Source: Micromonospora ferruginea (GTDB lineage Bacteria; Actinomycetota; Actinomycetes; Mycobacteriales; Micromonosporaceae). Taken from it: a stretch of 64,000 nt of DNA. Numbering within the stretch: position 1 is the first letter of the stretch; each line of letters starts with the position of its first letter. A program made the translations under genes and the position numbers. Below, one piece after another: positions 1-64,000 of this stretch. The DNA lies in NCBI RefSeq assembly GCF_013694245.2, contig NZ_CP059322.2, positions 3,355,001 to 3,419,000 of the forward strand, read 5' to 3'. The notes below the pieces were generated by a model. It saw only the letters and a program-made list of their open reading frames with translations, made no database searches and was not told the DNA's origin.

Positions 1-190
1 GCAGCTCCCGGCACAGGTCGGTGCCGTCGCCGTCGGGCAGGGTCAGGTCGAGCAGCACCAGGTCGCAGGGGGCGGCGGAGAGCGCGGCGGCGACCGTGGC
101 GGCGTGTTCCACCTGGTAGCCGCGACGGGTCAGCGCGGACGACAGCGCCGCGGCGACCCGACGGTCGTCCTCGACCAGGAGGATCCGCAC
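1..190 (-). CDS. Response regulator, receiver domain (partial)
   Basis: The first 63 codons of a minus-strand gene that runs off the left edge. From a GTG at 190 the translation begins VRILLVEDD, the first strand of a CheY-like receiver with its acidic pair (residues 7-9), and continues to LVLLDLTLPDGDG, where Asp48 is the expected phospho-acceptor followed by the LPDGDG loop common in OmpR/PhoB regulators. A GGAGG stands 5 bases before the GTG and fixes the start. The output domain and any partner histidine kinase lie outside the window, so the signal and targets cannot be told. The receiver assignment is secure; the OmpR class is an inference. Confidence 0.85.
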   Translation of the reverse strand, partial: MRILLVEDDRRVAAALSSALTRRGYQVEHAATVAAALSAAPCDLVLLDLTLPDGDGTDLCREL

Positions 191-270
191 CCGTGCCTCC
201 GTCCGCTCGCCGTGTTGCCCTGGAATGGTGGCAGACCCGCCGCCCGCACGCGAGGCCACTCTAGGCTGCG

Positions 271-612
271 ATGGTGATCTACAAGATTCTCGCCGACGAC
301 GAGTGGGCGCGGGCGCGGGCGGACGGACGGTTCGCCGGCACCGCGCTGGACCGGCAGGACGGCTTCCTCCACCTCTCCGCCGCCGGCCAGGTGGTGGAGA
401 CCGCGCGCCGACACTTCGCCGGGGTCACCGGGTTGACCCTGCTCGCCGTGGACGAGGCGCGCCTCGGCGACGCGCTGCGCTGGGAGGCGTCCCGGGGCGG
501 GGCGCTCTTCCCGCACCTGTACGCGGCGTTGCCGGTCGACGCGGTTGTCGCCGAGCATCCGCTGCCGGCGGATCGGCCGGCCGCCGACGCGGTGGCCGAA
601 CTGCTCGCCTGA
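271..612 (+). CDS. DUF952 family protein
   Basis: A 113-residue cytoplasmic protein matching the DUF952 family: the N-terminal pattern IYKILADDEW, then DGFLHLSAAGQVVETARRHF and LRWEASRGGALFPHLY, are the conserved blocks, and the length is normal for the family. DUF952 proteins have no firmly established reaction, and none is proposed here. The gene is divergent from the response regulator and has no visible operon link to the acetyltransferase 60 bases downstream. No Shine-Dalgarno is evident before the ATG, so it may be translated from a short leader. Confidence 0.8.
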   Translation: MVIYKILADDEWARARADGRFAGTALDRQDGFLHLSAAGQVVETARRHFAGVTGLTLLAVDEARLGDALRWEASRGGALFPHLYAALPVDAVVAEHPLPADRPAADAVAELLA

Positions 613-679
613 AGTGCTCGTTATGCTGCGTCGAGCCCAGCCCGACGGCGCGACGCGCCCCGCCACGATGCGAGTTGAG

Positions 680-1222
680 ATGACTGACAGCAACGACCGG
701 TCCGCTTCCGTCTTCGTCCACCCGACGGCCGACGTGGAGGACGGCGCCCGGGTCGGCGACGGCACCAAGGTCTGGCACCTCGCGCACGTCCGGTCGAGCG
801 CCCAGGTCGGCGCCGGCTGCGTGATCGGCCGCAACGTCTACGTCGACGCGGGCGTCACCGTCGGCGACCGCGTGAAGATCCAGAACAACGTCTCGGTCTA
901 CCAGGGCGTGACCATCGAGGACGAGGTCTTCGTCGGCCCGTGCGCCGTGTTCACCAACGACTTCCGGCCGCGCGCGCAGAACCCGGACTGGACGATCACC
1001 CCGACGCTGGTGCGCCGGGGCGCCTCGATCGGCGCCAACGCCACGCTGGTGTGCGGCATCGAGGTCGGCGAGTACGCGATGATCGCCGCCGGTTCGGTGG
1101 TGACCAAGGACGTCAAGCCGTACCAGTTGGTGGCCGGCAACCCGGCCCGGCCGAAGGGCTGGGTGGACGCCAAGGGCGAGGTCGTCTCGCGGGACGTGGA
1201 CAACCCGCCGCACCAGGGCTGA
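680..1222 (+). CDS. wbpD: WbpD-like hexapeptide-repeat N-acetyltransferase
   Basis: A 180-residue left-handed beta-helix acetyltransferase. It opens with VHPTADVEDGARVGDGT and continues through hexapeptide repeats, with VKIQNNVSVYQGVTIEDEVF and GPCAVFTND in the order seen in WbpD/WlbB, enzymes that acetylate the 3-amino group of UDP-2-acetamido-3-amino-2,3-dideoxy-glucuronate using acetyl-CoA. The C-terminal block VAGNPARPKGWV is also typical. The ATG at 680 is chosen because homology begins soon after; an in-frame ATG at 668 is an alternative and neither has a strong ribosome site. The 6-dehydrogenase, 3-dehydrogenase and aminotransferase of the same pathway lie at 3.2 and 18-20 kb. The family is certain; the exact substrate is inferred from this context. 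Confidence 0.85.
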   Translation: MTDSNDRSASVFVHPTADVEDGARVGDGTKVWHLAHVRSSAQVGAGCVIGRNVYVDAGVTVGDRVKIQNNVSVYQGVTIEDEVFVGPCAVFTNDFRPRAQNPDWTITPTLVRRGASIGANATLVCGIEVGEYAMIAAGSVVTKDVKPYQLVAGNPARPKGWVDAKGEVVSRDVDNPPHQG

Positions 1223-1227
1223 GCACG

Positions 1228-1264
1228 CGACGGGGCGACGACCGGTCCGGTCGTCGCCCCGTCG
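1228..1264. terminator. Convergent hairpin terminator
   Basis: An inverted repeat with arms at about 1228-1245 and 1247-1264 (CGACGGGGCGACGACCGG and its complement) lies just after the acetyltransferase stop and before the end of the convergent TagF-like gene. It is GC-rich with no T-tract on either side, as usual for actinobacterial terminators, and can serve both genes. Confidence 0.6.
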
Positions 1265-1278
1265 GGTCGGTGTGCGGG

Positions 1279-3033
1279 TCAGCCGCAGAGCCGGCCGATC
1301 TCGTCGCGGAACCGGTCCATCGGGTTGGACCCGGCCGGGCCGAGCAGGTATTCCTTCAGCTCCCTTCGCGCCTCAGCCATCGGGTCGTCGCCGCCCCGGG
1401 TCACCGCCAGGATCTTGGCCAGCTCGCCGCCGTCCGCGGAGAGCAGGTACGCCGCCCGGGCGGTCGGGAACTGCCGCCGGAACTCGTCCTCGGGCAGCCC
1501 GGCCGGGTTGGCCACCACGTACGGCCGCTCGCTCTGCACGAAGTCGGAGACCACACTGGACACGTCGCTGACCAGCAGGTCGGTGACGTTGAAGCAGTCG
1601 AACAGCGACGGCGTGCGCCCGGTGACCACCAGGTGCGCGGCGCCGTCGAGCGACGACGGATCGGTCTCTCCGCCGGCGGCGCGGATCCGGGCCACGACGC
1701 GCTCGTGCACCGCCTTCGCCTTCGGCGACCGGGTGCCGGTCAGCGGGTGCGGCTTGTAGACCACCCGCAGGTTCCCGGCGGCCAGCAGCCCGGACACGAT
1801 CCGCTCCCCCATCAGCACCAGCGAGGTGTGGTAGGGGTCGTCGTCCAGCCACCCCTCCCAGGTGGGGGCGTAGAGCACGGTGAACAGGTGGTCGGGGGCG
1901 CCCGAGCCGAACGTGTGCACGCCGGCGAGCTGCGGGCGGCCCACCTCGACGATGTCGCGGTCCAGCACGCCGACGTCGGCCCGCGCGTACCGCTCCCGAC
2001 CGGCCGGACCGGCCACCCACACCTCGTCGTACACCTTGCTGTACGGGTTGACGCTGGCCGCCTTGTCGCTGTCGCCGTGCCCGACGAAGACGTGCTTCAC
2101 GCCTGGCTCGCGCAGCAGGTGGATGTTGGCGCCGACGTTCGCCGCGTAGAGGGCGACCCGGAGCGAACCGAGGTCGAGGTTCATGAAGTCGACGCCGGCC
2201 GGCACGCAGATCACCGGCAGCCGGGTGTCGGCGAGCTGGTGAAACGCGTCCGCGGCCCGCAGCAGCACCACCGCCCGCCGGCCGGTCGCCTCCATCGGCG
2301 CGAGCCACATGTTGGCCTGGTAGACGTCCTTGGCCGGGCCGGCGAAGTAGAGGGCCACCTCCGGCTTCTCCCGGGCCAGCCAGTCGTGCACGGCGGGCAG
2401 CACGCCCGGGGTGGCCCCCCGGCCGCGCAGCGCGGCCAGCGCCAGCACCGCGGCGGTGACCAGGCCGGCGACCAGGGTCACCAGGCCGGTGACCACCACC
2501 GGGGCGACCCGGTCCACCGCGGCGGCCACCACGGCCGCCGGCACCAGCAGCACGTTGAGCAGCGGCAGTCGCAGCCCGGCCAGCCGCCGCGCCCAGGTCG
2601 GCGGCGTCGGCACCCGGCGCAGCGCGCCGAGGTCGATGTTGCGGGTGTACGCCGGCGGGTCGACCCGGCCCTCGACCGACTTGGTGACCGCGGTGGTGCC
2701 GACCGCCACCACCCAGAGCGCGGCCGGCAGCAGCAGCACCGCGACCGTGCCCACCAGGCCGGGGCGGACCGCGGCGATCACCAGCAGCGCCACCGACAGG
2801 TCCCGGACCAGCCGCCGGAACGGCAGCCCGACACCGGCCTTGGCGACGAGCTGCGCCGTGTCGGCGTACCGGGTGGCCAGCGCCAGCTCACCGCTCAGGA
2901 CGACCGCCGCGGCGATCGCGTACGGGATCACCAGCCCGAGGGCCCCGGCGAGGATCATGACGCCGTACCCGAGGAACGTCACGCCGACCACGGCGAGACC
3001 CTGCTGGCTGCGTACTCTGCTGAACAACGACAC
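1279..3033 (-). CDS. CDP-polyol:polyol-phosphate transferase (TagB/TagF-like), membrane anchored
   Basis: A 584-residue protein with several hydrophobic segments in the first 200 residues, then a CDP-glycerol glycerophosphotransferase-type GT-B domain from about 215. HGDSDK (319-324) and LLVSDVSSVVSD near residue 505 match the family positions that bind the CDP-polyol and its phosphates. Family members add or polymerise glycerol- or ribitol-phosphate on teichoic acids at the inner face of the membrane. A second copy lies at 24.5 kb next to the CDP-ribitol synthase. The start given is GTG at 3033; a TTG at 3027 sits at better distance from GGGAG. A promoter is visible at 3110-3139. Donor (CDP-glycerol or CDP-ribitol) cannot be told from sequence. 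Confidence 0.85.
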   Translation of the reverse strand: MSLFSRVRSQQGLAVVGVTFLGYGVMILAGALGLVIPYAIAAAVVLSGELALATRYADTAQLVAKAGVGLPFRRLVRDLSVALLVIAAVRPGLVGTVAVLLLPAALWVVAVGTTAVTKSVEGRVDPPAYTRNIDLGALRRVPTPPTWARRLAGLRLPLLNVLLVPAAVVAAAVDRVAPVVVTGLVTLVAGLVTAAVLALAALRGRGATPGVLPAVHDWLAREKPEVALYFAGPAKDVYQANMWLAPMEATGRRAVVLLRAADAFHQLADTRLPVICVPAGVDFMNLDLGSLRVALYAANVGANIHLLREPGVKHVFVGHGDSDKAASVNPYSKVYDEVWVAGPAGRERYARADVGVLDRDIVEVGRPQLAGVHTFGSGAPDHLFTVLYAPTWEGWLDDDPYHTSLVLMGERIVSGLLAAGNLRVVYKPHPLTGTRSPKAKAVHERVVARIRAAGGETDPSSLDGAAHLVVTGRTPSLFDCFNVTDLLVSDVSSVVSDFVQSERPYVVANPAGLPEDEFRRQFPTARAAYLLSADGGELAKILAVTRGGDDPMAEARRELKEYLLGPAGSNPMDRFRDEIGRLCG

Positions 3034-3109
3034 GCTCCCTGTCTGCCCGCCGGTGTCGGAGAGGCCCGATCCGGACGGCTTGCGACCCTAAACGGGTCAA
3101 GTCACGCAA

Positions 3110-3139
3110 GTATTACCGGAGTGTCCGGTGGGTGAACAA
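3110..3139 (-). promoter_or_regulatory. Sigma-70-type promoter for the TagF-like gene
   Basis: On the minus strand TTGTTC (3139-3134) is followed after 18 bases by TAATAC (3115-3110), about 70 bases before the start of the TagF-like gene. This stretch is noticeably AT-richer than its surroundings. Assigned by eye only. Confidence 0.5.
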
Positions 3140-3168
3140 ATTGAGGACGGCTCTCGGCCCGCACAACG

Positions 3169-3203
3169 CGGTGGGCCCCGGCCGAGACGGCCGGGGCCCA
3201 CCG
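3169..3203 (-). terminator. Hairpin terminator after UDP-sugar dehydrogenase
   Basis: Perfect 15-bp arms (CGGTGGGCCCCGGCC and its complement) around a GAGAC loop, 10 bases beyond the stop of the minus-strand dehydrogenase. It ends the three-gene minus operon (7.7 to 3.2 kb) and separates it from the next promoter. Confidence 0.7.
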
Positions 3204-3213
3204 TGCAGCGGGA

Positions 3214-4497
3214 TCAGCCGCCGATGACCACCCGGCGGACGCCGGTCCAGCGGGCCGGGTCGGTGACCCGCCGGCCGTCGACCAGCACGGTCACGCCCGG
3301 CAGGTCGGCCGGCGTGAGGGTGCGGTACTCGGCGTGGTCGGCCTGGATCACCGCGGCGCCGATCGGCTCGCCGGCGTGGGCGGGCAGGCCGTGCGCGACC
3401 AGTTCCTCGTCGGTGTACATCGGGTCGGAGACGTAGGGCGTGGCACCCCGCCGGCGCAGCGCCTCCACGGTCGGGAAGACACCCGAGAAGGCGGTCTCCT
3501 TCACCCCGCCCCGGTAGGCGGCACCCAGCACCAGCACGCCCACCCCGGTCAGGTCGCCGTACGCGGCGGCGAGCAGGTCGACCGCGTACTCCGGCATCGC
3601 GGCGTTGGCCTCACGCGCCGAGCGGACCACGGTGGCGGCCGGGTCGTTCCACAGGTACATCCGCGGGTAGATCGGGATGCAGTGCCCGCCGACCGCGATG
3701 CCCGGCGAGTGGATGTGGCTGTACGGCTGGGTGTTGCACGCCTCGATCACCTTGGTGACGTCGACGCCGACCGTGTCGGCGAAGCGGGCGAACTGGTTCG
3801 CCAGGCCGATGTTCACGTCCCGGTAGGTCGTCTCGGCGAGCTTGGCCAGCTCGGACGCCTCGGCCGAGCCGAGGTCCCACACGCCGTTGCTGCGGTCCAG
3901 GTCGGCCCGCTCGTCGAAGTCGAGCACCGCCTCGTAGAACCGCACGCCGCTCAGCGCGGAGGCCTCGTCGATGCCGCCGACCAGCTTCGGGTAGCGGCGC
4001 AGGTCGGCGAAGACCCGGCCGGTGAGCACCCGCTCCGGGCTGAACACCAGGTGGAAGTCGGTGCCGGCGGTCAGGCCGGAGCCCTCCTGAAGCATCGGCG
4101 CCCAGCGACCGCGGGTGGTGCCGACCGGCAGCGTGGTCTCGTAGCTGACCAGGGTGCCCGGCTTCAGGCCACGGGCGATCGCCCGGGTGGCGTCGTCCAT
4201 CCAGCCGAAGTCCGGCACGCCCTCGGCGTCCACGAACAGCGGCACGACCACCACGACCGCCTCCGACTCGGCGACCGCGGCGGCGGTGTCGGTGGTGGCC
4301 GTCAGCAGCCCGGCGGACACCGCCTCCTTCATCTTGACGTCCAGGTCGGCCTCGCCCGGGAAGGGCACGACACCCTCGTTGACCAACTGGACGACCCGCT
4401 CGGAGACGTCGGCACCGAACACCCGGTGCCCCTTCGAGGCGAACTGCACGGCGAGCGGCAGACCGATCTTACCGAGCGCGACGACGCAGATGTTCAT
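3214..4497 (-). CDS. wbpA: UDP-N-acetylhexosamine 6-dehydrogenase (WbpA/WecC-type)
   Basis: A 427-residue nucleotide-sugar dehydrogenase that oxidises the C6 hydroxyl of a UDP-sugar to a carboxylate with two NAD+. The Rossmann start MNICVVALGKIGLP, the VVPLFVD strand, Lys219 in ELAKLAETTYRD and the catalytic Cys273 in GGHCIPIYP are all in place; the PLFVD and GGHCIP variants fit the UDP-GlcNAc/ManNAc branch better than UDP-glucose dehydrogenases. GGAGG lies 10 bases before the ATG, and the start is only 3 bases after the preceding glycosyltransferase stop, so it is the last gene of a minus-strand operon. With WbpB-, WbpE- and WbpD-like genes nearby, UDP-GlcNAc is the likely substrate. Confidence 0.88.
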   Translation of the reverse strand: MNICVVALGKIGLPLAVQFASKGHRVFGADVSERVVQLVNEGVVPFPGEADLDVKMKEAVSAGLLTATTDTAAAVAESEAVVVVVPLFVDAEGVPDFGWMDDATRAIARGLKPGTLVSYETTLPVGTTRGRWAPMLQEGSGLTAGTDFHLVFSPERVLTGRVFADLRRYPKLVGGIDEASALSGVRFYEAVLDFDERADLDRSNGVWDLGSAEASELAKLAETTYRDVNIGLANQFARFADTVGVDVTKVIEACNTQPYSHIHSPGIAVGGHCIPIYPRMYLWNDPAATVVRSAREANAAMPEYAVDLLAAAYGDLTGVGVLVLGAAYRGGVKETAFSGVFPTVEALRRRGATPYVSDPMYTDEELVAHGLPAHAGEPIGAAVIQADHAEYRTLTPADLPGVTVLVDGRRVTDPARWTGVRRVVIGG

Positions 4498-4500
4498 GAA

Positions 4501-6069
4501 CTACTTTCCTCCAGAAGGCCAGATTCGGCGCAGGCGGGCAAGGAACCGACCGGGGGTCACCGGCGTGATCGCCACGATCACGTGGCCCTTGTGGTTCGTG
4601 GTGGGCGTGACGAGGTGCAGGCGGACGCCGCGCCGGGCCAGCCGCCGGGGTGCGGCGACGGGACGGTCGGTGCGCAGTGGCGCGGTGCCGGCCCCGCCCA
4701 GGGTCGACACCTCGGCCCGCACGGTCCGCCGCTCACCGGTCGCCGCGACGACCGCCAGCAGCCGGTCCACCGCGAAGTCCGCCCTTACGACGGTACCGGT
4801 GCCGTCCGGCGTCACCGACGTGACACCCGTGAGGTCGCCCACGCTGACCCGCAGCGCCTCGGCGCTCAGCTCGGCCAGCTCGGCCCGGCGGCTCTGCGCG
4901 GTGATCACCAGGGCGCGGGCGCCGGCGCCGTCCCGCCCCCAGGCCAACCCGGTCGCGGTCAGCTTGGCCAGCAGGGTGGCGGCCCGGTCGGTGACGTCGT
5001 ACCAGTCGTCCGGGTAGCCGAAGGCGGGATCCCGGAAGCCGACGCGGTGCGCGTACCAGCGGCCGTCGGCGATCGTGACCTCGGGCAGCGTCCGGTCCGC
5101 CTGCTGCTCGATCAGCTCCCGCACCGCGTCGAGCCCGCCGTCGCGGGCCACCGCCAGCCGCAGCCGCTCCTCGGACGGCATCCGGGCCAGCACGCCCTCG
5201 GTCAGGTAGGCCTCGGCGAGCTTGCGGACCCGGTCGTGGACGTGCCGCTGCACGTCCGGCGAGAGGGCGAGGAACTCCGTGCGGAGCAGCTTCGCCACCT
5301 CCCAGGTGAAGTGGCGGACCAGCACCGCGTCCCGCCGGCGCCCCGGCTCGATCAGGCCGGCGACGAACCCGACCAGCTCCTCGGCGCAGCGCAGTCGCTC
5401 CTCGAACCGGCTGGCGTAGGTGATGTTCTGCGCGTTGTCCCGCTTGACCGCGAAGTAGTAGTCGTAGTCGCCGAGGACCGAGACCTTCTTCGCCCGCACG
5501 CACGCCTCCAGCGTGAACGGCTGGTCGCTGCCCATCGGCATGTCGGTGCGGAACCGCAGGCCGTACCGCTCGACGAGGTCCCGCCGGAACAGCTTGGTGT
5601 TCGACAGCGACCACGGCAGCGCGCTGTCGAACAGGTCCAGCCGCTCCTGGGTGGTGGCGTAGACGGCCTGGTGCACGTAGCGCTTGTTGGTGCCGACCAT
5701 CCGGCCGAGCACCACGTCCGAGTCCCACCGGTCGGCGGCGTCGACCAGCCGTTCCAGCGCCTCCGGCCCGAGGTGGTCGTCGGAGCCGATGAAGAACACG
5801 TAGCGGCCCCGGGCGTGGTCCAACGCCAGGTTGCTCGGCGCGGCCGGACCGCCGGAGTTGGCCTGGCGCAGAACCCGGACCGTGCCCGGGTAGCGCTCGG
5901 CGTACCGGTCCAGCTCCGCGCCGCTGCCGTCGGTGGAGCCGTCGTCGACCGCGACGACCTCCAGCCGGTCCCGGCCGATGGTCTGCCCGACCAGCGAGTC
6001 CAGGCAGGCGGTCAGGTAGGGCATGGTGTTGTAGACGGCGACCACCACGGTCACGTCCGGCCCGCTCAC
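4501..6069 (-). CDS. Family 2 glycosyltransferase with C-terminal extension
   Basis: A 522-residue protein whose first 230 residues are a GT-A, family 2 domain: VTVVVAVYNTMPYL, then VVAVDDGSTDGS and FIGSDDHLGPEAL, giving the nucleotide-binding strand and the metal-binding DD pair. The remaining 290 residues, including a C-terminal beta-rich part, do not match a domain I recognise and resemble extensions seen in teichoic-acid and capsule glycosyltransferases. The GTG start at 6069 overlaps the stop of the upstream GT4 gene (GTGA), indicating translational coupling. It is the middle gene of a minus-strand operon with that GT4 and the 6-dehydrogenase. Sugar donor unknown. Confidence 0.85.
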   Translation of the reverse strand: MSGPDVTVVVAVYNTMPYLTACLDSLVGQTIGRDRLEVVAVDDGSTDGSGAELDRYAERYPGTVRVLRQANSGGPAAPSNLALDHARGRYVFFIGSDDHLGPEALERLVDAADRWDSDVVLGRMVGTNKRYVHQAVYATTQERLDLFDSALPWSLSNTKLFRRDLVERYGLRFRTDMPMGSDQPFTLEACVRAKKVSVLGDYDYYFAVKRDNAQNITYASRFEERLRCAEELVGFVAGLIEPGRRRDAVLVRHFTWEVAKLLRTEFLALSPDVQRHVHDRVRKLAEAYLTEGVLARMPSEERLRLAVARDGGLDAVRELIEQQADRTLPEVTIADGRWYAHRVGFRDPAFGYPDDWYDVTDRAATLLAKLTATGLAWGRDGAGARALVITAQSRRAELAELSAEALRVSVGDLTGVTSVTPDGTGTVVRADFAVDRLLAVVAATGERRTVRAEVSTLGGAGTAPLRTDRPVAAPRRLARRGVRLHLVTPTTNHKGHVIVAITPVTPGRFLARLRRIWPSGGK

Positions 6070-7706
6070 GCGCCCACCTCCACCGAAGCCGGCGCCGCCA
6101 CCACCGGCGTGGCCGGTCGGGGCGGCGCGTCGGGCAGCAGCCGGGTGTAGACGTCGTCGAGCACCCGCGCCTGCGCCTCCCAGGTCCAGCCGGCCAGCAG
6201 GCCCGGCCGGTCGTACGCGGCGCGGTAGCGCGCCGGATCGGCGAGCACCGCGCCGACCGCCCGGACGAAGTCGGCCACGTCCTCGGCGCGGAACACCTCG
6301 CCCTGGCCGGTCTCCCGGACGGTCTCGGCCATGGTGCGCACGTCGGAGACGACGAGCGGCAGGCGGGCGTGTGAGTACTCGAAGAACTTGGTGATCAGCG
6401 CGATCTCGTGGTTCGGCCAGTGCTGGATCGGGATGACGCCGACCTGCGCGCCGGCGAGGAACCGGACCACCTGGTGGTGCGGCACGTACGGCAGCACGTG
6501 CAACCGGTCCGCCACGCCCAGCTCGCCGGCGCGGTCGACCAGGCCCCGCACGTATGCCGAGGCGGGCTTGTTGACCACCAGGGCGACGTGCGCGCCGGGC
6601 AGCCGGGGCAGCGCCTCGACCAGCACGCCCAGCCCCCGCTTGGCGGCGGCCACGCCGCTGTAGACCAGCAGCGGGGTGTCCGGCCCGAGCCCGCAGCGGG
6701 CGCGGATGTCCGGCACCGGCTCGGTCGGGTCGCCGGGCAGCTCGTCGACCGCGGGGGCGTTGAGCACGACGGCCGGGCGCTCGGCCAACCCGTGCTCGTC
6801 GCGCAGCAGGTCGGCCAGGCCGCCGGAGACGGTGGTGGTGGCGTCGGCGTACGGCACGTACTCCCGCTCGTGCGCCACGTTGCCGGGCAGCCAGCGGGCG
6901 TTGTCCCGCCACGGCTGCACGCCGGGCAGGTATTCGTGGGCGTCCCACACCAGCGCGACCCGCCGGCCCGCCGCGGCGGCCCGGACCTTCGCGCGGGCGC
7001 CGACGCCGAGCATCCGGAAGTCGTTCGCGTGGATCAGGTCCGGCGCCAGCTCGTCGACGACCGGGCCGTAGGCCAGCTCGTAGTCCCACAGGCCGGGCTC
7101 CAGCCGGCGCCACGCGCCGTCACCGCGCAGCGTCCGCCAGAACGCGGTGTAGGCGCGGTCCCAGGGGCCGTCCAGCTTGCGACCCTTGCGGGCCCGGGTG
7201 AGCTGGCGGTTGCGGAACCCGACCCATCTGCGGGTCAGGCCGGCCAGCTTCTCCTCGGTGCGCAGCGCGACCCAGGGCAGGCCGCCGGGCCGGCCGGCGC
7301 CGGACTCGCGGGCCGCGGTGGTCAGCGCCGCCCGGCGGACGGCCAGGTCGGCGCGCCAGGCCCGGACCGTCTGGGTGCGGTGCGCGGCGATGCCGCTCGG
7401 CGGGTACGCCAGCGGGCGCCGCAGCCAGGCGCGGCGGAACTCGTGCCGGCGGCGGGACAGCGGCTCCGACATGGGGATCAGGCGCACCTCGGCGGCACCG
7501 AGCCGCCAGCTCTGCGGCTGGCCCACCGGCGCGCGCCCGAGCAGGACGACGTCCCAACCGGCGTCGGCGGCGGACCGCGCCGCCTTCTGCACCCGGGAGT
7601 CCCCGATGACCCCGTTGTCCACCAGCATGACCACCCGTCCCCGGGTGTCCGCCGCTGCGGTCGTGCCGTCAGATCCCATCCCTGCCCGTTTCGTCGTCGC
7701 CAGCAC
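6066..7706 (-). CDS. Family 4 glycosyltransferase (paralogue of the 14.8-kb gene)
   Basis: A GT-B glycosyltransferase of up to 546 residues. RGRVVMLVDNGVIGDSRVQK begins the first Rossmann domain, LIHANDFRMLG lies in the acceptor half, and ITKFFEYSHARLPLVVSD plus GQGEVFRAEDVADF form the GT4 donor site. It is strikingly similar in both halves to the gene at 14751-16358, so one arose from the other by duplication. The given GTG start at 7706 has no ribosome site; the ATG at 7679, ten codons in, is an equal candidate. First gene of the operon leading to the GT2 and the 6-dehydrogenase. Sugar and linkage unknown. Confidence 0.85.
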   Translation of the reverse strand: MLATTKRAGMGSDGTTAAADTRGRVVMLVDNGVIGDSRVQKAARSAADAGWDVVLLGRAPVGQPQSWRLGAAEVRLIPMSEPLSRRRHEFRRAWLRRPLAYPPSGIAAHRTQTVRAWRADLAVRRAALTTAARESGAGRPGGLPWVALRTEEKLAGLTRRWVGFRNRQLTRARKGRKLDGPWDRAYTAFWRTLRGDGAWRRLEPGLWDYELAYGPVVDELAPDLIHANDFRMLGVGARAKVRAAAAGRRVALVWDAHEYLPGVQPWRDNARWLPGNVAHEREYVPYADATTTVSGGLADLLRDEHGLAERPAVVLNAPAVDELPGDPTEPVPDIRARCGLGPDTPLLVYSGVAAAKRGLGVLVEALPRLPGAHVALVVNKPASAYVRGLVDRAGELGVADRLHVLPYVPHHQVVRFLAGAQVGVIPIQHWPNHEIALITKFFEYSHARLPLVVSDVRTMAETVRETGQGEVFRAEDVADFVRAVGAVLADPARYRAAYDRPGLLAGWTWEAQARVLDDVYTRLLPDAPPRPATPVVAAPASVEVGA

Positions 7707-7917
7707 CGCGCCCGCGGACCCGAGCGAGTCTACGACAACGGTTCGGGCCCGAACGCCCGCCGCCGTCGGCGATCCATGACCTGCCGCGCCGATTGCTACC
7801 CTCCATGCTGTTCAACGACCGGTGGACGTCCCGGGTCGTCGCCGGCCGGCGTCGCGCCGCCGGGCCGCGACCCGCGTGCCGCTGGATCGCTCCAGGTCAG
7901 CGGGGATGGATCGGACA

Positions 7918-9099
7918 ATGGATGCGGTGACGACCGAGGAACCGAGCCGGCCGGTGTCGGAGGCGCCCGACGCGCCCGACGAGCCGCGGCACACGCCCGC
8001 CGGGCGGCTGCGCCACGCCGCCCGGCACGCACTGCCCGCGCTGGCGCTTTACGCCGTGATCCGTCTGGTCGGGCTGCTGACCGTGTGGATCTGGGCCGGC
8101 AACGTGGGCGCCGACCCGGTCGAGCAGCTCACCCGGGCCGACGGCACCTGGTACCTCGCCATCGCCCGGCACGGGTACGACGCGTACGAGAAGACGCAGA
8201 GCAACATGGCGTTCTTCCCGCTCTACCCGGGGCTGACCGCCGGCCTGGAGCGGCTCACCCCGCTCAGCCCGCGCGAGTCGGCGCTGCTGGTGGCGTGGGT
8301 GGCCGGGCTGGCCGCCGCGTGGGGGCTGTTCGCGATCGGCGCGCACCTGCACGACCGGCGCACCGGTGTGCTGCTCGCCGCGCTCTGGGCGGCCGTGCCG
8401 CACGGCGTGGTGGAGTCGATGGGCTACAGCGAGAGCCTGTTCACCGCGCTCGCCGCCTGGACGCTGTACGCGCTGCTGCGCCACCGCTGGCTGGCCGCCG
8501 GGGTGCTCTGCCTGTTCGCCGGCCTGACCCGGCCGACCGCCTCGTCGCTGATCCCGGTGGTCGGGCTGGCCGCGCTGCTCGCGGTGCTCCGGCGGCGGGA
8601 CGGCTGGCGGCCGTACGCGGCGCTGCTGCTCGCGCCGGCCGGATGGTTGGCGTACCTGGCCTGGGTGGGCTGGCGGACCGGACGGCCGGACGGCTGGTTC
8701 CACATCCAGTCGGCCGGCTGGGGCACCACGTTCGACTTCGGCGTCTACACGGTCGACCGGGGGCAGCAGGCGCTGGTGCAGGTGGCCGCGCTGCCGCTGC
8801 TGGTGGTCACCGTGGTGGCGCTGGTGTCGCTGATGTTCTTCGTGCTGAGCGTGCTCGACCGGCAGCCCTGGCAACTGCTGCTCTACAGCGGCCTGCTGCT
8901 GGTGACGACGCTCGGCGCGGCCGGCTACTACCACTCCAAGGCGCGGTTCCTGCTGCCGGCGTTCCCGCTGCTGCTGCCGGCGGCCGTGGGCCTGGCCCGG
9001 GCCGGTCGGGCCCGGGCCGCCACGGTGCTGGTGACGCTGGTGATCTTCTCCGCCTACTTCGGCGGCTACCTGCTGCTGATCTGGACGAAGTCGCCCTGA
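7918..9099 (+). CDS. PIG-V-like GT-C mannosyltransferase, polytopic
   Basis: About 393 residues, polytopic, with a PIG-V/mannosyltransferase pattern: an early extracellular loop WIWAGNVGADPVEQLTRADG followed by WYLAIARHGYD, FFPLYPGLTAGLERL and MGYSESLFTALAAW. Proteins of this type use polyprenyl-phosphate sugars outside the membrane; Asp in the first loop is the expected catalytic acid. The ATG at 7918 is preferred because upstream codons are low-complexity Arg-rich; an ATG at 7906 and a GTG at 7927 are possible. The gene is divergent from the GT4 at 7.7 kb and convergent with the 613-residue membrane protein. Specificity is not decided by sequence. Confidence 0.75.
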   Translation: MDAVTTEEPSRPVSEAPDAPDEPRHTPAGRLRHAARHALPALALYAVIRLVGLLTVWIWAGNVGADPVEQLTRADGTWYLAIARHGYDAYEKTQSNMAFFPLYPGLTAGLERLTPLSPRESALLVAWVAGLAAAWGLFAIGAHLHDRRTGVLLAALWAAVPHGVVESMGYSESLFTALAAWTLYALLRHRWLAAGVLCLFAGLTRPTASSLIPVVGLAALLAVLRRRDGWRPYAALLLAPAGWLAYLAWVGWRTGRPDGWFHIQSAGWGTTFDFGVYTVDRGQQALVQVAALPLLVVTVVALVSLMFFVLSVLDRQPWQLLLYSGLLLVTTLGAAGYYHSKARFLLPAFPLLLPAAVGLARAGRARAATVLVTLVIFSAYFGGYLLLIWTKSP

Positions 9100-9120
9100 C
9101 CGGCGCGCCGGTCGGGGCGG

Positions 9121-10962
9121 TCAGCGGGTGAACGGGCGGACGTCCCAGAGCCACACGTCGTCGACCCGCCGGCCGGGGCCGTACAGCGCGTCGAGCACCA
9201 CCTTCAGGTCGTCGTGGCGGCGGGCGCCCCGGTCCGGCAGCGCCACCGCGTCGGCCTTCCAGTACCGCACGTCGGCGCGGGCCTGGGCGATGTCGGCCGG
9301 ACCGACCGCGGTGTCCCGTTCGCCCCGGGACACGGCGGTGAGCAGCGTGGCGGTGGGCTGCGGGTCCACGCCCCAGCGCCCGGTGGCGTCGGTGGCGGAG
9401 ACCGGCCCGAGGAAGTAGCCCTCGGGCACCGCGAAGCCGGCCACCGCGGCCGAACTCCAGTAGAGCGACGTCATGCCGTTGACCGGCACCGGCACCAGGG
9501 TGCGGCCGGGCGCCACGTGGTCGCGCCAGGCCCCGCCGGTGACGAACTCCGGCACCGGCGCGCGCCCCTTCGCCTCCAGCGGCATCGGCAGGACCGGCAG
9601 CAGCGCCGCGGCCACCGCGACGGCGCCGACGCGGGCGGCCAGCCGACCGGACGGTTCGTCCCGCCGGGCGGCGAGCCGGTCCCCGGCGACCGCCAGCAGC
9701 ACGCCGAGCGCCACGGTGGTGATCAGCGCGAACCGGGCCACCACCACGGAGTCGAACACGGGCAGGTCCTGCACCAGCGCGAACGGCGCCGGGATGTCGG
9801 TGCGGCGGGTGCCGGACGTCCAGGTGGTGCCGATCGAGAACAGCGCCGAGACCAGGCCGACGACGCCGAGCACCCGGGCCGTGACGTCCCGCCGCAGCCA
9901 CCACAGCGCGCCGGCCGCGACCACCAGCAGCGACCAGCCGTAGAAGCTGGCCTGCTCGGTGGTGTTCGGCGCCCAGCCCACCGCGCTGGTCGGGCCGCCG
10001 GCCACCGACTGGGTGGCGAACCTGACGTACGAACCGAGCTTGAGGGCGTAGATGTCCGGCGTGCCCGGGTGGCCCACCCGGTGCTGCGGGCCGGCGAACT
10101 GCATCCACAGCGGGTACGCCGCCGCGGCCCCCACCAGCACCGCGGTGATCGCCAGCCCCGGCAGCATCGGCCGCACCCGGCGCACCGCGTCACGGGGCCG
10201 GACCGCGAGGTAGGCCAGGACCAGCATCAGGCAGCCCAGCGCGGTGAGGAAGAGGATCTCCAGGCTCACGAAGAACTGGGCCACCACCAGCCCACCCAGC
10301 ACCAGGCCGTCGCGGACCACGTGCCCGCCCCGGGACAGCGCGACCACCCGCCAGACGATGAACGGCACCAGCCACTGCGCGGTGATGTGCGGGTGGCCGT
10401 TGCTGTGCGACACCAGCGCCGGGGCGAAGGCGCAGAACAGGCCGCCGACGAACGCGGCCGCCCGGGAGTCGACCAGGTGCCGGGACAGGACGTGGTACCA
10501 GGCGTATCCGGTGCCGGCCAGGTTCAGCGTGATGAACAGCAGGTAGGAGAAGGACGCGCCGAAGAGCAGGGTGACCGGGGCGAGCACCAGCCCGGGGAGC
10601 TGCAGCCCGACGTTGGTCATCAGGTTCACCCCGGAGGGGGCGTTCTGCAGGGTGGTGAAGAACGGGTTCTCCAGGTGGCTGACCGCGTGCGCCGCGTACG
10701 CCAGCATCCACTCGTTGAAGCCCTGGTCGTTGGGGCGGCTGCCGAGCAGTCGCCCGTCGTGGTCCAGCCAGCCCCGGGCGGTGACCCAGAACGCGCCGGC
10801 CAGGAACACCAGCGCGACCGCCGCGTCGATCCGGCGTGACCGCCGGCGACCCGGACGGCCCTCGGCCGTCGGCGCCGGGGCGGGCGTGTCGGCGCCCACC
10901 GCCTCGGCGTCCCCGTCGGGGACGGGCTCGTGATCGCGGGTGTCGGGCACGGGCGAGGTCAT
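9121..10962 (-). CDS. Polytopic membrane protein, GT-C/YfhO-like
   Basis: 613 residues. A charged, acidic cytoplasmic N-terminus (about 45 residues) precedes roughly 11-13 membrane segments between 48 and 450, and a soluble C-terminal domain of about 150 residues. The first outer loop DHDGRLLGSRPNDQGFNEW, with acidic residues after the first helix, and the SHSNGHPHITAQWLVPF segment resemble GT-C-fold glycosyltransferases and YfhO-like proteins, which move sugars from lipid carriers onto envelope polymers. No exact family is claimed. It lies inside the glycopolymer locus, divergent from the GT4 gene at 11.1 kb. Confidence 0.7.
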   Translation of the reverse strand: MTSPVPDTRDHEPVPDGDAEAVGADTPAPAPTAEGRPGRRRSRRIDAAVALVFLAGAFWVTARGWLDHDGRLLGSRPNDQGFNEWMLAYAAHAVSHLENPFFTTLQNAPSGVNLMTNVGLQLPGLVLAPVTLLFGASFSYLLFITLNLAGTGYAWYHVLSRHLVDSRAAAFVGGLFCAFAPALVSHSNGHPHITAQWLVPFIVWRVVALSRGGHVVRDGLVLGGLVVAQFFVSLEILFLTALGCLMLVLAYLAVRPRDAVRRVRPMLPGLAITAVLVGAAAAYPLWMQFAGPQHRVGHPGTPDIYALKLGSYVRFATQSVAGGPTSAVGWAPNTTEQASFYGWSLLVVAAGALWWLRRDVTARVLGVVGLVSALFSIGTTWTSGTRRTDIPAPFALVQDLPVFDSVVVARFALITTVALGVLLAVAGDRLAARRDEPSGRLAARVGAVAVAAALLPVLPMPLEAKGRAPVPEFVTGGAWRDHVAPGRTLVPVPVNGMTSLYWSSAAVAGFAVPEGYFLGPVSATDATGRWGVDPQPTATLLTAVSRGERDTAVGPADIAQARADVRYWKADAVALPDRGARRHDDLKVVLDALYGPGRRVDDVWLWDVRPFTR

Positions 10963-11097
10963 GGCCCAGCAGTCTACGAAAGCGGTGACCCCCGTCGCTC
11001 GGTGGCACGTCCGCCGCGCGGGACGGCGTTATTGTAGTGTCCGCAGGCTGTCCGAGGGCCGTTCCGCTCTCCCCCCACCCTCCCAGGATCGGAATCG

Positions 11098-12540
11098 ATG
11101 AACAACGGGCGAACTCTCTGGGACTCGTTGAAGCTCCCCCGGCCGCGACGGTCCGGGTCCCGACCGCACATGACCTACCTCGCCATCGGCTTCCCGCCGG
11201 CCGCCAAGAGCTGCGCCTACCGGATGCGCGAGACCGCCAACCAGTTCGCCGCGGCGGGCTGGGACGTGACCGCGGTCACCATCGCGGACGAGGCCTGGGA
11301 GCGCGAGTACGGGCTGGACCACACGTTGTCCCAGGGCCTCGACCCGCACGTCCGGGTGGTGAAGCTGCCGCTGTTCCGGGACGACCTGGAGACCGACATC
11401 CGCGCGTTCACCGAGCAGCGCGCGCTGGCTCACCTGGACTACCTGGCCGAGCTGCGCAAGCAGAACCTGAAGATCTTCCCGGAGCCGGTCTTCGGCGGCT
11501 GGCGCCCGGCGCTGGAGAAGGCGCTGCTCCAGATCCACCGGGAGCGGCCGGTCGACCTGCTGGTCACCACCTGCGCCCCGTACGTGAACCTCTCCGCCAC
11601 CTGGAAGCTGTGGGAGACCCACCGGGTCCCGTACGTGGTGGACTTCCGCGACGGCTGGTCGGTCGACGTGATCAACAACGGCGAGGCGTTCCCCCGGGAG
11701 TCGGTCTCCGGGCAGTGGGAGATCAAGCTGCTCACCGACGCGATCGCCATCTGGAACGTCAACGAGCCGATCTCCCGCTGGTACCGCGAGCGCTACCCGG
11801 AGCTGGCGCACAAGATGCGGGTCGTGCGCAACGGCTACGACGCGGCCAGCATCCCGGCCGACGCCCTCCCCGCCCCCGCCGACCGGCCGCTGACCTTCGG
11901 CTACCTCGGCGCGCTCAACCTGCCGGTGCCGCTGCTGAGCGCCGTGCTGGAGGGCTGGCGCACGGCCCGCGCGGAGGATCCGGCGCTGGCCGGCGCCCGC
12001 TTCGAGGTCCGCGGCCACATCGGCGCCGCCTGGGCGCGCGGTGACAACGCGCACGCCGAGCTGCTCCGGGCCGCCGCCGACGACGGTGTGGTGGTCGGTG
12101 GCTCGGTGCCCAAGGCCGAGGTGGTGGACCTCTACTCCCGCTGGGACGCCGTGGTGCTGATGGTGACCGGCGGCCGGTTCATGACCTCCGGCAAGGTCTA
12201 CGAGTACATGGCCACCGGGATGCCGGTGGTCTCCGCCCACGAGGCGGACCACGACGCCTCCACCGTGCTGTCGACGTACCCGCTCTGGACCGGCGCGGTC
12301 GGGTTGGACCCGGCCGAGCTGGCCGGCGCGTTCCGGCGGGCCGCCGCGATGGCCCGCGCCGCCGGGCCGGACGAGCGGGCGAAGGCCCGCGCCGAGGCCC
12401 GGCAGTACGCCCGCGAGGAGCAGCTCATTCCCGCCGTCCGCGAGGTCACCGATCTGGTCCTCGGCGACGGCGGGCCGACCGGCGCCCGGCCGGCGTCCAC
12501 CACCGGCGCGCGCGTCCTGGCCCGGGAGGGTAGGTCATGA
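11098..12540 (+). CDS. Family 4 glycosyltransferase
   Basis: A 480-residue GT-B glycosyltransferase. YLAIGFPPAAKSCAYRMRET is the N-terminal acceptor domain opening; FGYLGALNLPVPLLSAVLEG starts the donor domain and SGKVYEYMATGMPVVSAHEAD holds the GT4 donor-site motif. The ATG at 11098 is preceded by GGATCGGAA; an in-frame ATG 24 codons later (MTYLAIGF) could also serve, as homology begins there. Its stop overlaps the start of the 716-residue glycosyltransferase (ATGA), so the two form a coupled plus-strand operon. Sugar and acceptor unknown. Confidence 0.85.
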   Translation: MNNGRTLWDSLKLPRPRRSGSRPHMTYLAIGFPPAAKSCAYRMRETANQFAAAGWDVTAVTIADEAWEREYGLDHTLSQGLDPHVRVVKLPLFRDDLETDIRAFTEQRALAHLDYLAELRKQNLKIFPEPVFGGWRPALEKALLQIHRERPVDLLVTTCAPYVNLSATWKLWETHRVPYVVDFRDGWSVDVINNGEAFPRESVSGQWEIKLLTDAIAIWNVNEPISRWYRERYPELAHKMRVVRNGYDAASIPADALPAPADRPLTFGYLGALNLPVPLLSAVLEGWRTARAEDPALAGARFEVRGHIGAAWARGDNAHAELLRAAADDGVVVGGSVPKAEVVDLYSRWDAVVLMVTGGRFMTSGKVYEYMATGMPVVSAHEADHDASTVLSTYPLWTGAVGLDPAELAGAFRRAAAMARAAGPDERAKARAEARQYAREEQLIPAVREVTDLVLGDGGPTGARPASTTGARVLAREGRS

Positions 12541-14687
12541 TCGAGGTCCTGATGGTGATGGGCACCGTCCCCGGGCGGGTGGCGGTCCTCACCGACGCGT
12601 TGGCGCAGTTCCGCGCCCTGGGCGTCACCGTGCGGGTGGCCACCACGTTCGACCCGGCGGAACGGGTCCCGGCGGCCACCGAGCTGGCCGAGCTGCACCT
12701 GCTGCCCACCGCCAAGGAGCTGGGCCCGCGCTTCGGCCGGATGGTCAAGCGGGCCAACCCGGCCCGGCGGCCCTGGCTGCGCGCCCAGCGCGACCCGTGG
12801 GTCCGCCGGCACGCCCGGCGCGCCGACGTCCTGGTCGCGCTGGACGCGCAGGCGTTGCACACGGTCTGGCAGTTGGCCCAGCGGCACCGGCGCGCGGACG
12901 CGGTCTACGGCATCGCCCCGGCGCTGCGCGCGGTGGAGAAGCGGTCGGCCGACCCGGCGCGCTACCGCCGTCCCCGGCTGAACACCGTCGGCCACGCCCC
13001 GGCGGTGCTGGCGAGCGCCACCCGCAACCAGACCGTCGACCTGGCCAAGCGGATGTTCGAGCTGAGCACCGGCAAGCGGGCCATGAAGCTCGGCCCGGTG
13101 CGCTGGTTCTGGCAGGGGGCCGTCACCGCGCCCGGCCTGCCGGAACGGCACCGGGGCAAGATCGCCCGGCGGGTCACCGGCACGATGCTCAAGTCCGGCC
13201 ACGGCGCGAGCGCGAAGCGGGTGGCGCTGGCCGCGCAGGGCCGGCTGAAGAGCCCGACGACCAGAGGTGCCCTCCTCGGCCCGATCGTCGACGCGGAACT
13301 GAGCCAGGGCCGGGTGCCCGAGCACCTGATGACCGTGGTGCGGGGTCAGCTCAAGCTCGCCGACGGCTTCCTCAAGAAGCGCAACCCGGGCAAGGCCGCG
13401 CCGCACGTGCTGCGCGCCTTCAACCTGCTGTTCCACCGGATCGTGCAGTTCGACGGCACCAGCTCGCCGCTGGCCGCGGACCCGGAGAAGTTCCTCGCCC
13501 CGCTGCACAACAGCGAGGCCGGCCGGGCGATGGCCACGCCGCGCGGCCGGGAGCACCCGGCGACGTTCCCGCCGGCCGACCGGCCACACCGGATGCTCTT
13601 CTTCACCGGGTTGAACGACAACTTCCTCGGGCCGATCCTCGAACGCTACGAGGCGATGCCCGGGGTCGAGGTCCGCCGGCTGAACCTGATGGAGGAGTCG
13701 ATCCTCCCGGTGCTCAGCAACGGCCGCACCAACGTGACCCTCCACATGCTCGCCGGCGCCTCCAAGCGGGCCGGGGAGGTCCGGGAGGCGTGGGGCCCGC
13801 ACCTCGAGTGGGCCGACACGGTCTTCGTGGACTGGTGCAACCTGGGCGCGGCGATGCTGACGATGATCGACCCGGGCACCACCCGGGTGGTCGTCCGCCT
13901 GCACAGCTTCGAGGCGTTCAGCTGGTGGCCGCACGTGACCGACTGGTCCCGGGTGGACGACGTGGTCTTCGTCTCCGAGCACCTCCGCGACCTGGCGCAG
14001 GCGGCGGTGCCGCGGCTGCGCGCCCCGCAGGGGCCCCGGACGCACATGATCTTCAACGCCATGGACCTGCACCGGTACGTGGCGCCGAAGGTCTCCGCGG
14101 ACAGCCGGTTCACCCTCGGGCTGGTCGGGTTGAGTTCGCTGGCCAAGGACCCGCGCTGGGCCCTGGACGTGTTGCGGGAGCTGCGCCGGCGGGACGACCG
14201 CTACCGCCTCAAGCTGATCGGCGACCCGCTCAACCCGGAGCTGAGCCCGGCGATCGCCGCGTACGTGCGGGAGCTGGACGCCGAGCTGGCCGAGCTGGAG
14301 GCGGCCGGCGCGGTGATCCGGGCCGGACGCACCGACGACGTGCCCGGCGCGCTCACCGACGTCGGCGTCATCCTCAGCACCTCGCTGCGGGAGAGCTTCC
14401 ACTGCGCGCTCGTCGAGGGCGCGGCCAGCGGCGCCGTGCCGGTGGTCCGCGACTGGCCGTTCTTCGCCGGTCGCCCGCACAGCGCCCGGACCCTCTTCCC
14501 GAGCGACTGGGTGGTGGGCACCCCGGAGGAGGCCGCCGAGCGGATCCTGGCGCTCACCGCGTCGGAGGAGGTCTGGCGCGAGGCGGGCCGGGCGGCCTCG
14601 TCGCACGTGCTGAGCACCTGGGACTGGTCGGTCACGCAGAAGGACTTCGACCGGCTGCTGCTGGAGCCGCCGGCCGGCACGGACTGA
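12537..14687 (+). CDS. Large glycosyltransferase with novel N-terminal half
   Basis: 716 residues, far longer than a usual GT4 (350-420). The C-terminal 350 residues are GT-B/GT4-like: HRMLFFTGLNDNFLGPILER, VFVDWCNLGA, THMIFNAMDLHRY, then FTLGLVGLSSLAKDPRWALD and STSLRESFHCALVEGAASGA with the donor-site ESFH...EG. The first 350 residues start with a Rossmann-like strand (MIEVLMVMGTVPGRVAVLTD) but then become basic and helical with no family I recognise. The start ATG at 12537 overlaps the previous stop and follows GGGAGGG. Proteins of this shape occur in teichoic-acid-type loci; the exact job here is open. Confidence 0.8.
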   Translation: MIEVLMVMGTVPGRVAVLTDALAQFRALGVTVRVATTFDPAERVPAATELAELHLLPTAKELGPRFGRMVKRANPARRPWLRAQRDPWVRRHARRADVLVALDAQALHTVWQLAQRHRRADAVYGIAPALRAVEKRSADPARYRRPRLNTVGHAPAVLASATRNQTVDLAKRMFELSTGKRAMKLGPVRWFWQGAVTAPGLPERHRGKIARRVTGTMLKSGHGASAKRVALAAQGRLKSPTTRGALLGPIVDAELSQGRVPEHLMTVVRGQLKLADGFLKKRNPGKAAPHVLRAFNLLFHRIVQFDGTSSPLAADPEKFLAPLHNSEAGRAMATPRGREHPATFPPADRPHRMLFFTGLNDNFLGPILERYEAMPGVEVRRLNLMEESILPVLSNGRTNVTLHMLAGASKRAGEVREAWGPHLEWADTVFVDWCNLGAAMLTMIDPGTTRVVVRLHSFEAFSWWPHVTDWSRVDDVVFVSEHLRDLAQAAVPRLRAPQGPRTHMIFNAMDLHRYVAPKVSADSRFTLGLVGLSSLAKDPRWALDVLRELRRRDDRYRLKLIGDPLNPELSPAIAAYVRELDAELAELEAAGAVIRAGRTDDVPGALTDVGVILSTSLRESFHCALVEGAASGAVPVVRDWPFFAGRPHSARTLFPSDWVVGTPEEAAERILALTASEEVWREAGRAASSHVLSTWDWSVTQKDFDRLLLEPPAGTD

Positions 14688-14702
14688 CCGTCGAGAACGG
14701 AA

Positions 14703-14735
14703 TCGGCCGGCTCCCCTTTCGGGGGAGCCGGCCGA
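14703..14735. terminator. Convergent bidirectional terminator
   Basis: Perfect 14-bp arms (TCGGCCGGCTCCCC and its complement) around a TTTCG loop, between the stops of two convergent glycosyltransferase genes. Serves both strands. Confidence 0.75.
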
Positions 14736-14750
14736 ACTCGTTCGGGCGGG

Positions 14751-16358
14751 TCAGCGCGAGGTGCCCGCGAGCTCCTGCTCGTCCTCGGGTCGCCGGGCCA
14801 CGGGCGGGCGCGCCCCGCCGCCCCGCAGCGAGGTGTAGACCTCGTCGAGGATCCGGGCCTGGGCCTCCCACGTCCAGGCCTCCAGCAGGCCCGGCTTGTC
14901 GTAGGCGGCCCGGTAGCGCTCCGGGTCGGCGAGGACGGCGCGCACGGCCCGGGCGTAGTCGGCGAGGTCCTCGGCGGTGAACACCTCGCCCTGACCGGTG
15001 GCCCGCGCGGTCTGCGCCATGGTCTTCACGTCGCTGACCACGATGGGCAGGCGGGCGTGCGAATATTCCAGGAACTTCGTGATCAGCGCCAGCTCGTGGT
15101 TGGGCTTGTGGTGGATCGGGATGACCCCGGCGTCCGCGCCGGACAGGAACGGCACCACCTGCCAGTGCGCCACGTACGGCAGCAGGTGCACGCGGTCCGC
15201 GACGCCCAGCTCGACGGCCCGCTCCCGCAGCCGCTCGGAGAACGTGTTGTCGCCGTTCGGGTTCATCGTCACGAACGCGACGTGCACGTCGGGCAGTTCC
15301 GGCAGCGACTCCACCATGATCTGGCAGCCCCGGCTCGGGTTCACCGCGCCGGAGTAGACGAGCACCGGGGTCCGGTCGTCCACGCCGCACAGCGCCCGCA
15401 GGTCCGGCACCTCGCCGGCGGCCTCGGCCGGCGGCGCCATCGGCGCGTTGAGCACCACGGCCGGCCGCTCGGGCAGGGCGTGGGTCTCCTGGAGCAGGTC
15501 GGCGAGCGTGTCGGAGACCGTGACCACCGCGTCCGGGTAGGCGGCGTACTCGGCGGTGTAGGCGATCTGGGCCGGCAGCCAGCGCGGGTTGTCGGCCCGG
15601 CCGGTGATGCCGCCGACGAACTCGTGCGCGTCCCAGACCAGCTTGGTGTGCCGGCCGGCGGCCCGGGCCCGCAGCGTCGCCCGCGCCCCGATGCCGAGCA
15701 TCCGGAAGTCGTTGGCGTGGATGATGTCCGGCTTCAGCTCGTCGAGCGCGGTCCGGAACGCCAGCTCGAAGTCCCACAGGCCGGGGTCCAGCCGACGCCA
15801 GGAGCGGTTGCCCAGCACGCCCTGCCAGAACCGGATGGGCAGCCGGCTGAGCGGCGCCTCCGGGTCGAGCTGGGCCTTGCGCAGCCGGTGGGTCTCCCCG
15901 TTGCGGAACCGCACCCACCGGGCCAGCGCCGTGGCGGCGGCCCGCGACGGTAGCTGGACCGCCCGTGCCACGGTGGCGGGAAGCCCGCCGTCCCCCGCCT
16001 GGGCGCGGACCCGACGCTCGTAGAGGTCGGCCTGCCACGCCTTGATCTCCTGGACCCGGTAGGCGGCCCGGGTGGTCGACGCGTACGCCAGCGGCCGGCG
16101 CAGCGACCGGCGGTACTCCCGGGGCAGCCGGTGCAGCGGCTTGGGCACGCGCAGCAGTCGCACCTCCGCCCCGCCGATCCGCCACGTGTCCACCTCGGAG
16201 CGGGCGTTGCGGATGCCCAGCAGGAAGACCTCCCAGCCGGCGTCCGCCGCGGACCGGGCGGCCTTCTGCACCCGGGAGTCACCGTGGACCCCGTTGTCGA
16301 CCAGCATCACCACCCGTCCCCGGGTCGGTCGGGCATCGCTGTTCGCGCCTGCTTGCAT
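14751..16358 (-). CDS. Family 4 glycosyltransferase (paralogue of the 6.1-kb gene)
   Basis: 535 residues, GT-B fold. RGRVVMLVDNGVHGDSRVQK, DIIHANDFRMLGIGAR and LALITKFLEYSHARLPIVVS repeat almost exactly the motifs of the gene at 6066-7706, and the lengths agree, so the two are recent paralogues flanking the 8-14.7 kb block. The ATG at 16358 is the last of four minus-strand genes that begin with the aminotransferase at 20.25 kb. Paralogues with diverged middle regions usually differ in acceptor or donor; which is not readable here. The C-terminal tail (ARRPEDEQELAGTSR) differs completely from its partner. Confidence 0.85.
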   Translation of the reverse strand: MQAGANSDARPTRGRVVMLVDNGVHGDSRVQKAARSAADAGWEVFLLGIRNARSEVDTWRIGGAEVRLLRVPKPLHRLPREYRRSLRRPLAYASTTRAAYRVQEIKAWQADLYERRVRAQAGDGGLPATVARAVQLPSRAAATALARWVRFRNGETHRLRKAQLDPEAPLSRLPIRFWQGVLGNRSWRRLDPGLWDFELAFRTALDELKPDIIHANDFRMLGIGARATLRARAAGRHTKLVWDAHEFVGGITGRADNPRWLPAQIAYTAEYAAYPDAVVTVSDTLADLLQETHALPERPAVVLNAPMAPPAEAAGEVPDLRALCGVDDRTPVLVYSGAVNPSRGCQIMVESLPELPDVHVAFVTMNPNGDNTFSERLRERAVELGVADRVHLLPYVAHWQVVPFLSGADAGVIPIHHKPNHELALITKFLEYSHARLPIVVSDVKTMAQTARATGQGEVFTAEDLADYARAVRAVLADPERYRAAYDKPGLLEAWTWEAQARILDEVYTSLRGGGARPPVARRPEDEQELAGTSR

Positions 16359-16394
16359 CGGGTGCTTCTCCTCGTCGACAGGGGTGGGGCGGGG

Positions 16395-18071
16395 TTACCG
16401 GAGGAAGGTGTCGAAGGCCGCGGCGGTCCGTCGCCCGTCGTGGTGCTCGCGGACGTAACGCGCGCCTTCCGCGGCGAGGGCGGCTGCGGCGGGCCGGTCG
16501 TCGAGCAGCGACTCGATCGTCTTGACCAGGGTGTCGGGTGTGGCGTTGGCGATCGGCGGCCGGACGCCGGCGGCCCGGTGCGGGCCCTCGCTGAGGTAGG
16601 CCACCACGACCTTGCCGGCGGCCATCCCCTCGCAGGAGAAGGTGCCGTAGCTGCCCATCACGAGCTGGTCGACCACGATGTCGCAGTCCTGCACCAGGCG
16701 CCGCATCTCGTGGTGCGGCAGCCCCTCCACCAGGCGCAGCTCGATGATCCGCCGGTCGTGCAGCGCCTGCAACGGGGGCAGGAGCCGGTCGGTGCCCTTG
16801 GTCCACCGCTTCGACGGCGCGTGCAGCACCACCGGCCGGGCGCGTTCCAGCACCGGGCGGTCGCAGGCCCAGCCGTCCACGTCGACGATCAGCGGCGCCC
16901 AGGTGGCGAACGGCACGTCGTCCAGCAGGTCGGGGGTGGTCACGAAGAACGGCAGGCCGCTCTCCTCGGCGGTGCGCCGGTTGCGCTCGGCCACCGTGGT
17001 GAGCCGCTCGCGCAGCTCCTCCGGCGCGTCCCGGAACGCCGACTCGGCGTGCCGTTCCAGGTGGGCGCCCGGATGGCGGATCTCGCTGCCGTGCGCCAGC
17101 AGCGCGACCTTGAGGCGGGCCCGGCGCAGCGCGGGCAGGTCCGCGGCGATGTCGTCGCCGTTGGCCCGGCCGAGCACCGGGCGGAACGCGTCCACGATCA
17201 GGTGCGTGTACCAGCCGAGCACCCGGCCGGCCTGCTCCACCTGCACGTCCAGCCGGTGCTCGCCCGGATAGTTGAGGTAGCGGTCGGCCGGGTAGCGGTA
17301 GGTCTCCGGCGGCTTCGCCATCACCAGCTCGACGCCGACGTCCGACCGCGCGGCGGTGATCGCCACCGCGAGCGCGGAGAGCTGCCCGGCGAAGTTGGCG
17401 GTGCCCATTCCCAACCGGACCGGACCGACGCCGAGCGCCCGCCAGGCACCCGGGGTGCCGGCCTCGACCGGCGCGACCGCCGGCTCGCCAGGTGCGGGTG
17501 TCCCGTCGCCGCTCCGGGCCCGATCCACCGCCTTCGCGAAGGAGGGCAGCGACCCGGGGGCGAAGAGGTCGCCGGTCCCGTGCCGGGCCAGGTGCTCGCG
17601 GACCACCCGGCTGTCCGCCGCGACGACCCGCAGCCCGGCGGCGAGGTAGGTGTCGAGCAGCGCCAGGCCGGCGTCCGGCGCGAAACCGAACACGGCCACG
17701 TCCGCCGAGCGGAGGAACGCGGCGGTCACCGCGCGCGGGCGCGGCACCAGGTGGATCCGGCGGCGGGCCTTGCCGGCCCGGCCGACCAGGTCCGCCGCCG
17801 CCGTCCACTCCGCCTCGGCGCAGACCAGCGCCAGGTGGACGTCGTGCAGCCGGGCCAGGGTGCGGACCACCCCGTCCAGCGCCCGGTCGGCCACGATCCC
17901 GCCGGCGTGCACCAGGAGCGGCGTGCCGGTGGGCAGCTCGCAGAGCTCGCGTACCGAAGGGGTCTGGAAGGGCGGGGCGCCGGCGGCGGCCCGGCGGAGC
18001 GCGATGCGCCACCGCCGGGGAATCCGCCGCCCCACCGCCGAGACCGTCCGCCGCACCGGCGCCGGGCTCAT
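16395..18071 (-). CDS. Glycosyltransferase, double GT-B-like
   Basis: 558 residues. Two GT-B-like stretches are visible: residues 40-200 contain GTPLLVHAGGIVADRALDGV and RSADVAVFGFAPDAGLALLD, the donor-type half of a GT4; residues 210-558 contain a second unit with VVLHAPSKRWTKGTDRLL, DQLVMGSYGTFSCEGMAAGK and VVAYLSEGP. The arrangement suggests one protein built from partial duplicate GT domains. The ATG at 18071 overlaps the stop of the 3-dehydrogenase gene (ATGA). Upstream in-frame codons are shadow sequence. Third gene of the minus-strand aminotransferase operon, so it may act on the amino-uronic acid made by its neighbours; this is inference. Confidence 0.75.
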   Translation of the reverse strand: MSPAPVRRTVSAVGRRIPRRWRIALRRAAAGAPPFQTPSVRELCELPTGTPLLVHAGGIVADRALDGVVRTLARLHDVHLALVCAEAEWTAAADLVGRAGKARRRIHLVPRPRAVTAAFLRSADVAVFGFAPDAGLALLDTYLAAGLRVVAADSRVVREHLARHGTGDLFAPGSLPSFAKAVDRARSGDGTPAPGEPAVAPVEAGTPGAWRALGVGPVRLGMGTANFAGQLSALAVAITAARSDVGVELVMAKPPETYRYPADRYLNYPGEHRLDVQVEQAGRVLGWYTHLIVDAFRPVLGRANGDDIAADLPALRRARLKVALLAHGSEIRHPGAHLERHAESAFRDAPEELRERLTTVAERNRRTAEESGLPFFVTTPDLLDDVPFATWAPLIVDVDGWACDRPVLERARPVVLHAPSKRWTKGTDRLLPPLQALHDRRIIELRLVEGLPHHEMRRLVQDCDIVVDQLVMGSYGTFSCEGMAAGKVVVAYLSEGPHRAAGVRPPIANATPDTLVKTIESLLDDRPAAAALAAEGARYVREHHDGRRTAAAFDTFLR

Positions 18072-19096
18072 CGCAGTGCCGGCTCCGCGCCGCTGCCGCC
18101 CGGCACGACCGACACGACCTTGCCGTCGGCGGCGGACTCCAGCAGCGCCGCCGCGACCTGCACGGTACGCAGGCCCTGCCGCAGGGTGACGATGTCGCTC
18201 TGCTTGCCCTCCACCGCGTCGCGGAAGCGCTCGTGCTCGACCAGCAGCGGCTCCCGCTTCGGGATGGCGTACCGGACCATGTCGCCCTCGGCGACCCCGC
18301 GGAACGCGCGCAGCGCCTCCCACTCGGTGTCGATGGCGGCGTTGGCGTAGAAGGTGAGGTCCGCGGTGAGCGTGTCGGCGACGAAGCAGCCCTTGTCGCC
18401 GGTGACCACGGTGGACCGCTCCTTGAGCGGGCTCAGCCAGTTGACCAGGTGGTTGACCATGGTGCCGTCGGCGAGCGTGCCGACCACGGCGACCATGTCC
18501 TCGTGCAGCCGGCCGCTGCGGGAGACCGTGCGGGCGGAGACCGAGGTGTATTCCTGCCCGGTCACCCAGGCGGTCAGGTCGATGTCGTGGGTGGCCAGGT
18601 CCATCACCACGCCGACGTCGGCGATGCGGCGCGGGAACGGCCCCTGCCGACGGGTGACGACCTGGAAGACCTCGCCCAGTTCGCCGCCCTCAAGCCGGGT
18701 CCGCAGGCTCTGCAAGGCCGGGTTGTAGCGCTCGATGTGACCGACGCCGGCCACCAGGCCGGCGCTCTCGAACGCCTCGACCAGCTTCGTGGCGGCCTCG
18801 ACGGACTGGGCCAGCGGCTTCTCGATCAGCGCGCAGACGCCGTTGGCGGCCAGCTCCAGGCCGACCGGCTCGTGCAGCGCGGTCGGGCAGGCGACCACCG
18901 CGTAGTCGACGCCGAGGGCGATGAGGTCGCTCACCTCATTGACGACCGGCGCGCGCAGCGAGCCGGTGACGTCGCCGGCCGGGTCGACGACGCCGACCAG
19001 CTCGACACCGTCCAGGTTCGACAGCACCCGCGCGTGGTTGCGCCCCATCGCGCCGAGGCCGATCAGGCCCGCCCGCAGCTTGCGTCCCGCGCTCAC
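18068..19096 (-). CDS. wbpB: Gfo/Idh/MocA oxidoreductase, WbpB/WlbA-like
   Basis: About 342 residues. KLRAGLIGLGAMGRNHARVL is the NAD-binding GxGxxG start, ALIEKPLAQS carries the catalytic EKP lysine, and GHIERYNPALQSL and DLATHDIDL are family blocks of UDP-N-acetylglucosaminuronate 3-dehydrogenases, which make the 3-keto sugar for transamination. The GTG at 19096 is chosen because AAGGAG stands 6 bases before it and homology starts at once; an ATG at 19147 overlapping the aminotransferase stop (ATGA) would add 17 residues. Either way it is tightly coupled to the aminotransferase, which uses its product. Substrate assignment depends on the presence of WbpA/E/D-like partners. Confidence 0.83.
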   Translation of the reverse strand: MSAGRKLRAGLIGLGAMGRNHARVLSNLDGVELVGVVDPAGDVTGSLRAPVVNEVSDLIALGVDYAVVACPTALHEPVGLELAANGVCALIEKPLAQSVEAATKLVEAFESAGLVAGVGHIERYNPALQSLRTRLEGGELGEVFQVVTRRQGPFPRRIADVGVVMDLATHDIDLTAWVTGQEYTSVSARTVSRSGRLHEDMVAVVGTLADGTMVNHLVNWLSPLKERSTVVTGDKGCFVADTLTADLTFYANAAIDTEWEALRAFRGVAEGDMVRYAIPKREPLLVEHERFRDAVEGKQSDIVTLRQGLRTVQVAAALLESAADGKVVSVVPGGSGAEPALR

Positions 19097-19143
19097 TGAA
19101 CTCTCCTTCGTCCGCGGCTGCGGGGCCCGCACATCCGACTGAG

Positions 19144-20253
19144 TCATTTGGCACCCCCGGCCAGGTTCGCGCCCTCGGCGATCCGCTCCAGCTCGGCCTG
19201 GCTCAGCGACGGGTGCACCGGCAGCGAGACCACCTCGGCGGCGGCACGCTCGGTCTCCGGCAGCTCCCACGGGCCGGGCTGGCCGTCGGCGTTCAGGTAG
19301 GGCTTGAGCCGGTGGATCGGGGTCGGGTAGTAGACCGCGTTGCCGATGCCCAGCTCGGTGAGGCGGGCCTGGGCGGCGTCCCGGTCGCCGGTCACCCGCA
19401 CCGTGTACTGGTGGTAGACGTGCTTCGCGCCGTCGGCGACCGGCGGGGTGACCATGCCGGTGATGGCGGAGTCGAGGAACTTGGCGTTGGCCCGGCGCTG
19501 CTCGGTCCAGTCGCCGAGCTGGGTGAGCTGCACCCGGCCGATCGCGGCGGCCACGTCGGTCATCCGCATGTTGGCGCCGACGATCTCGTTGGCGTACCGC
19601 TGCTCCATGCCCTGGTTGCGCAGCAGCCGCAGGGTGCGGGCGAGCTCGGCGTCGGCGGTGGTGATCATGCCGCCCTCGAGGGAGTGCATGTTCTTGGTCG
19701 GGTAGAAGCTGAAGCAGCCGGCGGTGCCGAAGGCGCCGACCGGGGTGCCGTTCAGCTCGGCGCCGTGCGCCTGGGCGGCGTCCTCGACGACGGCCAGGCC
19801 GTGCTGCTGCGCGATCTCCATGATCCGGTCCATCGCGGCGGGGTGGCCGTAGAGGTGCACTGGCATGATGCCGACGGTCTTCGGCGTGATCGCGGCGGCG
19901 ACCGCCTCCGGGTCGACGCAGAAGCTGCCCGGCTCGATGTCCACGAAGACCGGCTCGGCGCCGACCAGCCGGACCGCGTTGCCGCTGGCGGCGAACGAGA
20001 ACGAGGGGACGATGACCTCGTCGCCCGGGCCGAACCCGAGCGCCATCAGGGTGAGCTGGAGCGCCGAGGTGCCGGAGTTGACGGCGACGCAGTGCCGCCC
20101 GGCGACCAGGTCACCGAACTCCTCCTCGAACGCCGCGACCTCCGGGCCCTGCACGACCCGGCCGCTCCGCAGCACCCGGACAGCCGCCTCGATCTCGGCC
20201 TCGCCGATGATCGGTCGTGCTGGGGGAATGAACTCTGGATGCGGCCCGACCAT
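19144..20253 (-). CDS. wbpE: DegT/DnrJ/EryC1/StrS sugar aminotransferase, WbpE-like
   Basis: 369 residues, PLP-dependent, full family length. GRHCVAVNSGTSALQLTL is the phosphate-binding region, VVEDAAQAHGAE carries the Asp that contacts the PLP ring nitrogen, and Lys187 in SFYPTKNMHSLEGG is the Schiff-base lysine. Such enzymes transfer an amino group from glutamate to a 3- or 4-keto nucleotide sugar; next to a 3-dehydrogenase the 3-keto position is likely (WbpE role). AGGAGG lies about 8 bases before the ATG. First gene of a four-gene minus-strand operon with the dehydrogenase and two glycosyltransferases. Confidence 0.87.
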   Translation of the reverse strand: MVGPHPEFIPPARPIIGEAEIEAAVRVLRSGRVVQGPEVAAFEEEFGDLVAGRHCVAVNSGTSALQLTLMALGFGPGDEVIVPSFSFAASGNAVRLVGAEPVFVDIEPGSFCVDPEAVAAAITPKTVGIMPVHLYGHPAAMDRIMEIAQQHGLAVVEDAAQAHGAELNGTPVGAFGTAGCFSFYPTKNMHSLEGGMITTADAELARTLRLLRNQGMEQRYANEIVGANMRMTDVAAAIGRVQLTQLGDWTEQRRANAKFLDSAITGMVTPPVADGAKHVYHQYTVRVTGDRDAAQARLTELGIGNAVYYPTPIHRLKPYLNADGQPGPWELPETERAAAEVVSLPVHPSLSQAELERIAEGANLAGGAK

Positions 20254-20383
20254 GGGGCTTCCTCCTGTCGACGCGTGACTGTGGGGGACGTTCGGGGGGA
20301 TGGTAGCGGTCTGGACGGAAAACGCTGCGTTCGCGCTCAGTGTCCGACCGGATGTTTCGCGCTGTTCATGATCGACGAGTGAG

Positions 20384-21016
20384 TCATACTTCCACCTCGT
20401 CGCGGGCAGGCTCCAAGCATGCTACCCGCAGCGCCGCGACGATCGCGGCGGCCATGCGGGGCACCTCGGTCGGCTCCAGCGGGGCCCGCGAGATCGCCAT
20501 CCGCCAGTAGACCGGACCGACGATCAGGTCGACCGCGGCCCGCCGGTCGGTGTGCGGGGACAACTCGCCCCGCTCCACCGCCCGGCCGATCAGGATCCGG
20601 CCGACGGCCTGCTGGTAGTCGTCCAGCGCGGTCTGGAGCTTCTCGGCGATCTGCGGGTTGCGCGCCGCCTCGGCCAGCAGGTCCGGGATGATCTGCGCGG
20701 CCAGCCGGTGACGCAGCGCACGCGCCATCACGTGCAGCAGGATCTCCAGGTCGCCCAGCAGGCTGCCGGTGTCCAGCAGCGGGATGTTCCGCCCGGCCAC
20801 CGCGGAGACCATGTCCAGCACCAGGTCGAGCTTGGATCGCCAGCGCCGGTAGATCGCGGTCTTGCTCACACCGGCCCGCCGGGCCACCGCCTCGATCGAG
20901 AGGCGACCGTAGCCGACCTGGGCCAACTCCTGCATCACGGCGGTGCGGATGGCGCTGGTGATCTCGCCGCGCAGCACCGCCGCGCCGGCCGGGGCACGCC
21001 TCTTCTCGGTCGTCAC
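20384..21016 (-). CDS. TetR-family regulator
   Basis: 210 residues. A helix-turn-helix occupies residues 20-65 (EITSAIRTAVMQELAQVGYG, then IEAVARRAGVSKTAIYRRW), followed by an all-helical ligand domain typed like TetR_C with DIVVGP-style C-terminal helices (DLIVGPVYWRMA). The GTG at 21016 lies 7 bases after a TACATT hexamer, so the message may be leaderless. It is divergent from the ABC exporter genes, with a 21-bp inverted repeat in between, and probably represses them and itself. The effector is unknown. Confidence 0.85.
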   Translation of the reverse strand: MTTEKRRAPAGAAVLRGEITSAIRTAVMQELAQVGYGRLSIEAVARRAGVSKTAIYRRWRSKLDLVLDMVSAVAGRNIPLLDTGSLLGDLEILLHVMARALRHRLAAQIIPDLLAEAARNPQIAEKLQTALDDYQQAVGRILIGRAVERGELSPHTDRRAAVDLIVGPVYWRMAISRAPLEPTEVPRMAAAIVAALRVACLEPARDEVEV

Positions 21017-21023
21017 ATGGGAC

Positions 21024-21051
21024 AATGTAGCGCAACGACGGTACGGTTGCG
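21024..21051 (-). promoter_or_regulatory. tetR promoter and putative operator
   Basis: TACATT (21029-21024, minus strand) is a -10 hexamer placed for a leaderless transcript. Immediately upstream, CGCAAC (21031-21036) and GTTGCG (21046-21051) form perfect 6-bp arms around a 9-base centre, the size of many TetR-family operators. Occupation would block the tetR promoter and could also affect the divergent exporter. Confidence 0.5.
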
Positions 21052-21169
21052 TCCCGACGTTCGGTGGACTACCTTCCATGCAGCAGCGAGGCGGCTCCTC
21101 CCGCCCGGCCACGCTGGATGTCTTCACCGCACTGCTCCCCATCGGCACGAAAGATCGGAGCGCCTCACC

Positions 21170-22072
21170 ATGGCCAACACCGCGGTGGCCGACCCCGAAT
21201 CCGGACTGACCCGGGCCCAACTGGCCGGGCGGTACGGGCTGCGGGTCGCCGGCGAACGACCGCCACTGGGCGAGTACGCCCGCCGGCTCTGGGCGTACCG
21301 GCACTTCATGACCGCGTACTCGCGGGCGAAGGTCGCCTCGTCGCTGAGCAACACCCAGCTCGGCCAGCTCTGGCAGGTGCTGACCCCGCTCACCAACGCG
21401 GCGGTCTACTTCCTGATCTTCGGCCTGATCCTGGCCCAGCACCGGAACGTGAACAACTTCATTGCGTACCTCTGCACCGGTGTGTTCATCTTCATCTTCA
21501 CCCAGACCGCGGCCACGAACGGCACCAGCGCGATCACCGGCAACCTGGGCCTGATCCGGGCGCTGCAGTTCCCGCGCGCCGCGCTGCCGATCACGGTCAC
21601 CCTGGTGCAGCTCCAGCAGTTGCTCATGTCGATGGTGGTGCTGGCCGCCATCGTGCTGTTCACCGGCGAGCCGGTCACCTTCCGCTGGCTGCTGCTGCCG
21701 CCGATGCTGCTGCTCCAGACGATCTTCAACGTCGGGTTGAGCATGGTCATGGCCCGGCTCGGCTCCAAGGTCGCCGACCTCAAGCAGATCATGCCGTTCG
21801 TGATGCGCACCTGGCTGTACGCCTCCGGCGTGCTCTACCCGGTGGCCCTGCTGCGCGAGCACCTGCCGTCCTGGGCGGCGAGCATCCTGGAGTGGAACCC
21901 GCCGCTGGTCTTCATCGAGCTGGCCCGCTACGCGCTGCTCGACTCGCACCAGCCCAACATGGTCAGCTCCCCGATGAAGCTCTGGGCGCTCGGCGTGTTC
22001 TGGGCGATCGTCATGGGCGTCGGCGGGTTCGTCTACTTCTGGCGCGGAGAGAAGGAGTACGGCCGTGGCTGA
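21170..22072 (+). CDS. tagG: ABC-2 polysaccharide/teichoic acid exporter, permease
   Basis: 300 residues of the TagG/Wzm type: about 70 cytoplasmic residues with the amphipathic segment SRAKVASSLSNTQLGQLWQV, then six membrane helices (AVYFLIFGLILA, FIFTQTAATNGTSAI, LLMSMVVLAAIVLF, LLLPPMLLLQTIFNVGLSMV, TWLYASGVLYPVALL and a last one before the RGEKEYGRG tail). These permeases move a lipid-linked glycopolymer outward with an ATPase partner. The ATG at 21170 follows GGAG. The gene overlaps the ATPase gene by 8 bases. Next to CDP-polyol genes, a teichoic-acid-like substrate is likely. Confidence 0.85.
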   Translation: MANTAVADPESGLTRAQLAGRYGLRVAGERPPLGEYARRLWAYRHFMTAYSRAKVASSLSNTQLGQLWQVLTPLTNAAVYFLIFGLILAQHRNVNNFIAYLCTGVFIFIFTQTAATNGTSAITGNLGLIRALQFPRAALPITVTLVQLQQLLMSMVVLAAIVLFTGEPVTFRWLLLPPMLLLQTIFNVGLSMVMARLGSKVADLKQIMPFVMRTWLYASGVLYPVALLREHLPSWAASILEWNPPLVFIELARYALLDSHQPNMVSSPMKLWALGVFWAIVMGVGGFVYFWRGEKEYGRG

Positions 22073-22865
22073 GCAGACCCTGCCGGTGAACGCCGGCCCG
22101 GTGATCGACTCGGGCCGCGTCCCCACCGTGGTGGTGGACGACGTGCACGTGATCTACCGGATCCACAAGGGCGCCGCCGGCGGCACCACCCCGGTCTCCG
22201 CGCTCAAGCGGATCGTCTCCCGCACCAAGGCGCCGAACATCCGCGAGGTGCACGCCGTCAAGGGGGTGAGCTTCACCGCGTACGAGGGTGAGGCCATCGG
22301 CCTGATCGGCAGCAACGGCTCCGGCAAGTCGACCCTGCTGCGGGCCATCGCCGGCCTGCTCCCGCCGGCCCGGGGCGCGGTCTACACCCAGGGGCAGCCG
22401 TCCCTGCTCGGCGTGAACGCCGCGCTGCTCAACGACCTCTCCGGCGAGCGGAACGTGGTGCTCGGCTGCCTGGCCATGGGCATGGCGCCGGAGGAGGTCA
22501 AGCGCATCGCCCCGGAGATCATCGAGTTCTCCGGGATCAACGAGCGCGGCGACTTCGCCTCGCTGCCGATGCGCACCTACTCCTCCGGCATGGGCGCCCG
22601 GCTGCGCTTCGCCATCTCGTCGGCGAAGAAGCACGACGTGCTGCTCATCGACGAGGCGCTGGCCACCGGCGACCGGAAGTTCCGGGTCCGCAGCGAGGAG
22701 CGGGTCCGGGAGCTGCGCGACAGCGCCGGCACCGTCTTCCTGGTCAGCCACTCGATCGGCTCGATCCGGGACACCTGCGAGCGGACCATCTGGCTGGAGA
22801 GCGGCGTCCTGCGGATGGACGGCCCCACCCAGGAGGTCTGCGACGCCTACGAGAACCAGAAGTAG
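22065..22865 (+). CDS. tagH: ABC exporter ATP-binding protein, TagH/Wzt-like
   Basis: 266 residues with one ATPase domain: Walker A in GLIGSNGSGKSTLLR, the signature TYSSGMGARLRF, Walker B DVLLIDEALATGD, and the H-loop VSHSIGS. The N-terminal stretch before the ATPase (IYRIHKGAAGG to VSRTKAPNIREVHAVKGVSF) is the insertion typical of polysaccharide exporters. There is no C-terminal carbohydrate-binding domain as in some Wzt proteins, which fits the TagH-type chain-independent export. The GTG start at 22065 lies inside the permease gene, so the two are translationally coupled. Confidence 0.88.
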   Translation: MAEQTLPVNAGPVIDSGRVPTVVVDDVHVIYRIHKGAAGGTTPVSALKRIVSRTKAPNIREVHAVKGVSFTAYEGEAIGLIGSNGSGKSTLLRAIAGLLPPARGAVYTQGQPSLLGVNAALLNDLSGERNVVLGCLAMGMAPEEVKRIAPEIIEFSGINERGDFASLPMRTYSSGMGARLRFAISSAKKHDVLLIDEALATGDRKFRVRSEERVRELRDSAGTVFLVSHSIGSIRDTCERTIWLESGVLRMDGPTQEVCDAYENQK

Positions 22866-22870
22866 CCGGC

Positions 22871-22912
22871 CGGAGCGCACCGACCCGGGATCCGTCCGGG
22901 CGGTGCGCTCCG
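22871..22912 (+). terminator. Hairpin after exporter genes
   Basis: Perfect 12-bp arms (CGGAGCGCACCG and its complement) with an 18-base loop, 6 bases after the ATPase stop. It may terminate or attenuate transcription before the CDP-ribitol synthase gene; TAAGGT at about 22923 could be a -10 for a separate promoter. Confidence 0.5.
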
Positions 22913-22967
22913 CCGTACGCGTTAAGGTTTCCGGACCCATCCCCTTCACCCAGAGTGAGGTACGGCA

Positions 22968-24476
22968 ATGACGCAGGACCACACCACCGCACCGGACGCC
23001 GCGCCGGCGAACCCGGCACCCTGGCGGCCCACGCGTACGGTGGCCGTGATCCTCGCCGGAGGCACCGGGACCCGACTGGGCCTGGGCATCCCGAAGCAAC
23101 TGCTGAAGATCGCCGGCAAGCCGATCATCGAGCACACGCTCGCCGTCTTCGAGGCCGCGCCGGAGATCGACGAGATCATCGTGCTGATGGCCACCGGCCA
23201 CGTGCCCGACGCCGAGCGGATCGTCGCCGGCGCCGGCTTCCGCAAGGTCACCAAGGTGATCGAGGGCGGCGACACCCGCAACGACACCACCCGCATCGCG
23301 CTCGACGCGGTCGGCGAGGGCGACGTCAACATCCTCTTCCACGACGCGGTCCGCCCGCTGGTCAGCGCCCGGATCGTGCGCGAGTGCGTGAACGCGCTCT
23401 GGAGCTACTCCGCGGTCGACGTGGCCATCCCGTCGGCCGACACGATCGTCCAGGTCGACGCGGACGACTGCATCACCGACATCCCGGTCCGGTCCCGCCT
23501 GCGCCGCGGCCAGACCCCGCAGGCGTTCCGCTCCGGCACCATCCGGGAGGCGTACCGGCGGGCCGAGGGCGACAGCGACTTCGCCGCCACCGACGACTGC
23601 GGCGTGGTGCTGCGCTACCTGCCCGGCACGCCGATCAAGGTGATCGACGGCTCGGACGAGAACATCAAGGTCACCCACCCGGTCGACGTGCACCTGGCCG
23701 ACAAGCTGTTCCAGCTCGCCGCCGCCCAGGCGCCCCGGCTGACCCACCGCGGCTACGCCGAGGAACTGACCGGGCGGACCATCGTGGTGTTCGGCGGCAG
23801 CTACGGCATCGGTCACGACCTCACCGAGCTGGCCCGCCGCTACGGCGCCCAGGTCTTCCCGTTCAGCCGCTCCACCACCGGCACGCACGTCGAGCGCGCC
23901 GAGGACGTGGCCGCCGCGCTGAAGACCGCGTTCGAGGCGACCGGCCGGATCGACCACGTGGTGGTCACCGCCGGGATCCTGGAGAAGGGCGCGCTCGCCG
24001 AGATGGACGACGAGACGATGGACCGGCTCCTGCACGTCAACTTCGTCGGCCCGGTCACCATCGCCCGGCAGTCGCTGCCCTACCTGCAGCAGACCAAGGG
24101 CCAGTTGCTGCTCTACACGTCCAGCTCCTACACCCGGGGCCGGGCGCGCTACGCGCTCTACTCGGCCACCAAGGCCGCGCTGGTCAACCTGACCCAGGCG
24201 CTCGCCGACGAGTGGGCGGAGTTCGGCGTACGGGTCAACTGCGTCAACCCGGAGCGCACCGCCACCCCGATGCGCACCAAGGCGTTCGGCGAGGAGCCGG
24301 AGCACACGCTGCTCGCCTCCGAGGCGGTCGCCCAGGCCTCCCTGGACGTGCTCATCTCCGAGCTGACCGGCCAGGTGGTCGACGTCCGCCGGGCGCCCGG
24401 GGAGCCGGTGGCCGCGGTGCCCGCCCAGCCCGGCGCGGACGCCGCGGAATCGCTGTCCGCCGACGTGCACGCCTGA
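22968..24476 (+). CDS. Bifunctional ribitol-5-phosphate cytidylyltransferase/reductase (Bcs1-like)
   Basis: 502 residues with two enzymes in one chain. Residues 25-255 are an IspD/TarI cytidylyltransferase (VILAGGTGTRLGLGIPKQLL, HDAVRPLVSA, TPQAFRSGTI). Residues 265-480 are a short-chain dehydrogenase (GGSYGIGHDL, catalytic Ser in LYTSSSYTRG, YALYSATKAAL, then VNPERTATPMRTKAFGEEP, a tail typical of Bcs1). Together they would reduce ribulose 5-phosphate and couple ribitol 5-phosphate to CTP, giving CDP-ribitol for teichoic-acid or capsule synthesis. In many Firmicutes these are two genes (TarI, TarJ); the fusion is like Haemophilus Bcs1. It is followed after 17 bases by a TagF-like transferase, its likely user. 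Confidence 0.85.
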   Translation: MTQDHTTAPDAAPANPAPWRPTRTVAVILAGGTGTRLGLGIPKQLLKIAGKPIIEHTLAVFEAAPEIDEIIVLMATGHVPDAERIVAGAGFRKVTKVIEGGDTRNDTTRIALDAVGEGDVNILFHDAVRPLVSARIVRECVNALWSYSAVDVAIPSADTIVQVDADDCITDIPVRSRLRRGQTPQAFRSGTIREAYRRAEGDSDFAATDDCGVVLRYLPGTPIKVIDGSDENIKVTHPVDVHLADKLFQLAAAQAPRLTHRGYAEELTGRTIVVFGGSYGIGHDLTELARRYGAQVFPFSRSTTGTHVERAEDVAAALKTAFEATGRIDHVVVTAGILEKGALAEMDDETMDRLLHVNFVGPVTIARQSLPYLQQTKGQLLLYTSSSYTRGRARYALYSATKAALVNLTQALADEWAEFGVRVNCVNPERTATPMRTKAFGEEPEHTLLASEAVAQASLDVLISELTGQVVDVRRAPGEPVAAVPAQPGADAAESLSADVHA

Positions 24477-24493
24477 TCGACGGGACGAGCCAG

Positions 24494-26170
24494 ATGCGTG
24501 GTGACCTGGTCCGGAAGCTGATCGCCCGGGTGCTGGCGAGCGGGCTGGCGGTGCTGGCCTTCCTCGTCGTGGCGCTGACCGGCGCCACCGCCGCCGGCCT
24601 CGCCCTGGCGGTCGCCGCGCTGGCCGCCACCGCCTGGGAACGCCGGGTCCGGCCCAGCGCCGACGGTCTCGTCGAGACGGTGCTGGTGGCCGCCGGGATC
24701 CTGGTCGGCTACGCCCGCCGGGCCGACGACGGCTTCGACCCGGCGCTGGCCGCCACCGCCCTGGTCCTGCTCGGTCTGGTGCTGCTGGTGGGCCCGCTGC
24801 GCCAGGCCGGCGCGCTGGAGATCCGGGCGGCCAACCTGCCGGTCCGGTCCTGGGCCCCGCCGGTCGCCGCCCGGCTCGGTGACGCCGTGCTGGTGCTGCT
24901 CGCCCTGGTGGCGCTCGCCGCCGCGCTCACCCTGCCGGCCTGGTTGCCGCTGGCCGCCACGCTGCTCGTCGGCGCCGGCTGCGCCGCGGTCGCGCTCGAC
25001 CTGGCCCGGCGCCGGTTCCGCCCGCCGGCCGGTGGCGGTCCGATCGGCCGGGCGTTGCGCCGGCACCAGCCCGAGTTCGTGCTGCACTTCTCCGCCCCGC
25101 CCGGCTCGGAGTACCAGGTCACGATGTGGCTGCCCTACCTGGAGCGGATCGGCCGGCCGTTCCTGGTGGTGCTGCGCGAGCCGGAGTTCCTGTCCACGGT
25201 GGCCGCCGCGACCCGCGCGCCGGTGGTCCTCTGCCCGACGCTGAAGGCGCTCGACGAGGCCCTGGTGCCCAGCCTGCGCGCCGCCTTCTACGTCAACCAC
25301 GGCGCGAAGAACGCCCACGTGATCCGGTTCCACCAGCTCACCCACGTGCAGTTGCACCACGGCGACAGCGACAAGGCGCCCAGCGCCAACCCGGTGTCCG
25401 CCATCTTCGACAAGATCTTCGTGGCCGGACCGGCGGCGATCGACCGCTACGCGCGCGCCGGCGTGGAGATCCCCGCCGAGAAGTTCGTCGTGGTCGGTCG
25501 CCCCCAGGTCGAGGCCATCGAGGTACGCCGGGAGCCGGCGCCCGCGTCGGCCCACCCGACCGTGCTCTACACGCCGACCTGGACCGGGCACCACGCCGAC
25601 GCCAACTACTGCTCGCTGCCGGTGGCCGAGACGCTGATCCGCCGACTGATCGACCGGGGAGCGGCGGTGATCCTGCGCGCCCACCCCTACACCGACCGCA
25701 ACCCGGCGTCGGCCCGGCAACTCGCCCGGCTCACCGAACTGCTCGCCGCCGACCGGGCGAAGACCGGCCGGCCGCACCTGTGGGGCGCGGCGGCGGCCCG
25801 GGAGCTGACGCTGACCGAGTGCGTCAACCGCGCCGACGCGCTGGTCTCCGACGTCTCCGGCGTCATCTCCGACTGGCTCTACTCCGGCAAGCCGTACGCG
25901 GTCACCGACACCGGCGCGGACGGCCCGCACTTCGTCGCGCGGTTCCCGCTCGCGGCCAGCGGCTACGTGCTGCGCCGGGACATGTCCAACGTGGACGAGG
26001 TGCTCACCGCGCTGCTCGACACCGACCCGAAGGTCGCCGAACGGTGGGCGGCGCGCAGCCGCTACCTGGGTGACTTCCCCGCCGACAGCTACGCCGAGGC
26101 GTTCCTCGCCGCGGCCCGGCGGGAGCTGGAACCGGACCTCGCCGTGCCGACGCCGCGCGCGGTCGTCTGA
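24494..26170 (+). CDS. CDP-polyol:polyol-phosphate transferase (TagF/TarL-like), membrane anchored
   Basis: 558 residues with hydrophobic segments in residues 8-170, then a TagF-type GT-B domain: HHGDSDKAPSANP (288-300), FVVVGRPQVE, TVLYTPTWTGHH, ILRAHPY and ALVSDVSGVISDWLYSGKPY. It has the same layout as the gene at 1.3 kb (anchor plus catalytic part) but is clearly diverged. Placed directly behind the CDP-ribitol synthase, it is the best candidate for a ribitol-phosphate polymerase or primer enzyme. The ATG at 24494 is the first in-frame Met after the upstream stop. Confidence 0.85.
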   Translation: MRGDLVRKLIARVLASGLAVLAFLVVALTGATAAGLALAVAALAATAWERRVRPSADGLVETVLVAAGILVGYARRADDGFDPALAATALVLLGLVLLVGPLRQAGALEIRAANLPVRSWAPPVAARLGDAVLVLLALVALAAALTLPAWLPLAATLLVGAGCAAVALDLARRRFRPPAGGGPIGRALRRHQPEFVLHFSAPPGSEYQVTMWLPYLERIGRPFLVVLREPEFLSTVAAATRAPVVLCPTLKALDEALVPSLRAAFYVNHGAKNAHVIRFHQLTHVQLHHGDSDKAPSANPVSAIFDKIFVAGPAAIDRYARAGVEIPAEKFVVVGRPQVEAIEVRREPAPASAHPTVLYTPTWTGHHADANYCSLPVAETLIRRLIDRGAAVILRAHPYTDRNPASARQLARLTELLAADRAKTGRPHLWGAAAARELTLTECVNRADALVSDVSGVISDWLYSGKPYAVTDTGADGPHFVARFPLAASGYVLRRDMSNVDEVLTALLDTDPKVAERWAARSRYLGDFPADSYAEAFLAAARRELEPDLAVPTPRAVV

Positions 26171-26174
26171 CCCT

Positions 26175-27125
26175 TCACAGGTACGCGTCGAGCAGCGCGA
26201 GCACCGCGGCCGGGTCCTCGACGTGCGCGTTGTGACCCAGCCCGGGCAGGGTGGCCACCGGCACGCCCAACTCCTTGAGCTGCGCGTCGCTCACCATCGG
26301 GTCCAGCTCGCCACGGGCCAGCAGCACCGGCACGTCGACGGCGGACAGCAGGGCGGGCAGCCTCGGCTCCCCCACCGCGAAGGCGGCCGGATCCATGGCC
26401 AGCCGCCACCGACCGTCCCCCCGCTGGTCTCCCGTCGTGGTCACCTCCGTGGCGAGCGGCCAACGACCGTCACCCCACCGGTCACCGATCGGAGCCGACG
26501 GCCGGCGGCCGTCCCCACGCTGCCCGCCGGTCGTGGCCGGTGGTCGGCGGCCGTCCCCACGCTGGTCGCCGGTCGTGGCCGCTGGCCGACGGCCGTCCCC
26601 ACGCTGGTCGCCACCCCGTCGGCCGGGGCTGTTCTCCCGGCGCAGGCCGGCGTCGACCACCGGATGGTCCGGGGCGAACAGCCCGGCGAGCCCGGAGACC
26701 CGCAGATAGCGACGGGCCGCCTCGTCCCGGGTGGCGAACCAGGTCACCGGCCGGGCGGCCAACTCGTCCGCCTTCGCCAGCTCGGCCGCCGACCAGGCCA
26801 CCTTGATGCCGAGCCCGACCACGGCGTCGACGGGTAGGTGCCGTTGCCGGGCGGCCAGCGCCAGCGCCACCACGCCACCGAGCGAGTGCCCGAGCAGCAC
26901 CAGCCGATCGTTCGGCCCCAACCGGACCGACCCGAGGCCCTCCGCGGCCCGCTGCGCCAGCGCCGCGAAGGAGTATTCGGGCAGCGGCGGTGACCAGCCG
27001 TGCCCGGCCAGGTCGGGAGCGAGCCAGCGGCGTTCCAGCAGCGGCGCCCACGGCAGCCACACCTCGCCGGTGGCGCCCATCCCGTGCAGGAGCACCAGGT
27101 GACGGGTCACCGTCGTATCGCCCAT
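26175..27125 (-). CDS. Alpha/beta hydrolase with tandem-repeat insertion
   Basis: 316 residues. The fold is standard: HLVLLHGMGATGEVW (oxyanion region), nucleophile Ser81 in GHSLGG, Asp275 in GELDPMVS and His in GLGHNAHVED. Between residues about 165 and 245, where the cap or lid should follow APDHPVVDAG, lies a hydrophilic run of five imperfect 13-16-residue repeats of the type GDQRGDGRRPxATT. Without it the protein would have about 236 residues, a usual size. The insertion is in frame, so a functional enzyme remains possible. Substrate unknown. The gene converges with the TagF-like gene 4 bases away and appears unrelated to it. Confidence 0.8.
   Translation of the reverse strand: MGDTTVTRHLVLLHGMGATGEVWLPWAPLLERRWLAPDLAGHGWSPPLPEYSFAALAQRAAEGLGSVRLGPNDRLVLLGHSLGGVVALALAARQRHLPVDAVVGLGIKVAWSAAELAKADELAARPVTWFATRDEAARRYLRVSGLAGLFAPDHPVVDAGLRRENSPGRRGGDQRGDGRRPAATTGDQRGDGRRPPATTGGQRGDGRRPSAPIGDRWGDGRWPLATEVTTTGDQRGDGRWRLAMDPAAFAVGEPRLPALLSAVDVPVLLARGELDPMVSDAQLKELGVPVATLPGLGHNAHVEDPAAVLALLDAYL
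26391..26633. repeat. In-frame tandem repeat within the hydrolase gene
   Basis: Five degenerate units of about 39-48 bp sharing the core CGTCCCCACGCTGG on the plus strand (GGGGACGG with ACCAGCG on the coding strand). The three units nearest 26500-26610 are most alike. Unit lengths are mostly multiples of three, which preserves the reading frame. Confidence 0.8.
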
Positions 27126-27187
27126 ACGCCGCAGTCTGCCACCGCACGAACACGCCGCGCGAGACCCGCCCCGCTCCCCCTCCCCGT

Positions 27188-27257
27188 CGATCTTGCACTT
27201 TCGGCCCCTCTGACGCCGGATTCATCCGGTTATGACCGGGCCGAAACTGCAAGATCG
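27188..27257. repeat. 70-bp inverted repeat, copy 1
   Basis: Arms of 20 bp (CGATCTTGCACTTTCGGCCC at 27188-27207; its complement with one mismatch at 27238-27257) around a 30-base centre. A second copy with the same arms is at 36518-36585. It lies in non-coding DNA after the hydrolase promoter side. Resembles a dispersed palindromic (REP/MITE-like) element; no transposase is present. Confidence 0.8.
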
Positions 27258-27410
27258 CCGCTGGTTGTCGGCGGGCTCGTGACGAGCCGCTCGGCGGGAG
27301 GGGATGTGGTGAGTGGGTGCGGGGGCGGTCAGGCGCCCGAGGCGTTTCGGTGGGTCGGTTGGCGGGTGTTGTGGGAGCCTGCGGGGCTTCGATGTGCGCA
27401 TGGCGAAGCG

Positions 27411-27760
27411 GGTGGAACGCGATGGGTGCCCATGGTGTGCCGGTGGCCTTCGGTGGGCGGGTGGGTGGAACACCGTGGCCGTCTGCGAGGGCGTGAGACC
27501 TCCACGGTGTTCCAGTGGTGCTCCGCTGGGCCGGCGGGTGGAACGCCAAGGCTGTCCGTGCGGGCCTGAGACACCCGTGGCGTTCCAGTCGCGCTCCGAT
27601 GGGACGGTGAGTGGAACGTCATGGGTGTCTACGGGAGTTTGAGGCACCCATGGTGCTCCAGTGACGCTCTCGGTGGGGCTGTTGGGTGGAACGTCACGGG
27701 TGTCTGGGCTGGCCGGATAAGGCATGGTGTTCCGGTTGCGCGTCGGGTGGGGCGGGTGGC
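27411..27760. repeat. Tandem array of 73-bp hairpin-forming units
   Basis: Units begin with GGTGGAAC (or AGTGGAAC) at 27411, 27464, 27537, 27610 and 27685, giving spacings of 53, 73, 73 and 75. Each full unit holds a hairpin of about 47 bases followed by a linker like GCTCCGnTGGGnCGG. The stems differ between units but stay paired: GGAACACCGTGG/CCACGGTGTTCC in the second, GGAACGCCA/TGGCGTTCC in the third, CATGGGTG/CACCCATG in the fourth. The first and last units are degenerate. A 73-base period breaks any reading frame, so this is not coding. Flanks at 27290-27410 and 27761-27860 are GGTGGG-rich and may be worn copies. Confidence 0.75.
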
Positions 27761-27872
27761 GGGTGGCACTGCGGTGGGATCTGACTGGGTGTGTCGGGTG
27801 GGTGGGGTGTCCGGTTCGGGGTGGTGGGTGGCACTCTGGCGGCGGAATCGGGGCGGGGTGCGGGGCGTTGTA

Positions 27873-28001
27873 ACCGGGTGAACGACCGAGCCAGGCGACC
27901 GGGTGAACGACCCCGAGCCAAGCGACCGGGTAACGCCCCGAGTCGAGCGACCGGGTGAATGCCCCGAGCCGGGCAACCGGGCGAACGACCCGAGCCAGGT
28001 G
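27873..28001. repeat. Tandem array of five 25-27-bp units
   Basis: Five contiguous copies of ACCGGGTGAACGACCCGAGC-type units start at 27873, 27898, 27925, 27950 and 27976. Copies differ by a few substitutions and 1-2-base indels. There are no spacers, so it is a minisatellite and not a CRISPR array. Confidence 0.85.
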
Positions 28002-28035
28002 AGCGTCCCCGCGCCGCCAGCCCTGGATCCCCGGG

Positions 28036-28074
28036 GGTCAGCCGGCCCGCATCTATCGGGCCAGCCGACTGACC
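28036..28074. other. Hairpin in the leader region of the secreted lysozyme-like gene
   Basis: GGTCAGCCGGCCCG and CGGGCCAGCCGACTGACC flank a 7-base loop and can pair with a small bulge. It ends the repeat-rich stretch. From here to 28258 I see no further gene or recognisable RNA motif, only a possible TACACA hexamer near 28135. Confidence 0.5.
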
Positions 28075-28270
28075 CGCAGCCTTCGCCCCACGATGGTGAC
28101 GGTCCCCGGGAATGGTGGTGGCCGGCCGGTCGTTACACACACTCCCGGCCCCCGCGACGAGCCCCGCGCTCCGCGCCCACGCCGGAAACCCCCTGACCTT
28201 TTCGAGCGCCTGACGGTGCCCGCACCCCCGTCCCCCGCGAGGGTGTGTTGACCCCCGAATGGAGCCCACC

Positions 28271-28819
28271 ATGAACACGATCCTGCGCAAGAGCATCCTC
28301 GGTATCGCTGGTCTGGCCTTCACCGGTGGCGTGTTCGCCGGCCCGATCGCCGCCCACGCCGACACCCCCGCGCACGCCGCCGCCAAGCCGGTGACGGCCA
28401 CCGTGCAGGGCGAGCAGTCCACCATCACCCTCAACGACGAGCAGACCGCCAACGCCAAGGCGATCATCGCCGCGACGAAGAAGGCCGGCCTGCCCGAGCG
28501 GGCCGCGGTCATCTCGATCGCGACCAGCCTGCAGGAGTCGAAGCTGGAGAACCTCGGCCACCTCGGCGACCGCAACGACCATGACTCGCTGGGCCTGTTC
28601 CAGCAGCGCCCCTCCAGTGGTTGGGGTACGCCGGAGGAGATCACCGACCCCGAGCACTCCACCCTGGCCTTCCTGAAGGGGCTGAAGCAGGTCGACGGCT
28701 GGCAGGACATGCCCCTGACCGACGCCGCGCAGACCGTGCAGGTCTCCGCCTACCCGGACGCCTACGCGCAGTGGGAGAAGCAGGCCACCGACCTCGTCGC
28801 CCAGCACTGGACCAAGTAA
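28271..28819 (+). CDS. Secreted lysozyme-like (transglycosylase-like) protein
   Basis: 182 residues. A Sec signal peptide covers the first 30 residues (MNTILRKSILGIAGLAF then GPIAAHA before DTPAHA). The mature part holds ISIATSLQESKLENLGHLGD, with the Glu of LQES in the place of the catalytic glutamate of lysozyme-like transglycosylases, then LGLFQQRPSSGWGTPEEI and VQVSAYPDAYAQWE. This pattern is common in small actinobacterial wall proteins, often without experimental function. The ATG at 28271 follows GGAG by 6 bases; the ATG at 28259 is too far upstream of it. Likely acts on peptidoglycan outside the membrane; activity is inferred. Confidence 0.75.
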   Translation: MNTILRKSILGIAGLAFTGGVFAGPIAAHADTPAHAAAKPVTATVQGEQSTITLNDEQTANAKAIIAATKKAGLPERAAVISIATSLQESKLENLGHLGDRNDHDSLGLFQQRPSSGWGTPEEITDPEHSTLAFLKGLKQVDGWQDMPLTDAAQTVQVSAYPDAYAQWEKQATDLVAQHWTK

Positions 28820-28827
28820 GCGCGAAG

Positions 28828-28859
28828 AAGGCCGGCACCCCGAAACGGGTGCCGGCCTT
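28828..28859. terminator. Convergent bidirectional terminator
   Basis: Perfect 13-bp arms (AAGGCCGGCACCC and its complement) around CGAAAC, between the convergent stops of the two secreted-protein genes. The flanking A and T residues give a short T-run on both strands. Confidence 0.8.
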
Positions 28860-28880
28860 CACGCGTACCGAAGAAAGAGG

Positions 28881-29723
28881 TCAGGCGGAGTAACCGCGCG
28901 TGGCCATCCAGTTCGCCAGGTCGATCGTGCTGACCCAGTACGACGGCAGCGACGGGTCGGCCGAGTCGGCGATCCGCACGGTCCGGCCGTCGTTCTTGTA
29001 GCCGACCACGGCGATGTAGTGGCCGCCCGGGAACGAGTGCCAGCCGCCGTTGGTGTCGGTGGCGTCGCCGACGATGTTCGAGACGACGGCCCGGCCGTTG
29101 CTGACGGCCCGTACGACGTCGGCCTGGAGCTGGTCGATCTGCGCTCGGGTGGCCGAGCCCGGGATCATGCGGGTCCGGTACGGGTTGCCCTTGACCTGCT
29201 GGTTGAGGACGCGGGTGGTGTCCTCGGCGGAGTTGGTGCCCATCTCGGTGGTGCCGAGGGCGACGGCCAGGGTGTCCTGGCTGCGCTCGATGCCGTTGGC
29301 GCTGAGCGCGTTGCGCACGGCGGCCGGACCGCAGTAGTAGTAGGTGGTCTGCGCCTGGTAGTCGTAGTCGAGCGTCCGGCTCGACGGCGGCTTCGGCTTG
29401 GCCGTGCGGGTGGTGTCCGGGTCGGCAGCCTTCGCCGAGGCCGAGGCGCTGGGCCGGGGCGACGCGCTGGGCGTGGCGCTGGGCGACGTGCTCGGGGCCG
29501 GGACGGCGATCCGGGCCTCGCTGCGGCTGGCGGTGTCGCCGAGCCGGGCGCCGAGGTCGGCCACCGAGGCGGTGTTCTCCTGGCGGACCGGGGCGTCGTC
29601 GGTGGCGGCGAGGGCGGCGCCGGTGCCGCTCGCGAGCACGAGGGCCGCTGCCGAGCCGGCGATGATCTGGTACGGGCGCTCGGTGGCGAGACGCCGCAGT
29701 TGACGCTTCAGGTGGTGCTTCAC
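28881..29723 (-). CDS. Secreted C39-like cysteine peptidase family protein
   Basis: 280 residues. A basic N-terminus (MKHHLKRQLRRLATERPYQ) and hydrophobic stretch to about residue 40 form a signal or anchor; a Ser/Pro/Ala-rich linker runs to about 112. The C-terminal domain is a papain-like C39_2 fold with Cys in YYYCGPAAVRNAL, His in GGHYIAVVGY and Asp in RIADSADP, all three catalytic positions present. Substrate unknown; an extracellular wall or peptide-processing role fits. The GTG start has GGAGG 7 bases before it. Upstream lies a c-di-AMP riboswitch, so expression probably follows c-di-AMP level, as for many actinobacterial wall hydrolases. Confidence 0.82.
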   Translation of the reverse strand: MKHHLKRQLRRLATERPYQIIAGSAAALVLASGTGAALAATDDAPVRQENTASVADLGARLGDTASRSEARIAVPAPSTSPSATPSASPRPSASASAKAADPDTTRTAKPKPPSSRTLDYDYQAQTTYYYCGPAAVRNALSANGIERSQDTLAVALGTTEMGTNSAEDTTRVLNQQVKGNPYRTRMIPGSATRAQIDQLQADVVRAVSNGRAVVSNIVGDATDTNGGWHSFPGGHYIAVVGYKNDGRTVRIADSADPSLPSYWVSTIDLANWMATRGYSA

Positions 29724-29939
29724 GGTGGTTCCTCCACGGGGGTGAGCGGCACGCGCCGGCCCGGCGCGCGGAGGAACTCACACGCGCTGGCGGGCGGCAG
29801 GGCCGCGGAAGCGACGCCCGGGCTGCCGGGCGATCAGGGGTCGGGGGACGTGTCGCCGGTCAGGCGAGCGCCGGTACCCGGTGGCCGTGGAGGCGGGGGA
29901 CGATCGGGGGGTGGAGGGCACGAGGCGGAACTCCTTCCG

Positions 29940-30070
29940 TGGCCGCCGACCGGGTTAGCTGACGGATTCGGGCGGGAAGTACGCCCTACCGCGGCCGTGG
30001 CGCGCGGATTCACCCCGGTGTTGCTGTGGGTCCCCGGTTCGTGTGTGCACGATTAGGCGGGTCGGCACGG
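29940..30070 (-). ncRNA. c-di-AMP (ydaO/yuaA) riboswitch
   Basis: Read on the minus strand, the leader holds the conserved blocks of the ydaO class in order: AACCGGGGACCCAC (about 30041-30028), GGGGTGAATCCGCG (about 30017-30004) and CCGAATCCGTCAGCTAACC (about 29971-29953). The closing stem pairs GCCGACC (30066-30060) with GGTCGGC (29951-29945). It sits about 220 bases before the C39-like gene. In actinobacteria this class is commonly an off-switch for secreted wall-acting proteins. Boundaries are approximate. Confidence 0.88.
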
Positions 30071-30109
30071 CGTCGCCATCTGCGACCGTCAACCGCACCG
30101 GACGCGCCG

Positions 30110-30138
30110 ACACTACCGGCGGGTAAACGCCCTGCCAA
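30110..30138 (-). promoter_or_regulatory. Promoter of the riboswitch transcript
   Basis: TTGGCA (30138-30133) and TAGTGT (30115-30110) on the minus strand are 17 bases apart; transcription would begin near 30103, some 40 bases before the riboswitch closing stem. The remaining stretch, 30139-30376, shows no gene or motif I can name. Confidence 0.6.
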
Positions 30139-30376
30139 GCGCCGCCACCTGCGGAAACGTGCGGGGCGACTACGGATTCGGTGCAGCCGGTCACCGATGC
30201 CCCTCAATGGGACGAGCGGCTACGCCGGTAGCTGTCCGCCCAAAAGGGGGACATCCGGCCGGCGGAGAAACGGGCAGCAGGCGCAGCACCGGTCATCGGG
30301 TCCGGCCGTCGCCGGTCGGACGGCGCCCGTGACCGGGCTCACCACACTCGGTAACGATTCGGCCGAGGTCGTCGGC

Positions 30377-31141
30377 TCAGCCCACCCGGGCCGGACGCCA
30401 GCGGGCGCTCCGCACGGCCGCCGTCGCCGGGACGCGGGTCGCGGCCGGGGCCCGGGACGCCGGCACGGGCCGCAGCGCGACGGCTGCCGCGTACGCCTCG
30501 GCGGCGAGCGTGCGGGCCGACTCGGCGGCCAGTTCGGCGTCCCGCCACGCCAGGCGCTCCCGCTCGGCGGCAGTCTCCCAGCCGGCCCGACGCCCGTCAC
30601 GGACCGTGCGGGCCAGCACGATCTCCTGCTCGGCCGGGTGGCGGCGCGGGTCCCACCCGTTGCGGTGGGCCAGCACGTCGGCGAGTTGGCGGGCGGTCAG
30701 GTCGCCCCGCCAGTGCGCCGACATGGCGGCGTGGTGCAGCCAGCGTTCCCGTGCCGCGTACTCGGTCGGGGTGTGTGGCGTGTGCGGGGCGGGCAGCGCG
30801 CCGGCGGCGGCCAGGCGGCGGGCGGCGGTGTCCGCCTCGTCGTACGCCGCCCAGGCCCGGTCCGCCTCGGTCTGCGCGGCCAGCCACCGCTCGCGGCGGC
30901 GATGTGCGGTCTGGGCGGCTCCGGCGGCGGCCACGGCCACCTCGTCGGCGTATCGGGCGAGGTCGGCGCGGTGGAGGGTGTCCGCGTCGACCGGGTCGGC
31001 TTCGACCTCGGTCGCGCCGTCCCGCTCCGGGCGGGCGACCAGCACGGCGAGCAGGGCGAGCGCGAGCACGATCAGCGCCGACCAGATGGCGGCGGCCTCG
31101 GGAACCGCGGTGAGGAAGTTGAGGAGAACGGTCTGCGACAT
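30377..31141 (-). CDS. Membrane-anchored helical protein of unknown function
   Basis: 254 residues that I do not recognise. One hydrophobic helix at about 14-36 (IWSALIVLALALLAVLV) is followed by an acidic stretch and long charged, Ala/Arg/Glu-rich helices (AAQTAHRRRERWLAAQTEA, ETAAERERLAWRDAELAAES) likely to form a coiled coil in the cytoplasm. The C-terminus is basic and low in complexity. ATG at 31141 with GAGG 8 bases upstream; upstream in-frame codons are shadow. Reads in the same direction as the small repeat-bearing protein before it and may be cotranscribed. GC3 is high throughout, which supports coding. Confidence 0.6.
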   Translation of the reverse strand: MSQTVLLNFLTAVPEAAAIWSALIVLALALLAVLVARPERDGATEVEADPVDADTLHRADLARYADEVAVAAAGAAQTAHRRRERWLAAQTEADRAWAAYDEADTAARRLAAAGALPAPHTPHTPTEYAARERWLHHAAMSAHWRGDLTARQLADVLAHRNGWDPRRHPAEQEIVLARTVRDGRRAGWETAAERERLAWRDAELAAESARTLAAEAYAAAVALRPVPASRAPAATRVPATAAVRSARWRPARVG

Positions 31142-31272
31142 GGTCGGCACCTCACGGGAGACGAAAGCGGGAAGATCCGCACGGGCCGGGCGGGTACGGG
31201 CGCCGCCGAAACGCCGAGGGCGGGTGCGGGGTGAGGTTCGGGTGGAGGGGCGCGGGCCGGACCCGCGGCGGG

Positions 31273-31710
31273 TCAGCGGGCGGGCGGGGCCCGCGGGCCG
31301 GCCGGCGCCGGCGGCTGACCGCCGGGCAGCGGGAGCCGGCGGGAGGGCGGCACGGCGGCGCTCTCCGGCTGTGGCTCGGTCACACCGGTGGGGGCGCCCT
31401 GCCGCGCGGCGGCGAGGCCACGCTGCCGTTCGGCGTTGGCGTCGTCGTGCCGCTGGGCGTCGGTGCCGCGCTGCCATCCGGCGGTGGCGTCGTCGTGCCG
31501 CTGGGCGTCGGTGCCGCGCTGCCATCCGGCGGTGGCGTGGGCCGTCAGGCCGGCGGCGGTGCCGGTCGACGCCGGTGCCGCCGCGGAGACGCCGGCCGGC
31601 AGCGCGGCGGCGCCGATCGAGAAGGCGACCACCACGGCCAGGCTGGCCAGCATCCGTGCGACCCAGCGCGCCACCCACCACACGGGACAGGTGAGCGCGA
31701 TCGGAAGCAC
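31273..31710 (-). CDS. Small secreted/membrane protein with exact internal duplication
   Basis: 145 residues, unrecognised. A hydrophobic N-terminus (residues 8-45, ending GVSAAAPAS) looks like a signal peptide. Residues 59-74 and 75-90 are an identical 16-residue repeat (ATAGWQRGTDAQRHDD), and the C-terminus is Pro-rich. The GTG start at 31710 lies 7 bases after a TAATTT hexamer, suggesting a leaderless transcript. Function cannot be proposed; the coding call rests on the signal-like N-terminus, the promoter and the in-frame repeat. Confidence 0.5.
   Translation of the reverse strand: MLPIALTCPVWWVARWVARMLASLAVVVAFSIGAAALPAGVSAAAPASTGTAAGLTAHATAGWQRGTDAQRHDDATAGWQRGTDAQRHDDANAERQRGLAAARQGAPTGVTEPQPESAAVPPSRRLPLPGGQPPAPAGPRAPPAR
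31441..31536. repeat. Exact 48-bp tandem duplication
   Basis: Two identical 48-bp units (31441-31488, 31489-31536), in frame within the small secreted protein gene. Identity at every base, including silent positions, marks a recent slippage event. Confidence 0.9.
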
Positions 31711-31788
31711 GGGTACAAATTACCGCCGATGCCGCCGCGCCGCATCGCCGTCCGGCGTGTCGTGACGTCGCTGGGCGGGCCGCGCGGC

Positions 31789-32967
31789 TCAGTCCGGCCG
31801 GCGCCGCCCGGCGTACTCGATCGAGCGGACGGCGTCGTCGGCGGCCGGTCGCGGCGCCGGCACGCCCGGCGCGGCGGGGGCCGGCGCACGGCGGACCCGG
31901 CGCGACGGGCCGAGGCGGCGCATCATCGGCACCTCCACCCAGCGGTGCAGGGCGGCGGCGAGCGCCAGCGTGAGCAGCAGGAAGCCGAGCACGGCGACCG
32001 GGCCCCGCCAACCGGTCAACCCGGTGCCCCAGTCGCCGGTGAGCCGCAGGACGGTCACCATGACCAGCACGTGGACCAGGTAGAACGCGAACGAGACCTC
32101 GCCGAGCCAGACCATCGGGCGGGACCGCCACGGAGTCCGCCGGCCCCGCACGTCGGCGTCCGCCGCGGCGGCGATGACCAGCAGGTACGCCACGGCGAGC
32201 AGCGCCGCCCAGAACTCGGCCGGGATCCACAGCGCGGCGACCACCCAGGTGGCGACGAACAGCAGGCTCGCCACGGTGAGGTCGGGACCCCGCCAGCGGT
32301 GGCGGCGCATCAGTTCGGCGGCGGCCGCGCCCATCCAGAACTCGAAGGACCGGGTGACCGGGAAGATCTGGGTGAACCACCACCGCTGGTCCTCGGGCAC
32401 CAGGTGCTGACCGGGCCAGAGCGCCAGGATGAGCAGCGGCGCGGCGACCAGCACGGCCCGGAGCATCCCGGTACGCGCCCGGCGCAGCCACGGCACCACC
32501 AGCGGCAGGCACAGGTAGAAGGCCAGTTCGCAGGAGAGCGACCAGCTCACGTTGTTGACGCTGTAGAAGTAGCCGTTGAGCGGGATCCACGCCTGGACCA
32601 GGAAGAGGTTGCCGATCGCCGCCCAGGGCAGGACCGGGTCGGCGAACCAGGCCGCCACGGCCAGCGCCGCCAGGAACGTCACCACGTGGTTCGGGTAGAT
32701 CTTGGCGAACCGGCGGCGCAGGAACGTCCACCCGCGCTCGCCGTCGCGGTACGACCAGACCAGCACGAATCCACTGAGGATGAAGAAGAACTCGACGCCG
32801 GAGAGGCCGAGGCTGAAGGTCTTGTCCATCACCGCCTTCCACCCGGGCTCGGCGATGATCCGCATGGTGCCCGCATGGAAGCCGAAGACCAGCAGGGCCG
32901 CGACCCACCTCAGCCCGGTCAGCGACGGCAGCCGCGGCGCGCGCACGGTGGTCGGGGCACTGGTCAT
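31789..32967 (-). CDS. Acyltransferase-3 family membrane O-acyltransferase
   Basis: 392 residues with about ten membrane helices. The start RLPSLTGLRWVAALLVFGFH with the catalytic His, then GLSGVEFFFILSGFVLVWSY and RRRFAKIYPNHVVTF, are the hallmark blocks of acyltransferase-3 (OafA-type) proteins, which put acetyl or other acyl groups on sugars at the membrane. A basic, Pro-rich cytoplasmic tail ends the protein; no SGNH domain is attached. The ATG at 32967 is chosen by homology; the ribosome site is weak. Divergent from the pyruvyl-transferase gene, so both may share control and decorate an envelope glycan. The acceptor is inferred. Confidence 0.85.
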   Translation of the reverse strand: MTSAPTTVRAPRLPSLTGLRWVAALLVFGFHAGTMRIIAEPGWKAVMDKTFSLGLSGVEFFFILSGFVLVWSYRDGERGWTFLRRRFAKIYPNHVVTFLAALAVAAWFADPVLPWAAIGNLFLVQAWIPLNGYFYSVNNVSWSLSCELAFYLCLPLVVPWLRRARTGMLRAVLVAAPLLILALWPGQHLVPEDQRWWFTQIFPVTRSFEFWMGAAAAELMRRHRWRGPDLTVASLLFVATWVVAALWIPAEFWAALLAVAYLLVIAAAADADVRGRRTPWRSRPMVWLGEVSFAFYLVHVLVMVTVLRLTGDWGTGLTGWRGPVAVLGFLLLTLALAAALHRWVEVPMMRRLGPSRRVRRAPAPAAPGVPAPRPAADDAVRSIEYAGRRRPD

Positions 32968-33111
32968 CCCGGGCACCCTACCGGGTGGTGGCCGACCCGC
33001 TCCGGTCCGGCGGCGTCGCGAGGGCCCCCGGCCGGCGGCGGATAGGATTTCCGTTCCCGCACGCGCGGGCCCCCGGCGCCCGCCGGGCCGAATCGGAAGG
33101 TGAGCGACCGG

Positions 33112-34437
33112 ATGCACCAGCGGATCCTCCTCCGCGCCCGCAAGGGCCCGTTCGACGTCCTGACGCCCGAGGAGACCTTCGCCGGCAACTGGATCAGCGA
33201 CAACACCGGCAACCTGGTCTTCAGCCACGCCGCGAACAAGCTGCTCGCCACCTCCACGGCGGAGGTCACCTCGACCCGCAAGCTCGCCGACCCGCGCGAC
33301 GCCGACGAGATCAACGAACGGTACGACGTCTTCGTCGTCCCACTGGCCAACGCGTTCCGCCGCAGCTTCATCAACCGCCTCGAACCGATGACCCGGCTGA
33401 TCGAGCGGCTGAAGATCCCGGTGGTGGTCCTCGGCGTCGGCGTGCAGACGAACGTCGACGGCGACCGGGAGTACCTGCGCCAGATCGACGAGCCGGTGAG
33501 CGCGTTCTGCCGGGCGGTGCTCGACCGCTCGCACAGCATCGGGGTGCGCGGCGAGATCACCGAGAGCTACCTGCGTACCCTCGGCTTCTCCGCGGTGGAG
33601 CAGATCGGCTGCCCGTCGATGTTCCTGCACGGCGCGGACTTCCGGCTGGCGAAGAACCGGCCGGAGCTGACCACCGACGACCGGATCGCGCTGACCATCT
33701 CCCCGTACGTCTCCTCGATGGCCCCGGTCGTCCGCCGGCACCGTGAGCGCTACCCGAACCTGTGCTACGTCCCGCAGGACCTGCGGACCCTCGGCACCCT
33801 GCTCTACGGCGACGCGCCCGAGCACCGGGGCAAGAGCAGCGAGATGCCGCTGCACGCCTCGCACCCGCTCTTCGTCGAGGACAAGGTGCGGATGTTCGTC
33901 GACCCGTGGACCTGGATGTCGCACCTGTCCGGCTTCGACTTCAACTTCGGCACCCGGATCCACGGCACCATCACGGCACTGGTCTCCGGCACCCCCGGCT
34001 ACCTCTTCGCGCACGACTCGCGGACCCTGGAACTGGCCCGCTACTTCGACATCCCGCACCGGATCATGCGGGACGTGCCGGCCGACGTCGACGCCGCCGA
34101 CCTCTACGCGGAGGCCGACTACACCGCGCTGACCGGGGGCCACCGGGCCCGCTTCGACGCCATCACCGCGTTCCTGGCCAAGCACGACCTCGGCACCTCG
34201 TTCGCCGACGGCGACAGCGCCGCCGCGTTCGACCGGCAGGTCGCGGAGACCGTGTTCCCGCCGGCCGTCCGCCCGGCCGCCGCCACCGGGCCGGACGAGC
34301 TGCTGGTCCGCATCCAGCGGCTCCGCGACGAGAACCGCGAGCTCGCCGCCACCGTCCGCGCCCTGCGCGCGCAGGGGCTGCGCGAACGTATCAAGCAGGC
34401 CGTCCCGGACCCGGTCCGCCGGCTGCTGCGCCGCTGA
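33112..34437 (+). CDS. Polysaccharide pyruvyl transferase family protein
   Basis: 441 residues. The N-terminal block GNWISDNTGNLVFSHAANKL, then YDVFVVPLANAFR, VVVLGVGVQTN, SIGVRGEITESYLRTLGF and FGTRIHGTITALVSGTPGYL match the pyruvyl-transferase fold (GT-B-like), which adds ketal pyruvate from phosphoenolpyruvate to sugars; some members are instead sugar-modifying enzymes with other donors. The last 45 residues form a charged helix. AGGTGA lies 8 bases before the ATG at 33112; a GTG at 33100 is the alternative. Not in an operon with the AlkB-like gene, which has its own promoter-like palindrome. Confidence 0.8.
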   Translation: MHQRILLRARKGPFDVLTPEETFAGNWISDNTGNLVFSHAANKLLATSTAEVTSTRKLADPRDADEINERYDVFVVPLANAFRRSFINRLEPMTRLIERLKIPVVVLGVGVQTNVDGDREYLRQIDEPVSAFCRAVLDRSHSIGVRGEITESYLRTLGFSAVEQIGCPSMFLHGADFRLAKNRPELTTDDRIALTISPYVSSMAPVVRRHRERYPNLCYVPQDLRTLGTLLYGDAPEHRGKSSEMPLHASHPLFVEDKVRMFVDPWTWMSHLSGFDFNFGTRIHGTITALVSGTPGYLFAHDSRTLELARYFDIPHRIMRDVPADVDAADLYAEADYTALTGGHRARFDAITAFLAKHDLGTSFADGDSAAAFDRQVAETVFPPAVRPAAATGPDELLVRIQRLRDENRELAATVRALRAQGLRERIKQAVPDPVRRLLRR

Positions 34438-34446
34438 GCGGTCGTA

Positions 34447-34466
34447 CGCCTGTACGATCACAGGCG
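34447..34466. promoter_or_regulatory. Perfect palindrome over the AlkB-like gene start
   Basis: CGCCTGT (34447-34453) and ACAGGCG (34460-34466) flank ACGATC. The palindrome contains TACGAT, a -10-like hexamer 8 bases before the GTG start, so a bound repressor would cover the core promoter of what looks like a leaderless gene. Confidence 0.5.
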
Positions 34467-35098
34467 TGTCCGGCAACGCGTACCAGCCCTCGATGCTCGA
34501 CCTGGCCGAGCAGGGCCCGACCCTGGGCCCGCTCGCCGTGCGCCGGCACGAGCTGAGCCGGGGCGCCTGGGTCGACCACCTGCCCGGCTGGGTGCGGGGC
34601 TCCGACGCGGTGCTCGACACGCTGCGCCACGAGGTGCCGTGGCGGGCCGAGCGCCGCACCATGTACGACACCGAGGTCGACGTGCCCCGCCTGCTCTGCT
34701 GGTACGCTGGCGGCCGGCCGCTGCCGCACCCGGTGCTCACCGCCGCCCGCGACGCGCTCACCCGGCACTACGCGCCCGAGCTGGGCGAACCGTTCGTCAC
34801 CGCCGGCCTGTGCCTCTACCGCGACGGCCGGGACAGCGTCGCCTGGCACGGCGACACCCAGGGCCGCTCCGCGCACACCGACACCATGGTCGCGATCGTC
34901 TCGTTCGGCTCCCCCCGCCCGCTGCTGCTGCGCCCGCGCGGCGGAGGCGGCGCCAGCCTGCGCTTCCCGCTCGGCCACGGCGACCTGGTGGTGATGGGCG
35001 GCTCCTGCCAGCGCACCTGGGAGCACGCGGTGCCGAAGACCGCCCGACCGATCGGCCCCCGGGTCAGCGTCCAGTTCCGCCCTGCCGGGGTGGCCTGA
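34466..35098 (+). CDS. alkB: AlkB-like 2-oxoglutarate/Fe(II) dioxygenase
   Basis: 210 residues. The metal triad is visible as HxD in AWHGDTQGR and the distal His in WEHAVPKTAR, with the 2-oxoglutarate-binding Arg in RVSVQFRPAG; FVTAGLCLYRDGRDSVAWHG and YDTEVDVPRLLCWY are AlkB-type substrate-lid blocks. The enzyme oxidises methyl groups off alkylated DNA or RNA bases, releasing formaldehyde. GTG at 34466 is the only start that fits; there is no ribosome site and the -10-like TACGAT sits 8 bases upstream. Gene symbol refers to the family. Confidence 0.85.
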   Translation: MSGNAYQPSMLDLAEQGPTLGPLAVRRHELSRGAWVDHLPGWVRGSDAVLDTLRHEVPWRAERRTMYDTEVDVPRLLCWYAGGRPLPHPVLTAARDALTRHYAPELGEPFVTAGLCLYRDGRDSVAWHGDTQGRSAHTDTMVAIVSFGSPRPLLLRPRGGGGASLRFPLGHGDLVVMGGSCQRTWEHAVPKTARPIGPRVSVQFRPAGVA

Positions 35099-35169
35099 CC
35101 CCGCCCCGTGCTAGAAACAACTCCCAGGGTCGATCACACCCCGTCACCACAGATGTGAAGGGTGAGGCG

Positions 35170-36687
35170 ATGACCCAGTTCCCCCGGTGGGCCGTGCACG
35201 GCGACGGCCGCTCGGTACGCCCCGGCGACGTGGTCCACCCCGGCGAACGGCTCTCCTGGCCGCGCACGGTCGGGGTCGGCGTGCAGCACGTGGTCGCCAT
35301 GTTCGGCGCCACCTTCACCGTCCCGCTCATCACCGGCTTCCCGCCGGCCACCACGCTCTTCTTCTCCGGCCTGGGCACGCTGCTGTTCCTGCTGGTCACC
35401 GGCAACCGGCTGCCGTCGTACCTCGGGTCGTCGTTCGCGTTCATCGCCCCGGTGATCGCCGCCAAGACCGACGGCGGCATCGGCGCGGCGCTCGGCGGGA
35501 TCGTGGTCGCCGGCGTGGCGCTGGCACTGGTCGGCGTGGTGGTGCACGTGGCCGGCGCGCGCTGGATCGACGCCCTGATGCCCCCGGTGGTGACCGGCGC
35601 GATCGTCGCGCTGATCGGGCTCAACCTCGCGCCGGTCGCCTGGGACGGCGGCGGCGCGGGCACCGGCGTCAAGGCCCAGCCGCTGATCGCCGTGGTCACC
35701 CTGCTGGCGATCCTGGTCACCACCGTGGCGTTCCGCGGCTTCCTGGCCCGGCTGTCGATCCTGCTCGGCGTGGTGGTCGGCTGGCTGCTCGCCGCGGTGA
35801 CCGGCCAGCTCGACCAGCAGGCGGTCACCGGGTTGCGGCAGGCGGCCTGGGTCGGGCTGCCGGAGTTCCACACGCCCAGCTTCAGCCTGCGGGCCGTGGT
35901 GCTGGTCATCCCGGTGATCCTGGTGCTGATCGCGGAGAACGCCGGGCACGTCAAGGCGGTGGCCGCGATGACCGGTGAGAACCTCGACCGGCACATGGGC
36001 CGGGCGTTCCTCGGCGACGGCCTCGCCACCGTGCTGGCCGGCTCCGGCGGCGGCTCCGGCACCACCACCTACGCGGAGAACATCGGCGTCATGGCGGCGA
36101 CCCGGGTCTACTCCACGGCCGCGTACTGGGTGGCCGGCGGCGCGGCGATCCTGCTCGGGCTCTGCCCGAAGTTCGGCGCGCTGATCCTCACCGTGCCGGC
36201 CGGCGTGCTCGGCGGCGCCACCACCGCGCTGTACGGCCTGATCGCCGTGCTGGGCGCCCGGATCTGGATCGAGAACCGGGTCGACTTCCACGACCCGGTC
36301 AACCTGTTCACCGCCGCGGTCGCGGTCATCGTCGGCGCCGCCAACTACACGCTGACCGCCGGCGACCTGTCCTTCAACGGCATCGCCCTGGGCACCGCCG
36401 CCGCGCTGGCGATCCACCACGGCATGCGCCTGACAGCCCACCTACGCGGCACCACCCCCGCCCCCGAGCTCTCCCCGACCCCGACCTCTGACCCCACCCA
36501 CCCCACCCCGCCGCGTGGATCTTGCACTTGCGGCCCGGGTTTTGCCCGGCTTAGCCCGAAATATCCGGGCCGAAACTGCAAGATCGACGCGGGGCGGGGC
36601 GGGGCGGGGCGGGGGCGGGGCGGGGTGGGGTGGGGTGGGGTCAGTCGCGGTCGATGTGGTGGCCTACGACGGTGGGGCCGAGCATGA
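35170..36687 (+). CDS. NCS2 uracil/xanthine permease with repeat-encoded C-terminus
   Basis: 505 residues. Residues 30-430 are a UraA/NCS2 transporter: TVGVGVQHVVAMFGATFTVP (helix 1), SSFAFIAPVI, VVLVIPVILVLIAENAGHVK, GDGLATVLAGSGGGSGTTTY with the conserved QNxG-like region as AENIGVMA, and a normal set of about 14 helices. It imports uracil or another nucleobase with protons. No stop codon occurs where the family ends (about residue 440): the frame runs through the 70-bp inverted repeat and a G-run, adding RGSCTCGPGFARLSPKYPGR and a Gly/Arg-rich tail, and ends 47 bases inside the convergent parC. The ATG has GTGAGG before it. Confidence 0.85.
   Translation: MTQFPRWAVHGDGRSVRPGDVVHPGERLSWPRTVGVGVQHVVAMFGATFTVPLITGFPPATTLFFSGLGTLLFLLVTGNRLPSYLGSSFAFIAPVIAAKTDGGIGAALGGIVVAGVALALVGVVVHVAGARWIDALMPPVVTGAIVALIGLNLAPVAWDGGGAGTGVKAQPLIAVVTLLAILVTTVAFRGFLARLSILLGVVVGWLLAAVTGQLDQQAVTGLRQAAWVGLPEFHTPSFSLRAVVLVIPVILVLIAENAGHVKAVAAMTGENLDRHMGRAFLGDGLATVLAGSGGGSGTTTYAENIGVMAATRVYSTAAYWVAGGAAILLGLCPKFGALILTVPAGVLGGATTALYGLIAVLGARIWIENRVDFHDPVNLFTAAVAVIVGAANYTLTAGDLSFNGIALGTAAALAIHHGMRLTAHLRGTTPAPELSPTPTSDPTHPTPPRGSCTCGPGFARLSPKYPGRNCKIDAGRGGAGRGRGGVGWGGVSRGRCGGLRRWGRA
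36518..36585. repeat. 70-bp inverted repeat, copy 2
   Basis: Arms GATCTTGCACTTGCGGCCCGG (36518-36538; 21 bp split here by position) and its complement with two mismatches (36565-36585). The outer 18 bases match copy 1 at 27188-27257 closely; the 26-base centres differ. It lies inside the extended reading frame of the permease and behind the end of parC. Confidence 0.8.
36590..36640 (+). repeat. (GGGGC)n/(GGGGT)n microsatellite
   Basis: About ten successive runs of four or five G separated by single C or T fill this stretch and end directly at the parC stop codon. It can form G-quadruplexes on the plus strand and is a slippage-prone pentanucleotide tract. Confidence 0.9.
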
Positions 36688-39130
36688 CGGCGAAGCCGGA
36701 GCCGTCGCGGCGCGGGTCCGCCGGGGGCAGCTCCACCGGGTCGCCGGTCGCCGTCGCACCCACCGGGCGCGGGCCGATCCAGGCCACGGACAGGTCCGTC
36801 TCACCCTTGAGGAGCCGCTGGGCGCGCACCCCGCCGGTCGCCCGCCCCTTCGCCGGGTACGCCTTGAACGGCGTCACCTTGACCGTGGCACCGGTCGAGG
36901 TGACCACCATCGGCTCACCGTGTTGCGCGTCGTCGGTGCGGACCGCGCCGAAGAACACCGCCCGCGCCCCGGCGGGCAGGCTGATGCCGGCCATCCCGCC
37001 GCCCTTGACGCCCTGCGGCCGCACCAGCGACGCCGCGAAGCGCAGCAGCGATGCCTCCGAGGAGACGAACGCCAGCGTCTCGGCGCCGTCGGTCAGCCAG
37101 GACGCACCGACCACCTCGTCGCCCTCGCGCAGCGAGATCACCTCGAACTCGTCCGACCGGACCGGCCAGTCCGGCGCGCACACCTTGACCACGCCCTGCC
37201 GCGTGCCCAGCGCCAGACCGGGCGAGCCGGCGGCGGACGCGCCCAGCGGCGCCAGCCCGACGACCGTCTCCCCCGGCGCCAACGGCGCCAGCTCGGCGGC
37301 CGACATGCCGCCGCGCAGCGACACCGTGCCGGACTGCTCCGGCAACACCGGCAACGGCAACACGTCGATCTTGAACGCCCGGCCGGCGCTGGTCACCAGC
37401 AGCACCCGCCCCCGCGCGGTGGAGTGCACCACCGCGCGTACCGCGTCGTGCTTGACCCGGCCGCTGCGTCGCCGCGCCTCGGCCGCCTCCTCCGACTCGG
37501 CCGCGGTCCGCGCCACCAACCCGGTCGCGGAGAGGATCACCTGACACGGGTCGTCGGCCACCTCCAGCGGGCCGGCCGGCACCGACGCCGCCAGCACCTC
37601 CTTCAGGTCGCCGTCGACGAGCGTGGTGCGCCGCTCGGCGGGGAACTGCTTCACCACCGAGGCCAGCTCGTCGGAGACCAGCTTCCGCAGCACCTTCGGG
37701 TCGTCCAGGATCGTCGACAGCTCGGCGATCTCGCCGCGCAGCTTGTCCTGCTCGGCCTCCAGCTCCAGCCGGTCGTACTTCGTCAACCGGCGCAGCGGCG
37801 TGTCCAGGATGTAGGTCGCCTGGATCTCGGAGAGCCGGAACTTCTGCATCAGGCCGTCCTTGGCCGCCTGGGCGTCCTCGCTGGCCCGGATCAGCTTGAC
37901 CACCCGGTCGATGTCGAGCAGGGCGATCAGCAGGCCGTCCACCAGGTGCAGGCGCTCCTCCCGCTTGCGCTTGCGGTAGGCGCTGCGCCGGGTCACCACC
38001 TCGTAGCGGTGCGACAGGAACACCTCGAGCAGCTCCTTGAGCCCGAGCGTGCGCGGCTGGCCGTCCACCAGCACCAAGTTGTTCACCCCGAACGACTGCT
38101 CCAGCGGGGTGAGCCGGTAGAGGTCGGCCAGCAACGCCTGCGGGTTGACGCCGACCTTGCACTCGACGACCAGGCGGGTGCCGTTCTCCCGGTCGGTGAG
38201 GTCCTTGACGTCGGCGATGCCGGTCAGCCGCTTGGTCTTGTTGACCTCGTTCGTGATCGCCGCGATGACCTTCTCGGCGCCGACGCCGTAGGGCAGCTCG
38301 GTGACCGTGATGGCCTGCCGGCCGCGGCTGCCCTCCAGCGGGCCGATCTGCACCCGGCCCCGCATCCGCACCACACCACGCCCGGTCTCGTACGCCCGGC
38401 GCACCTCGTCCAGGCCGAGCAGCAACCCGCCGGTGGGCAGGTCGGGGCCGGGGACGAACTCCATCAGCCGGTCCAGCGTGGCGTCCGGGTGGTTGATCAG
38501 CCAGCGGGCGGCCTGCACGACCTCGGCGAGGTTGTGCGGGATCATGTTGGTCGCCATCCCGACCGCGATCCCGGACGCGCCGTTGACCAGCAGGTTGGGG
38601 AAGGCGGCCGGCAGCACGGTGGGCTGGACCAGCGAGCCGTCGTAGTTGGGCTCGACGTCGACGGTGTCCTCACCCAGCTCGCCGACGAGCAGCATCGCCT
38701 CCCGCGACATCCGGGCCTCGGTGTAGCGCGCCGCGGCCGGGCCGTCGTCCGGCGACCCGAAGTTGCCGTGCCCGTCGATCAGCGGGGCGTTGAGCGAGAA
38801 GTCCTGCGCCAGCCGCACCATCGCGTCGTAGATGGCCGTGTCGCCGTGCGGGTGGTATTTACCCATCACGTCGCCGACGATCCGGGCTGACTTGACGTGT
38901 CCCCGGTCGGGGCGGTGGCCCTGCTCGTGCATCGACCAGAGGATGCGCCGGTGCACCGGCTTGAGGCCGTCCCGGGCGTCCGGCAGGGCGCGGGAGTGGA
39001 TGACCGAGAACGCGTATTCCAAATAGGAGTCGGAAACCTCGGTGACCAGCGGGTTGTCGAAGACCCGGGCGCCGGCCTGGTCGAAGGCGGAGAGGTCCGC
39101 CTTGGCGCGGTCGTCCTTGCGGCGTGCCAT
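36641..39130 (-). CDS. parC: DNA topoisomerase IV subunit A-type protein
   Basis: 829 residues of the GyrA/ParC family. SRALPDARDGLKPVHRRILW and KYHPHGDTAIYDAMVRLAQD (quinolone-region) precede the catalytic Tyr136 in AAARYTEARMS; a coiled-coil tower and a beta-pinwheel C-terminal domain follow. Directly behind the ParE-like gene (32 bases), it forms the second type IIA topoisomerase found in many actinobacteria beside gyrase; it cuts and passes DNA to unlink or relax it. Thr98 and Asp102 occupy the E. coli GyrA Ser83/Asp87 places. GGAAGG lies 10 bases before the ATG. The stop abuts a G-rich microsatellite. Assignment as ParC and not the housekeeping GyrA rests on sequence flavour and gene order. 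Confidence 0.88.
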   Translation of the reverse strand: MARRKDDRAKADLSAFDQAGARVFDNPLVTEVSDSYLEYAFSVIHSRALPDARDGLKPVHRRILWSMHEQGHRPDRGHVKSARIVGDVMGKYHPHGDTAIYDAMVRLAQDFSLNAPLIDGHGNFGSPDDGPAAARYTEARMSREAMLLVGELGEDTVDVEPNYDGSLVQPTVLPAAFPNLLVNGASGIAVGMATNMIPHNLAEVVQAARWLINHPDATLDRLMEFVPGPDLPTGGLLLGLDEVRRAYETGRGVVRMRGRVQIGPLEGSRGRQAITVTELPYGVGAEKVIAAITNEVNKTKRLTGIADVKDLTDRENGTRLVVECKVGVNPQALLADLYRLTPLEQSFGVNNLVLVDGQPRTLGLKELLEVFLSHRYEVVTRRSAYRKRKREERLHLVDGLLIALLDIDRVVKLIRASEDAQAAKDGLMQKFRLSEIQATYILDTPLRRLTKYDRLELEAEQDKLRGEIAELSTILDDPKVLRKLVSDELASVVKQFPAERRTTLVDGDLKEVLAASVPAGPLEVADDPCQVILSATGLVARTAAESEEAAEARRRSGRVKHDAVRAVVHSTARGRVLLVTSAGRAFKIDVLPLPVLPEQSGTVSLRGGMSAAELAPLAPGETVVGLAPLGASAAGSPGLALGTRQGVVKVCAPDWPVRSDEFEVISLREGDEVVGASWLTDGAETLAFVSSEASLLRFAASLVRPQGVKGGGMAGISLPAGARAVFFGAVRTDDAQHGEPMVVTSTGATVKVTPFKAYPAKGRATGGVRAQRLLKGETDLSVAWIGPRPVGATATGDPVELPPADPRRDGSGFAVMLGPTVVGHHIDRD

Positions 39131-39162
39131 GGTGCAGCTTCCTTCCGAAACGAACGCGGTGG

Positions 39163-41220
39163 TCAGGCGTCGATGGCGTCGCGGTCGACGCGGTCGGCGG
39201 AGTCGATCAGCCAGTTGCGGCGGGGCTCGACCTTCTCGCCCATGAGCAGTTCGAGGATGCGCTCGGCGGCCTCGACGTCGTCGAGCGTGATCCGCCGGAC
39301 CGCCCGGGTGGCCGGGTTCATGGTGGTCTCCCACAGCTCGTCGGCGTCCATCTCACCGAGGCCCTTGAAGCGCGGGATCGGGGTGACGATCTGCTTGCCG
39401 GCCTTCTCCAGCTTGCGGACCGTCGCCTCCATCTCGGCCTGGGTGTAAGTGTAGGTGGTCTGCGGGTTGCGACCCTTCGTGGTGATCTTGTGCAGGGGCG
39501 GCATCGCTGCGTAGAGCCGGCCGGCCTCGATCAGCGGCCGCATGTAGCGGGCGAAGAGCGTGATCAGCAGCGTCCGGATGTGCGCGCCGTCGACGTCCGC
39601 GTCGGCCATGATGAGCACCCGGCCGTAGCGCAGGGTGGACAGGTCGAACGTGCGCCCGGAGCCGGCGCCGAGAACCTGCACGATCGCCGCGCACTCGGCG
39701 TTGTCCAGCACCTGCTGGAGGCTGGCCTTCTGCACGTTGAGGATCTTGCCGCGGATCGGAAGAAGCGCCTGGTATTCGGAGGATCGGGCGAGGCGCCCCG
39801 TCCCGAGGGCGCTGTCCCCCTCCACGATGAACAGTTCGCTTCTGTCGATGCCTGACGCGCGGCAGTCGACCAGCTTGGCCGGCATGGCCGCGCCCTCCAG
39901 CGCGGTCTTGCGGCGGGCGGCGTCCTTCTGCTGCTTCTGGGTCAGCCGGACCCGGGCCGCGTCGACGATCTTCTGCAGCACCGTGCGGGCCTCGGCCTTG
40001 GTGCGGCGGTCGTCCAGCCAGCTCTTCAGGTGCGCCTCGACCAGCCCCTGCAGCACCTTCGTGATGCCGGCGGTGGACAGCTCGTCCTTGGTCTGCGAGG
40101 TGAACTGCGGCTCCGGGATGCGCACGTGCACCACCGCGGTCATGCCCTCCAGGACGTCGTCCAGGGTGGGCGCGTCCTCCTTGGGCTTGAGCAGGCCGCG
40201 GGTGCTGCGGGCGGCCTCGGCGAGGGTGCGGGCCAGGGCCCGCTCGAAGCCCTTGCGGTGGGTGCCGCCGTGGGCGTTGCGGATGGTGTTGGTGAAGCAC
40301 TCGACGGTGCGGTCGTAGCCGGTGCCCCAGCGGAACGCGATCTCGACCTCGGCGCGGCGCTGCACGTTGGACTGCATCACGCCGTTGGCGTCGGCGGCGT
40401 TCTCGCGGTAGGTGCCCTCGCCGGTGACCAGCAGCGTGCCGGAGACCGGCCGGTCGCCGGCCGGGGCGAGGAACTCCACCATGTCGGTCAGGCCGTCGGG
40501 GAAGTGGAACCGCTCCTCGACCACCTCCTCGCCGGTCTCGTCGCGCAGCCGGTAGGCCACGCCGGGGACGAGGAAGGCGGTGTTGCGCAGCTTGAGCCGG
40601 ACCGCCTCGGTGTCGAGCGCGGCGCCGGTCTCGAAGTAACGGGGGTCGTGCCACCAGCGGATCGAGGTGCCGGTGCGCTGGCCGCGCTTGATCGCGCCGG
40701 CGATCTGCAGGCCGGGGCCGGGGGTGAACGGCGCGTCGGGGCCGTCGCCGTCGAAGATCCCGGGTACGCCGTGGCGGAACGACATGGCGTGGACCTTGCC
40801 GCCGCGGCGGACGGTGACGTCGAAGCGGCGGGACAGCGCGTTGACCGCCGAGGCGCCCACGCCGTGCAGGCCGCCGGAGGTCTTGTAGCCGGAGCCGCCG
40901 AACTTGCCGCCGGCGTGCAGGCGGGTGAGGACCAGCTCGACGCCGGAGATGCCGGACTTGGCGTGCACGTCCGTGGGGATGCCGCGGCCGTCGTCGTCGA
41001 CCCGCACCGAACCGTCGGCGTGCAGGATCACGTCGACGGCGGTGGCGTGACCCGCGACACCCTCGTCGGTGGAGTTGTCGAGGATCTCGTTGACGAGGTG
41101 ACCCACGCCACGGCTGTCGGTCGAGCCGATGTACATGCCGGGGCGCTTGCGGACGGCGTCGAGGCCCTCCAGGTGGGTCAGGTCGTCGGCCCCGTAGAGC
41201 GTCTCAGGCTGTGCGGTCAA
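39163..41220 (-). CDS. parE: DNA topoisomerase IV subunit B-type protein
   Basis: 685 residues of the GyrB/ParE family: ATPase site NEILDNSTDEGVAGH and DDGRGIPTD, the lid KTSGGLHGVGASAVNAL, TOPRIM motif VEGDSALGTGR with DADVDGAHIRTLL, and the C-terminal QRFKGLGE-like PRFKGLGEMDADEL. It supplies ATP hydrolysis for strand passage by ParC, which follows it. The start is unusual: no ATG or GTG is near the homology start, and a TTG at 41220 with GGGAG 9 bases upstream gives the expected N-terminus (LTAQPETLYGADDLTHLEGL). A GTG at 41340 in frame would add 40 unrelated residues. Confidence 0.9.
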   Translation of the reverse strand: MTAQPETLYGADDLTHLEGLDAVRKRPGMYIGSTDSRGVGHLVNEILDNSTDEGVAGHATAVDVILHADGSVRVDDDGRGIPTDVHAKSGISGVELVLTRLHAGGKFGGSGYKTSGGLHGVGASAVNALSRRFDVTVRRGGKVHAMSFRHGVPGIFDGDGPDAPFTPGPGLQIAGAIKRGQRTGTSIRWWHDPRYFETGAALDTEAVRLKLRNTAFLVPGVAYRLRDETGEEVVEERFHFPDGLTDMVEFLAPAGDRPVSGTLLVTGEGTYRENAADANGVMQSNVQRRAEVEIAFRWGTGYDRTVECFTNTIRNAHGGTHRKGFERALARTLAEAARSTRGLLKPKEDAPTLDDVLEGMTAVVHVRIPEPQFTSQTKDELSTAGITKVLQGLVEAHLKSWLDDRRTKAEARTVLQKIVDAARVRLTQKQQKDAARRKTALEGAAMPAKLVDCRASGIDRSELFIVEGDSALGTGRLARSSEYQALLPIRGKILNVQKASLQQVLDNAECAAIVQVLGAGSGRTFDLSTLRYGRVLIMADADVDGAHIRTLLITLFARYMRPLIEAGRLYAAMPPLHKITTKGRNPQTTYTYTQAEMEATVRKLEKAGKQIVTPIPRFKGLGEMDADELWETTMNPATRAVRRITLDDVEAAERILELLMGEKVEPRRNWLIDSADRVDRDAIDA

Positions 41221-41424
41221 CTGGTCGTACTCCCAGGTCTCGGCGGTGTGGTGCCGTTCACCGTGTGGTGCCCCACGGCGATCGCCGGGCGCGGCGCGCC
41301 GCAGCGAGCCTAGCCCGGCGCTCCGACAGGTCCGTGTCACCGGGTGCGGTGCGTTGTCCGGTTACCCTGCGGGCCGGGTTCGTGCCGTCGCCGCCGCGGC
41401 GGCGCCCGGGGCGAGGAGGCATCC

Positions 41425-42078
41425 GTGGGTGACAACGACGTGACCGGCTCGGCGTCTTCCCGGCCGGCGGCCGGCGGTGACTCGATCGGCCGGTTCGAGC
41501 GGCTCTACGCGGAGGCCGGGCGCGGCACGGCGGAGGTGCCCTGGGATCTGGCGGCGCCGCACTCGCTGGTCGCGGAGTGGACCGCGCGGGTCCGGCCGGA
41601 CGGCTCCGGTCGCCGCGCGGTGGTGGTCGGGTGCGGTTTCGGCCGGGACGCGGAGCACCTGGCCGGGCTGGGCTTCGACACGGTCGCGTTCGACGTCGCC
41701 CCGAGCGCGGTGCGGGAGGCGCGGCGGCGGCACGCGGGTTCGGCGGTCCGCTACGAGGTGGCGGACCTGTTCGATCCGCCGGCCGCGTGGTCGGACGGCT
41801 TCGACCTGGTGCTGGAGAGCATGAACGTGCAGGCGTTGCCGGTCGACCTGCGCGCGGCCGCGACGGCGGCGGTGGGGCGGCTGGTGGCGCCGGGCGGGCT
41901 GCTGCTGGTGATCGCGGCGGGCCGGCGTCCGGACGAGGCGGTGGACGGGCCGCCGTGGCCGCTGACCCGGGCCGAGGTCGAGTCGTTCGGCGTGGGCGGG
42001 CTGACCGCGGCGCGGATCGAGGAGATCACCGCCCCGGACGGTGGGCTGCGCTGGCGCGCGGAGTTCCGGCGGGGCTGA
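41425..42078 (+). CDS. SAM-dependent methyltransferase (class I)
   Basis: 217 residues. [20 protein letters not shown] is the SAM-binding motif I (VGCGFG), [19 protein letters not shown] holds the acidic residue at the end of strand 2, and [19 protein letters not shown] fits motif III/IV. The family looks like TPMT/TehB-type small-molecule methyltransferases (the [19 protein letters not shown] opening is typical). The GTG at 41425 follows GAGGAGG by 5-6 bases, which decides the start. Divergent from parE. Substrate unknown. Confidence 0.83.
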
Positions 42079-42174
42079 GCCGGTGTCCGGCCATTGACGC
42101 CCGTCACACGCCCGTGATCTGATCGCTCCCCTGAAGAATCTTTCATGTTTCGATGGGTGAGGGTGAGGTGGGGC

Positions 42175-43431
42175 ATGTCCGTGTTCCGTCGTTCCGTGTT
42201 CGCGGCGGCGCTGGCGCTCGCCACGGTGGCGCTGCCGGCCGCCGTGGCCCCGGCCGGCCCCGCCGCCGCGGCGCTGCCCACCGCCGCGGTGGCGTTGGGT
42301 GACAGCTTCATCAGCGGCGAAGGCGCCGGCGGGTACGCCCCGGTGGTCGACGTCAACGGCGTCGCGCAGGGCTTCCCCGGCTGGTCGGCGGCGAACGCCA
42401 ACGCCTACTTCTGCCACCGCTCGCCGAACGCCTCGCTGTTCCGGGCCGAGCTGCCGGGCATCGCCGCGCGGTTCAACCTGGCCTGCTCGGGCGGGCAGCC
42501 GTACGACATCGCCAACGCCTCGGCCACCCGGGCCAAGGGACGGCAGGTCGCCGCCCAGCTCGACCAGCTCCGATCGGTGGCCCGCACCCACGACATCGAC
42601 CTGGTGCTGGTGGGGCTCGGCTCGAACAACAGCTCGTTCACGTTCGGCAGCGTGGCGGAGAAGTGCGCCAACCGGTTCATCGCCGACGCCTGGACCGGGT
42701 GGTGGGAGTTCTGGGCCTACCTGGGCGGGCCGGTGGAGCAGAAGCCGTGCACCGACGCCGACCTGGGCACCGCCGCGCAGTTCTCGGCCGCCACCGCGGA
42801 GACCACGGCGGCGCTGCGGCAGTTGCTCACCACGCTCGACGAGGTCGACGCGGACGGCCAGCACCGGGTGGTGTTCCAGGACTACACCAACCCGCTGCCG
42901 TACGAGCTGGAGCAGAGCTACTGGAGTGAGGACAGCCGGGACGACACCCGCGACAAGTTCCGCGCCCTGGGCGCCGAGCGGTACGCGGCCGGCTGCCCGA
43001 TCCACCGGGCCAGCCTGGCGCCGGGGCAGCGCTTCTCCCAGGGGCTCGGTTCCCTGGTCGGCTCCGTGCGGGGCACCCTGGCCGGCGAGTTCCCGAACGA
43101 CGACCTGGTCTACCTGAACGTGCAGCGGGCGTTCGACGGGGCGCGGCTGTGCGAGTCGGCGGGCAGCCCGGCCAACGCGCTGGCCACGCCGATCCGGCTG
43201 ATGGACGGCCCGAGCGGCGTCTTCGTCACCAGCCTCTCCGGCTACGACAAGCTGGACATCCAGCGGATCGCGAACGCCTGCGGCACCTACTTCCAGACCT
43301 GCCAGGAGTCGTGGCACCCGAGCGCGGCCGGCCACCAGGTGCTCGGCCGGTGCCTGACCGGCGCGGCGGTGGCCGCCGCCCGCACCGTCGCCTGCGTACG
43401 GGCCCCGGACGGCACGATCTCGGTCGGCTGA
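42175..43431 (+). CDS. Secreted SGNH/GDSL-type esterase
   Basis: 418 residues with a cleavable Sec signal (MSVFRRSVFAAALALATVAL to about residue 34). AVALGDSFISGEGAGGY carries the nucleophile Ser of block I, LVGLGSNNSSF gives block III (GxND-like with N), and SWHPSAAGHQVLG supplies the Asp/His region (HP...GH). Six or more cysteines suggest disulfides. Related Streptomyces proteins are lipases or phospholipases; substrate here is not known. GAGGTGGGGC lies before the ATG at 42175; an ATG at 42145 would spoil the signal peptide. Confidence 0.83.
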   Translation: MSVFRRSVFAAALALATVALPAAVAPAGPAAAALPTAAVALGDSFISGEGAGGYAPVVDVNGVAQGFPGWSAANANAYFCHRSPNASLFRAELPGIAARFNLACSGGQPYDIANASATRAKGRQVAAQLDQLRSVARTHDIDLVLVGLGSNNSSFTFGSVAEKCANRFIADAWTGWWEFWAYLGGPVEQKPCTDADLGTAAQFSAATAETTAALRQLLTTLDEVDADGQHRVVFQDYTNPLPYELEQSYWSEDSRDDTRDKFRALGAERYAAGCPIHRASLAPGQRFSQGLGSLVGSVRGTLAGEFPNDDLVYLNVQRAFDGARLCESAGSPANALATPIRLMDGPSGVFVTSLSGYDKLDIQRIANACGTYFQTCQESWHPSAAGHQVLGRCLTGAAVAAARTVACVRAPDGTISVG

Positions 43432-43481
43432 CGGCAGGGTCGGCGTCCCCGCGCCGGGGCGCCGGCCCGCGCCGGGACCGG

Positions 43482-44114
43482 TCAGGGTCGGGTCGCGACG
43501 CCGAGCACGTGCGGCGAGGCCGGAGCCGGGACACCGGACGGGGGGAAGCGGAACCGGTCGACGTCGGTGATCGTGAAGCCGGCCGACCGGATCGCGGCCA
43601 GCGTGTCGCGGGCGGTGTGGCAGCCGGCGCAGAACAGCGGCCAGAGCGTCGCGTCGGCGATGCGCTGGGCCCGGCGCAGGCCCGGCGTCTGCGCCACCAC
43701 GTGCTCGTAGAAGCGCAGCTCGCCGCCGGGTCGGAGGATCCGGCGCGCCTCGCCGAGCGCGACCCCCTGGTCCGGCACCGAGCAGAGCACCAGCGAGAGG
43801 ACCACCGCGTCGGCGGCGCCGTCGGCGACCGGCAGCGCCTCGGCCAGGCCGGCGGCCACGGTCACCGGCACCCGGGCGGCGGAGCCGGCGGCCTCGGCGA
43901 GGGCCCGCAGCCGGGGCTCCGGCTCCACGGCGAGCACGTGGTCGACGGCCGGCGGGTAGTGCGCCAGGTTGCGCCCGTTGCCGGCGCCGACCTCGACCAC
44001 CAGGCCGCGCAGCCCGGCCACCAGCCGGCGGCGGTGCGCGGCGACGCCGGCGTCGTCCATGGCGACGCTGGCCCGGGCGAACACGCGGGCGAAGATCGGG
44101 TGGGAGACGCCCAT
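43482..44114 (-). CDS. SAM-dependent methyltransferase, METTL7/UbiE-like
   Basis: 210 residues. VVEVGAGNGRNLAHYPPAVD is SAM motif I; LAVEPEPRLRALAEAA and VVLSLVLCSVPDQGVALGEA follow. The C-terminal block LFCAGCHTARDTLAAIRSAG matches the GCHxxRDT signature of METTL7-type thiol/methyl transferases. Its ATG overlaps by one base the stop of the Rrf2/NsrR-like regulator gene (TGATG), so both are made together. The natural substrate is not known; small thiols or lipid-like molecules are possible. Confidence 0.8.
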   Translation of the reverse strand: MGVSHPIFARVFARASVAMDDAGVAAHRRRLVAGLRGLVVEVGAGNGRNLAHYPPAVDHVLAVEPEPRLRALAEAAGSAARVPVTVAAGLAEALPVADGAADAVVLSLVLCSVPDQGVALGEARRILRPGGELRFYEHVVAQTPGLRRAQRIADATLWPLFCAGCHTARDTLAAIRSAGFTITDVDRFRFPPSGVPAPASPHVLGVATRP

Positions 44115-44551
44115 CAGTGGGCCGTGGGGAGCGCGCCGAGGCTGAGCAGGAGCGGGCCGGCCGGCCCGTCGACCAGGTCGCCGAGGCGTACCCCGTCGAG
44201 CACGGCGAGGAAGGCGGCCTGGGCGCGGCGCAGCTCGCCGCGCAGCCGGCAGCCGGTAACCAGCGGGCAGGCCGGTTCGGTGCAGTTGACCACCTCGTCG
44301 TCGCCCTCGAACGCGCGGACCACCTGCCCGACGGTCAGCTCGCCGGCGTGCTCGGCGAAGGCCACCCCGCCGGACCGGCCCCGGATGGTCACCAGCACCC
44401 CGAGCCGCTGCAGCCGTTGCACCACCTTGGCGACGTGGCTGCGGGGCAGCGCGAGCCGGGTGGCCAGCTCGTCCACCGTGGCGCGGACCGGGGACGCGGC
44501 GGTCAGCATGGCGATCCGCAGCGCCATGTCGGTCGACCGGTTGAGCCTCAC
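44114..44551 (-). CDS. nsrR: Rrf2-family regulator, NsrR-like
   Basis: 145 residues. The winged helix covers residues 1-60 (RLNRSTDMALRIAMLTA, RLALPRSHVAKVVQRLQRLG). The cluster motif is VNCTEPACPLVTGCRL: three Cys spaced C-x4-C-x5-C, the arrangement of [Fe-S] ligands in nitric-oxide sensor NsrR. It should bind a cluster and lose DNA affinity when the cluster meets NO. The GTG at 44551 lies about 10 bases after TAGGGT, so the message may be leaderless. It is coupled to a methyltransferase and divergent from an alpha/beta hydrolase, both candidate targets. The classic NsrR target hmp is not in the window. Confidence 0.8.
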   Translation of the reverse strand: MRLNRSTDMALRIAMLTAASPVRATVDELATRLALPRSHVAKVVQRLQRLGVLVTIRGRSGGVAFAEHAGELTVGQVVRAFEGDDEVVNCTEPACPLVTGCRLRGELRRAQAAFLAVLDGVRLGDLVDGPAGPLLLSLGALPTAH

Positions 44552-44685
44552 GCCCAGACCCTAACCAGTCGACGCCGATCGCGACACGGGTCGTTTTCAC
44601 CGCCGGCGCCCGCGGTGGTGGGGACGGCCGCCGTCGTCGTGGGTCCGGCCCGCCCTTGCTACTCGCCGGTAGCTACGCTGGTCCG

Positions 44686-45555
44686 GTGAGCGGTGAGTAC
44701 ACCCAGGAGTACGTGGACGTCGACGGCGCACGGATCGGCGTGCAGATCCACCCGGAACCGGACGGACCGCCCGGCGCGCCGGTGGTGCTGATCTGGCCGG
44801 CCATGGGCGTACGCGCCCGCTACTACCGGCCGTTCGCCGCCGCGCTGCGCGACGCCGGGCTCGCCGTGATCGTGGCGGACCTGCGCGGCACCGGGGAGAG
44901 CACCCCCGCCCCGTCCCGCACCTGCCGGTACGGCTACGCCGAGCTGGCCACCGACGTCGGCGCGGTGCTGGACGCGCTCAAACCCCGCCTGGACGGGCGC
45001 GTCCGGGTGCTGCTCGGGCACTCCCTCGGCGGCCAGGTCGCGGTGCTGCACCAGGCGCTGCACGACGCCGGCCGGGTGGACGGGCTGGCCCTGGTGGCGG
45101 TGGGCCTGCCCTGGTGGCGGCGGTATCCGGGGCGGCGCGGCTGGGGCGTGCTGCCGTACACCCAGGGCATCGCCGCGGCGGCCCGGCTGCTCGGCGTCTG
45201 GCCGGGCTGGGGGTTCGGCGGCCGGCAGGCGCGCGGGGTGATCCGGGACTGGGCGCACACCGCCCGCACCGGGCGTTTCCCGGCGCTCGACGGGGTGGAC
45301 GCGGAGGCGGCGGTGCGGCGGATCCGGACGCCGGTGCTCGCGGTCAGCGTCGACGACGACCAGTACACGCCGCACGAGACGCTGGACCACCTCTGCGACA
45401 AGCTGGCCGCCGCGCCGGTGACCCGGCACCGCTACACGGTCGCCGAGGCGGGTGCCGGCCTCGACCACTTCACCTGGGTACGCGCCGCCGTGCCGCTGGC
45501 CGCCCGGGTGGCCGCGTTCGCCGGCTCGCTGCCCGCGCGCGACTCGGGGGCGTGA
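44686..45555 (+). CDS. Alpha/beta hydrolase
   Basis: 289 residues. VVLIWPAMGVRARYYRPFA (oxyanion loop), nucleophile Ser in VLLGHSLGGQVAVLHQAL, Asp in AVSVDDDQYTP and His in AGLDHFTWVR make a full triad. It belongs with the serine-aminopeptidase/lysophospholipase-like branch whose substrates are usually unknown. The GTG at 44686 has TACGCT about 9 bases upstream and no ribosome site, which points to leaderless translation. Divergent from the NsrR-like gene across 134 bases. Confidence 0.8.
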   Translation: MSGEYTQEYVDVDGARIGVQIHPEPDGPPGAPVVLIWPAMGVRARYYRPFAAALRDAGLAVIVADLRGTGESTPAPSRTCRYGYAELATDVGAVLDALKPRLDGRVRVLLGHSLGGQVAVLHQALHDAGRVDGLALVAVGLPWWRRYPGRRGWGVLPYTQGIAAAARLLGVWPGWGFGGRQARGVIRDWAHTARTGRFPALDGVDAEAAVRRIRTPVLAVSVDDDQYTPHETLDHLCDKLAAAPVTRHRYTVAEAGAGLDHFTWVRAAVPLAARVAAFAGSLPARDSGA

Positions 45556-45608
45556 CCGCGCCGAGGACGGGTATGCCGCACCGCCCGAACACGGCGGAGG
45601 GGGATCAG

Positions 45609-46238
45609 ATGTCCGAACGGCATACCGCGTTGCGCTCGATGCACGACCTGGGCCTGGCGGCCTGGTTCGGCGGCTCACTGATGGGGGCGCTCGGCGTCAA
45701 CGGCGCGGCGGCACGAATCGACGACACGACCCAACGGCTGCCGGTGGCCTCGGCCGGGTGGGCCCGGTGGACCCCGGTGAACGCGGCGGCGATCGGCGCC
45801 CACCTGGCCGGCGCGGTCGGCGAGCTGGTCACCGAGAGCCCGCGGATGGCCCGGCAGTCCGGCGTGGGCAAGGCGAGCGCGGTGAAGACCGCGCTGACCG
45901 TCGGCGCGCTGGCGGTGACCGGCTACAGCCGGCTGGTCGGCATGCGGCTGGAGAAGGCGGGCGGGCCGCCGGTCGAGGGCACCACCGAGCCCAACCACCA
46001 CACCCCGGCGAACGTCGCCGCCAGCCAACGGCAGATGAAGTTGCTGCAGTGGGCGGTGCCGGCGATGACCGGCGCCCTGGTCGTGATGACCGCGTACATG
46101 AGCGAGCAGCAGAAGCCGACCCAGGTGCTGCGCGGGATGCTGGACCGGGCCGGCGGGCTGATGTCCGCGCCGAAGAACCTCGGCAAGATGGCCGCCGTGG
46201 GCGCGGCCGGACGGCACCTGGTCGCTTCCGGCCGCTGA
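45609..46238 (+). CDS. Conserved membrane protein of unknown function
   Basis: 209 residues. Predicted helices include GLAAWFGGSLMGALGVNGAA, NAAAIGAHLAGAVGEL, VKTALTVGALAVTGYSRLVG and LQWAVPAMTGALVVMTAYMS. The opening ALRSMHDLGLAAWFGGSLMG is a recurring start of actinobacterial proteins without assigned function. ATG at 45609 with GGAGGGGG 6 bases before it. Follows the hydrolase by 53 bases and may be cotranscribed. No function is proposed. Confidence 0.72.
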   Translation: MSERHTALRSMHDLGLAAWFGGSLMGALGVNGAAARIDDTTQRLPVASAGWARWTPVNAAAIGAHLAGAVGELVTESPRMARQSGVGKASAVKTALTVGALAVTGYSRLVGMRLEKAGGPPVEGTTEPNHHTPANVAASQRQMKLLQWAVPAMTGALVVMTAYMSEQQKPTQVLRGMLDRAGGLMSAPKNLGKMAAVGAAGRHLVASGR

Positions 46239-46241
46239 GAC

Positions 46242-46291
46242 CACCGCGCGGCCGGTGACCCACATCGGGGTGGGTCACCGGCCGCGCGGTG
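46242..46291. terminator. Strong convergent terminator
   Basis: A perfect 22-bp stem (46242-46263 with 46270-46291) and a 6-base ATCGGG loop, three bases after the membrane-protein stop and 27 before the end of the small convergent gene. One of the longest perfect hairpins in the window. Confidence 0.85.
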
Positions 46292-46318
46292 CACGCGAGC
46301 GCCTGCCTCGCGCTCGCC

Positions 46319-46504
46319 CTAGGAACCGGTGCCGTCCTCACCCGGGCGGCCCGGCGCGGCCTGCTCGTTCGCCGGCACCGGAGAATCGGCCACCGGGTGC
46401 CCGGTGTCGTCCACCGCGCCCGGCGCCATGCTGCCGCCGTGCGCCTCCTCGGCCTCCCGCGGATCCCGGTCCGCCGGGGTCTTCTCGTCCCGCCGCTCGT
46501 CCAC
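46319..46504 (-). CDS. Small hydrophilic protein, unknown
   Basis: 61 residues, highly charged and without hydrophobic stretch (DERRDEKTPADRDPREAEEA opens it; the end is PGRPGEDGTGS). GTG at 46504 is preceded by GAGGGGGA at good distance and the gene is bounded by a terminator, which supports it; composition alone would not. It may be intrinsically disordered. Function unknown. Confidence 0.45.
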   Translation of the reverse strand: MDERRDEKTPADRDPREAEEAHGGSMAPGAVDDTGHPVADSPVPANEQAAPGRPGEDGTGS

Positions 46505-46556
46505 GTGTCCCCCTCGCCGTCGTTCCGGCCGTACCCGCGAGGTGGGCGGGGAAACC

Positions 46557-47447
46557 TCAGGCCCGCGCGGCGGCGGGCACCACGCCGAGCAGGTCGGCGA
46601 GGCGGGCGGCGTCGCGCTGGGCCTGGTCGCCGCAGCAGTTGTTCATCAGCACGTGCAGCTCGGCGCACCCGTCGGCCAGCTCGCGCAGCAGCACCGACCA
46701 GTGCCGCAGCTCCCGCTCGCCGTAGGCGTACCGGAACCGCTCCCGCTTGTCGCCGCTCTCCCACGCCTCGCTGTGGCCGTGGAACCGGACCACGGCCAGG
46801 TCGGTGGTGGCGACCAGGATCGGCGGCACCGAGGAGACGTGTCCCTGCGGCATGTCCACGCAGCCGTAGCCGAGCCCGTTCTCGCGCAGGAACGTCACCG
46901 TGTCGACCACGGCGTCGTCCTCGAACCAGGAGGAGTGCCGCAGCTCGACGGTGACCGGGTGGGGCCGGCACCGCTGCGCGGCGGCCAGGATCCGCCGCCG
47001 GGCCGCGTCGCCGCGGGCCAGCCAGGGCGGGAACTGCAGCAGCACGGCGCCGAGCCGGTCGGCCGCCGCGAGCGGTGCCAGCGCCGCGTGGAACCGGGCC
47101 CACAACTCGTCGTACGCCCCGGCGGGCAGGTCGCGCCAGCGGATCCGGCTCGGCGCGCCGGCCGGACGCAGGTCCTTCGGCAACGCGTCGACCGGCGTGT
47201 GGTGGCCGGTGAACAGCCGGAACGCCTTGACGTCGAAGGTGAAGCCGGGCGGGGTGGCGTCCGCCCAGGTCGTCGTGGTCTCCACCGCCGGCACGGCGTA
47301 GTACGAGGTGTCCACCTCGACCAGTGGAAAGTGCTCGGCGTACCAGCCCAGCCGCCCGGCCGGGGTGTTGGCGGCGCGCGGGTACCAGCCGGAGCGGACC
47401 AGCATCGCGTCGGCCCACGAGGACGTGCCCACCTTGATGACACCCAT
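46557..47447 (-). CDS. DUF72 family protein
   Basis: 296 residues, TIM-barrel DUF72. IKVGTSSWADAMLVRSGWYP, then AEHFPLVEVDTSYYAVPAVE, FTFDVKAFRLFTGH, AVLLQFPPWL, TVELRHSSWF and ELHVLMNNCCGDQAQRDA give the family blocks in order. DUF72 proteins (YecE-like) have no proven reaction. The ATG at 47447 directly precedes the homology; upstream codons are shadow. Divergent from a DinB gene. Confidence 0.85.
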   Translation of the reverse strand: MGVIKVGTSSWADAMLVRSGWYPRAANTPAGRLGWYAEHFPLVEVDTSYYAVPAVETTTTWADATPPGFTFDVKAFRLFTGHHTPVDALPKDLRPAGAPSRIRWRDLPAGAYDELWARFHAALAPLAAADRLGAVLLQFPPWLARGDAARRRILAAAQRCRPHPVTVELRHSSWFEDDAVVDTVTFLRENGLGYGCVDMPQGHVSSVPPILVATTDLAVVRFHGHSEAWESGDKRERFRYAYGERELRHWSVLLRELADGCAELHVLMNNCCGDQAQRDAARLADLLGVVPAAARA

Positions 47448-47568
47448 GTCGTTCAGTTCACCGCGAACCGGACCGACCGGCAACCGGAGGCTCCGGTGTG
47501 GAGCGGTGGACGTGTCGGTGCGACGTCGTACGGTGACCTCGCATCTCCGATCGGAAGGAACGAGCGAC

Positions 47569-48075
47569 ATGGACGTCACCGACCAGGTTCTCACCGGCGA
47601 GCGGGCCGACCTGCTCGAGTCGTTGCGCCGGCACCGCGGCTTCCTGCGCCAGACCGTGGCGGGGCTCGACGACGAGCAGGCGGCGCGCCGCAGCACGGCC
47701 AGCGAGCTGTGCCTCGGCGGGATCGTCAAGCACGTGGCGAGCACCGAACGGAGCTGGATGCGCTTCGCCACGGGCGGCGCCGAGGCGATGCGCAGCGAGC
47801 CGGTCGACTGGGCCGGCCAGTTCCGGATGGTCGAGGGCGACACCCTGGCCGGGCTGCTGGCTGAGTTCGACCGGGTGGCCGCCGAGACGGACGCGCTGGT
47901 CGCCACGCTCGACCTGGACGCCGCGCACCCGCTGCCGGACGAGCCGTGGTTCACCCCCGGCGCCTCCTGGACCGTGCGCCGGGTGCTGCTGCACCTGATC
48001 GCCGAGATCTCCCAGCACTCCGGGCACGCCGACATCATCCGCGAGTCGATCGACGGCGCGAAGACCATGGGCTGA
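47569..48075 (+). CDS. DinB-family (DUF664) protein
   Basis: 168 residues, four-helix DinB fold. LLESLRRHRGFLRQTVAGLD, LGGIVKHVASTERSWM with metal-binding His, and LLHLIAEISQHSGHADIIRE with the C-terminal His pair (QHSGH) give the three histidines expected for a divalent metal. Members include mycothiol- and bacillithiol-dependent S-transferases and many of unknown activity; the HxxxH arrangement fits a thiol-transferase. ATG at 47569 with GGAAGGA upstream. Confidence 0.83.
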   Translation: MDVTDQVLTGERADLLESLRRHRGFLRQTVAGLDDEQAARRSTASELCLGGIVKHVASTERSWMRFATGGAEAMRSEPVDWAGQFRMVEGDTLAGLLAEFDRVAAETDALVATLDLDAAHPLPDEPWFTPGASWTVRRVLLHLIAEISQHSGHADIIRESIDGAKTMG

Positions 48076-48179
48076 CCGGCCCGGCGGTGCCGGAATCGGC
48101 CTTCTGGTGACCGGGCTCACCCGCCGCGCGGGGCTCGACGTGTGACGCTCGGGCAGGTCGCGGCGCTGAGGGTCACGAG

Positions 48180-49082
48180 ATGGACGCATCCCGCCTGGAC
48201 GAGGAAACCGTCGAGCGACTGCTCGACGGTTCGCGCGGCGGCGGGTCCGCCGGCCCCCGGGCGCTCGTCGAGTGCCTGGACGCCGTCCGGGCCGGGCCCC
48301 GGCCCGGCGAGCTGGCCGGCGAGGCGGCCGCGGTCACCGAGTTCCGGGCGGCCCGGGCGGCGGCTCACGTGGGCGTCGGGCAGGCGGCGGGCGGATCCGT
48401 TCGCCGGCCGACCGCCGACGTCGGCGTGGACGGCCGCCCCGCTCGACGTCTCGCCACCCTGCTCAGCGTCAAGCTCGCCGGCGCCGCCCTGATCGCGACG
48501 CTCACCGGCGGTGTCGCGCTGGCCGCCGCGACCGGAACCCTGCCCGGCACCACCTGGGACGAGACACCGTCGGCCGACCGCACCACCGCCGGCGCGCCGC
48601 CGACCAGCGGCCCGCCGCGCACCGCCCGCCCCACCCACCCGGGCACCGGCCCGACCGCCGGGGCGCCCGACCTGTCGACGCCGGCCGGGCTCTGCGTCGC
48701 CTACCGGGCCGTCACCGAGGGCGAGCGGGGGCGCGCCCTCGACGCGCCGGCCTTCGCCGGCCTGGTGGCGGCCGCCGGCGGCCCGGCCCGGGTGCCCGGC
48801 TACTGCACCGCGCTGCTCGACGCCTCCGGCTCGCCGGTGGGTCCGACCGGCCGCCCGAGCGGTGGCCCGCCCACCGGGCCGCCGACCCGGAGCGTGCCCG
48901 ACCCGGGCACCGGCGGACCGCCGTCCGGCACCGCCGCCCCCGAGTCCAGCGCCGCCCGCACGCCGGCCGCCCCCACCGCCGGCACCGCCCGGTCACCGGC
49001 CGGCCGGCAGTCCGGCTCCGCGAGACCGCCGGGCCACTCCGTGCCCGGGTCGAACGAGCCGACCGGCCGGCGCGCCGGCTGA
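48180..49082 (+). CDS. Single-pass membrane protein with Pro/Thr-rich outer part, anti-sigma-like layout
   Basis: 300 residues, no family I can name. The first 95 residues are cytoplasmic (LDEETVERLLDGSRGG, VTEFRAARAAAHVGVGQ); a membrane helix follows (KLAGAALIATLTGGVALAAA, residues 99-118); the rest is extracellular, Pro/Thr/Gly-rich, with a small domain in between (LCVAYRAVTEGERGRALDAP, two Cys). This is the layout of membrane anti-sigma factors found after ECF sigma genes in Micromonosporaceae, but no sigma gene precedes it here. ATG at 48180. Confidence 0.65.
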   Translation: MDASRLDEETVERLLDGSRGGGSAGPRALVECLDAVRAGPRPGELAGEAAAVTEFRAARAAAHVGVGQAAGGSVRRPTADVGVDGRPARRLATLLSVKLAGAALIATLTGGVALAAATGTLPGTTWDETPSADRTTAGAPPTSGPPRTARPTHPGTGPTAGAPDLSTPAGLCVAYRAVTEGERGRALDAPAFAGLVAAAGGPARVPGYCTALLDASGSPVGPTGRPSGGPPTGPPTRSVPDPGTGGPPSGTAAPESSAARTPAAPTAGTARSPAGRQSGSARPPGHSVPGSNEPTGRRAG

Positions 49083-49105
49083 CGACCGGCTGGTAACTTG
49101 CGCCG

Positions 49106-49789
49106 ATGACCCCCAGGCGTCGCCGCGCGGCGATCCTCCTCCGCCTGGCCGTGGTGCTCGGCGTGGTGGCCGGCGTCGTGCTCACCGCGCTCGGCCCGGC
49201 CACGGTGACCGGCCTGCTGCCCTACTTCACCATCCAGAGCAACGTGGCGGTCGGCGTCCTCGCCGGCTACGCCGCCTGGTGCGCGGCCCGCGACCGGCCG
49301 GAGCCGCCCAGCGTGCTGAAGGGCGCGGTGACCCTCTACATCACCATCACCGGCACGGTCTACCACCTGGTGCTGGCCAACCCCGCCAGCCCGTTCGCGA
49401 TGACCCAGCCGCACCGGGAGCCGGGCGAGTGGTGGGGCAACCAGCTCCTGCACACGGTGGTGCCGCTGCTCGCGGTCGCCGACTGGGCGCTGTTCGACAG
49501 GCGCGGCCGGCTGCGCCCCCGGTACGCCGCCTGGTGGTTGGCGTTCCCGCTGGGCTACCTCGGGTTCGCGCTGGTACGCGGGCTGGTCGTGCACCGCTAC
49601 CCGTATCCGTTCCTCGACGCCGGGCAGCTCGGCTACGACGGCGTCGGGATCAGCGCGCTCGGGTTCGCCACCGTGTTCTGGCTGCTCGGCCTGCTCCTCG
49701 TGGGCGTCGACCGTCTGCTCTCCCGCCGCCCCCCACGAAAGGAAGTGCCCCCGGTCGACGCCTGCGACAAGGCGGGGGCACCCTCTTGA
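49106..49789 (+). CDS. Pr6Pr family six-helix membrane protein
   Basis: 227 residues with six predicted helices. LPYFTIQSNVAVGVLAGYAA, ITGTVYHLVLANP, WGNQLLHTVVPLLAVADWAL and YPFLDAGQLGYDGVG match the Pr6Pr membrane family (FAR-17a/AIG1-like). Conserved His and Tyr in helices and loops hint at an enzyme, but activity in bacteria is unknown. TAACTT lies 9 bases before the ATG, so the transcript may be leaderless. Its last codons form part of a terminator hairpin (49745-49781). Confidence 0.8.
   Translation: MTPRRRRAAILLRLAVVLGVVAGVVLTALGPATVTGLLPYFTIQSNVAVGVLAGYAAWCAARDRPEPPSVLKGAVTLYITITGTVYHLVLANPASPFAMTQPHREPGEWWGNQLLHTVVPLLAVADWALFDRRGRLRPRYAAWWLAFPLGYLGFALVRGLVVHRYPYPFLDAGQLGYDGVGISALGFATVFWLLGLLLVGVDRLLSRRPPRKEVPPVDACDKAGAPS
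49745..49781. terminator. Terminator hairpin inside the 3' end of a coding region
   Basis: GTGCCCCCG (49745-49753) and CGGGGGCAC (49773-49781) pair across a 19-base loop, within the last 15 codons of the Pr6Pr gene and just before the convergent debranching-type gene. Probably serves both. Confidence 0.5.
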
Positions 49790-49796
49790 CCGGCGC

Positions 49797-51854
49797 TCAG
49801 GCGGCACGCAGGCGCCGGCCGGCGTCCCGTTCCCGGCCGTACGCGTCGGTGCGGCCCCACCGGCCGGGCACGTCGAGCAGCTCGATCCGGCCGTAGCCGG
49901 CGGGGATCGCGGGGTCCACCAGCAGGTTGTCCGCGCACGGGCGCAGCCCCAGCATGGTCGCGAGCAGCATCAGCAGGCCGCCGGAGGCCCACGACTGCGG
50001 GCGGCCGGCGGCCGGTAGCTGCACCGGGTACTTGGTGAGTCGGCGCGGGTAGCCGGCGATCACCTCCGGGACCGACCCGCCGAGCGTCTCCGCCGCGGCG
50101 AGCACCCCGGCGGCGACCTGCGCGGCCTCGGCGTCGTAGCCGTAGCGGCGCAGGCCGGCGGCGACCAGCGCGTTGTCCGACGGCCACACCGCGCCGAGGT
50201 GCGCGCCGACCGGGTTGTACGGCCGCTGGCCCTCCGCGTAGGTGCGCACGCCCCAGCCGGAGAAGAGGTCCGGCCCGCAGAGGTGCGCGGCCAGCGAGTC
50301 GGCCCGGTCGGGCTCGACGATCCCGCTCCACAGCAGGTGCCCGAGGCCGGAGGTGAGCGCGTCGACCGGCTGCCCGTCCGGGGTGATCGCCAGCGCGTAG
50401 TAGCCCCGCTGCGGCAGCCAGAAGTCCCGGTTGAACCGTTCCCGCAGGCAGGCCGCGTCGGCCTCCAGCCGCTCGGCGTACTCCGGGTCGTCCCAGAACT
50501 CGCGGGCCAGCCGGGCGCCCCGGATCCGCGCGTCGTAGGCGTAGCCCTGGAGTTCGCAGGTGGCCCGCGGGTAGGGCGGCTGGACGCCGTGCCGGTCGAC
50601 GATCGCCTCCGGCGAGTTGCGCCAGGTCTGGTTGGCCACCCCGTTGGTCGTGTTGCGCGGCTGGTAGCGCAGGTAGCCGTCGCCGTACGGGTCGCCGTAC
50701 TCGGTCAGCCAGTCCAGCGCCATCCGGGCCGGGTGGCGCAACTGCCGGACCAGGTCGGCGTCGCCGGTCCAGCGCTCGTACTCGTCGAGCAGGACGACGA
50801 AGAGCGGGGTGGTGTCGGCCGCGCCGTAGTAGAGCGCGGTGGGCTCGTCGCCGAACGCCGCCGCCTCGCCGTACCGCAGCTCGCCGAGGATCTTGCCGGG
50901 CTCCTCGTCGTGGTAGTCGTCGAGCTGCCCGCCCTGGGCCAGCGCCAGCATCCGCAGCGTCGCCGGGGTCAGCTCCGGCGTGAACGGCAGCGTCGCCAGG
51001 CAGGTGACCAGCGCGTCGCGGCCGTACAGCGTCATCGCCCAGGGCAGGCCGCCGACCGGCACCCGCTCGGCGTACGCCAGCGGGGTGTAGCGCAACGCCG
51101 CCAGGTCGGTCAGGGCCTGCCGGTACGCGGCGGCCAGCGGTTTGCGGTCGGCGACCAGTTCCGGCGCCTGGTCGAGCCAGCGGGCCAGGTCGTCGCGCAT
51201 GGACCGCCGGACCTGCTCCCGGTGGGAGTCGATGTCGGACCGCAGGTCCCGTTCCCCGGCGCCCTGGATGACCATGCTGACGTGCAGGTCGGTGCGCCAG
51301 GCGCCGTTCGGCTCGACCCGGATCCGGAACGTCATCCCCCGCTGGTCGACGTCGACCGGGGCGGTGCTGGAGACGCACGTCTCCCGGGTGAACCGCCCGC
51401 GCCGGTGACGGATCCGCAGCTCGTGGTGCTGCGGGTCGGTGGTGGCCGTCGGCCGGCGCGGACCGGGGTGGCGGATCTCGGCGGTGTCGGCGAAGTCGCT
51501 GCCGATCTCCATCCGCACCGTGAAATCGGCGGGCTCGGCGGCGTGGTTCAGCACCGTGAGCTGCTCGTGGAATCCCTCGTCGAGGCAGCGGTGCCGGATC
51601 ACCGAGACGTCGGCGTCGACGTAGTGGCTGGCGGCGCCGGGCACCAGCACGAAGCGGGTCTCGAAGTAGGTGAGGTCGTCGCGGGAGAGCGCCTGCAACC
51701 GCTCGCCGTCGACGGTGAGCACCCAGCGGGACAGGAACCGGGTGTCGAAGGAGAACAGGCCGATCGGCGCGCACGGGTGGGCTTCCATGTCGCCCTGCGC
51801 GTCGCCCATGGCGAAGGCGTTGCCGGCCAGGACCGAGACCAGTTCCTGCTTCAC
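49797..51854 (-). CDS. Amylo-alpha-1,6-glucosidase-like (glycogen debranching type) protein
   Basis: 685 residues. The N-terminal 190 residues are a GDE_N_bis beta domain (SVLAGNAFAMGDAQGDMEAH, FETRFVLVPGA, VDVDQRGMTFRIR). The C-terminal (alpha/alpha)6 barrel includes GLPWAMTLYGRDALVTC, where the Asp is a catalytic candidate, GELRYGEAAAFGDEP, DGYLRYQPRNTTNGVANQTW, LQGYAYDARIRGARLA and GLGHLLWSGI. The enzymes hydrolyse alpha-1,6 branch residues or related oligosaccharides; specificity is unproven. ATG at 51854 overlaps the SCP2 protein stop (ATGA), so the two form a coupled operon. Confidence 0.83.
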   Translation of the reverse strand: MKQELVSVLAGNAFAMGDAQGDMEAHPCAPIGLFSFDTRFLSRWVLTVDGERLQALSRDDLTYFETRFVLVPGAASHYVDADVSVIRHRCLDEGFHEQLTVLNHAAEPADFTVRMEIGSDFADTAEIRHPGPRRPTATTDPQHHELRIRHRRGRFTRETCVSSTAPVDVDQRGMTFRIRVEPNGAWRTDLHVSMVIQGAGERDLRSDIDSHREQVRRSMRDDLARWLDQAPELVADRKPLAAAYRQALTDLAALRYTPLAYAERVPVGGLPWAMTLYGRDALVTCLATLPFTPELTPATLRMLALAQGGQLDDYHDEEPGKILGELRYGEAAAFGDEPTALYYGAADTTPLFVVLLDEYERWTGDADLVRQLRHPARMALDWLTEYGDPYGDGYLRYQPRNTTNGVANQTWRNSPEAIVDRHGVQPPYPRATCELQGYAYDARIRGARLAREFWDDPEYAERLEADAACLRERFNRDFWLPQRGYYALAITPDGQPVDALTSGLGHLLWSGIVEPDRADSLAAHLCGPDLFSGWGVRTYAEGQRPYNPVGAHLGAVWPSDNALVAAGLRRYGYDAEAAQVAAGVLAAAETLGGSVPEVIAGYPRRLTKYPVQLPAAGRPQSWASGGLLMLLATMLGLRPCADNLLVDPAIPAGYGRIELLDVPGRWGRTDAYGRERDAGRRLRAA

Positions 51855-52234
51855 CGGGGCACCGGCCGGTAGGGGACGTCGGCCACGTCGCGGGGGTGCC
51901 GCGCGTCCGGCGGGCCGGGGAAGAGCCGGCGCAGCGTCATCAGCAGCCGCAGGTTGCCCTGCCCGGCCAGGTCGTTGCGCAGCAGCGCCGCGGCCAGGTG
52001 CAGGCGTCCGGCGGCGATCCGGTCGAACACCTCGCGGTCGGCGCGCACCACCAGGTCGGCCTCCTCGGCCGAGCGCTCCACCCGGACGTCCTGACGGTCG
52101 ATGGTCAGGTACCAGTGTTCGGTCCGGCCGCCCTCCCGCATGTCCAGCCGGACCGTCCCGGACGTGGTCTCGGGCAGCTCCGGGTGCCGGCCGGCCGCCG
52201 CCCGGGCCAGGTGCTCCGCGGCCGATGTGCTCAT
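51851..52234 (-). CDS. SCP2 sterol-transfer-like domain protein
   Basis: 127 residues. GTVRLDMREGGRTEHWYLTI, RVERSAEEADLVVRADREVF and RLHLAAALLRNDLAGQGNLR follow the SCP2-like fold, including the segment in which substrate is a tunnel-binding ligand or a redox intermediate in stand-alone actinobacterial versions. GGAGG lies 5 bases before the ATG at 52234. Translationally coupled to the debranching-type enzyme. The link between the two is unexplained. Confidence 0.75.
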   Translation of the reverse strand: MSTSAAEHLARAAAGRHPELPETTSGTVRLDMREGGRTEHWYLTIDRQDVRVERSAEEADLVVRADREVFDRIAAGRLHLAAALLRNDLAGQGNLRLLMTLRRLFPGPPDARHPRDVADVPYRPVPR

Positions 52235-52308
52235 CGGTGCCTCCCTCGTCCCGTCACGGTGGCGGACCGGTGTGCACGGCGTCGCCCGTGCCGCAGCGTT
52301 CCCGCCGG

Positions 52309-52341
52309 CCGGGTGAGTCCAACTCACCCGGACCGGGTGAG
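52309..52341. promoter_or_regulatory. Perfect 23-bp palindrome plus third half-site
   Basis: CCGGGTGAGT and ACTCACCCGG flank CCA (52309-52331); a further CCGGGTGAG follows at 52333-52341. It lies between the divergent SCP2/debranching operon and the GH88/105-like gene, 32-44 bases before the latter's ATG. Size and symmetry suit a LacI-, GntR- or MarR-type operator. Confidence 0.6.
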
Positions 52342-52372
52342 ACGGGCCGGCGGACCGGGTACTCCGACGGGC

Positions 52373-53353
52373 ATGTCGACCATCGGGGACGCCACCACCG
52401 AGCGGGTGCTGTCGGCGCTGCTGGCCATGCAACGGGAGTCCTGGGAGCAGGGCCTCACCGGGCAGGCGCTGCTCGACCTGGGCCGGCCGGAGGCGGCGTT
52501 GCTGGTCGCGGACGCCGCGGTGACCCGGCAGCGCCCGGACGGCCGGCTCGGTGAGTTCGCCGGCTCGGTCGGCGCGGTCAACGGCGCCGCCTGCGGCGAG
52601 GTGGTCCGGCACGCGGCGACCACGACCGGGGAGCCGAGGTACGCGGCGGCGTTGGCCGCGCAGCTCGACTGGCTGACCCGCCGGGCACCCCGGGACGCCG
52701 ACGGCACCCTGTTCCACCTGCTCGACAGCCGCCAGGTGTGGGCCGACACGGTCTACATGGTGGTGCCGCTGCTCGCGCTGGCCGGTCGGACCGAGCTGGC
52801 CGCCGCCCAGGTGGCCGGGCACCGGCGCCGGCTGCACGACCCGGGCACCGGCCTCTACGCGGCCCGCTGGGACAGCGACCGGGGCGAGCTGGACCGACCG
52901 CAGCCGTGGGGCACCGGCAACGGCTGGGTGGTCGCCGGCATCGCCCGGGCGCTGCGCCTGGCGCCGGGCTGGCCGGCGGGGGTACGCGCCGAGCTGGCCG
53001 GGCACGCCGAGGAGGTGCTGACCGCCTGCCTGCGCCACCGCACCGCGGACGGCCTCTTTCCCGACGTGCTCGACGACCCGGGCACGTTCACCGAGGCCAA
53101 CACCGCCCAACTGCTCGGGTACGCGGCGCTGACCGGGGTGGCCGACGGTTGGCTGCCGGCGGCCTGGCTGGACACCGGGGCGGAGTTGCTGGCGGCGGCC
53201 GGCCGGCGGGTGGACCGGCTCGGTCGGGTCACCGGCGTCAGCGGGGCGCCGGACTTCGCCGGCCCGGGCACCTCCCCCGAGGCGCAGGCCTGCCACCTGC
53301 TCGGGCGGGCCGCGCTGGGGCGGGCCCGGGCGGCGGTCAGTCCCGCCGGATGA
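52373..53353 (+). CDS. GH88/GH105-like glycoside hydrolase
   Basis: 326 residues, (alpha/alpha)6 type. LSALLAMQRESWEQGLTGQA, VRHAATTTGEPRYAAALAAQ, SRQVWADTVYMVVPLLALAG (the catalytic-Asp-bearing block, WADTVY) and WGTGNGWVVAGIARAL (HGRxNGW-like) match YteR-type unsaturated rhamnogalacturonyl or glucuronyl hydrolases. No signal peptide, so it acts on imported oligosaccharides. The ATG at 52373 begins the homology. Its end overlaps the convergent DinB gene by 17 bases. Substrate is inferred by family only. Confidence 0.78.
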   Translation: MSTIGDATTERVLSALLAMQRESWEQGLTGQALLDLGRPEAALLVADAAVTRQRPDGRLGEFAGSVGAVNGAACGEVVRHAATTTGEPRYAAALAAQLDWLTRRAPRDADGTLFHLLDSRQVWADTVYMVVPLLALAGRTELAAAQVAGHRRRLHDPGTGLYAARWDSDRGELDRPQPWGTGNGWVVAGIARALRLAPGWPAGVRAELAGHAEEVLTACLRHRTADGLFPDVLDDPGTFTEANTAQLLGYAALTGVADGWLPAAWLDTGAELLAAAGRRVDRLGRVTGVSGAPDFAGPGTSPEAQACHLLGRAALGRARAAVSPAG

Positions 53354-53846
53354 GCCCCCGCACGTACGCGGCCTGCCCGGCGTGCTGCAGGTCGTCGTCG
53401 AGCACGCTGACCAGCCGTACGCCGAGGGTGACCGGCGGGTCCCAACTGTCGTCGACGACCCGGTCCAGGTCGGCCGGACCGAGTCCGCGCAGGTACGCCA
53501 GGCTCCGCTCGACCACCGCCCGGTGGTAGTCGAGCAGCACGCCGCCGTCGGACGGTCGCACGGCGGCGATCTGCTCGGGGCCGTGGCCGTAGCCGGTGTC
53601 GTCCGGGTCGGGGCGCAGGCCGCACCGCTGCGCCCAGTCGCCGGTGACCCAGAGCTGCTCGGCGCCGAGCAGGTCGGCGACGTGGTGGTCCTGGATCCGG
53701 GTCAGGTGCCAGACCAGCCAGCCCACCGGGTTCGCCCCGTCGGCCGGCGCCTGGCGCAACTGCTCCGGGTCGAGCCCGTCGAGCGCCCCGGCGACGAGGT
53801 CCGGCAACCGCCCGTACGCCTCGGTCAGCAGATCGTTCACGTCCAC
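53337..53846 (-). CDS. DinB-family (DUF664) protein
   Basis: 169 residues. LLTEAYGRLPDLVAGALDGL, GWLVWHLTRIQDHHVADLLG with metal His residues, and LDDDLQHAGQAAYVRGLI with the C-terminal His form the DinB four-helix metal site. The opening matches mycothiol-dependent maleylpyruvate-isomerase-like members. The GTG at 53846 has GAGG about 6 bases upstream (GTG at 53840 is the alternative). Second DinB protein in the window; only distantly like the first. Confidence 0.82.
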   Translation of the reverse strand: MDVNDLLTEAYGRLPDLVAGALDGLDPEQLRQAPADGANPVGWLVWHLTRIQDHHVADLLGAEQLWVTGDWAQRCGLRPDPDDTGYGHGPEQIAAVRPSDGGVLLDYHRAVVERSLAYLRGLGPADLDRVVDDSWDPPVTLGVRLVSVLDDDLQHAGQAAYVRGLIRRD

Positions 53847-54060
53847 GTGCGCCTCACTCCCCCACCGTCTCGTGTCGTCCCCCGGGCAGTACCGCCCAGC
53901 GTGCCCGGCAAACCCGTCCGCCGGGTTTCGCACCATCTGCGGTGGCCCGTGGCGATCCGCGCCGAACCAGGGCAAGCTGGTAAAAGCGCAGGTCAGAGCC
54001 ATTCTGGCCACCCGAGGACGTGCGGCCGGAGCGCACCGAACACGTCCGAAGGAGTACGCC

Positions 54061-55164
54061 ATGGCCGCACCCGTCATCCGTTCCGTCACCGCCGACGCCC
54101 CCGTCCTGCACCCCGGGCAGTCGACCACCGTGCGGGTCGACGCCTACCACCCCGACTCCCGGCTGCTGACCTTCTCCGGCCGGGTCAGCGACCCCACCGG
54201 GACGGCCTGGGACGGCCCGGTCCGGGTGGACCTGAGCGTCCCGCTGACGATCCAGCTCGCCAGCGCCTCGCCCGGCGTCACCGTCACGGCCGGCGGGTCC
54301 GACCCGACCCGCTTCACCGTCACCGTGCTGGCCGGCCGGGGCACGGTGACGCTGACCGCGACCGCGCGCGACGGCGCCGGGCGCACCGGCACGGGCAGCA
54401 CCACGCTGACGGTGCCGCTGCTGGTGGGCATGAGCGCCGAGAAGGGCGCGCGGACCCAACGGGTCGTCGCCGACTACCCGGGCATCCGCTACATGCGCGA
54501 CTTCGGCACCGACGGCCCCGACGCCGACGCGCTGCCGGAGCTGCCCGCGCTGAACGCGGGCAAGTTCGTCGACGCGCCGTCGGCCGTCATGCACGTCTCC
54601 TGGAAGGACGACGTCGAGCAGTTGACCGGCTGGCTCGACGGCGTGAGCCGGCCGATCTACCTGACCTGGTACCACGAGCCGATGGGTGACGTGCCCCCGG
54701 CGACGTACCGGGCGACCGCCAGCCGGGTGACCCAGATCGTGGCCGCGCACCGCAACCGGCGGTGGGTGCTCGGGCACGGCCCGATCGTCACCCGCTACTG
54801 GTTGGACGAGGGCGGCGGCAACCCGACGGACTGGGGCTATCCGGGCATGACGCACTACGGGGTGGACTGCTACTCGCGGGACACCGCGGCGTACTGGCCC
54901 GCCTCCCGGATGTTCGGGGTGGCCCTCGGCAAGGTGCGTGCCGCCTATCCGGGGATCCGGCTGCTGGTGCCGGAGTACGGGCTGAGCCGGATCACCACCG
55001 ACCCCACCGGCGCGGGCCGGGCCCAGACGATCCGGGACCACGTGACGTGGCTGCGTCAGCAGAACGACGTGGACGCGATCGCGTACTGGAACAACTGGGC
55101 GGAGTTCGAGTTGGGCGACCCGCCGCTCGAGGCGACGGCCTGGCGCGGCCTCCAGCTTCCCTGA
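54061..55164 (+). CDS. GH26-like glycoside hydrolase with N-terminal Ig-like domain
   Basis: 367 residues. Residues 1-118 are a beta-sandwich (SGRVSDPTGTAWDGPVRVDL, VTLTATARDGAGRTGTGSTT). From 120 a TIM-barrel-like part begins (LLVGMSAEKGARTQRVVADY); YLTWYHEPMGDV places a Glu after strand 4 like GH26 acid/base residues, and LLVPEYGLSR a second Glu at the nucleophile position, followed by AIAYWNNWAEFEL. Family members cut mannans or other beta-glycans. There is no signal peptide in this reading, which is odd for such an enzyme. AAGGAG precedes the ATG by 7 bases. Confidence 0.7.
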   Translation: MAAPVIRSVTADAPVLHPGQSTTVRVDAYHPDSRLLTFSGRVSDPTGTAWDGPVRVDLSVPLTIQLASASPGVTVTAGGSDPTRFTVTVLAGRGTVTLTATARDGAGRTGTGSTTLTVPLLVGMSAEKGARTQRVVADYPGIRYMRDFGTDGPDADALPELPALNAGKFVDAPSAVMHVSWKDDVEQLTGWLDGVSRPIYLTWYHEPMGDVPPATYRATASRVTQIVAAHRNRRWVLGHGPIVTRYWLDEGGGNPTDWGYPGMTHYGVDCYSRDTAAYWPASRMFGVALGKVRAAYPGIRLLVPEYGLSRITTDPTGAGRAQTIRDHVTWLRQQNDVDAIAYWNNWAEFELGDPPLEATAWRGLQLP

Positions 55165-55193
55165 GCCTAGAATGGCCTGATGAGGCGGAGCCG

Positions 55194-56021
55194 GTGACCG
55201 GCGGGAACGGGACGGACCGGGGCCACGCCCACGTCTGCCTGGTCTACGACGACCCGGCCGTGCTGCACGCCCGGGCGGTCGCGGAGGTCGGCGCCGGCCT
55301 CGCCGCGGGCGAGCAGGTCTGGCTGGTCGGCTCGGAGGAGCCGGACGCGGTGGCCCGCCGGCTGGCGTCGGTGCCCGGCTTCGTCGCCGCGCGGCGGGCC
55401 GGCGCGGTGCGGCTGTTCCGGGTCGACGAGGCCTACCGGCGGGACGAGGTCGTCGACCCGGAGACGCAGGTCCGGGCGTACGTGCGGGCCACCGACGAGG
55501 CGCTGGCCGCCGGCCACACCGGGCTGCGGGTGCTGGCCGAGGCGACCGACCTGGTCCGCACCCGGGCCCAGCGCGACGCGTTCGCCCGCTACGAGCACCG
55601 CGTCGACCACTGGATCCGGCACCGGCCGATGTCGGCGGTCTGCGCCTACGACCGTCGGGCGCTCGGCGACGCGGCGATCGCCGAGCTGGCCTGCCTGCAC
55701 CCGCGGACCAACGCCGACGTGCTGTTCCGGCTGCACGCCGGTGACGACGACGCGGTGCTGGCGCTCACCGGCGAGGTGGACCCGACCGACGAGCACCTGT
55801 TCGCCACCGCGCTGGAGCGGGCCGACCCGCGGCCGGTGGCCGGGCGGCTCGTCCTCGACGCGACCGACCTGCGCTTCGTCGACCACCGCGCCCTGCTGCG
55901 TCTCGGCGAGCACGCCCGCCGCCACGACGCGGTCGCGGTGCTGCGCACCCGCCGCCCGGCCACCGCCCGGCTGGTCGAGCTGCTGGACCTGGCCGAGGTG
56001 CGCGCGGAGGTGGTCCGATGA
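55194..56021 (+). CDS. MEDS-STAS sensor/anti-sigma-antagonist fusion
   Basis: 275 residues. Residues 8-170 are an MEDS (DcmR-type sensory) domain: HVCLVYDDPAVLHARAVAEV, LAAGEQVWLVGSEEP and MSAVCAYDRRAL. Residues 190-272 are a STAS domain (VLALTGEVDPTDEHLFATAL, GRLVLDATDLRFVDHRALLR), though the usual phospho-Ser position reads DLRFVDH. STAS proteins release sigma factors by binding anti-sigma kinases; the MEDS part would supply a ligand signal. GTG at 55194 with GGCGGAG upstream and a TAGAAT -10-like hexamer near 55168. Coupled to the next gene. Confidence 0.8.
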   Translation: MTGGNGTDRGHAHVCLVYDDPAVLHARAVAEVGAGLAAGEQVWLVGSEEPDAVARRLASVPGFVAARRAGAVRLFRVDEAYRRDEVVDPETQVRAYVRATDEALAAGHTGLRVLAEATDLVRTRAQRDAFARYEHRVDHWIRHRPMSAVCAYDRRALGDAAIAELACLHPRTNADVLFRLHAGDDDAVLALTGEVDPTDEHLFATALERADPRPVAGRLVLDATDLRFVDHRALLRLGEHARRHDAVAVLRTRRPATARLVELLDLAEVRAEVVR

Positions 56022-56980
56022 GGACCGGTGCGGCCGCCGGCCACAAGGGCTACTTCCACGAGGCGCTGCTCTACTACGACGACGACGAACTGCTGGCCGT
56101 GGTGCTGCCGTTCCTGCTCGGCGGGATCGAGGCCGGTGAGCGCGCGGCGGTGAGTTTCGGTGACCACAACGCCGAACTCCTCCGCCGGGCGCTGCCCACC
56201 GGCGCCGACGTCACCTTCCTGCCCGGCGGCGACGTCTACGCCCGGCCCGCGGCGGCGATCCGCGCCTACCGGGAGTGCCTCGGGTCGTTCATGGTGGGCG
56301 GCACGACGCAGATCCGGATGGCCGGGGAGCTGCCGCCGCTGCTGCTCGGCGCGACCTGGGACGCCTGGGCCCGCTACGAGTCGGCGATCAACCACGTCTA
56401 CGACGACTTCCCGCTCTGGGGCATCTGCGCCTACGACCGCCGGATCGCACCGCCACACGTGCTGGCCGACGTGACCCGGACCCACCCCCGCCTCACCCGG
56501 CCGGGCGACGTCCACGAGCCGACCGGGGTCTACGCCGAGCCGGACAGCTATCTGGCCGACTGCCGGCCGGCCCTGCCGGACCCGCTGCAGCACACCGCGC
56601 CGGTGGTCGAGCTGGTGGACCCGACACCGGCCCGGGCCCGGGAGGCGGTCCGCGCCGCCGACTCCGGCCTGCTCCCGCCGGACGACGTCGACGACCTGGT
56701 GATGGCCGTCAGCGAGGTGGTGTGCAACGCGCTGCGGCACGGGACGCCGCCGGTGCGCCTGCGACTGTGGCGCGCGCCGGACCGGATGGTGGTGACCGTG
56801 CACGACCGCGGTCCCGGCCCCAAGGACCCGTACGCCGGGCTGCTGCCGGCGGGCGACGGGACCGAGGGCGGCCTGGGGCTGTGGATCAGCCACCAGAGTT
56901 GCGACCACGTGACCCACCACCGGGACGCCGACGGTTTCACCATCCGACTGACGGCGGGGAATGCGCACTTCCCGGTCTGA
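56018..56980 (+). CDS. MEDS-HATPase anti-sigma-type kinase
   Basis: 320 residues. The MEDS domain (12-175) opens with YFHEALLYYDDDELLAVVLP and includes GGIEAGERAAVSFGDHN and GICAYDRRIAPP. Residues 190-318 are a GHKL ATPase of the RsbW/SpoIIAB type: N-box LVMAVSEVVCNALRHG, G1 VTVHDRGPGP, G2 GGLGLWI. ATG at 56018 overlaps the preceding stop (ATGA). With the MEDS-STAS protein it looks like a self-contained partner-switching pair in which both partners carry the same kind of sensor; no sigma factor is adjacent. Confidence 0.82.
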   Translation: MRTGAAAGHKGYFHEALLYYDDDELLAVVLPFLLGGIEAGERAAVSFGDHNAELLRRALPTGADVTFLPGGDVYARPAAAIRAYRECLGSFMVGGTTQIRMAGELPPLLLGATWDAWARYESAINHVYDDFPLWGICAYDRRIAPPHVLADVTRTHPRLTRPGDVHEPTGVYAEPDSYLADCRPALPDPLQHTAPVVELVDPTPARAREAVRAADSGLLPPDDVDDLVMAVSEVVCNALRHGTPPVRLRLWRAPDRMVVTVHDRGPGPKDPYAGLLPAGDGTEGGLGLWISHQSCDHVTHHRDADGFTIRLTAGNAHFPV

Positions 56981-57099
56981 CCGTCCGACCGACCGGCGGG
57001 CCGGGGGCGGGGCGGGCTCGACGGCGCGCGCGGACACGGTACCGTTGCGCGTCATCGTGCCCTGTGGCGTGGCGCTGGCGAACCGACGGAGGATGGCGC

Positions 57100-58611
57100 A
57101 TGTCCAACGCTGAGGAACCGTTCGCACCCCACGACGACGTGTCCGCGCGCCCGCGGTTCGACCAGGCGCTGCGCGGCTACGACAAACGTCAGGTGGACCG
57201 CTACGTCGAGCAGATGGACGGCGAGGTCGGCTCGCTGAGCGTCGCGCGCGACCGGGCGTACGCGCAGGTCCGCGAATTGACCGCGCAGATGCAGCGGGCG
57301 CAGGCCGAGGCGGTCGAGCTGCGCGACCGTCCGACGGCGGTGGACCGGGCGTCCTTCCGCGACCTCGGCCCGATGGTCGACCAGATCCTCGACCTGGCCG
57401 AGAAGCAGGCCGGCCAGATCACCGAGATGGCCGCCAAGCGCGCCGACGACTTCTCGGCCCAGGCGGAGAAGGTGCTGGTCGCGGCGCAGGAGCAGGCCGC
57501 GCGGGACCGGCGCGAGCTGGAGGAGGAGCTGTCCACCCGCCGGGCCGAGCAGGAGCGGGCGGACGAGGAGCGGCGGGCCACCGCGCAGGCGGAGCTGACC
57601 GCCGTGCGGGAGCTGGCGGAGAAGCTGCGCGCCGAGGGCCAGGCCGTGCACGACCGGGCCCAGCAGGAGGCGAAGCGGATCACCGAGCAGAGCACGCAGC
57701 AGGTCGAGCAGGCCCGGTCCGCGTCCGAGGCGCTGGTGAAGGCCGCACGCACCCAGATCCAGCAGGAGGTGCAGGCCAACCGCAGCAAGGCCCAGCAGGA
57801 GCTGGCCCAGTGGCAGGCCACCATGGCCCGGGAGCTGGACGAGCGGCGGGCCGCGGCCGAGCAGGAGCTGGCCGACCGGGCGGTGGCCGCCGAGCGGGAC
57901 ATCGCCGCGCTGGTCGCCGAGGCCCAGCAGTACGCCACCGAGGTGCGCGAGCGGGCCGACCTGGAGAACGCGACGCACCAGGAGCAGCTCGCCACCGTGC
58001 AGCGCGACATCCAGCAGCGTCAGGAGACGTTGACCCAGCTCAAGGCCGAGCTGGAGACCGTCGATCAGCAGTTGGAGCAGACCCGCGGGGAGATCGCCAC
58101 GATCGAGCGGGACGGTGCCGAGCTGGAGGAGCGGCTGGTCGTCGTACGCCGGGACCTGACCGCGGAGACCAAGCGGCTGGACGAGGCCCGGCGCGCGGCG
58201 GAGCTGGCCGAGCAGCACGCCAAGGAGACCCGGGCCCGGGTGCAGCGGGAGGCGAAGCGGGTGGCCGACCTGGCCGCGGCGGCGGTGATGGCGGCCGCCG
58301 CGGGTGGCGGCGAGACCGCCGAGTACCCGCAGGTGGCGGCGCGTCTGCTCGGGCCGGCGGCAGCCGAGCCGCTGGTCGGCGGGCGGTCCGAGAACGGCCG
58401 GCCCGAGCACGAGCCGTCCGAGACCGAACGGTCCGACACGGAGCAGGCCGGGGCCGAACGGTCCGAGGCGGAGCGGCCCAGCGCGGAGCCGTTCATCGAG
58501 CGGCTGGACGGGCCGAGCTTCGACGCGTTCGCGGTGCGCACGCCGGCGCCTCGCCCGGTGCCCGAGGCGGAGAACACCGGCCCGGACACCACCGTCCGCA
58601 CCCCGGCCTGA
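57100..58611 (+). CDS. DivIVA-like coiled-coil protein
   Basis: 503 residues. After a 15-residue acidic lead, RPRFDQALRGYDKRQVDRYV is the DivIVA N-terminal membrane-targeting motif (GYDxxQVD). Residues 45-400 are almost unbroken charged coiled coil (RAEQERADEERRATAQAEL, QQVEQARSASEALVKAARTQ), and the last 100 residues are Glu/Ser/Pro-rich with ESER-type short repeats. Such proteins gather at poles or septa and organise cell-wall growth or chromosome placement in actinobacteria. GGAGG 8 bases before the ATG at 57100 fixes the start. No partner is next to it. Confidence 0.85.
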   Translation: MSNAEEPFAPHDDVSARPRFDQALRGYDKRQVDRYVEQMDGEVGSLSVARDRAYAQVRELTAQMQRAQAEAVELRDRPTAVDRASFRDLGPMVDQILDLAEKQAGQITEMAAKRADDFSAQAEKVLVAAQEQAARDRRELEEELSTRRAEQERADEERRATAQAELTAVRELAEKLRAEGQAVHDRAQQEAKRITEQSTQQVEQARSASEALVKAARTQIQQEVQANRSKAQQELAQWQATMARELDERRAAAEQELADRAVAAERDIAALVAEAQQYATEVRERADLENATHQEQLATVQRDIQQRQETLTQLKAELETVDQQLEQTRGEIATIERDGAELEERLVVVRRDLTAETKRLDEARRAAELAEQHAKETRARVQREAKRVADLAAAAVMAAAAGGGETAEYPQVAARLLGPAAAEPLVGGRSENGRPEHEPSETERSDTEQAGAERSEAERPSAEPFIERLDGPSFDAFAVRTPAPRPVPEAENTGPDTTVRTPA

Positions 58612-58620
58612 GCAGCGCCG

Positions 58621-58674
58621 GAGATCTTGGTACGGGATGGCCCCCGGAGGGGCACTCCTATACCAAGATCCCTC
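58621..58674. repeat. Imperfect palindrome, GATCTTGGTA type
   Basis: GATCTTGGTA (58623-58632) pairs with TACCAAGATC (58661-58670) and the stem continues imperfectly to the GGCCCC/GGGGC centre (18 of 23 positions pair). It begins 9 bases after the DivIVA-like gene's stop and can act as its terminator. The start GATCTTG is shared with the 70-bp repeats at 27188 and 36518, but the rest differs. Confidence 0.65.
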
Positions 58675-58707
58675 TGGGCCGGAGGGATGGATGGCGAATC
58701 CTGACAG

Positions 58708-58929
58708 GTGGACGTGGCACGTCGGGCAGCCGGCGCAGGCTCCCGGTGGAGCGACCGGATCCGCGACGAGCAGTCGACCCCGGCGGCCGGGAACGGGGCG
58801 GATGTCGACGACGGTGAGCTGGTCGCGCTCTTCACCGCCGAACTCGCCCGCCTCGACAGCCGGATCGCGTGCATGAGCCTGAGTCGCGACGCGGTCCGGC
58901 GGCACCTGCGGCTGCGGACCGACCACTGA
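58708..58929 (+). CDS. Short ORF, MerR C-terminus-like, possibly a remnant
   Basis: 73 residues in this frame, no recognised start context. The second half, DDGELVALFTAELARLDSRI and SLSRDAVRRHLRL, looks like the dimerisation helix of MerR-type regulators, and third-position GC is high there. A better start (GGAGGG then ATG at 58691) lies in another frame and gives a different, low-complexity product. Together this suggests a fragment of a larger gene, or a small helical protein. Uncertain. Confidence 0.4.
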   Translation: MDVARRAAGAGSRWSDRIRDEQSTPAAGNGADVDDGELVALFTAELARLDSRIACMSLSRDAVRRHLRLRTDH

Positions 58930-58952
58930 CCCGGCCACCCTTGTCAGTCGCC

Positions 58953-58985
58953 TTTGCCATATGCAAATATGTGGATCAATTTGCA
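58953..58985. promoter_or_regulatory. AT-rich repeats upstream of SH3b gene
   Basis: TTTGC (58953-58957), TGCAAAT (58962-58968) and ATTTGCA (58979-58985) form overlapping inverted repeats in an AT-rich island that is rare in this window. A binding site for a regulator is likely; the gene start follows about 27 bases later. Confidence 0.5.
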
Positions 58986-59011
58986 GGCACGGCTCCCGGG
59001 GGTTGATGGGC

Positions 59012-59386
59012 ATGCGCAGAGCTTCCTCGATCGGCGCGGCGTTCCTGCTGGCCGTGGCCGCGGCGGGTGTCGCGGTGGTGGGCGGGGCCGCTCCGGCCAG
59101 CGCGAGCTGCTCCCACTCCCACTCCAACATCGACAACAAGTTCGGCCAGCTCTTCAACGCCACCAACGTCAACATCCGCAGCGGCCCGCACACCACCTGC
59201 GGCTCGCTGGGCTACGGCCAGCTCTCCCACAACGTCGACTTCCACTGCTTCGCCAGCGGCGACCGGGTCAGCGCGAACGGGCACACCACCTACACCTGGA
59301 CCTACCTGCGGGACACCACGACCGGGGTCTCCGGCTGGGTCGCCGACGCCCTGCTCGACAACCTCGGCGGCAACGTCGCCTGCTGA
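59012..59386 (+). CDS. Secreted SH3b-domain protein
   Basis: 124 residues. Signal peptide of about 31 residues (MRRASSIGAAFLLAVAAAGV to GAAPASA). The mature part is an SH3b domain: NATNVNIRSGPHTTCGSLGY, YTWTYLRDTTTGVSGWVADA, ending GGNVAC, with four or five cysteines likely paired. Such domains bind wall peptides or act as inhibitors; no catalytic domain is present. ATG at 59012 is preferred to 59006 because GGGG is then 9 bases away; longer starts would disrupt the signal. Confidence 0.78.
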   Translation: MRRASSIGAAFLLAVAAAGVAVVGGAAPASASCSHSHSNIDNKFGQLFNATNVNIRSGPHTTCGSLGYGQLSHNVDFHCFASGDRVSANGHTTYTWTYLRDTTTGVSGWVADALLDNLGGNVAC

Positions 59387-59428
59387 GCGGGCCACGCGAC
59401 GCCCGTTCGGCGGGCACAATCGGCGGGC

Positions 59429-60385
59429 ATGACCGACGTCCCCCTCCACCCGCCCGTCGAGCCGTACGCCACCCACCGGATCCCGGTCGGTGACGGCCAC
59501 GTCCTGCACGTGGAGGAGGTGGGGCGGCCGGACGGCGTACCCCTGGTCTTCCTGCACGGCGGGCCGGGCGGCGGCCTGGTGCCGGCGGCGCGGCGGTTCT
59601 TCGACCCCGGCCGATTCCGCGCGGTGCTGTTCGACCAGCGCGGCGCCGGCCGCAGCACCCCGTTCGGCGAGGTGCGCGCCAACACCACCGGGCACCTGGT
59701 CGCCGACCTGGAGACGATCCGACGGCGCCTGGGCGTCGAGTCGTGGCTGGTGTTCGGCGGGTCGTGGGGCGTCACCCTCGGCCTGGCGTACGCCCAGGCC
59801 CACCCGGACCGGGTCACCGGGCTGGTGCTGCGCGGCGTGCTGCTGCTGCGCCGCGCCGAGCGGGACTGGTTCTACCAGGGCGGCCTGCGCCACCTGCAAC
59901 CCGAGGAGTGGGACCGGTTCGTCGCCCCGATCCCGCCGGCCGAGCGTGACGACGTGCTGGCCGCCTACCACCGCCGGCTGCACGGCCCGGACGACGACGA
60001 GGCCCGGGCCTGCGCGCGGGCCTGGGGCCGGTGGGAGGCGGTGAACTCGTCGCTGCGCCCCGACCCCGAAACGCTCGACCACTTCACCGACGACGGGCGG
60101 GCGCTGCCGATCGCCCGGATCCTGTCGCACTACGCGGTGCACGGCGGCTTCCTCACCGAGGGCCAGTTGCTCGACGGGGTGGACCGGATCCGCCACCTGC
60201 CCGCCGTGATCGTCAACGGCCGCTACGACCTGTGCTGCCCGCCGGCGTCCGCGTACGACCTGGCCCGCCGGTGGCCGGAGGCGGAGCTGCGGATCGTGCC
60301 GGACGCCGGCCACTCGGCGACCGAGCCGGGCATCGCCCGGGAGCTGCTGCGCGCCGTCGACCGGGTCGCCGACCGGATCGGCTGA
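59429..60385 (+). CDS. pip: Proline iminopeptidase (peptidase S33)
   Basis: 318 residues, usual family length. VPLVFLHGGPGGGLVPAARR with the HGGPGGG oxyanion motif, FDQRGAGRSTPFG, nucleophile Ser in VFGGSWGVTLGLAYA, Asp in VNGRYDLCCP and His in PDAGHSATEPG form the complete catalytic set of cytoplasmic prolyl aminopeptidases, which remove N-terminal proline. ATG at 59429. Convergent with the nucleotidyltransferase-like gene, 9 bases apart, with no clear terminator. Confidence 0.88.
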   Translation: MTDVPLHPPVEPYATHRIPVGDGHVLHVEEVGRPDGVPLVFLHGGPGGGLVPAARRFFDPGRFRAVLFDQRGAGRSTPFGEVRANTTGHLVADLETIRRRLGVESWLVFGGSWGVTLGLAYAQAHPDRVTGLVLRGVLLLRRAERDWFYQGGLRHLQPEEWDRFVAPIPPAERDDVLAAYHRRLHGPDDDEARACARAWGRWEAVNSSLRPDPETLDHFTDDGRALPIARILSHYAVHGGFLTEGQLLDGVDRIRHLPAVIVNGRYDLCCPPASAYDLARRWPEAELRIVPDAGHSATEPGIARELLRAVDRVADRIG

Positions 60386-60394
60386 CCCCGCACG

Positions 60395-61150
60395 TCACCG
60401 GGCCAGCAGCTCCCGCACCGCGCCGCCGATGACCGGGTCGACCGGGAAGCGGGCCTGGAGCCAGTCGAGCATCGCCCGGGCGGCGGCCCGGTTGTGCAGG
60501 TAGCCGGGGACCATCTCGGCCAGGGGCAGCACCTCCGGCGGGTACGCCTGCTCGACCCGGCGGCTCGGGTCGAACGGGTCCCGCCGGTGCCCGCCCGGCT
60601 CGGTGAGCCGGACCAGGGCGAGCGCCCGGTCCACCGCGTACGTCTGGATGAACCGGGCCGCGGTGAGCCGCTCGCCGCGCAGCTCGCGGTGCAGGCCGAC
60701 GTAGAGGTTGGTGAGCGCCTCGTTGAGGTGGAACTCGACCGTGTCGTACGGGGTGGGAGGCGGGGCCGGCGCGCCGGCGTCCGCCAGACCGGGCGGGGCG
60801 TCCGGGCGCTGCCAGACCACCCGGGCGCCGGTGAACGGCAGCCGGGACAACTCGGCCACGGTGAAGACGGCGTACTCGACGAAGATCCCGTCGGCGTAGC
60901 GCGCCTTCCGCCCGTTGCGCTCGTTGGCGAAGCTGTAGGCGACCGGGCAGGGCGCGGCGAGCCAGTCGGTCTCCGCGACGTAGCGGGCCACCGCGCCGTC
61001 CGCGACGACGAGGAAGAAATCCAGGTCGGAGTGCTCGTCGAGCCGGTCGTGGTCGACGCCGGCCGAGCCGAGCCCGAGCAGCGCCACGGTGTCCGGGCGG
61101 ACGGCGAGGTGGGTGGCGAGGTCGTCGAGCCGACGCAACATCGGGTGCAT
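60395..61150 (-). CDS. Nucleotidyltransferase-like protein
   Basis: 251 residues. LLGLGSAGVDHDRL and DEHSDLDFFLVVADG carry the GS...DxD pattern of the pol-beta-type nucleotidyltransferase fold; the C-terminal half is helical (FHLNEALTNLYVGLHRELRG, AYPPEVLPLAEMVPGYLHNR) as in aminoglycoside adenylyltransferase-like proteins. Active metal ligands look present, so enzyme activity is possible, but the target (antibiotic, nucleotide or protein) cannot be told. ATG at 61150. Confidence 0.7.
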   Translation of the reverse strand: MHPMLRRLDDLATHLAVRPDTVALLGLGSAGVDHDRLDEHSDLDFFLVVADGAVARYVAETDWLAAPCPVAYSFANERNGRKARYADGIFVEYAVFTVAELSRLPFTGARVVWQRPDAPPGLADAGAPAPPPTPYDTVEFHLNEALTNLYVGLHRELRGERLTAARFIQTYAVDRALALVRLTEPGGHRRDPFDPSRRVEQAYPPEVLPLAEMVPGYLHNRAAARAMLDWLQARFPVDPVIGGAVRELLAR

Positions 61151-61310
61151 GCCGTCGTCCCTTCCGGGAAAAGAGTCGACGTTTCAGCCCGTGCGGCCCT
61201 GCACCGCCGCCGGGGTCGCGACACCGATGCCGCCCATTCTGCGTCGGACCCCGGACACCGCTCAACCCCGCGCCTGGCCTTCCGGGGTCGCCGCTGGCAA
61301 GATCGGCCGG

Positions 61311-62144
61311 GTGACGGGTGCGTTGTACGCGGTCAGTGACCTCCACGTGTCGTACGCGCAGAACCGTGCGGTGGTGGACGGCCTGCGGCCGGAGAGCGCG
61401 GACGACTGGCTGATCGTGGCCGGTGACGTCGGCGAACTGTTCGCCGACATCGAACGCACGCTGCGGCTGCTGCGCGACCGCTTCGCCCGGGTGGTCTGGG
61501 TGCCCGGCAACCACGAGTTGTGGACACACCCCACCGACCCGGTGACGCTGCGCGGGGTGGCACGCTACGAGGCGCTGGTCGCGATGTGCCGCGAGCTGGG
61601 CGTGGACACCCCGGAGGACGACTACCCGGTGTGGCACGGGGCGGGCGGCCCGGTCACCGTGGCGCCGCTGTTCCTGCTCTACGACTACTCCTTCCGCGCG
61701 CCCGGCACCACCACGAAGGAGGAGTCGCTGCGCGCGGCGTACGCGTCCGGGGTGGTGTGCACCGACGAGATGCTGCTGCATCCCGACCCGTACCCGGATC
61801 GGGAGTCGTGGTGCCGGGCGCGGCTGGCCGCGACCGCGCGGCGGCTGGACGCCACCGACCCGGCGCTCCCGACCGTGCTGGTCAACCACTGGCCGCTGGT
61901 CCGCCAGCCCACCGAGGTGCTCTGGTATCCGGAGTTCGCCCAGTGGTGCGGCACCGACCGCACCGCCGACTGGCACGTGCGGCACCGGGCGGCCGTCGCG
62001 GTCTACGGCCACCTGCACATCCCGCGCACCACCCACTACGACGGGGTGCGGTTCGAGGAGGTGTCGCTGGGCTACCCGCGCGAGTGGGGCCGCCGGGGCG
62101 GCGAGCCCCGGCCGATGCGCCGGATCCTCGGCGACGCCGGGTGA
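61311..62144 (+). CDS. pptH: Metallophosphoesterase, PptH-like
   Basis: 277 residues of the calcineurin-like family: AVSDLHVSYAQNRAV (Asp-x-His), VAGDVGELFADI, VWVPGNHELWTHP (GNHE), VLVNHWPLV and VYGHLHIPRTTHYDG (GHxH). In mycobacteria the enzyme next to PptT is a phosphopantetheinyl hydrolase (PptH) that removes the arm from carrier proteins; the same neighbour is here, with a GTGA overlap to the transferase gene. GTG at 61311 has no ribosome site but CAAGAT is near -10. Assignment to PptH is by synteny plus family. Confidence 0.82.
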   Translation: MTGALYAVSDLHVSYAQNRAVVDGLRPESADDWLIVAGDVGELFADIERTLRLLRDRFARVVWVPGNHELWTHPTDPVTLRGVARYEALVAMCRELGVDTPEDDYPVWHGAGGPVTVAPLFLLYDYSFRAPGTTTKEESLRAAYASGVVCTDEMLLHPDPYPDRESWCRARLAATARRLDATDPALPTVLVNHWPLVRQPTEVLWYPEFAQWCGTDRTADWHVRHRAAVAVYGHLHIPRTTHYDGVRFEEVSLGYPREWGRRGGEPRPMRRILGDAG

Positions 62145-62830
62145 TCGAGGCGCTGCTGCCGGCGGCGGCGGTGGTCGTGGAGGCGTTCGCCGACCGGCCC
62201 GGCGAGTCGCCGTACCCCGGGGAGGAGGACCTGGTCGCGCGCGCGGCGCCGGGCCGCCGCCGCGAGTTCGTCACCGCGCGGCGCTGCGCCCGCGAGGCGC
62301 TGGCCCGGCTCGGGTACGCGCCGGCGCCGATCCGTCCCGGCCCCCGGCGGGAGCCGCTCTGGCCGGCCGGCGTGGTCGGCAGCATCACCCACTGCGACGG
62401 CTACCGGGCGGCGGCGGTGGCCCCGGCCACCGCGCTGGCGTCGCTGGGTGTCGACGCCGAGCCGCACGAGCCGCTGCCCGAGGAGGTGCTCGGCGTCGTC
62501 ACCACGGCCGGCGAACCGCGGCGGCTGGCCGCGCTGCGCGGCGACCACGCGGGCGTGCACTGGGACCGGCTGCTGTTCAGCGCCAAGGAGTCCGTCTACA
62601 AGGCGTGGTACCCGTTGACCGGCCGGTGGCTCGGCTTCGAGGAGGCGGAGGTGACGCTCGACCCGGCCGGCCGGTTCACCGCCCGGCTGCTGGTCGACGG
62701 CGCCCGGATCGACGGCCGGCCGCCGTTGCGCGCGTTCCACGGCCGCTGGCTGGTGGCCGACGGTCTGGTGGCGACCGCCGTCGCGGTGCCCAGCGATTCG
62801 TCCTTGTTTGCCCGCCCCGACCCAGGGTAG
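62141..62830 (+). CDS. pptT: 4'-phosphopantetheinyl transferase, PptT/EntD-type
   Basis: 229 residues, Sfp-superfamily EntD branch. EFVTARRCAREALARLG, VGSITHCDGYRAAAVAP, LGVDAEPHEPLP (metal-binding Asp, Glu) and LFSAKESVYKAWYPLTG are the P1-P3 motifs. It attaches phosphopantetheine from CoA to carrier domains of polyketide, fatty-acid and nonribosomal synthesis. GTG at 62141 overlaps the metallophosphoesterase stop. The pair thus encodes attachment and removal of the same group. Confidence 0.9.
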   Translation: MIEALLPAAAVVVEAFADRPGESPYPGEEDLVARAAPGRRREFVTARRCAREALARLGYAPAPIRPGPRREPLWPAGVVGSITHCDGYRAAAVAPATALASLGVDAEPHEPLPEEVLGVVTTAGEPRRLAALRGDHAGVHWDRLLFSAKESVYKAWYPLTGRWLGFEEAEVTLDPAGRFTARLLVDGARIDGRPPLRAFHGRWLVADGLVATAVAVPSDSSLFARPDPG

Positions 62831-62875
62831 GGGCTGAGGGCCTGGTCATTTCACCGCAACGGAGGACAGGTCCTG

Positions 62876-64000
62876 ATGGAATCCAGCAAGCCCGCCCGGG
62901 TCGTCAAGGACGTCGTCGAGGCCGCCGTGGAGAAGGTCGGCGAGGCGCTGACCCCCGACGTGCCAGGCGCGCCGGGCAGCGCGCCGCCGTCGCTCGACGA
63001 GCCCACCGCACCGCACGGTCCGCTGCCGCCCAAGGACGAGCAGGGCGCGCCGGACACGCGTACGCCCACCGGCGCGGAGACCGGCGTCCCGAAGATCGCC
63101 AAGGGGCAGCAGGGGGCGTACCTCACCACCGCCAACGGCGCCCGGCTGCGCGACACCGACCACTCGCTCAAGGCCGGCCCGCGCGGCCCGGTGCTGCTTC
63201 AGGACCACCACCTCCGCGAGAAGATCACCCACTTCGACCACGAGCGCATCCCGGAGCGGGTGGTGCACGCCCGGGGCGCCGGCGCGCACGGCGTCTTCGT
63301 CGCGAACGGCGCGGCGGAGCAGGTCACCCGGGCCGGTTTCCTGAAGAAGGGGCGCGAGACCCCGGTCTTCGTCCGCTTCTCCACCGTGCTGGGTTCGCGC
63401 GGCTCGGCGGACACGGTCCGCGACACCCGGGGCTTCGCCACCAAGTTCTACACCGACGAGGGCACGTTCGACCTGGTCGGCAACAACATCCCGGTCTTCT
63501 TCATCCAGGACGCGATCAAGTTCCCGGACGTGATCCACGCCGGCAAGCCGCACCCGGACCGGGAGATCCCGCAGGCGCAGAGCGCGCACGACACGTTCTG
63601 GGACTTCGTCTCCCTGCACACCGAGGCGCAGCACCACACCATCTGGAACATGTCCGACCGGGGCATCCCGCGGTCCTACCGGACCATGGAGGGCTTCGGC
63701 GTGCACACCTTCCGGATGGTCGACGACGCCGGGGCGACGGTGCTGGTGAAGTTCCACTGGAAGCCGAAGCTCGGGGTGCACTCGCTGGACTGGGAGGAGG
63801 CCCAGTTGCTCAGCGGCATGGATCCGGACTTCCACCGGCGCGACCTCTACGACGCCATCGAGGCCGGCGCGTTCCCGCAGTGGGAGCTGGGCATCCAGGT
63901 CTTCCCGGACACCCCGGAGGAGACGTTCGCCGGGGTCGACCTGCTCGACCCGACGAAGATCGTGCCGGAGGAGATGGCGCCGGTGCAGCCGATCGGCACG
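62876..64000 (+). CDS. katE: Large-subunit (clade 2) catalase, partial
   Basis: The first 375 codons; the gene runs off the right edge. An N-terminal extension of about 70 residues is followed by the catalase core: [20 protein letters not shown] with the catalytic His, [40 protein letters not shown] with the conserved Asn, and [20 protein letters not shown]. The extension and spacing fit HPII-type heme catalases with a C-terminal domain beyond the window. GGAGG lies 11-12 bases before the ATG at 62876. Decomposes hydrogen peroxide in the cytoplasm. Confidence 0.92.

Follow-up and report, generated by a model that had tools for sequence, protein, structure and literature searches.

The described systems closest to the locus reported here are the REP elements and BIMEs of the GTAG and CGTC superfamilies, dispersed intergenic palindromes that are often clustered and have alternating arms (PMC3733652, PMC2817692). 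In the portions of these two papers drawn on here, REPs follow genes and are placed where neighbouring ORFs converge or run in tandem, with some copies inside genes, and complementary changes are seen between their families; the stems of the GTAG family measure 6-13 bp, and the CGTC REPs seem to be without a cognate RAYT (PMC3733652). Both papers cover Proteobacteria and several other phyla; 'actinobacter' is absent from their main texts, and the main text of PMC3733652 likewise holds no word beginning with 'actinobacter', 'micromonospora', 'salinispora' or 'streptomyces'. Another related system is that of hairpin clusters acting as intrinsic terminators, for which, in the part of the paper used, poly A/U trails are described as unnecessary (PMC8355165).

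A 64,000-nucleotide stretch of Micromonospora ferruginea DNA (NZ_CP059322.2, positions 3,355,001 to 3,419,000; hereafter the window) contains a hairpin array which, judged from its sequence, appears to be a member of this already known REP-like kind of dispersed palindrome; what would be new is a tag-less Micromonosporaceae family with a promoter-linked subset. Like REPs and BIMEs, the Micromonospora palindrome is dispersed, mainly intergenic and found in convergent or tandem settings in preference to divergent ones, and its stems covary between genera (24 hand-picked hairpins), but not inside the arrays of the M. ferruginea genome. It differs from REPs in its longer arms (18-23 bp), its 13-nt loop and its promoter-linked subset at a fixed distance. 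With the clusters of PMC8355165, as far as the consulted part of that paper goes, it shares adjacent hairpins after genes; here, in contrast, the hairpins form one sequence-related family, with further members in front of promoters and between divergent genes. A literature search on palindromic, inverted and tandem repeats of Micromonospora and Micromonosporaceae, with subscription journals mostly outside its scope, gave nothing on this family among the matches listed. Our preferred reading, which we hold tentatively and at somewhat less than an even chance, is that a promoter-linked copy of this palindrome family expanded in tandem to give the array, whose hairpins would act when transcribed.

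The array lies in a 1.1-kb intergenic stretch that separates a leftward alpha/beta-hydrolase gene (26175-27125) from a rightward secreted-protein gene (28271-28819). An initial annotation of the sequence had described a 73-bp tandem hairpin array here, and this array is real. TRF reported a 73-bp period with 3.4 copies (score 204) at 27454-27704, direct and inverted repeats were located where the annotation had placed them, and 27400-27760 folded better than 100 of 100 shuffles on the + strand (z -8.0) and again better than the shuffles on the - strand (z -6.2). The array extends over about 27413-27734 and consists of three complete hairpins and one degenerate unit at each end. A complete hairpin is 49 nt long, with 18-bp arms and a 13-nt loop; the linkers measure 24-26 nt and the spacing is 73-75 bp, the 73-bp period being the sum of a 49-nt hairpin and a 24-nt linker. 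The features of the locus are as follows.

26175..27125, - strand: divergent neighbour, alpha/beta hydrolase (ORF list and gene finder)
~27413..27449, + strand: unit at the array start, degenerate and loop-deleted (match of 19 bits to covariance model R1, L080:914-950; direct repeat D5)
27466..27514, + strand: hairpin unit 1, 16/18 Watson-Crick pairs (arm scan, R1, repeats)
27515..27538, + strand: 24-nt linker between units 1 and 2 (arm scan)
27539..27587, + strand: hairpin unit 2, 16/18 Watson-Crick pairs (arm scan, R1, repeats)
27588..27611, + strand: 24-nt linker between units 2 and 3 (arm scan)
27612..27660, + strand: hairpin unit 3, 14/18 Watson-Crick pairs (arm scan, R1, repeats)
27661..27686, + strand: 26-nt linker between units 3 and 4 (arm scan)
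27687..27734, + strand: hairpin unit 4, gene-proximal and degenerate, 9/18 Watson-Crick pairs (R1, arm scan)
27844..27869, + strand: distal SigR/SigH-type promoter motif, GGAAT-N18-GTT, separated from unit 4 by 109 bp
28109..28134, + strand: proximal SigR/SigH-type promoter motif, GGAAT-N18-GTT (motif scan)
28271..28819, + strand: secreted 182-aa muramidase-like protein (PDB 8b2h, E 8.9e-15; 8b2e, E 1.2e-12)

Pairing is also possible across the linkers: arm 27497-27514 can alternatively form pairs with 27539-27556, the left arm of unit 2 (13/18), and the right arm of unit 2 matches the left arm of unit 3 across the linker 27588-27611 at 16/18 positions. The motif GGAAT-N17..19-GTT has no third occurrence in the window, 0.55 being expected in base-shuffled sequence.

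ORFs cross the array, but no 73-bp protein repeat is visible in them by eye, in agreement with the initial annotation, and an in-frame protein repeat was rejected. A known RNA family was rejected as well, the Rfam search having returned a single match (E 0.92), which fell under its gathering score and outside the array. The statement that no known element was recognisable was therefore a fair one, but the REP-like dispersed palindrome is a known kind. Transcription of the 73-bp units as an array of small RNAs would agree with the strong folds, yet we consider it highly improbable, given that no credible Rfam match exists, that the array stands upstream of the promoter motifs, that its copy number ranges from 0 to 9 between gene copies and that a promoter of its own was not recognised.

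The window holds several further repeats. A palindrome of about 76 nt, GATCTTGCA...TGCAAGATC, lies at 27185-27260 in the same intergenic stretch as the array; its left-end motif stands upstream of seven of the eight M. ferruginea copies of the muramidase-like gene, and the palindrome itself, which has 10 occurrences in 212 kb of loci from this genome, probably represents a further dispersed palindrome of Micromonospora. Between the two promoter motifs, at 27873-27997, there is a 26-bp tandem repeat of 4.8 copies, which is also found at the gene copy of L086 and is absent by eye from the other six. A 42-bp tandem repeat (a multiple of three) occupies 26473-26612 within the alpha/beta-hydrolase gene, and a simple G-rich tract of ten GCGGG repeats occupies 36589-36640.

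Copies of the palindrome are scattered over the M. ferruginea genome (6.70 Mb, one contig). A DNA search with the array gave at least 28 matches (40 of 122 candidates scored), and R1, a covariance model built from 20 hairpins, gave at least 70 matches at E 0.01 on both strands (150 of 5736 candidates scored), which grouped into about 20 clusters. These copy numbers are lower bounds because only part of the candidates was scored, as holds for several of the genome searches. At E 1e-3, 35 of 101 sampled Micromonospora genomes matched; in the family, 13 of 150 genomes matched at 1e-5, and these represented 4 of the 44 sampled genera. The covariance-model search of Micromonospora that the initial annotation had proposed thus finds copies elsewhere, and its structural reading does not fail for want of them.

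Gene contexts, obtained with a simple codon-usage gene finder, placed 19 of the 20 M. ferruginea clusters between genes and one within a gene. The 15 clusters away from the muramidase-like gene family, each with at most two loop hairpins, stood between convergent genes (7), between tandem genes (7) or in a gene (1), with none in a divergent region; the five at the gene family were in divergent (2) or tandem (3) settings. In the other genera none of 16 matches lay inside a predicted gene (that of L372 overlaps a weakly predicted one at its end), and where both flanks could be seen (n = 14), 7 were convergent, 6 tandem and 1 divergent. As background, the intergenic bases of the M. ferruginea loci are 15% convergent and 34% divergent.

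The same gene neighbours often recur beside copies of different species (L039/L093, L047/L104 and L062/L099 are examples), so inheritance probably accounts for most copies; in some of these pairs, though not in every one, the elements themselves can be aligned. At the place of L089, on the gltX side, none of 29 relatives had a model match. At L104, where the element lies inside a coding gene, the arm scan found 10 of 30 orthologous intervals filled and 20 empty, and all 30 intervals (L104:4037-4141 and orthologs L246-L275) are equal in length modulo 3; L104 is a palindrome taken into a protein. The L104 locus carries a 133-bp form with the ends GTGACACCC...GGGTGTCTGC, whose limits against the empty sites are blurred and in which a target-site duplication was not recognised by eye. 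Empty sites also exist for L089 and L093, in intergenic parts too diverged for a target duplication to be read. In L099:3821-4843 a short gene, which we take to be DUF397-like, and a palindrome pair were duplicated together in tandem.

The clade-restricted presence, the many copies in the same gene neighbourhood across species, the empty sites in relatives (29/29 at L089, 20/30 at L104) and the degenerate arms in the M. ferruginea genome would all fit a selfish or decaying REP/MITE-like repeat, spread by a transposase since lost and having no present function. On this account, which we consider unlikely, the linkage to one gene family would go back to a single old insertion that was passed on and multiplied together with the gene. 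A search for RAYT (Y1_Tnp, PF01797) found none in four Micromonospora genomes (G000, G073, G026, G021), which is also what loss of the transposase predicts, nor in G189 and G214 (g31); Y1_Tnp was present in G194 (1) and G248 (4), and no hairpin was found by motif in the four loci fetched. RAYT as the mobiliser was rejected, none having been found in Micromonospora. The REP tag beside the stem was seen as GTRG in 1 of 70 feet and as CGTC in 0 of 70. The palindrome was not filed under the tagged REPs because both the tag and the RAYT-type transposase were looked for, with these results. A Micromonosporaceae palindrome family with cross-genus stem covariation, and with neither the customary tag nor a transposase assigned to it, would be of use in separating 'mobile' from 'useful' repeats.

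The initial annotation had further taken compensatory changes in the stems of the array as a sign of selection on structure. Its three examples are correct to the letter, and the clearest double change within the window is one A-T to G-C exchange in unit 1; over the hairpins of the M. ferruginea arrays, however, neither pairing nor covariation rises above shuffles. For 20 hairpins of this genome, 18 of them from arrays at the muramidase-like gene family, 85.3% of the cells were paired versus 85.4% in shuffles, and the covariation score was 0.134 versus 0.143. When the five arrays at the gene family were taken alone (23 hairpins), the mean number of Watson-Crick pairs was 13.00 versus 13.50 in shuffles. 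Covariation inside the locus was rejected for the arrays by these shuffle tests. Pooling all 46 loop hairpins of the genome gave a slight excess (13.85 versus 13.47, 57/5000), carried by the dispersed ones. The dispersed set (23 hairpins, among them two pairs attributable to chance, L095:92 and L099:2093, and one locus present in duplicate) pairs above shuffles (14.70 versus 13.58); pairing across the linker is likewise above shuffles (15.32 versus 14.21), which suggests that all arms within one locus are alike. A slight excess was also found for 31 hairpins of other species (15.84 versus 15.49, 35/5000), and none for eight linker pairs of other species. The orthologous pair L046/L051 showed five stem changes with zero compensated, and the pair L056/L063 one compensated stem change.

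Comparison between genera gave a different result. The 16 matches in three other genera have an identical format (18-bp arms, 13-nt loop) and an outer end that mostly reads TGGAAC; their inner arms differ from those of Micromonospora yet are again complementary. In alignment A4, comprising 24 hairpins from 4 genera, 95.1% of the cells were paired versus 81.1% in shuffles, a percentage that is inflated because the hairpins were hand-picked and because paired arms raised the score in the model search behind the foreign-genus matches. Double-sided changes occurred in 13 of 18 pairs, and the covariation score was 0.419 versus 0.162, reached by 0 of 500 shuffles; with the partner slid it was at most 0.115. 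Replacement of the inner arms on both sides is not easily produced by the pairing bias of the model. Arms are also kept better than loops: identity was 0.94-0.95 in the arms, 0.42 in the loop and 0.33-0.36 in the flanks for G189 and G214 (9 copies), 0.96-0.98 in the arms and 0.68 in the loop for G194 (6 copies), and 0.80-0.84 in the arms, 0.44 in the loop and 0.42-0.43 in the neighbouring 24 nt for 14 dispersed M. ferruginea copies. The loop length is 13 in 65 of 72 cases, and the linker length is 24 in 36 of 51 scored gaps. Both the cross-genus covariation and the decay of the loops toward background while the arms were kept (G189, G214 and the dispersed M. ferruginea copies) speak against a repeat that merely decays. 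Selection on structure, as the initial annotation proposed it, thus appears supported for the family by cross-genus covariation and by arms kept better than loops, and not for the locus in the window, where covariation does not exceed shuffles. Stems no more conserved than linkers, an outcome that the annotation had set against its own reading, do not describe the dispersed copies, and come close to describing 12 promoter-linked hairpins, where loop and stem are conserved to the same degree (81.6% and 83.7%).

The promoter-linked hairpins stand before a gene family. The protein encoded downstream of the array matches muramidases over 127 (8b2h) and 114 (8b2e) query residues, corresponding to the catalytic-type region alone, and has no Pfam family at 1e-3. 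Both 8b2h and 8b2e are, we assume, GH184 enzymes; the likeness to GH184 muramidases consists in this sequence match, and the differences are that the protein of the window is bacterial, 182 aa long, aligned in the catalytic-type region alone and known from sequence. Of these entries, 8b2h is mentioned in PMC10394673. The M. ferruginea genome has eight close copies of the gene, this one included, of which seven show 96-100% identity and one shows 81%. Arrays of about 3 to 9 units each, the five longest of the genome, lie upstream of five of them, and the other three have no hairpin. Other Micromonospora genomes likewise carry several copies of the muramidase-like gene, and the M. ferruginea copies have paired SigR-type motifs.

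This association was surveyed in named Micromonospora genomes, using the best 80 of 437 loci. All 32 model matches at E 0.01, distributed over 13 loci, lay about 300-550 bp before the gene, with none elsewhere in 494 kb. A looser arm scan of these 80 loci found pairs in 17 upstream regions and none in 63, with 28 pairs in 50 kb of upstream DNA versus 6 in 442 kb outside. Among the same best 80 loci, the hairpin was present in 5 of 5 copies of AMSO31t, 4 of 5 of MA102 and 0 of 6 of RP3T. Because 63 of the 80 regions and three of the eight M. ferruginea copies lack it, muramidase-like genes do not need the hairpin, and a universal need for it at their promoters was rejected. Other long, clade-specific palindromes occur upstream of muramidase-like genes (L184, L189, L191, L194, L202, L214 and L215; L167, L174 and L187), and such lineage-specific palindromes in the same regions would again suit a selfish repeat.

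Of the named loci, 78 had enough upstream DNA for a motif scan, and GGAAT-N17..19-GTT was found at least once in 78/78 and at least twice in 77/78. GGAATN18GTT is given as the SigR consensus of Streptomyces coelicolor in the consulted part of PMC2375139. Among 16 named loci with a hairpin, 12 have a gap of 60-62 bp between the end of the gene-proximal hairpin and the distal GGAAT; in the other four it is 135, 136, 167 and 191 bp. The pattern GTTCCAC, 45-75 nt, GGAAT-N17..19-GTT gave 77 matches in 30 of 160 genomes of the genus, and the reversed pattern gave 1. We analysed 55 of the 77, after 22 without a conserved block before GGAAT had been dropped by eye; a gene start was found in 49, and the other six stretches end at a contig end. 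The gap from the right arm to GGAAT was 60-63 bp in 51 of the 55 (11 genomes), with 45-75 allowed. An in-register hairpin was visible in 45, one that is a base out of register in 4 and none in 6. The pattern itself demands the right-arm end, and because the 55 matches were chosen for it they cannot give the share of gene copies with a hairpin. The named-genome and pattern-match sets overlap (G009, G033, G097 and G115 are the genomes of AMSO31t, chaiyaphumensis, fulviviridis and MA102) and were not pooled. Seven genomes (G009, G022, G033, G097, G105, G115 and G154) have 4-9 such sites each and also show model matches away from them, and one site in G097 has hairpins at 0, -73 and -146. The M. 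ferruginea genome (G000) departs from this geometry: the gap between hairpin and GGAAT is 109 bp in the window instead of 60-63 bp, and the pattern has no match in the genome. A gap of 60-63 bp retained in 51 of 55 pattern matches is a further point against a selfish repeat without function. The same link to a SigR-type motif before muramidase-like genes makes a role of the hairpin directly testable at the bench.

The rigid spacing of the element, with a 13-nt loop, a 24-nt linker, a 73-bp period and a gap of 60-63 bp, raises the possibility of a DNA operator, in which the arms would be half-sites of a DNA-binding protein, either a regulator or a chromosome-organising one; we regard this as possible but somewhat unlikely. 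The promoter-linked copy would then be an upstream control site of the muramidase-like promoter, which the array would multiply, and a transcript would not be required. The conservation of the promoter-linked hairpins fits such a site. In the 45 of 55 sites with an in-register hairpin (43 distinct), information is 0.57 bits per base upstream, rises sharply at the 5' end of the hairpin and stays at 1.5-1.65 through hairpin and spacer, with means of 1.65, 1.51 and 1.54 bits for arm, loop and arm, so that loop and stem are about equally conserved. Their pairing exceeds global shuffles (0/4000) and, within genomes, shows a weak excess (197/4000 shuffles reach it for Watson-Crick pairs, 36/4000 with G-U included). 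An arm sequence that is nearly constant in a genome of another genus while the loops vary also agrees with an operator. The distances between arm centres, 31, 42 and 73 bp, come close to 3, 4 and 7 turns of the helix; with this spacing the arm sites would all lie on the same face of it, but the remark on helical phase was made after the fact. Usual half-sites are shorter than the 18-23 bp near-perfect arms seen here, and placement after gene ends is unusual for regulators. The inner arms, moreover, differ between genera on both sides, and an operator protein would therefore have to co-evolve with them.

The reading that we prefer, a promoter-linked REP-like palindrome whose hairpins act in transcripts, would start from a family with 18-bp arms, mostly beginning with TGGAAC, and a 13-nt loop. 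One hairpin may have become fixed before the distal promoter motif in an ancestor and then have been copied along with the gene copies. The array would have grown by duplication of units, away from the promoter, since the G097 site has hairpins at successive 73-bp steps and since L093 of M. ferruginea exceeds its G073 counterpart by about one unit. Less surely, each transcribed hairpin may stop or trim RNA at gene ends, and the hairpins before muramidase-like genes may shield the stress-type promoter from stray upstream transcripts. Such a role in transcripts is commonly proposed for REP elements; here it would belong to a distinct family with no identified mobiliser.

Mismatches of the stems were compared by strand. 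Near promoters, read on the strand toward the gene, 55 G-U versus 20 A-C mismatches were counted in 45 hairpins. In tandem settings, on the sense strand, the counts were 15 versus 4 in Micromonospora and 0 versus 2 in other genera. Convergent copies were near even in Micromonospora (16 versus 13) and stood at 5 versus 0 in other genera; convergent copies of other species, oriented by their flanking genes, gave 5 versus 9. When orientation was taken from loop and linker, the ratios were 46/22 for the M. ferruginea arrays, 34/10 for other species and 19/19 for the dispersed M. ferruginea copies. The G-U excess fits hairpins that act in RNA, directional where transcription has one direction, but it is not independent evidence because of shared ancestry and strand mutation bias. 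Among the hairpins read by eye, none was followed by a T run. No predicted gene is oriented to run into the array in the window or at L097, the gene upstream being transcribed divergently in both cases. A fixed loop length, a 73-bp period and a fixed promoter gap, moreover, are not needed by an RNA hairpin, which counts against the transcribed-hairpin reading.

The copy number of the 73-bp tandem unit differs between gene copies. On this basis one might imagine, though we rate it as unlikely, that a structure-selected Micromonosporaceae cis-element, unrelated to the tagged REPs, came to serve the stress-type promoter of a multicopy secreted muramidase-like family as an upstream control site of fixed geometry, and that its copy number could set the expression of each gene copy like a dial. 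Palindromes of the family also adjoin a different secreted-protein gene: in L090:3992-5204 such a gene has three GGAAT...GTT motifs by eye and a palindrome upstream in the opposite orientation, and a like gene adjoins a copy in L044.
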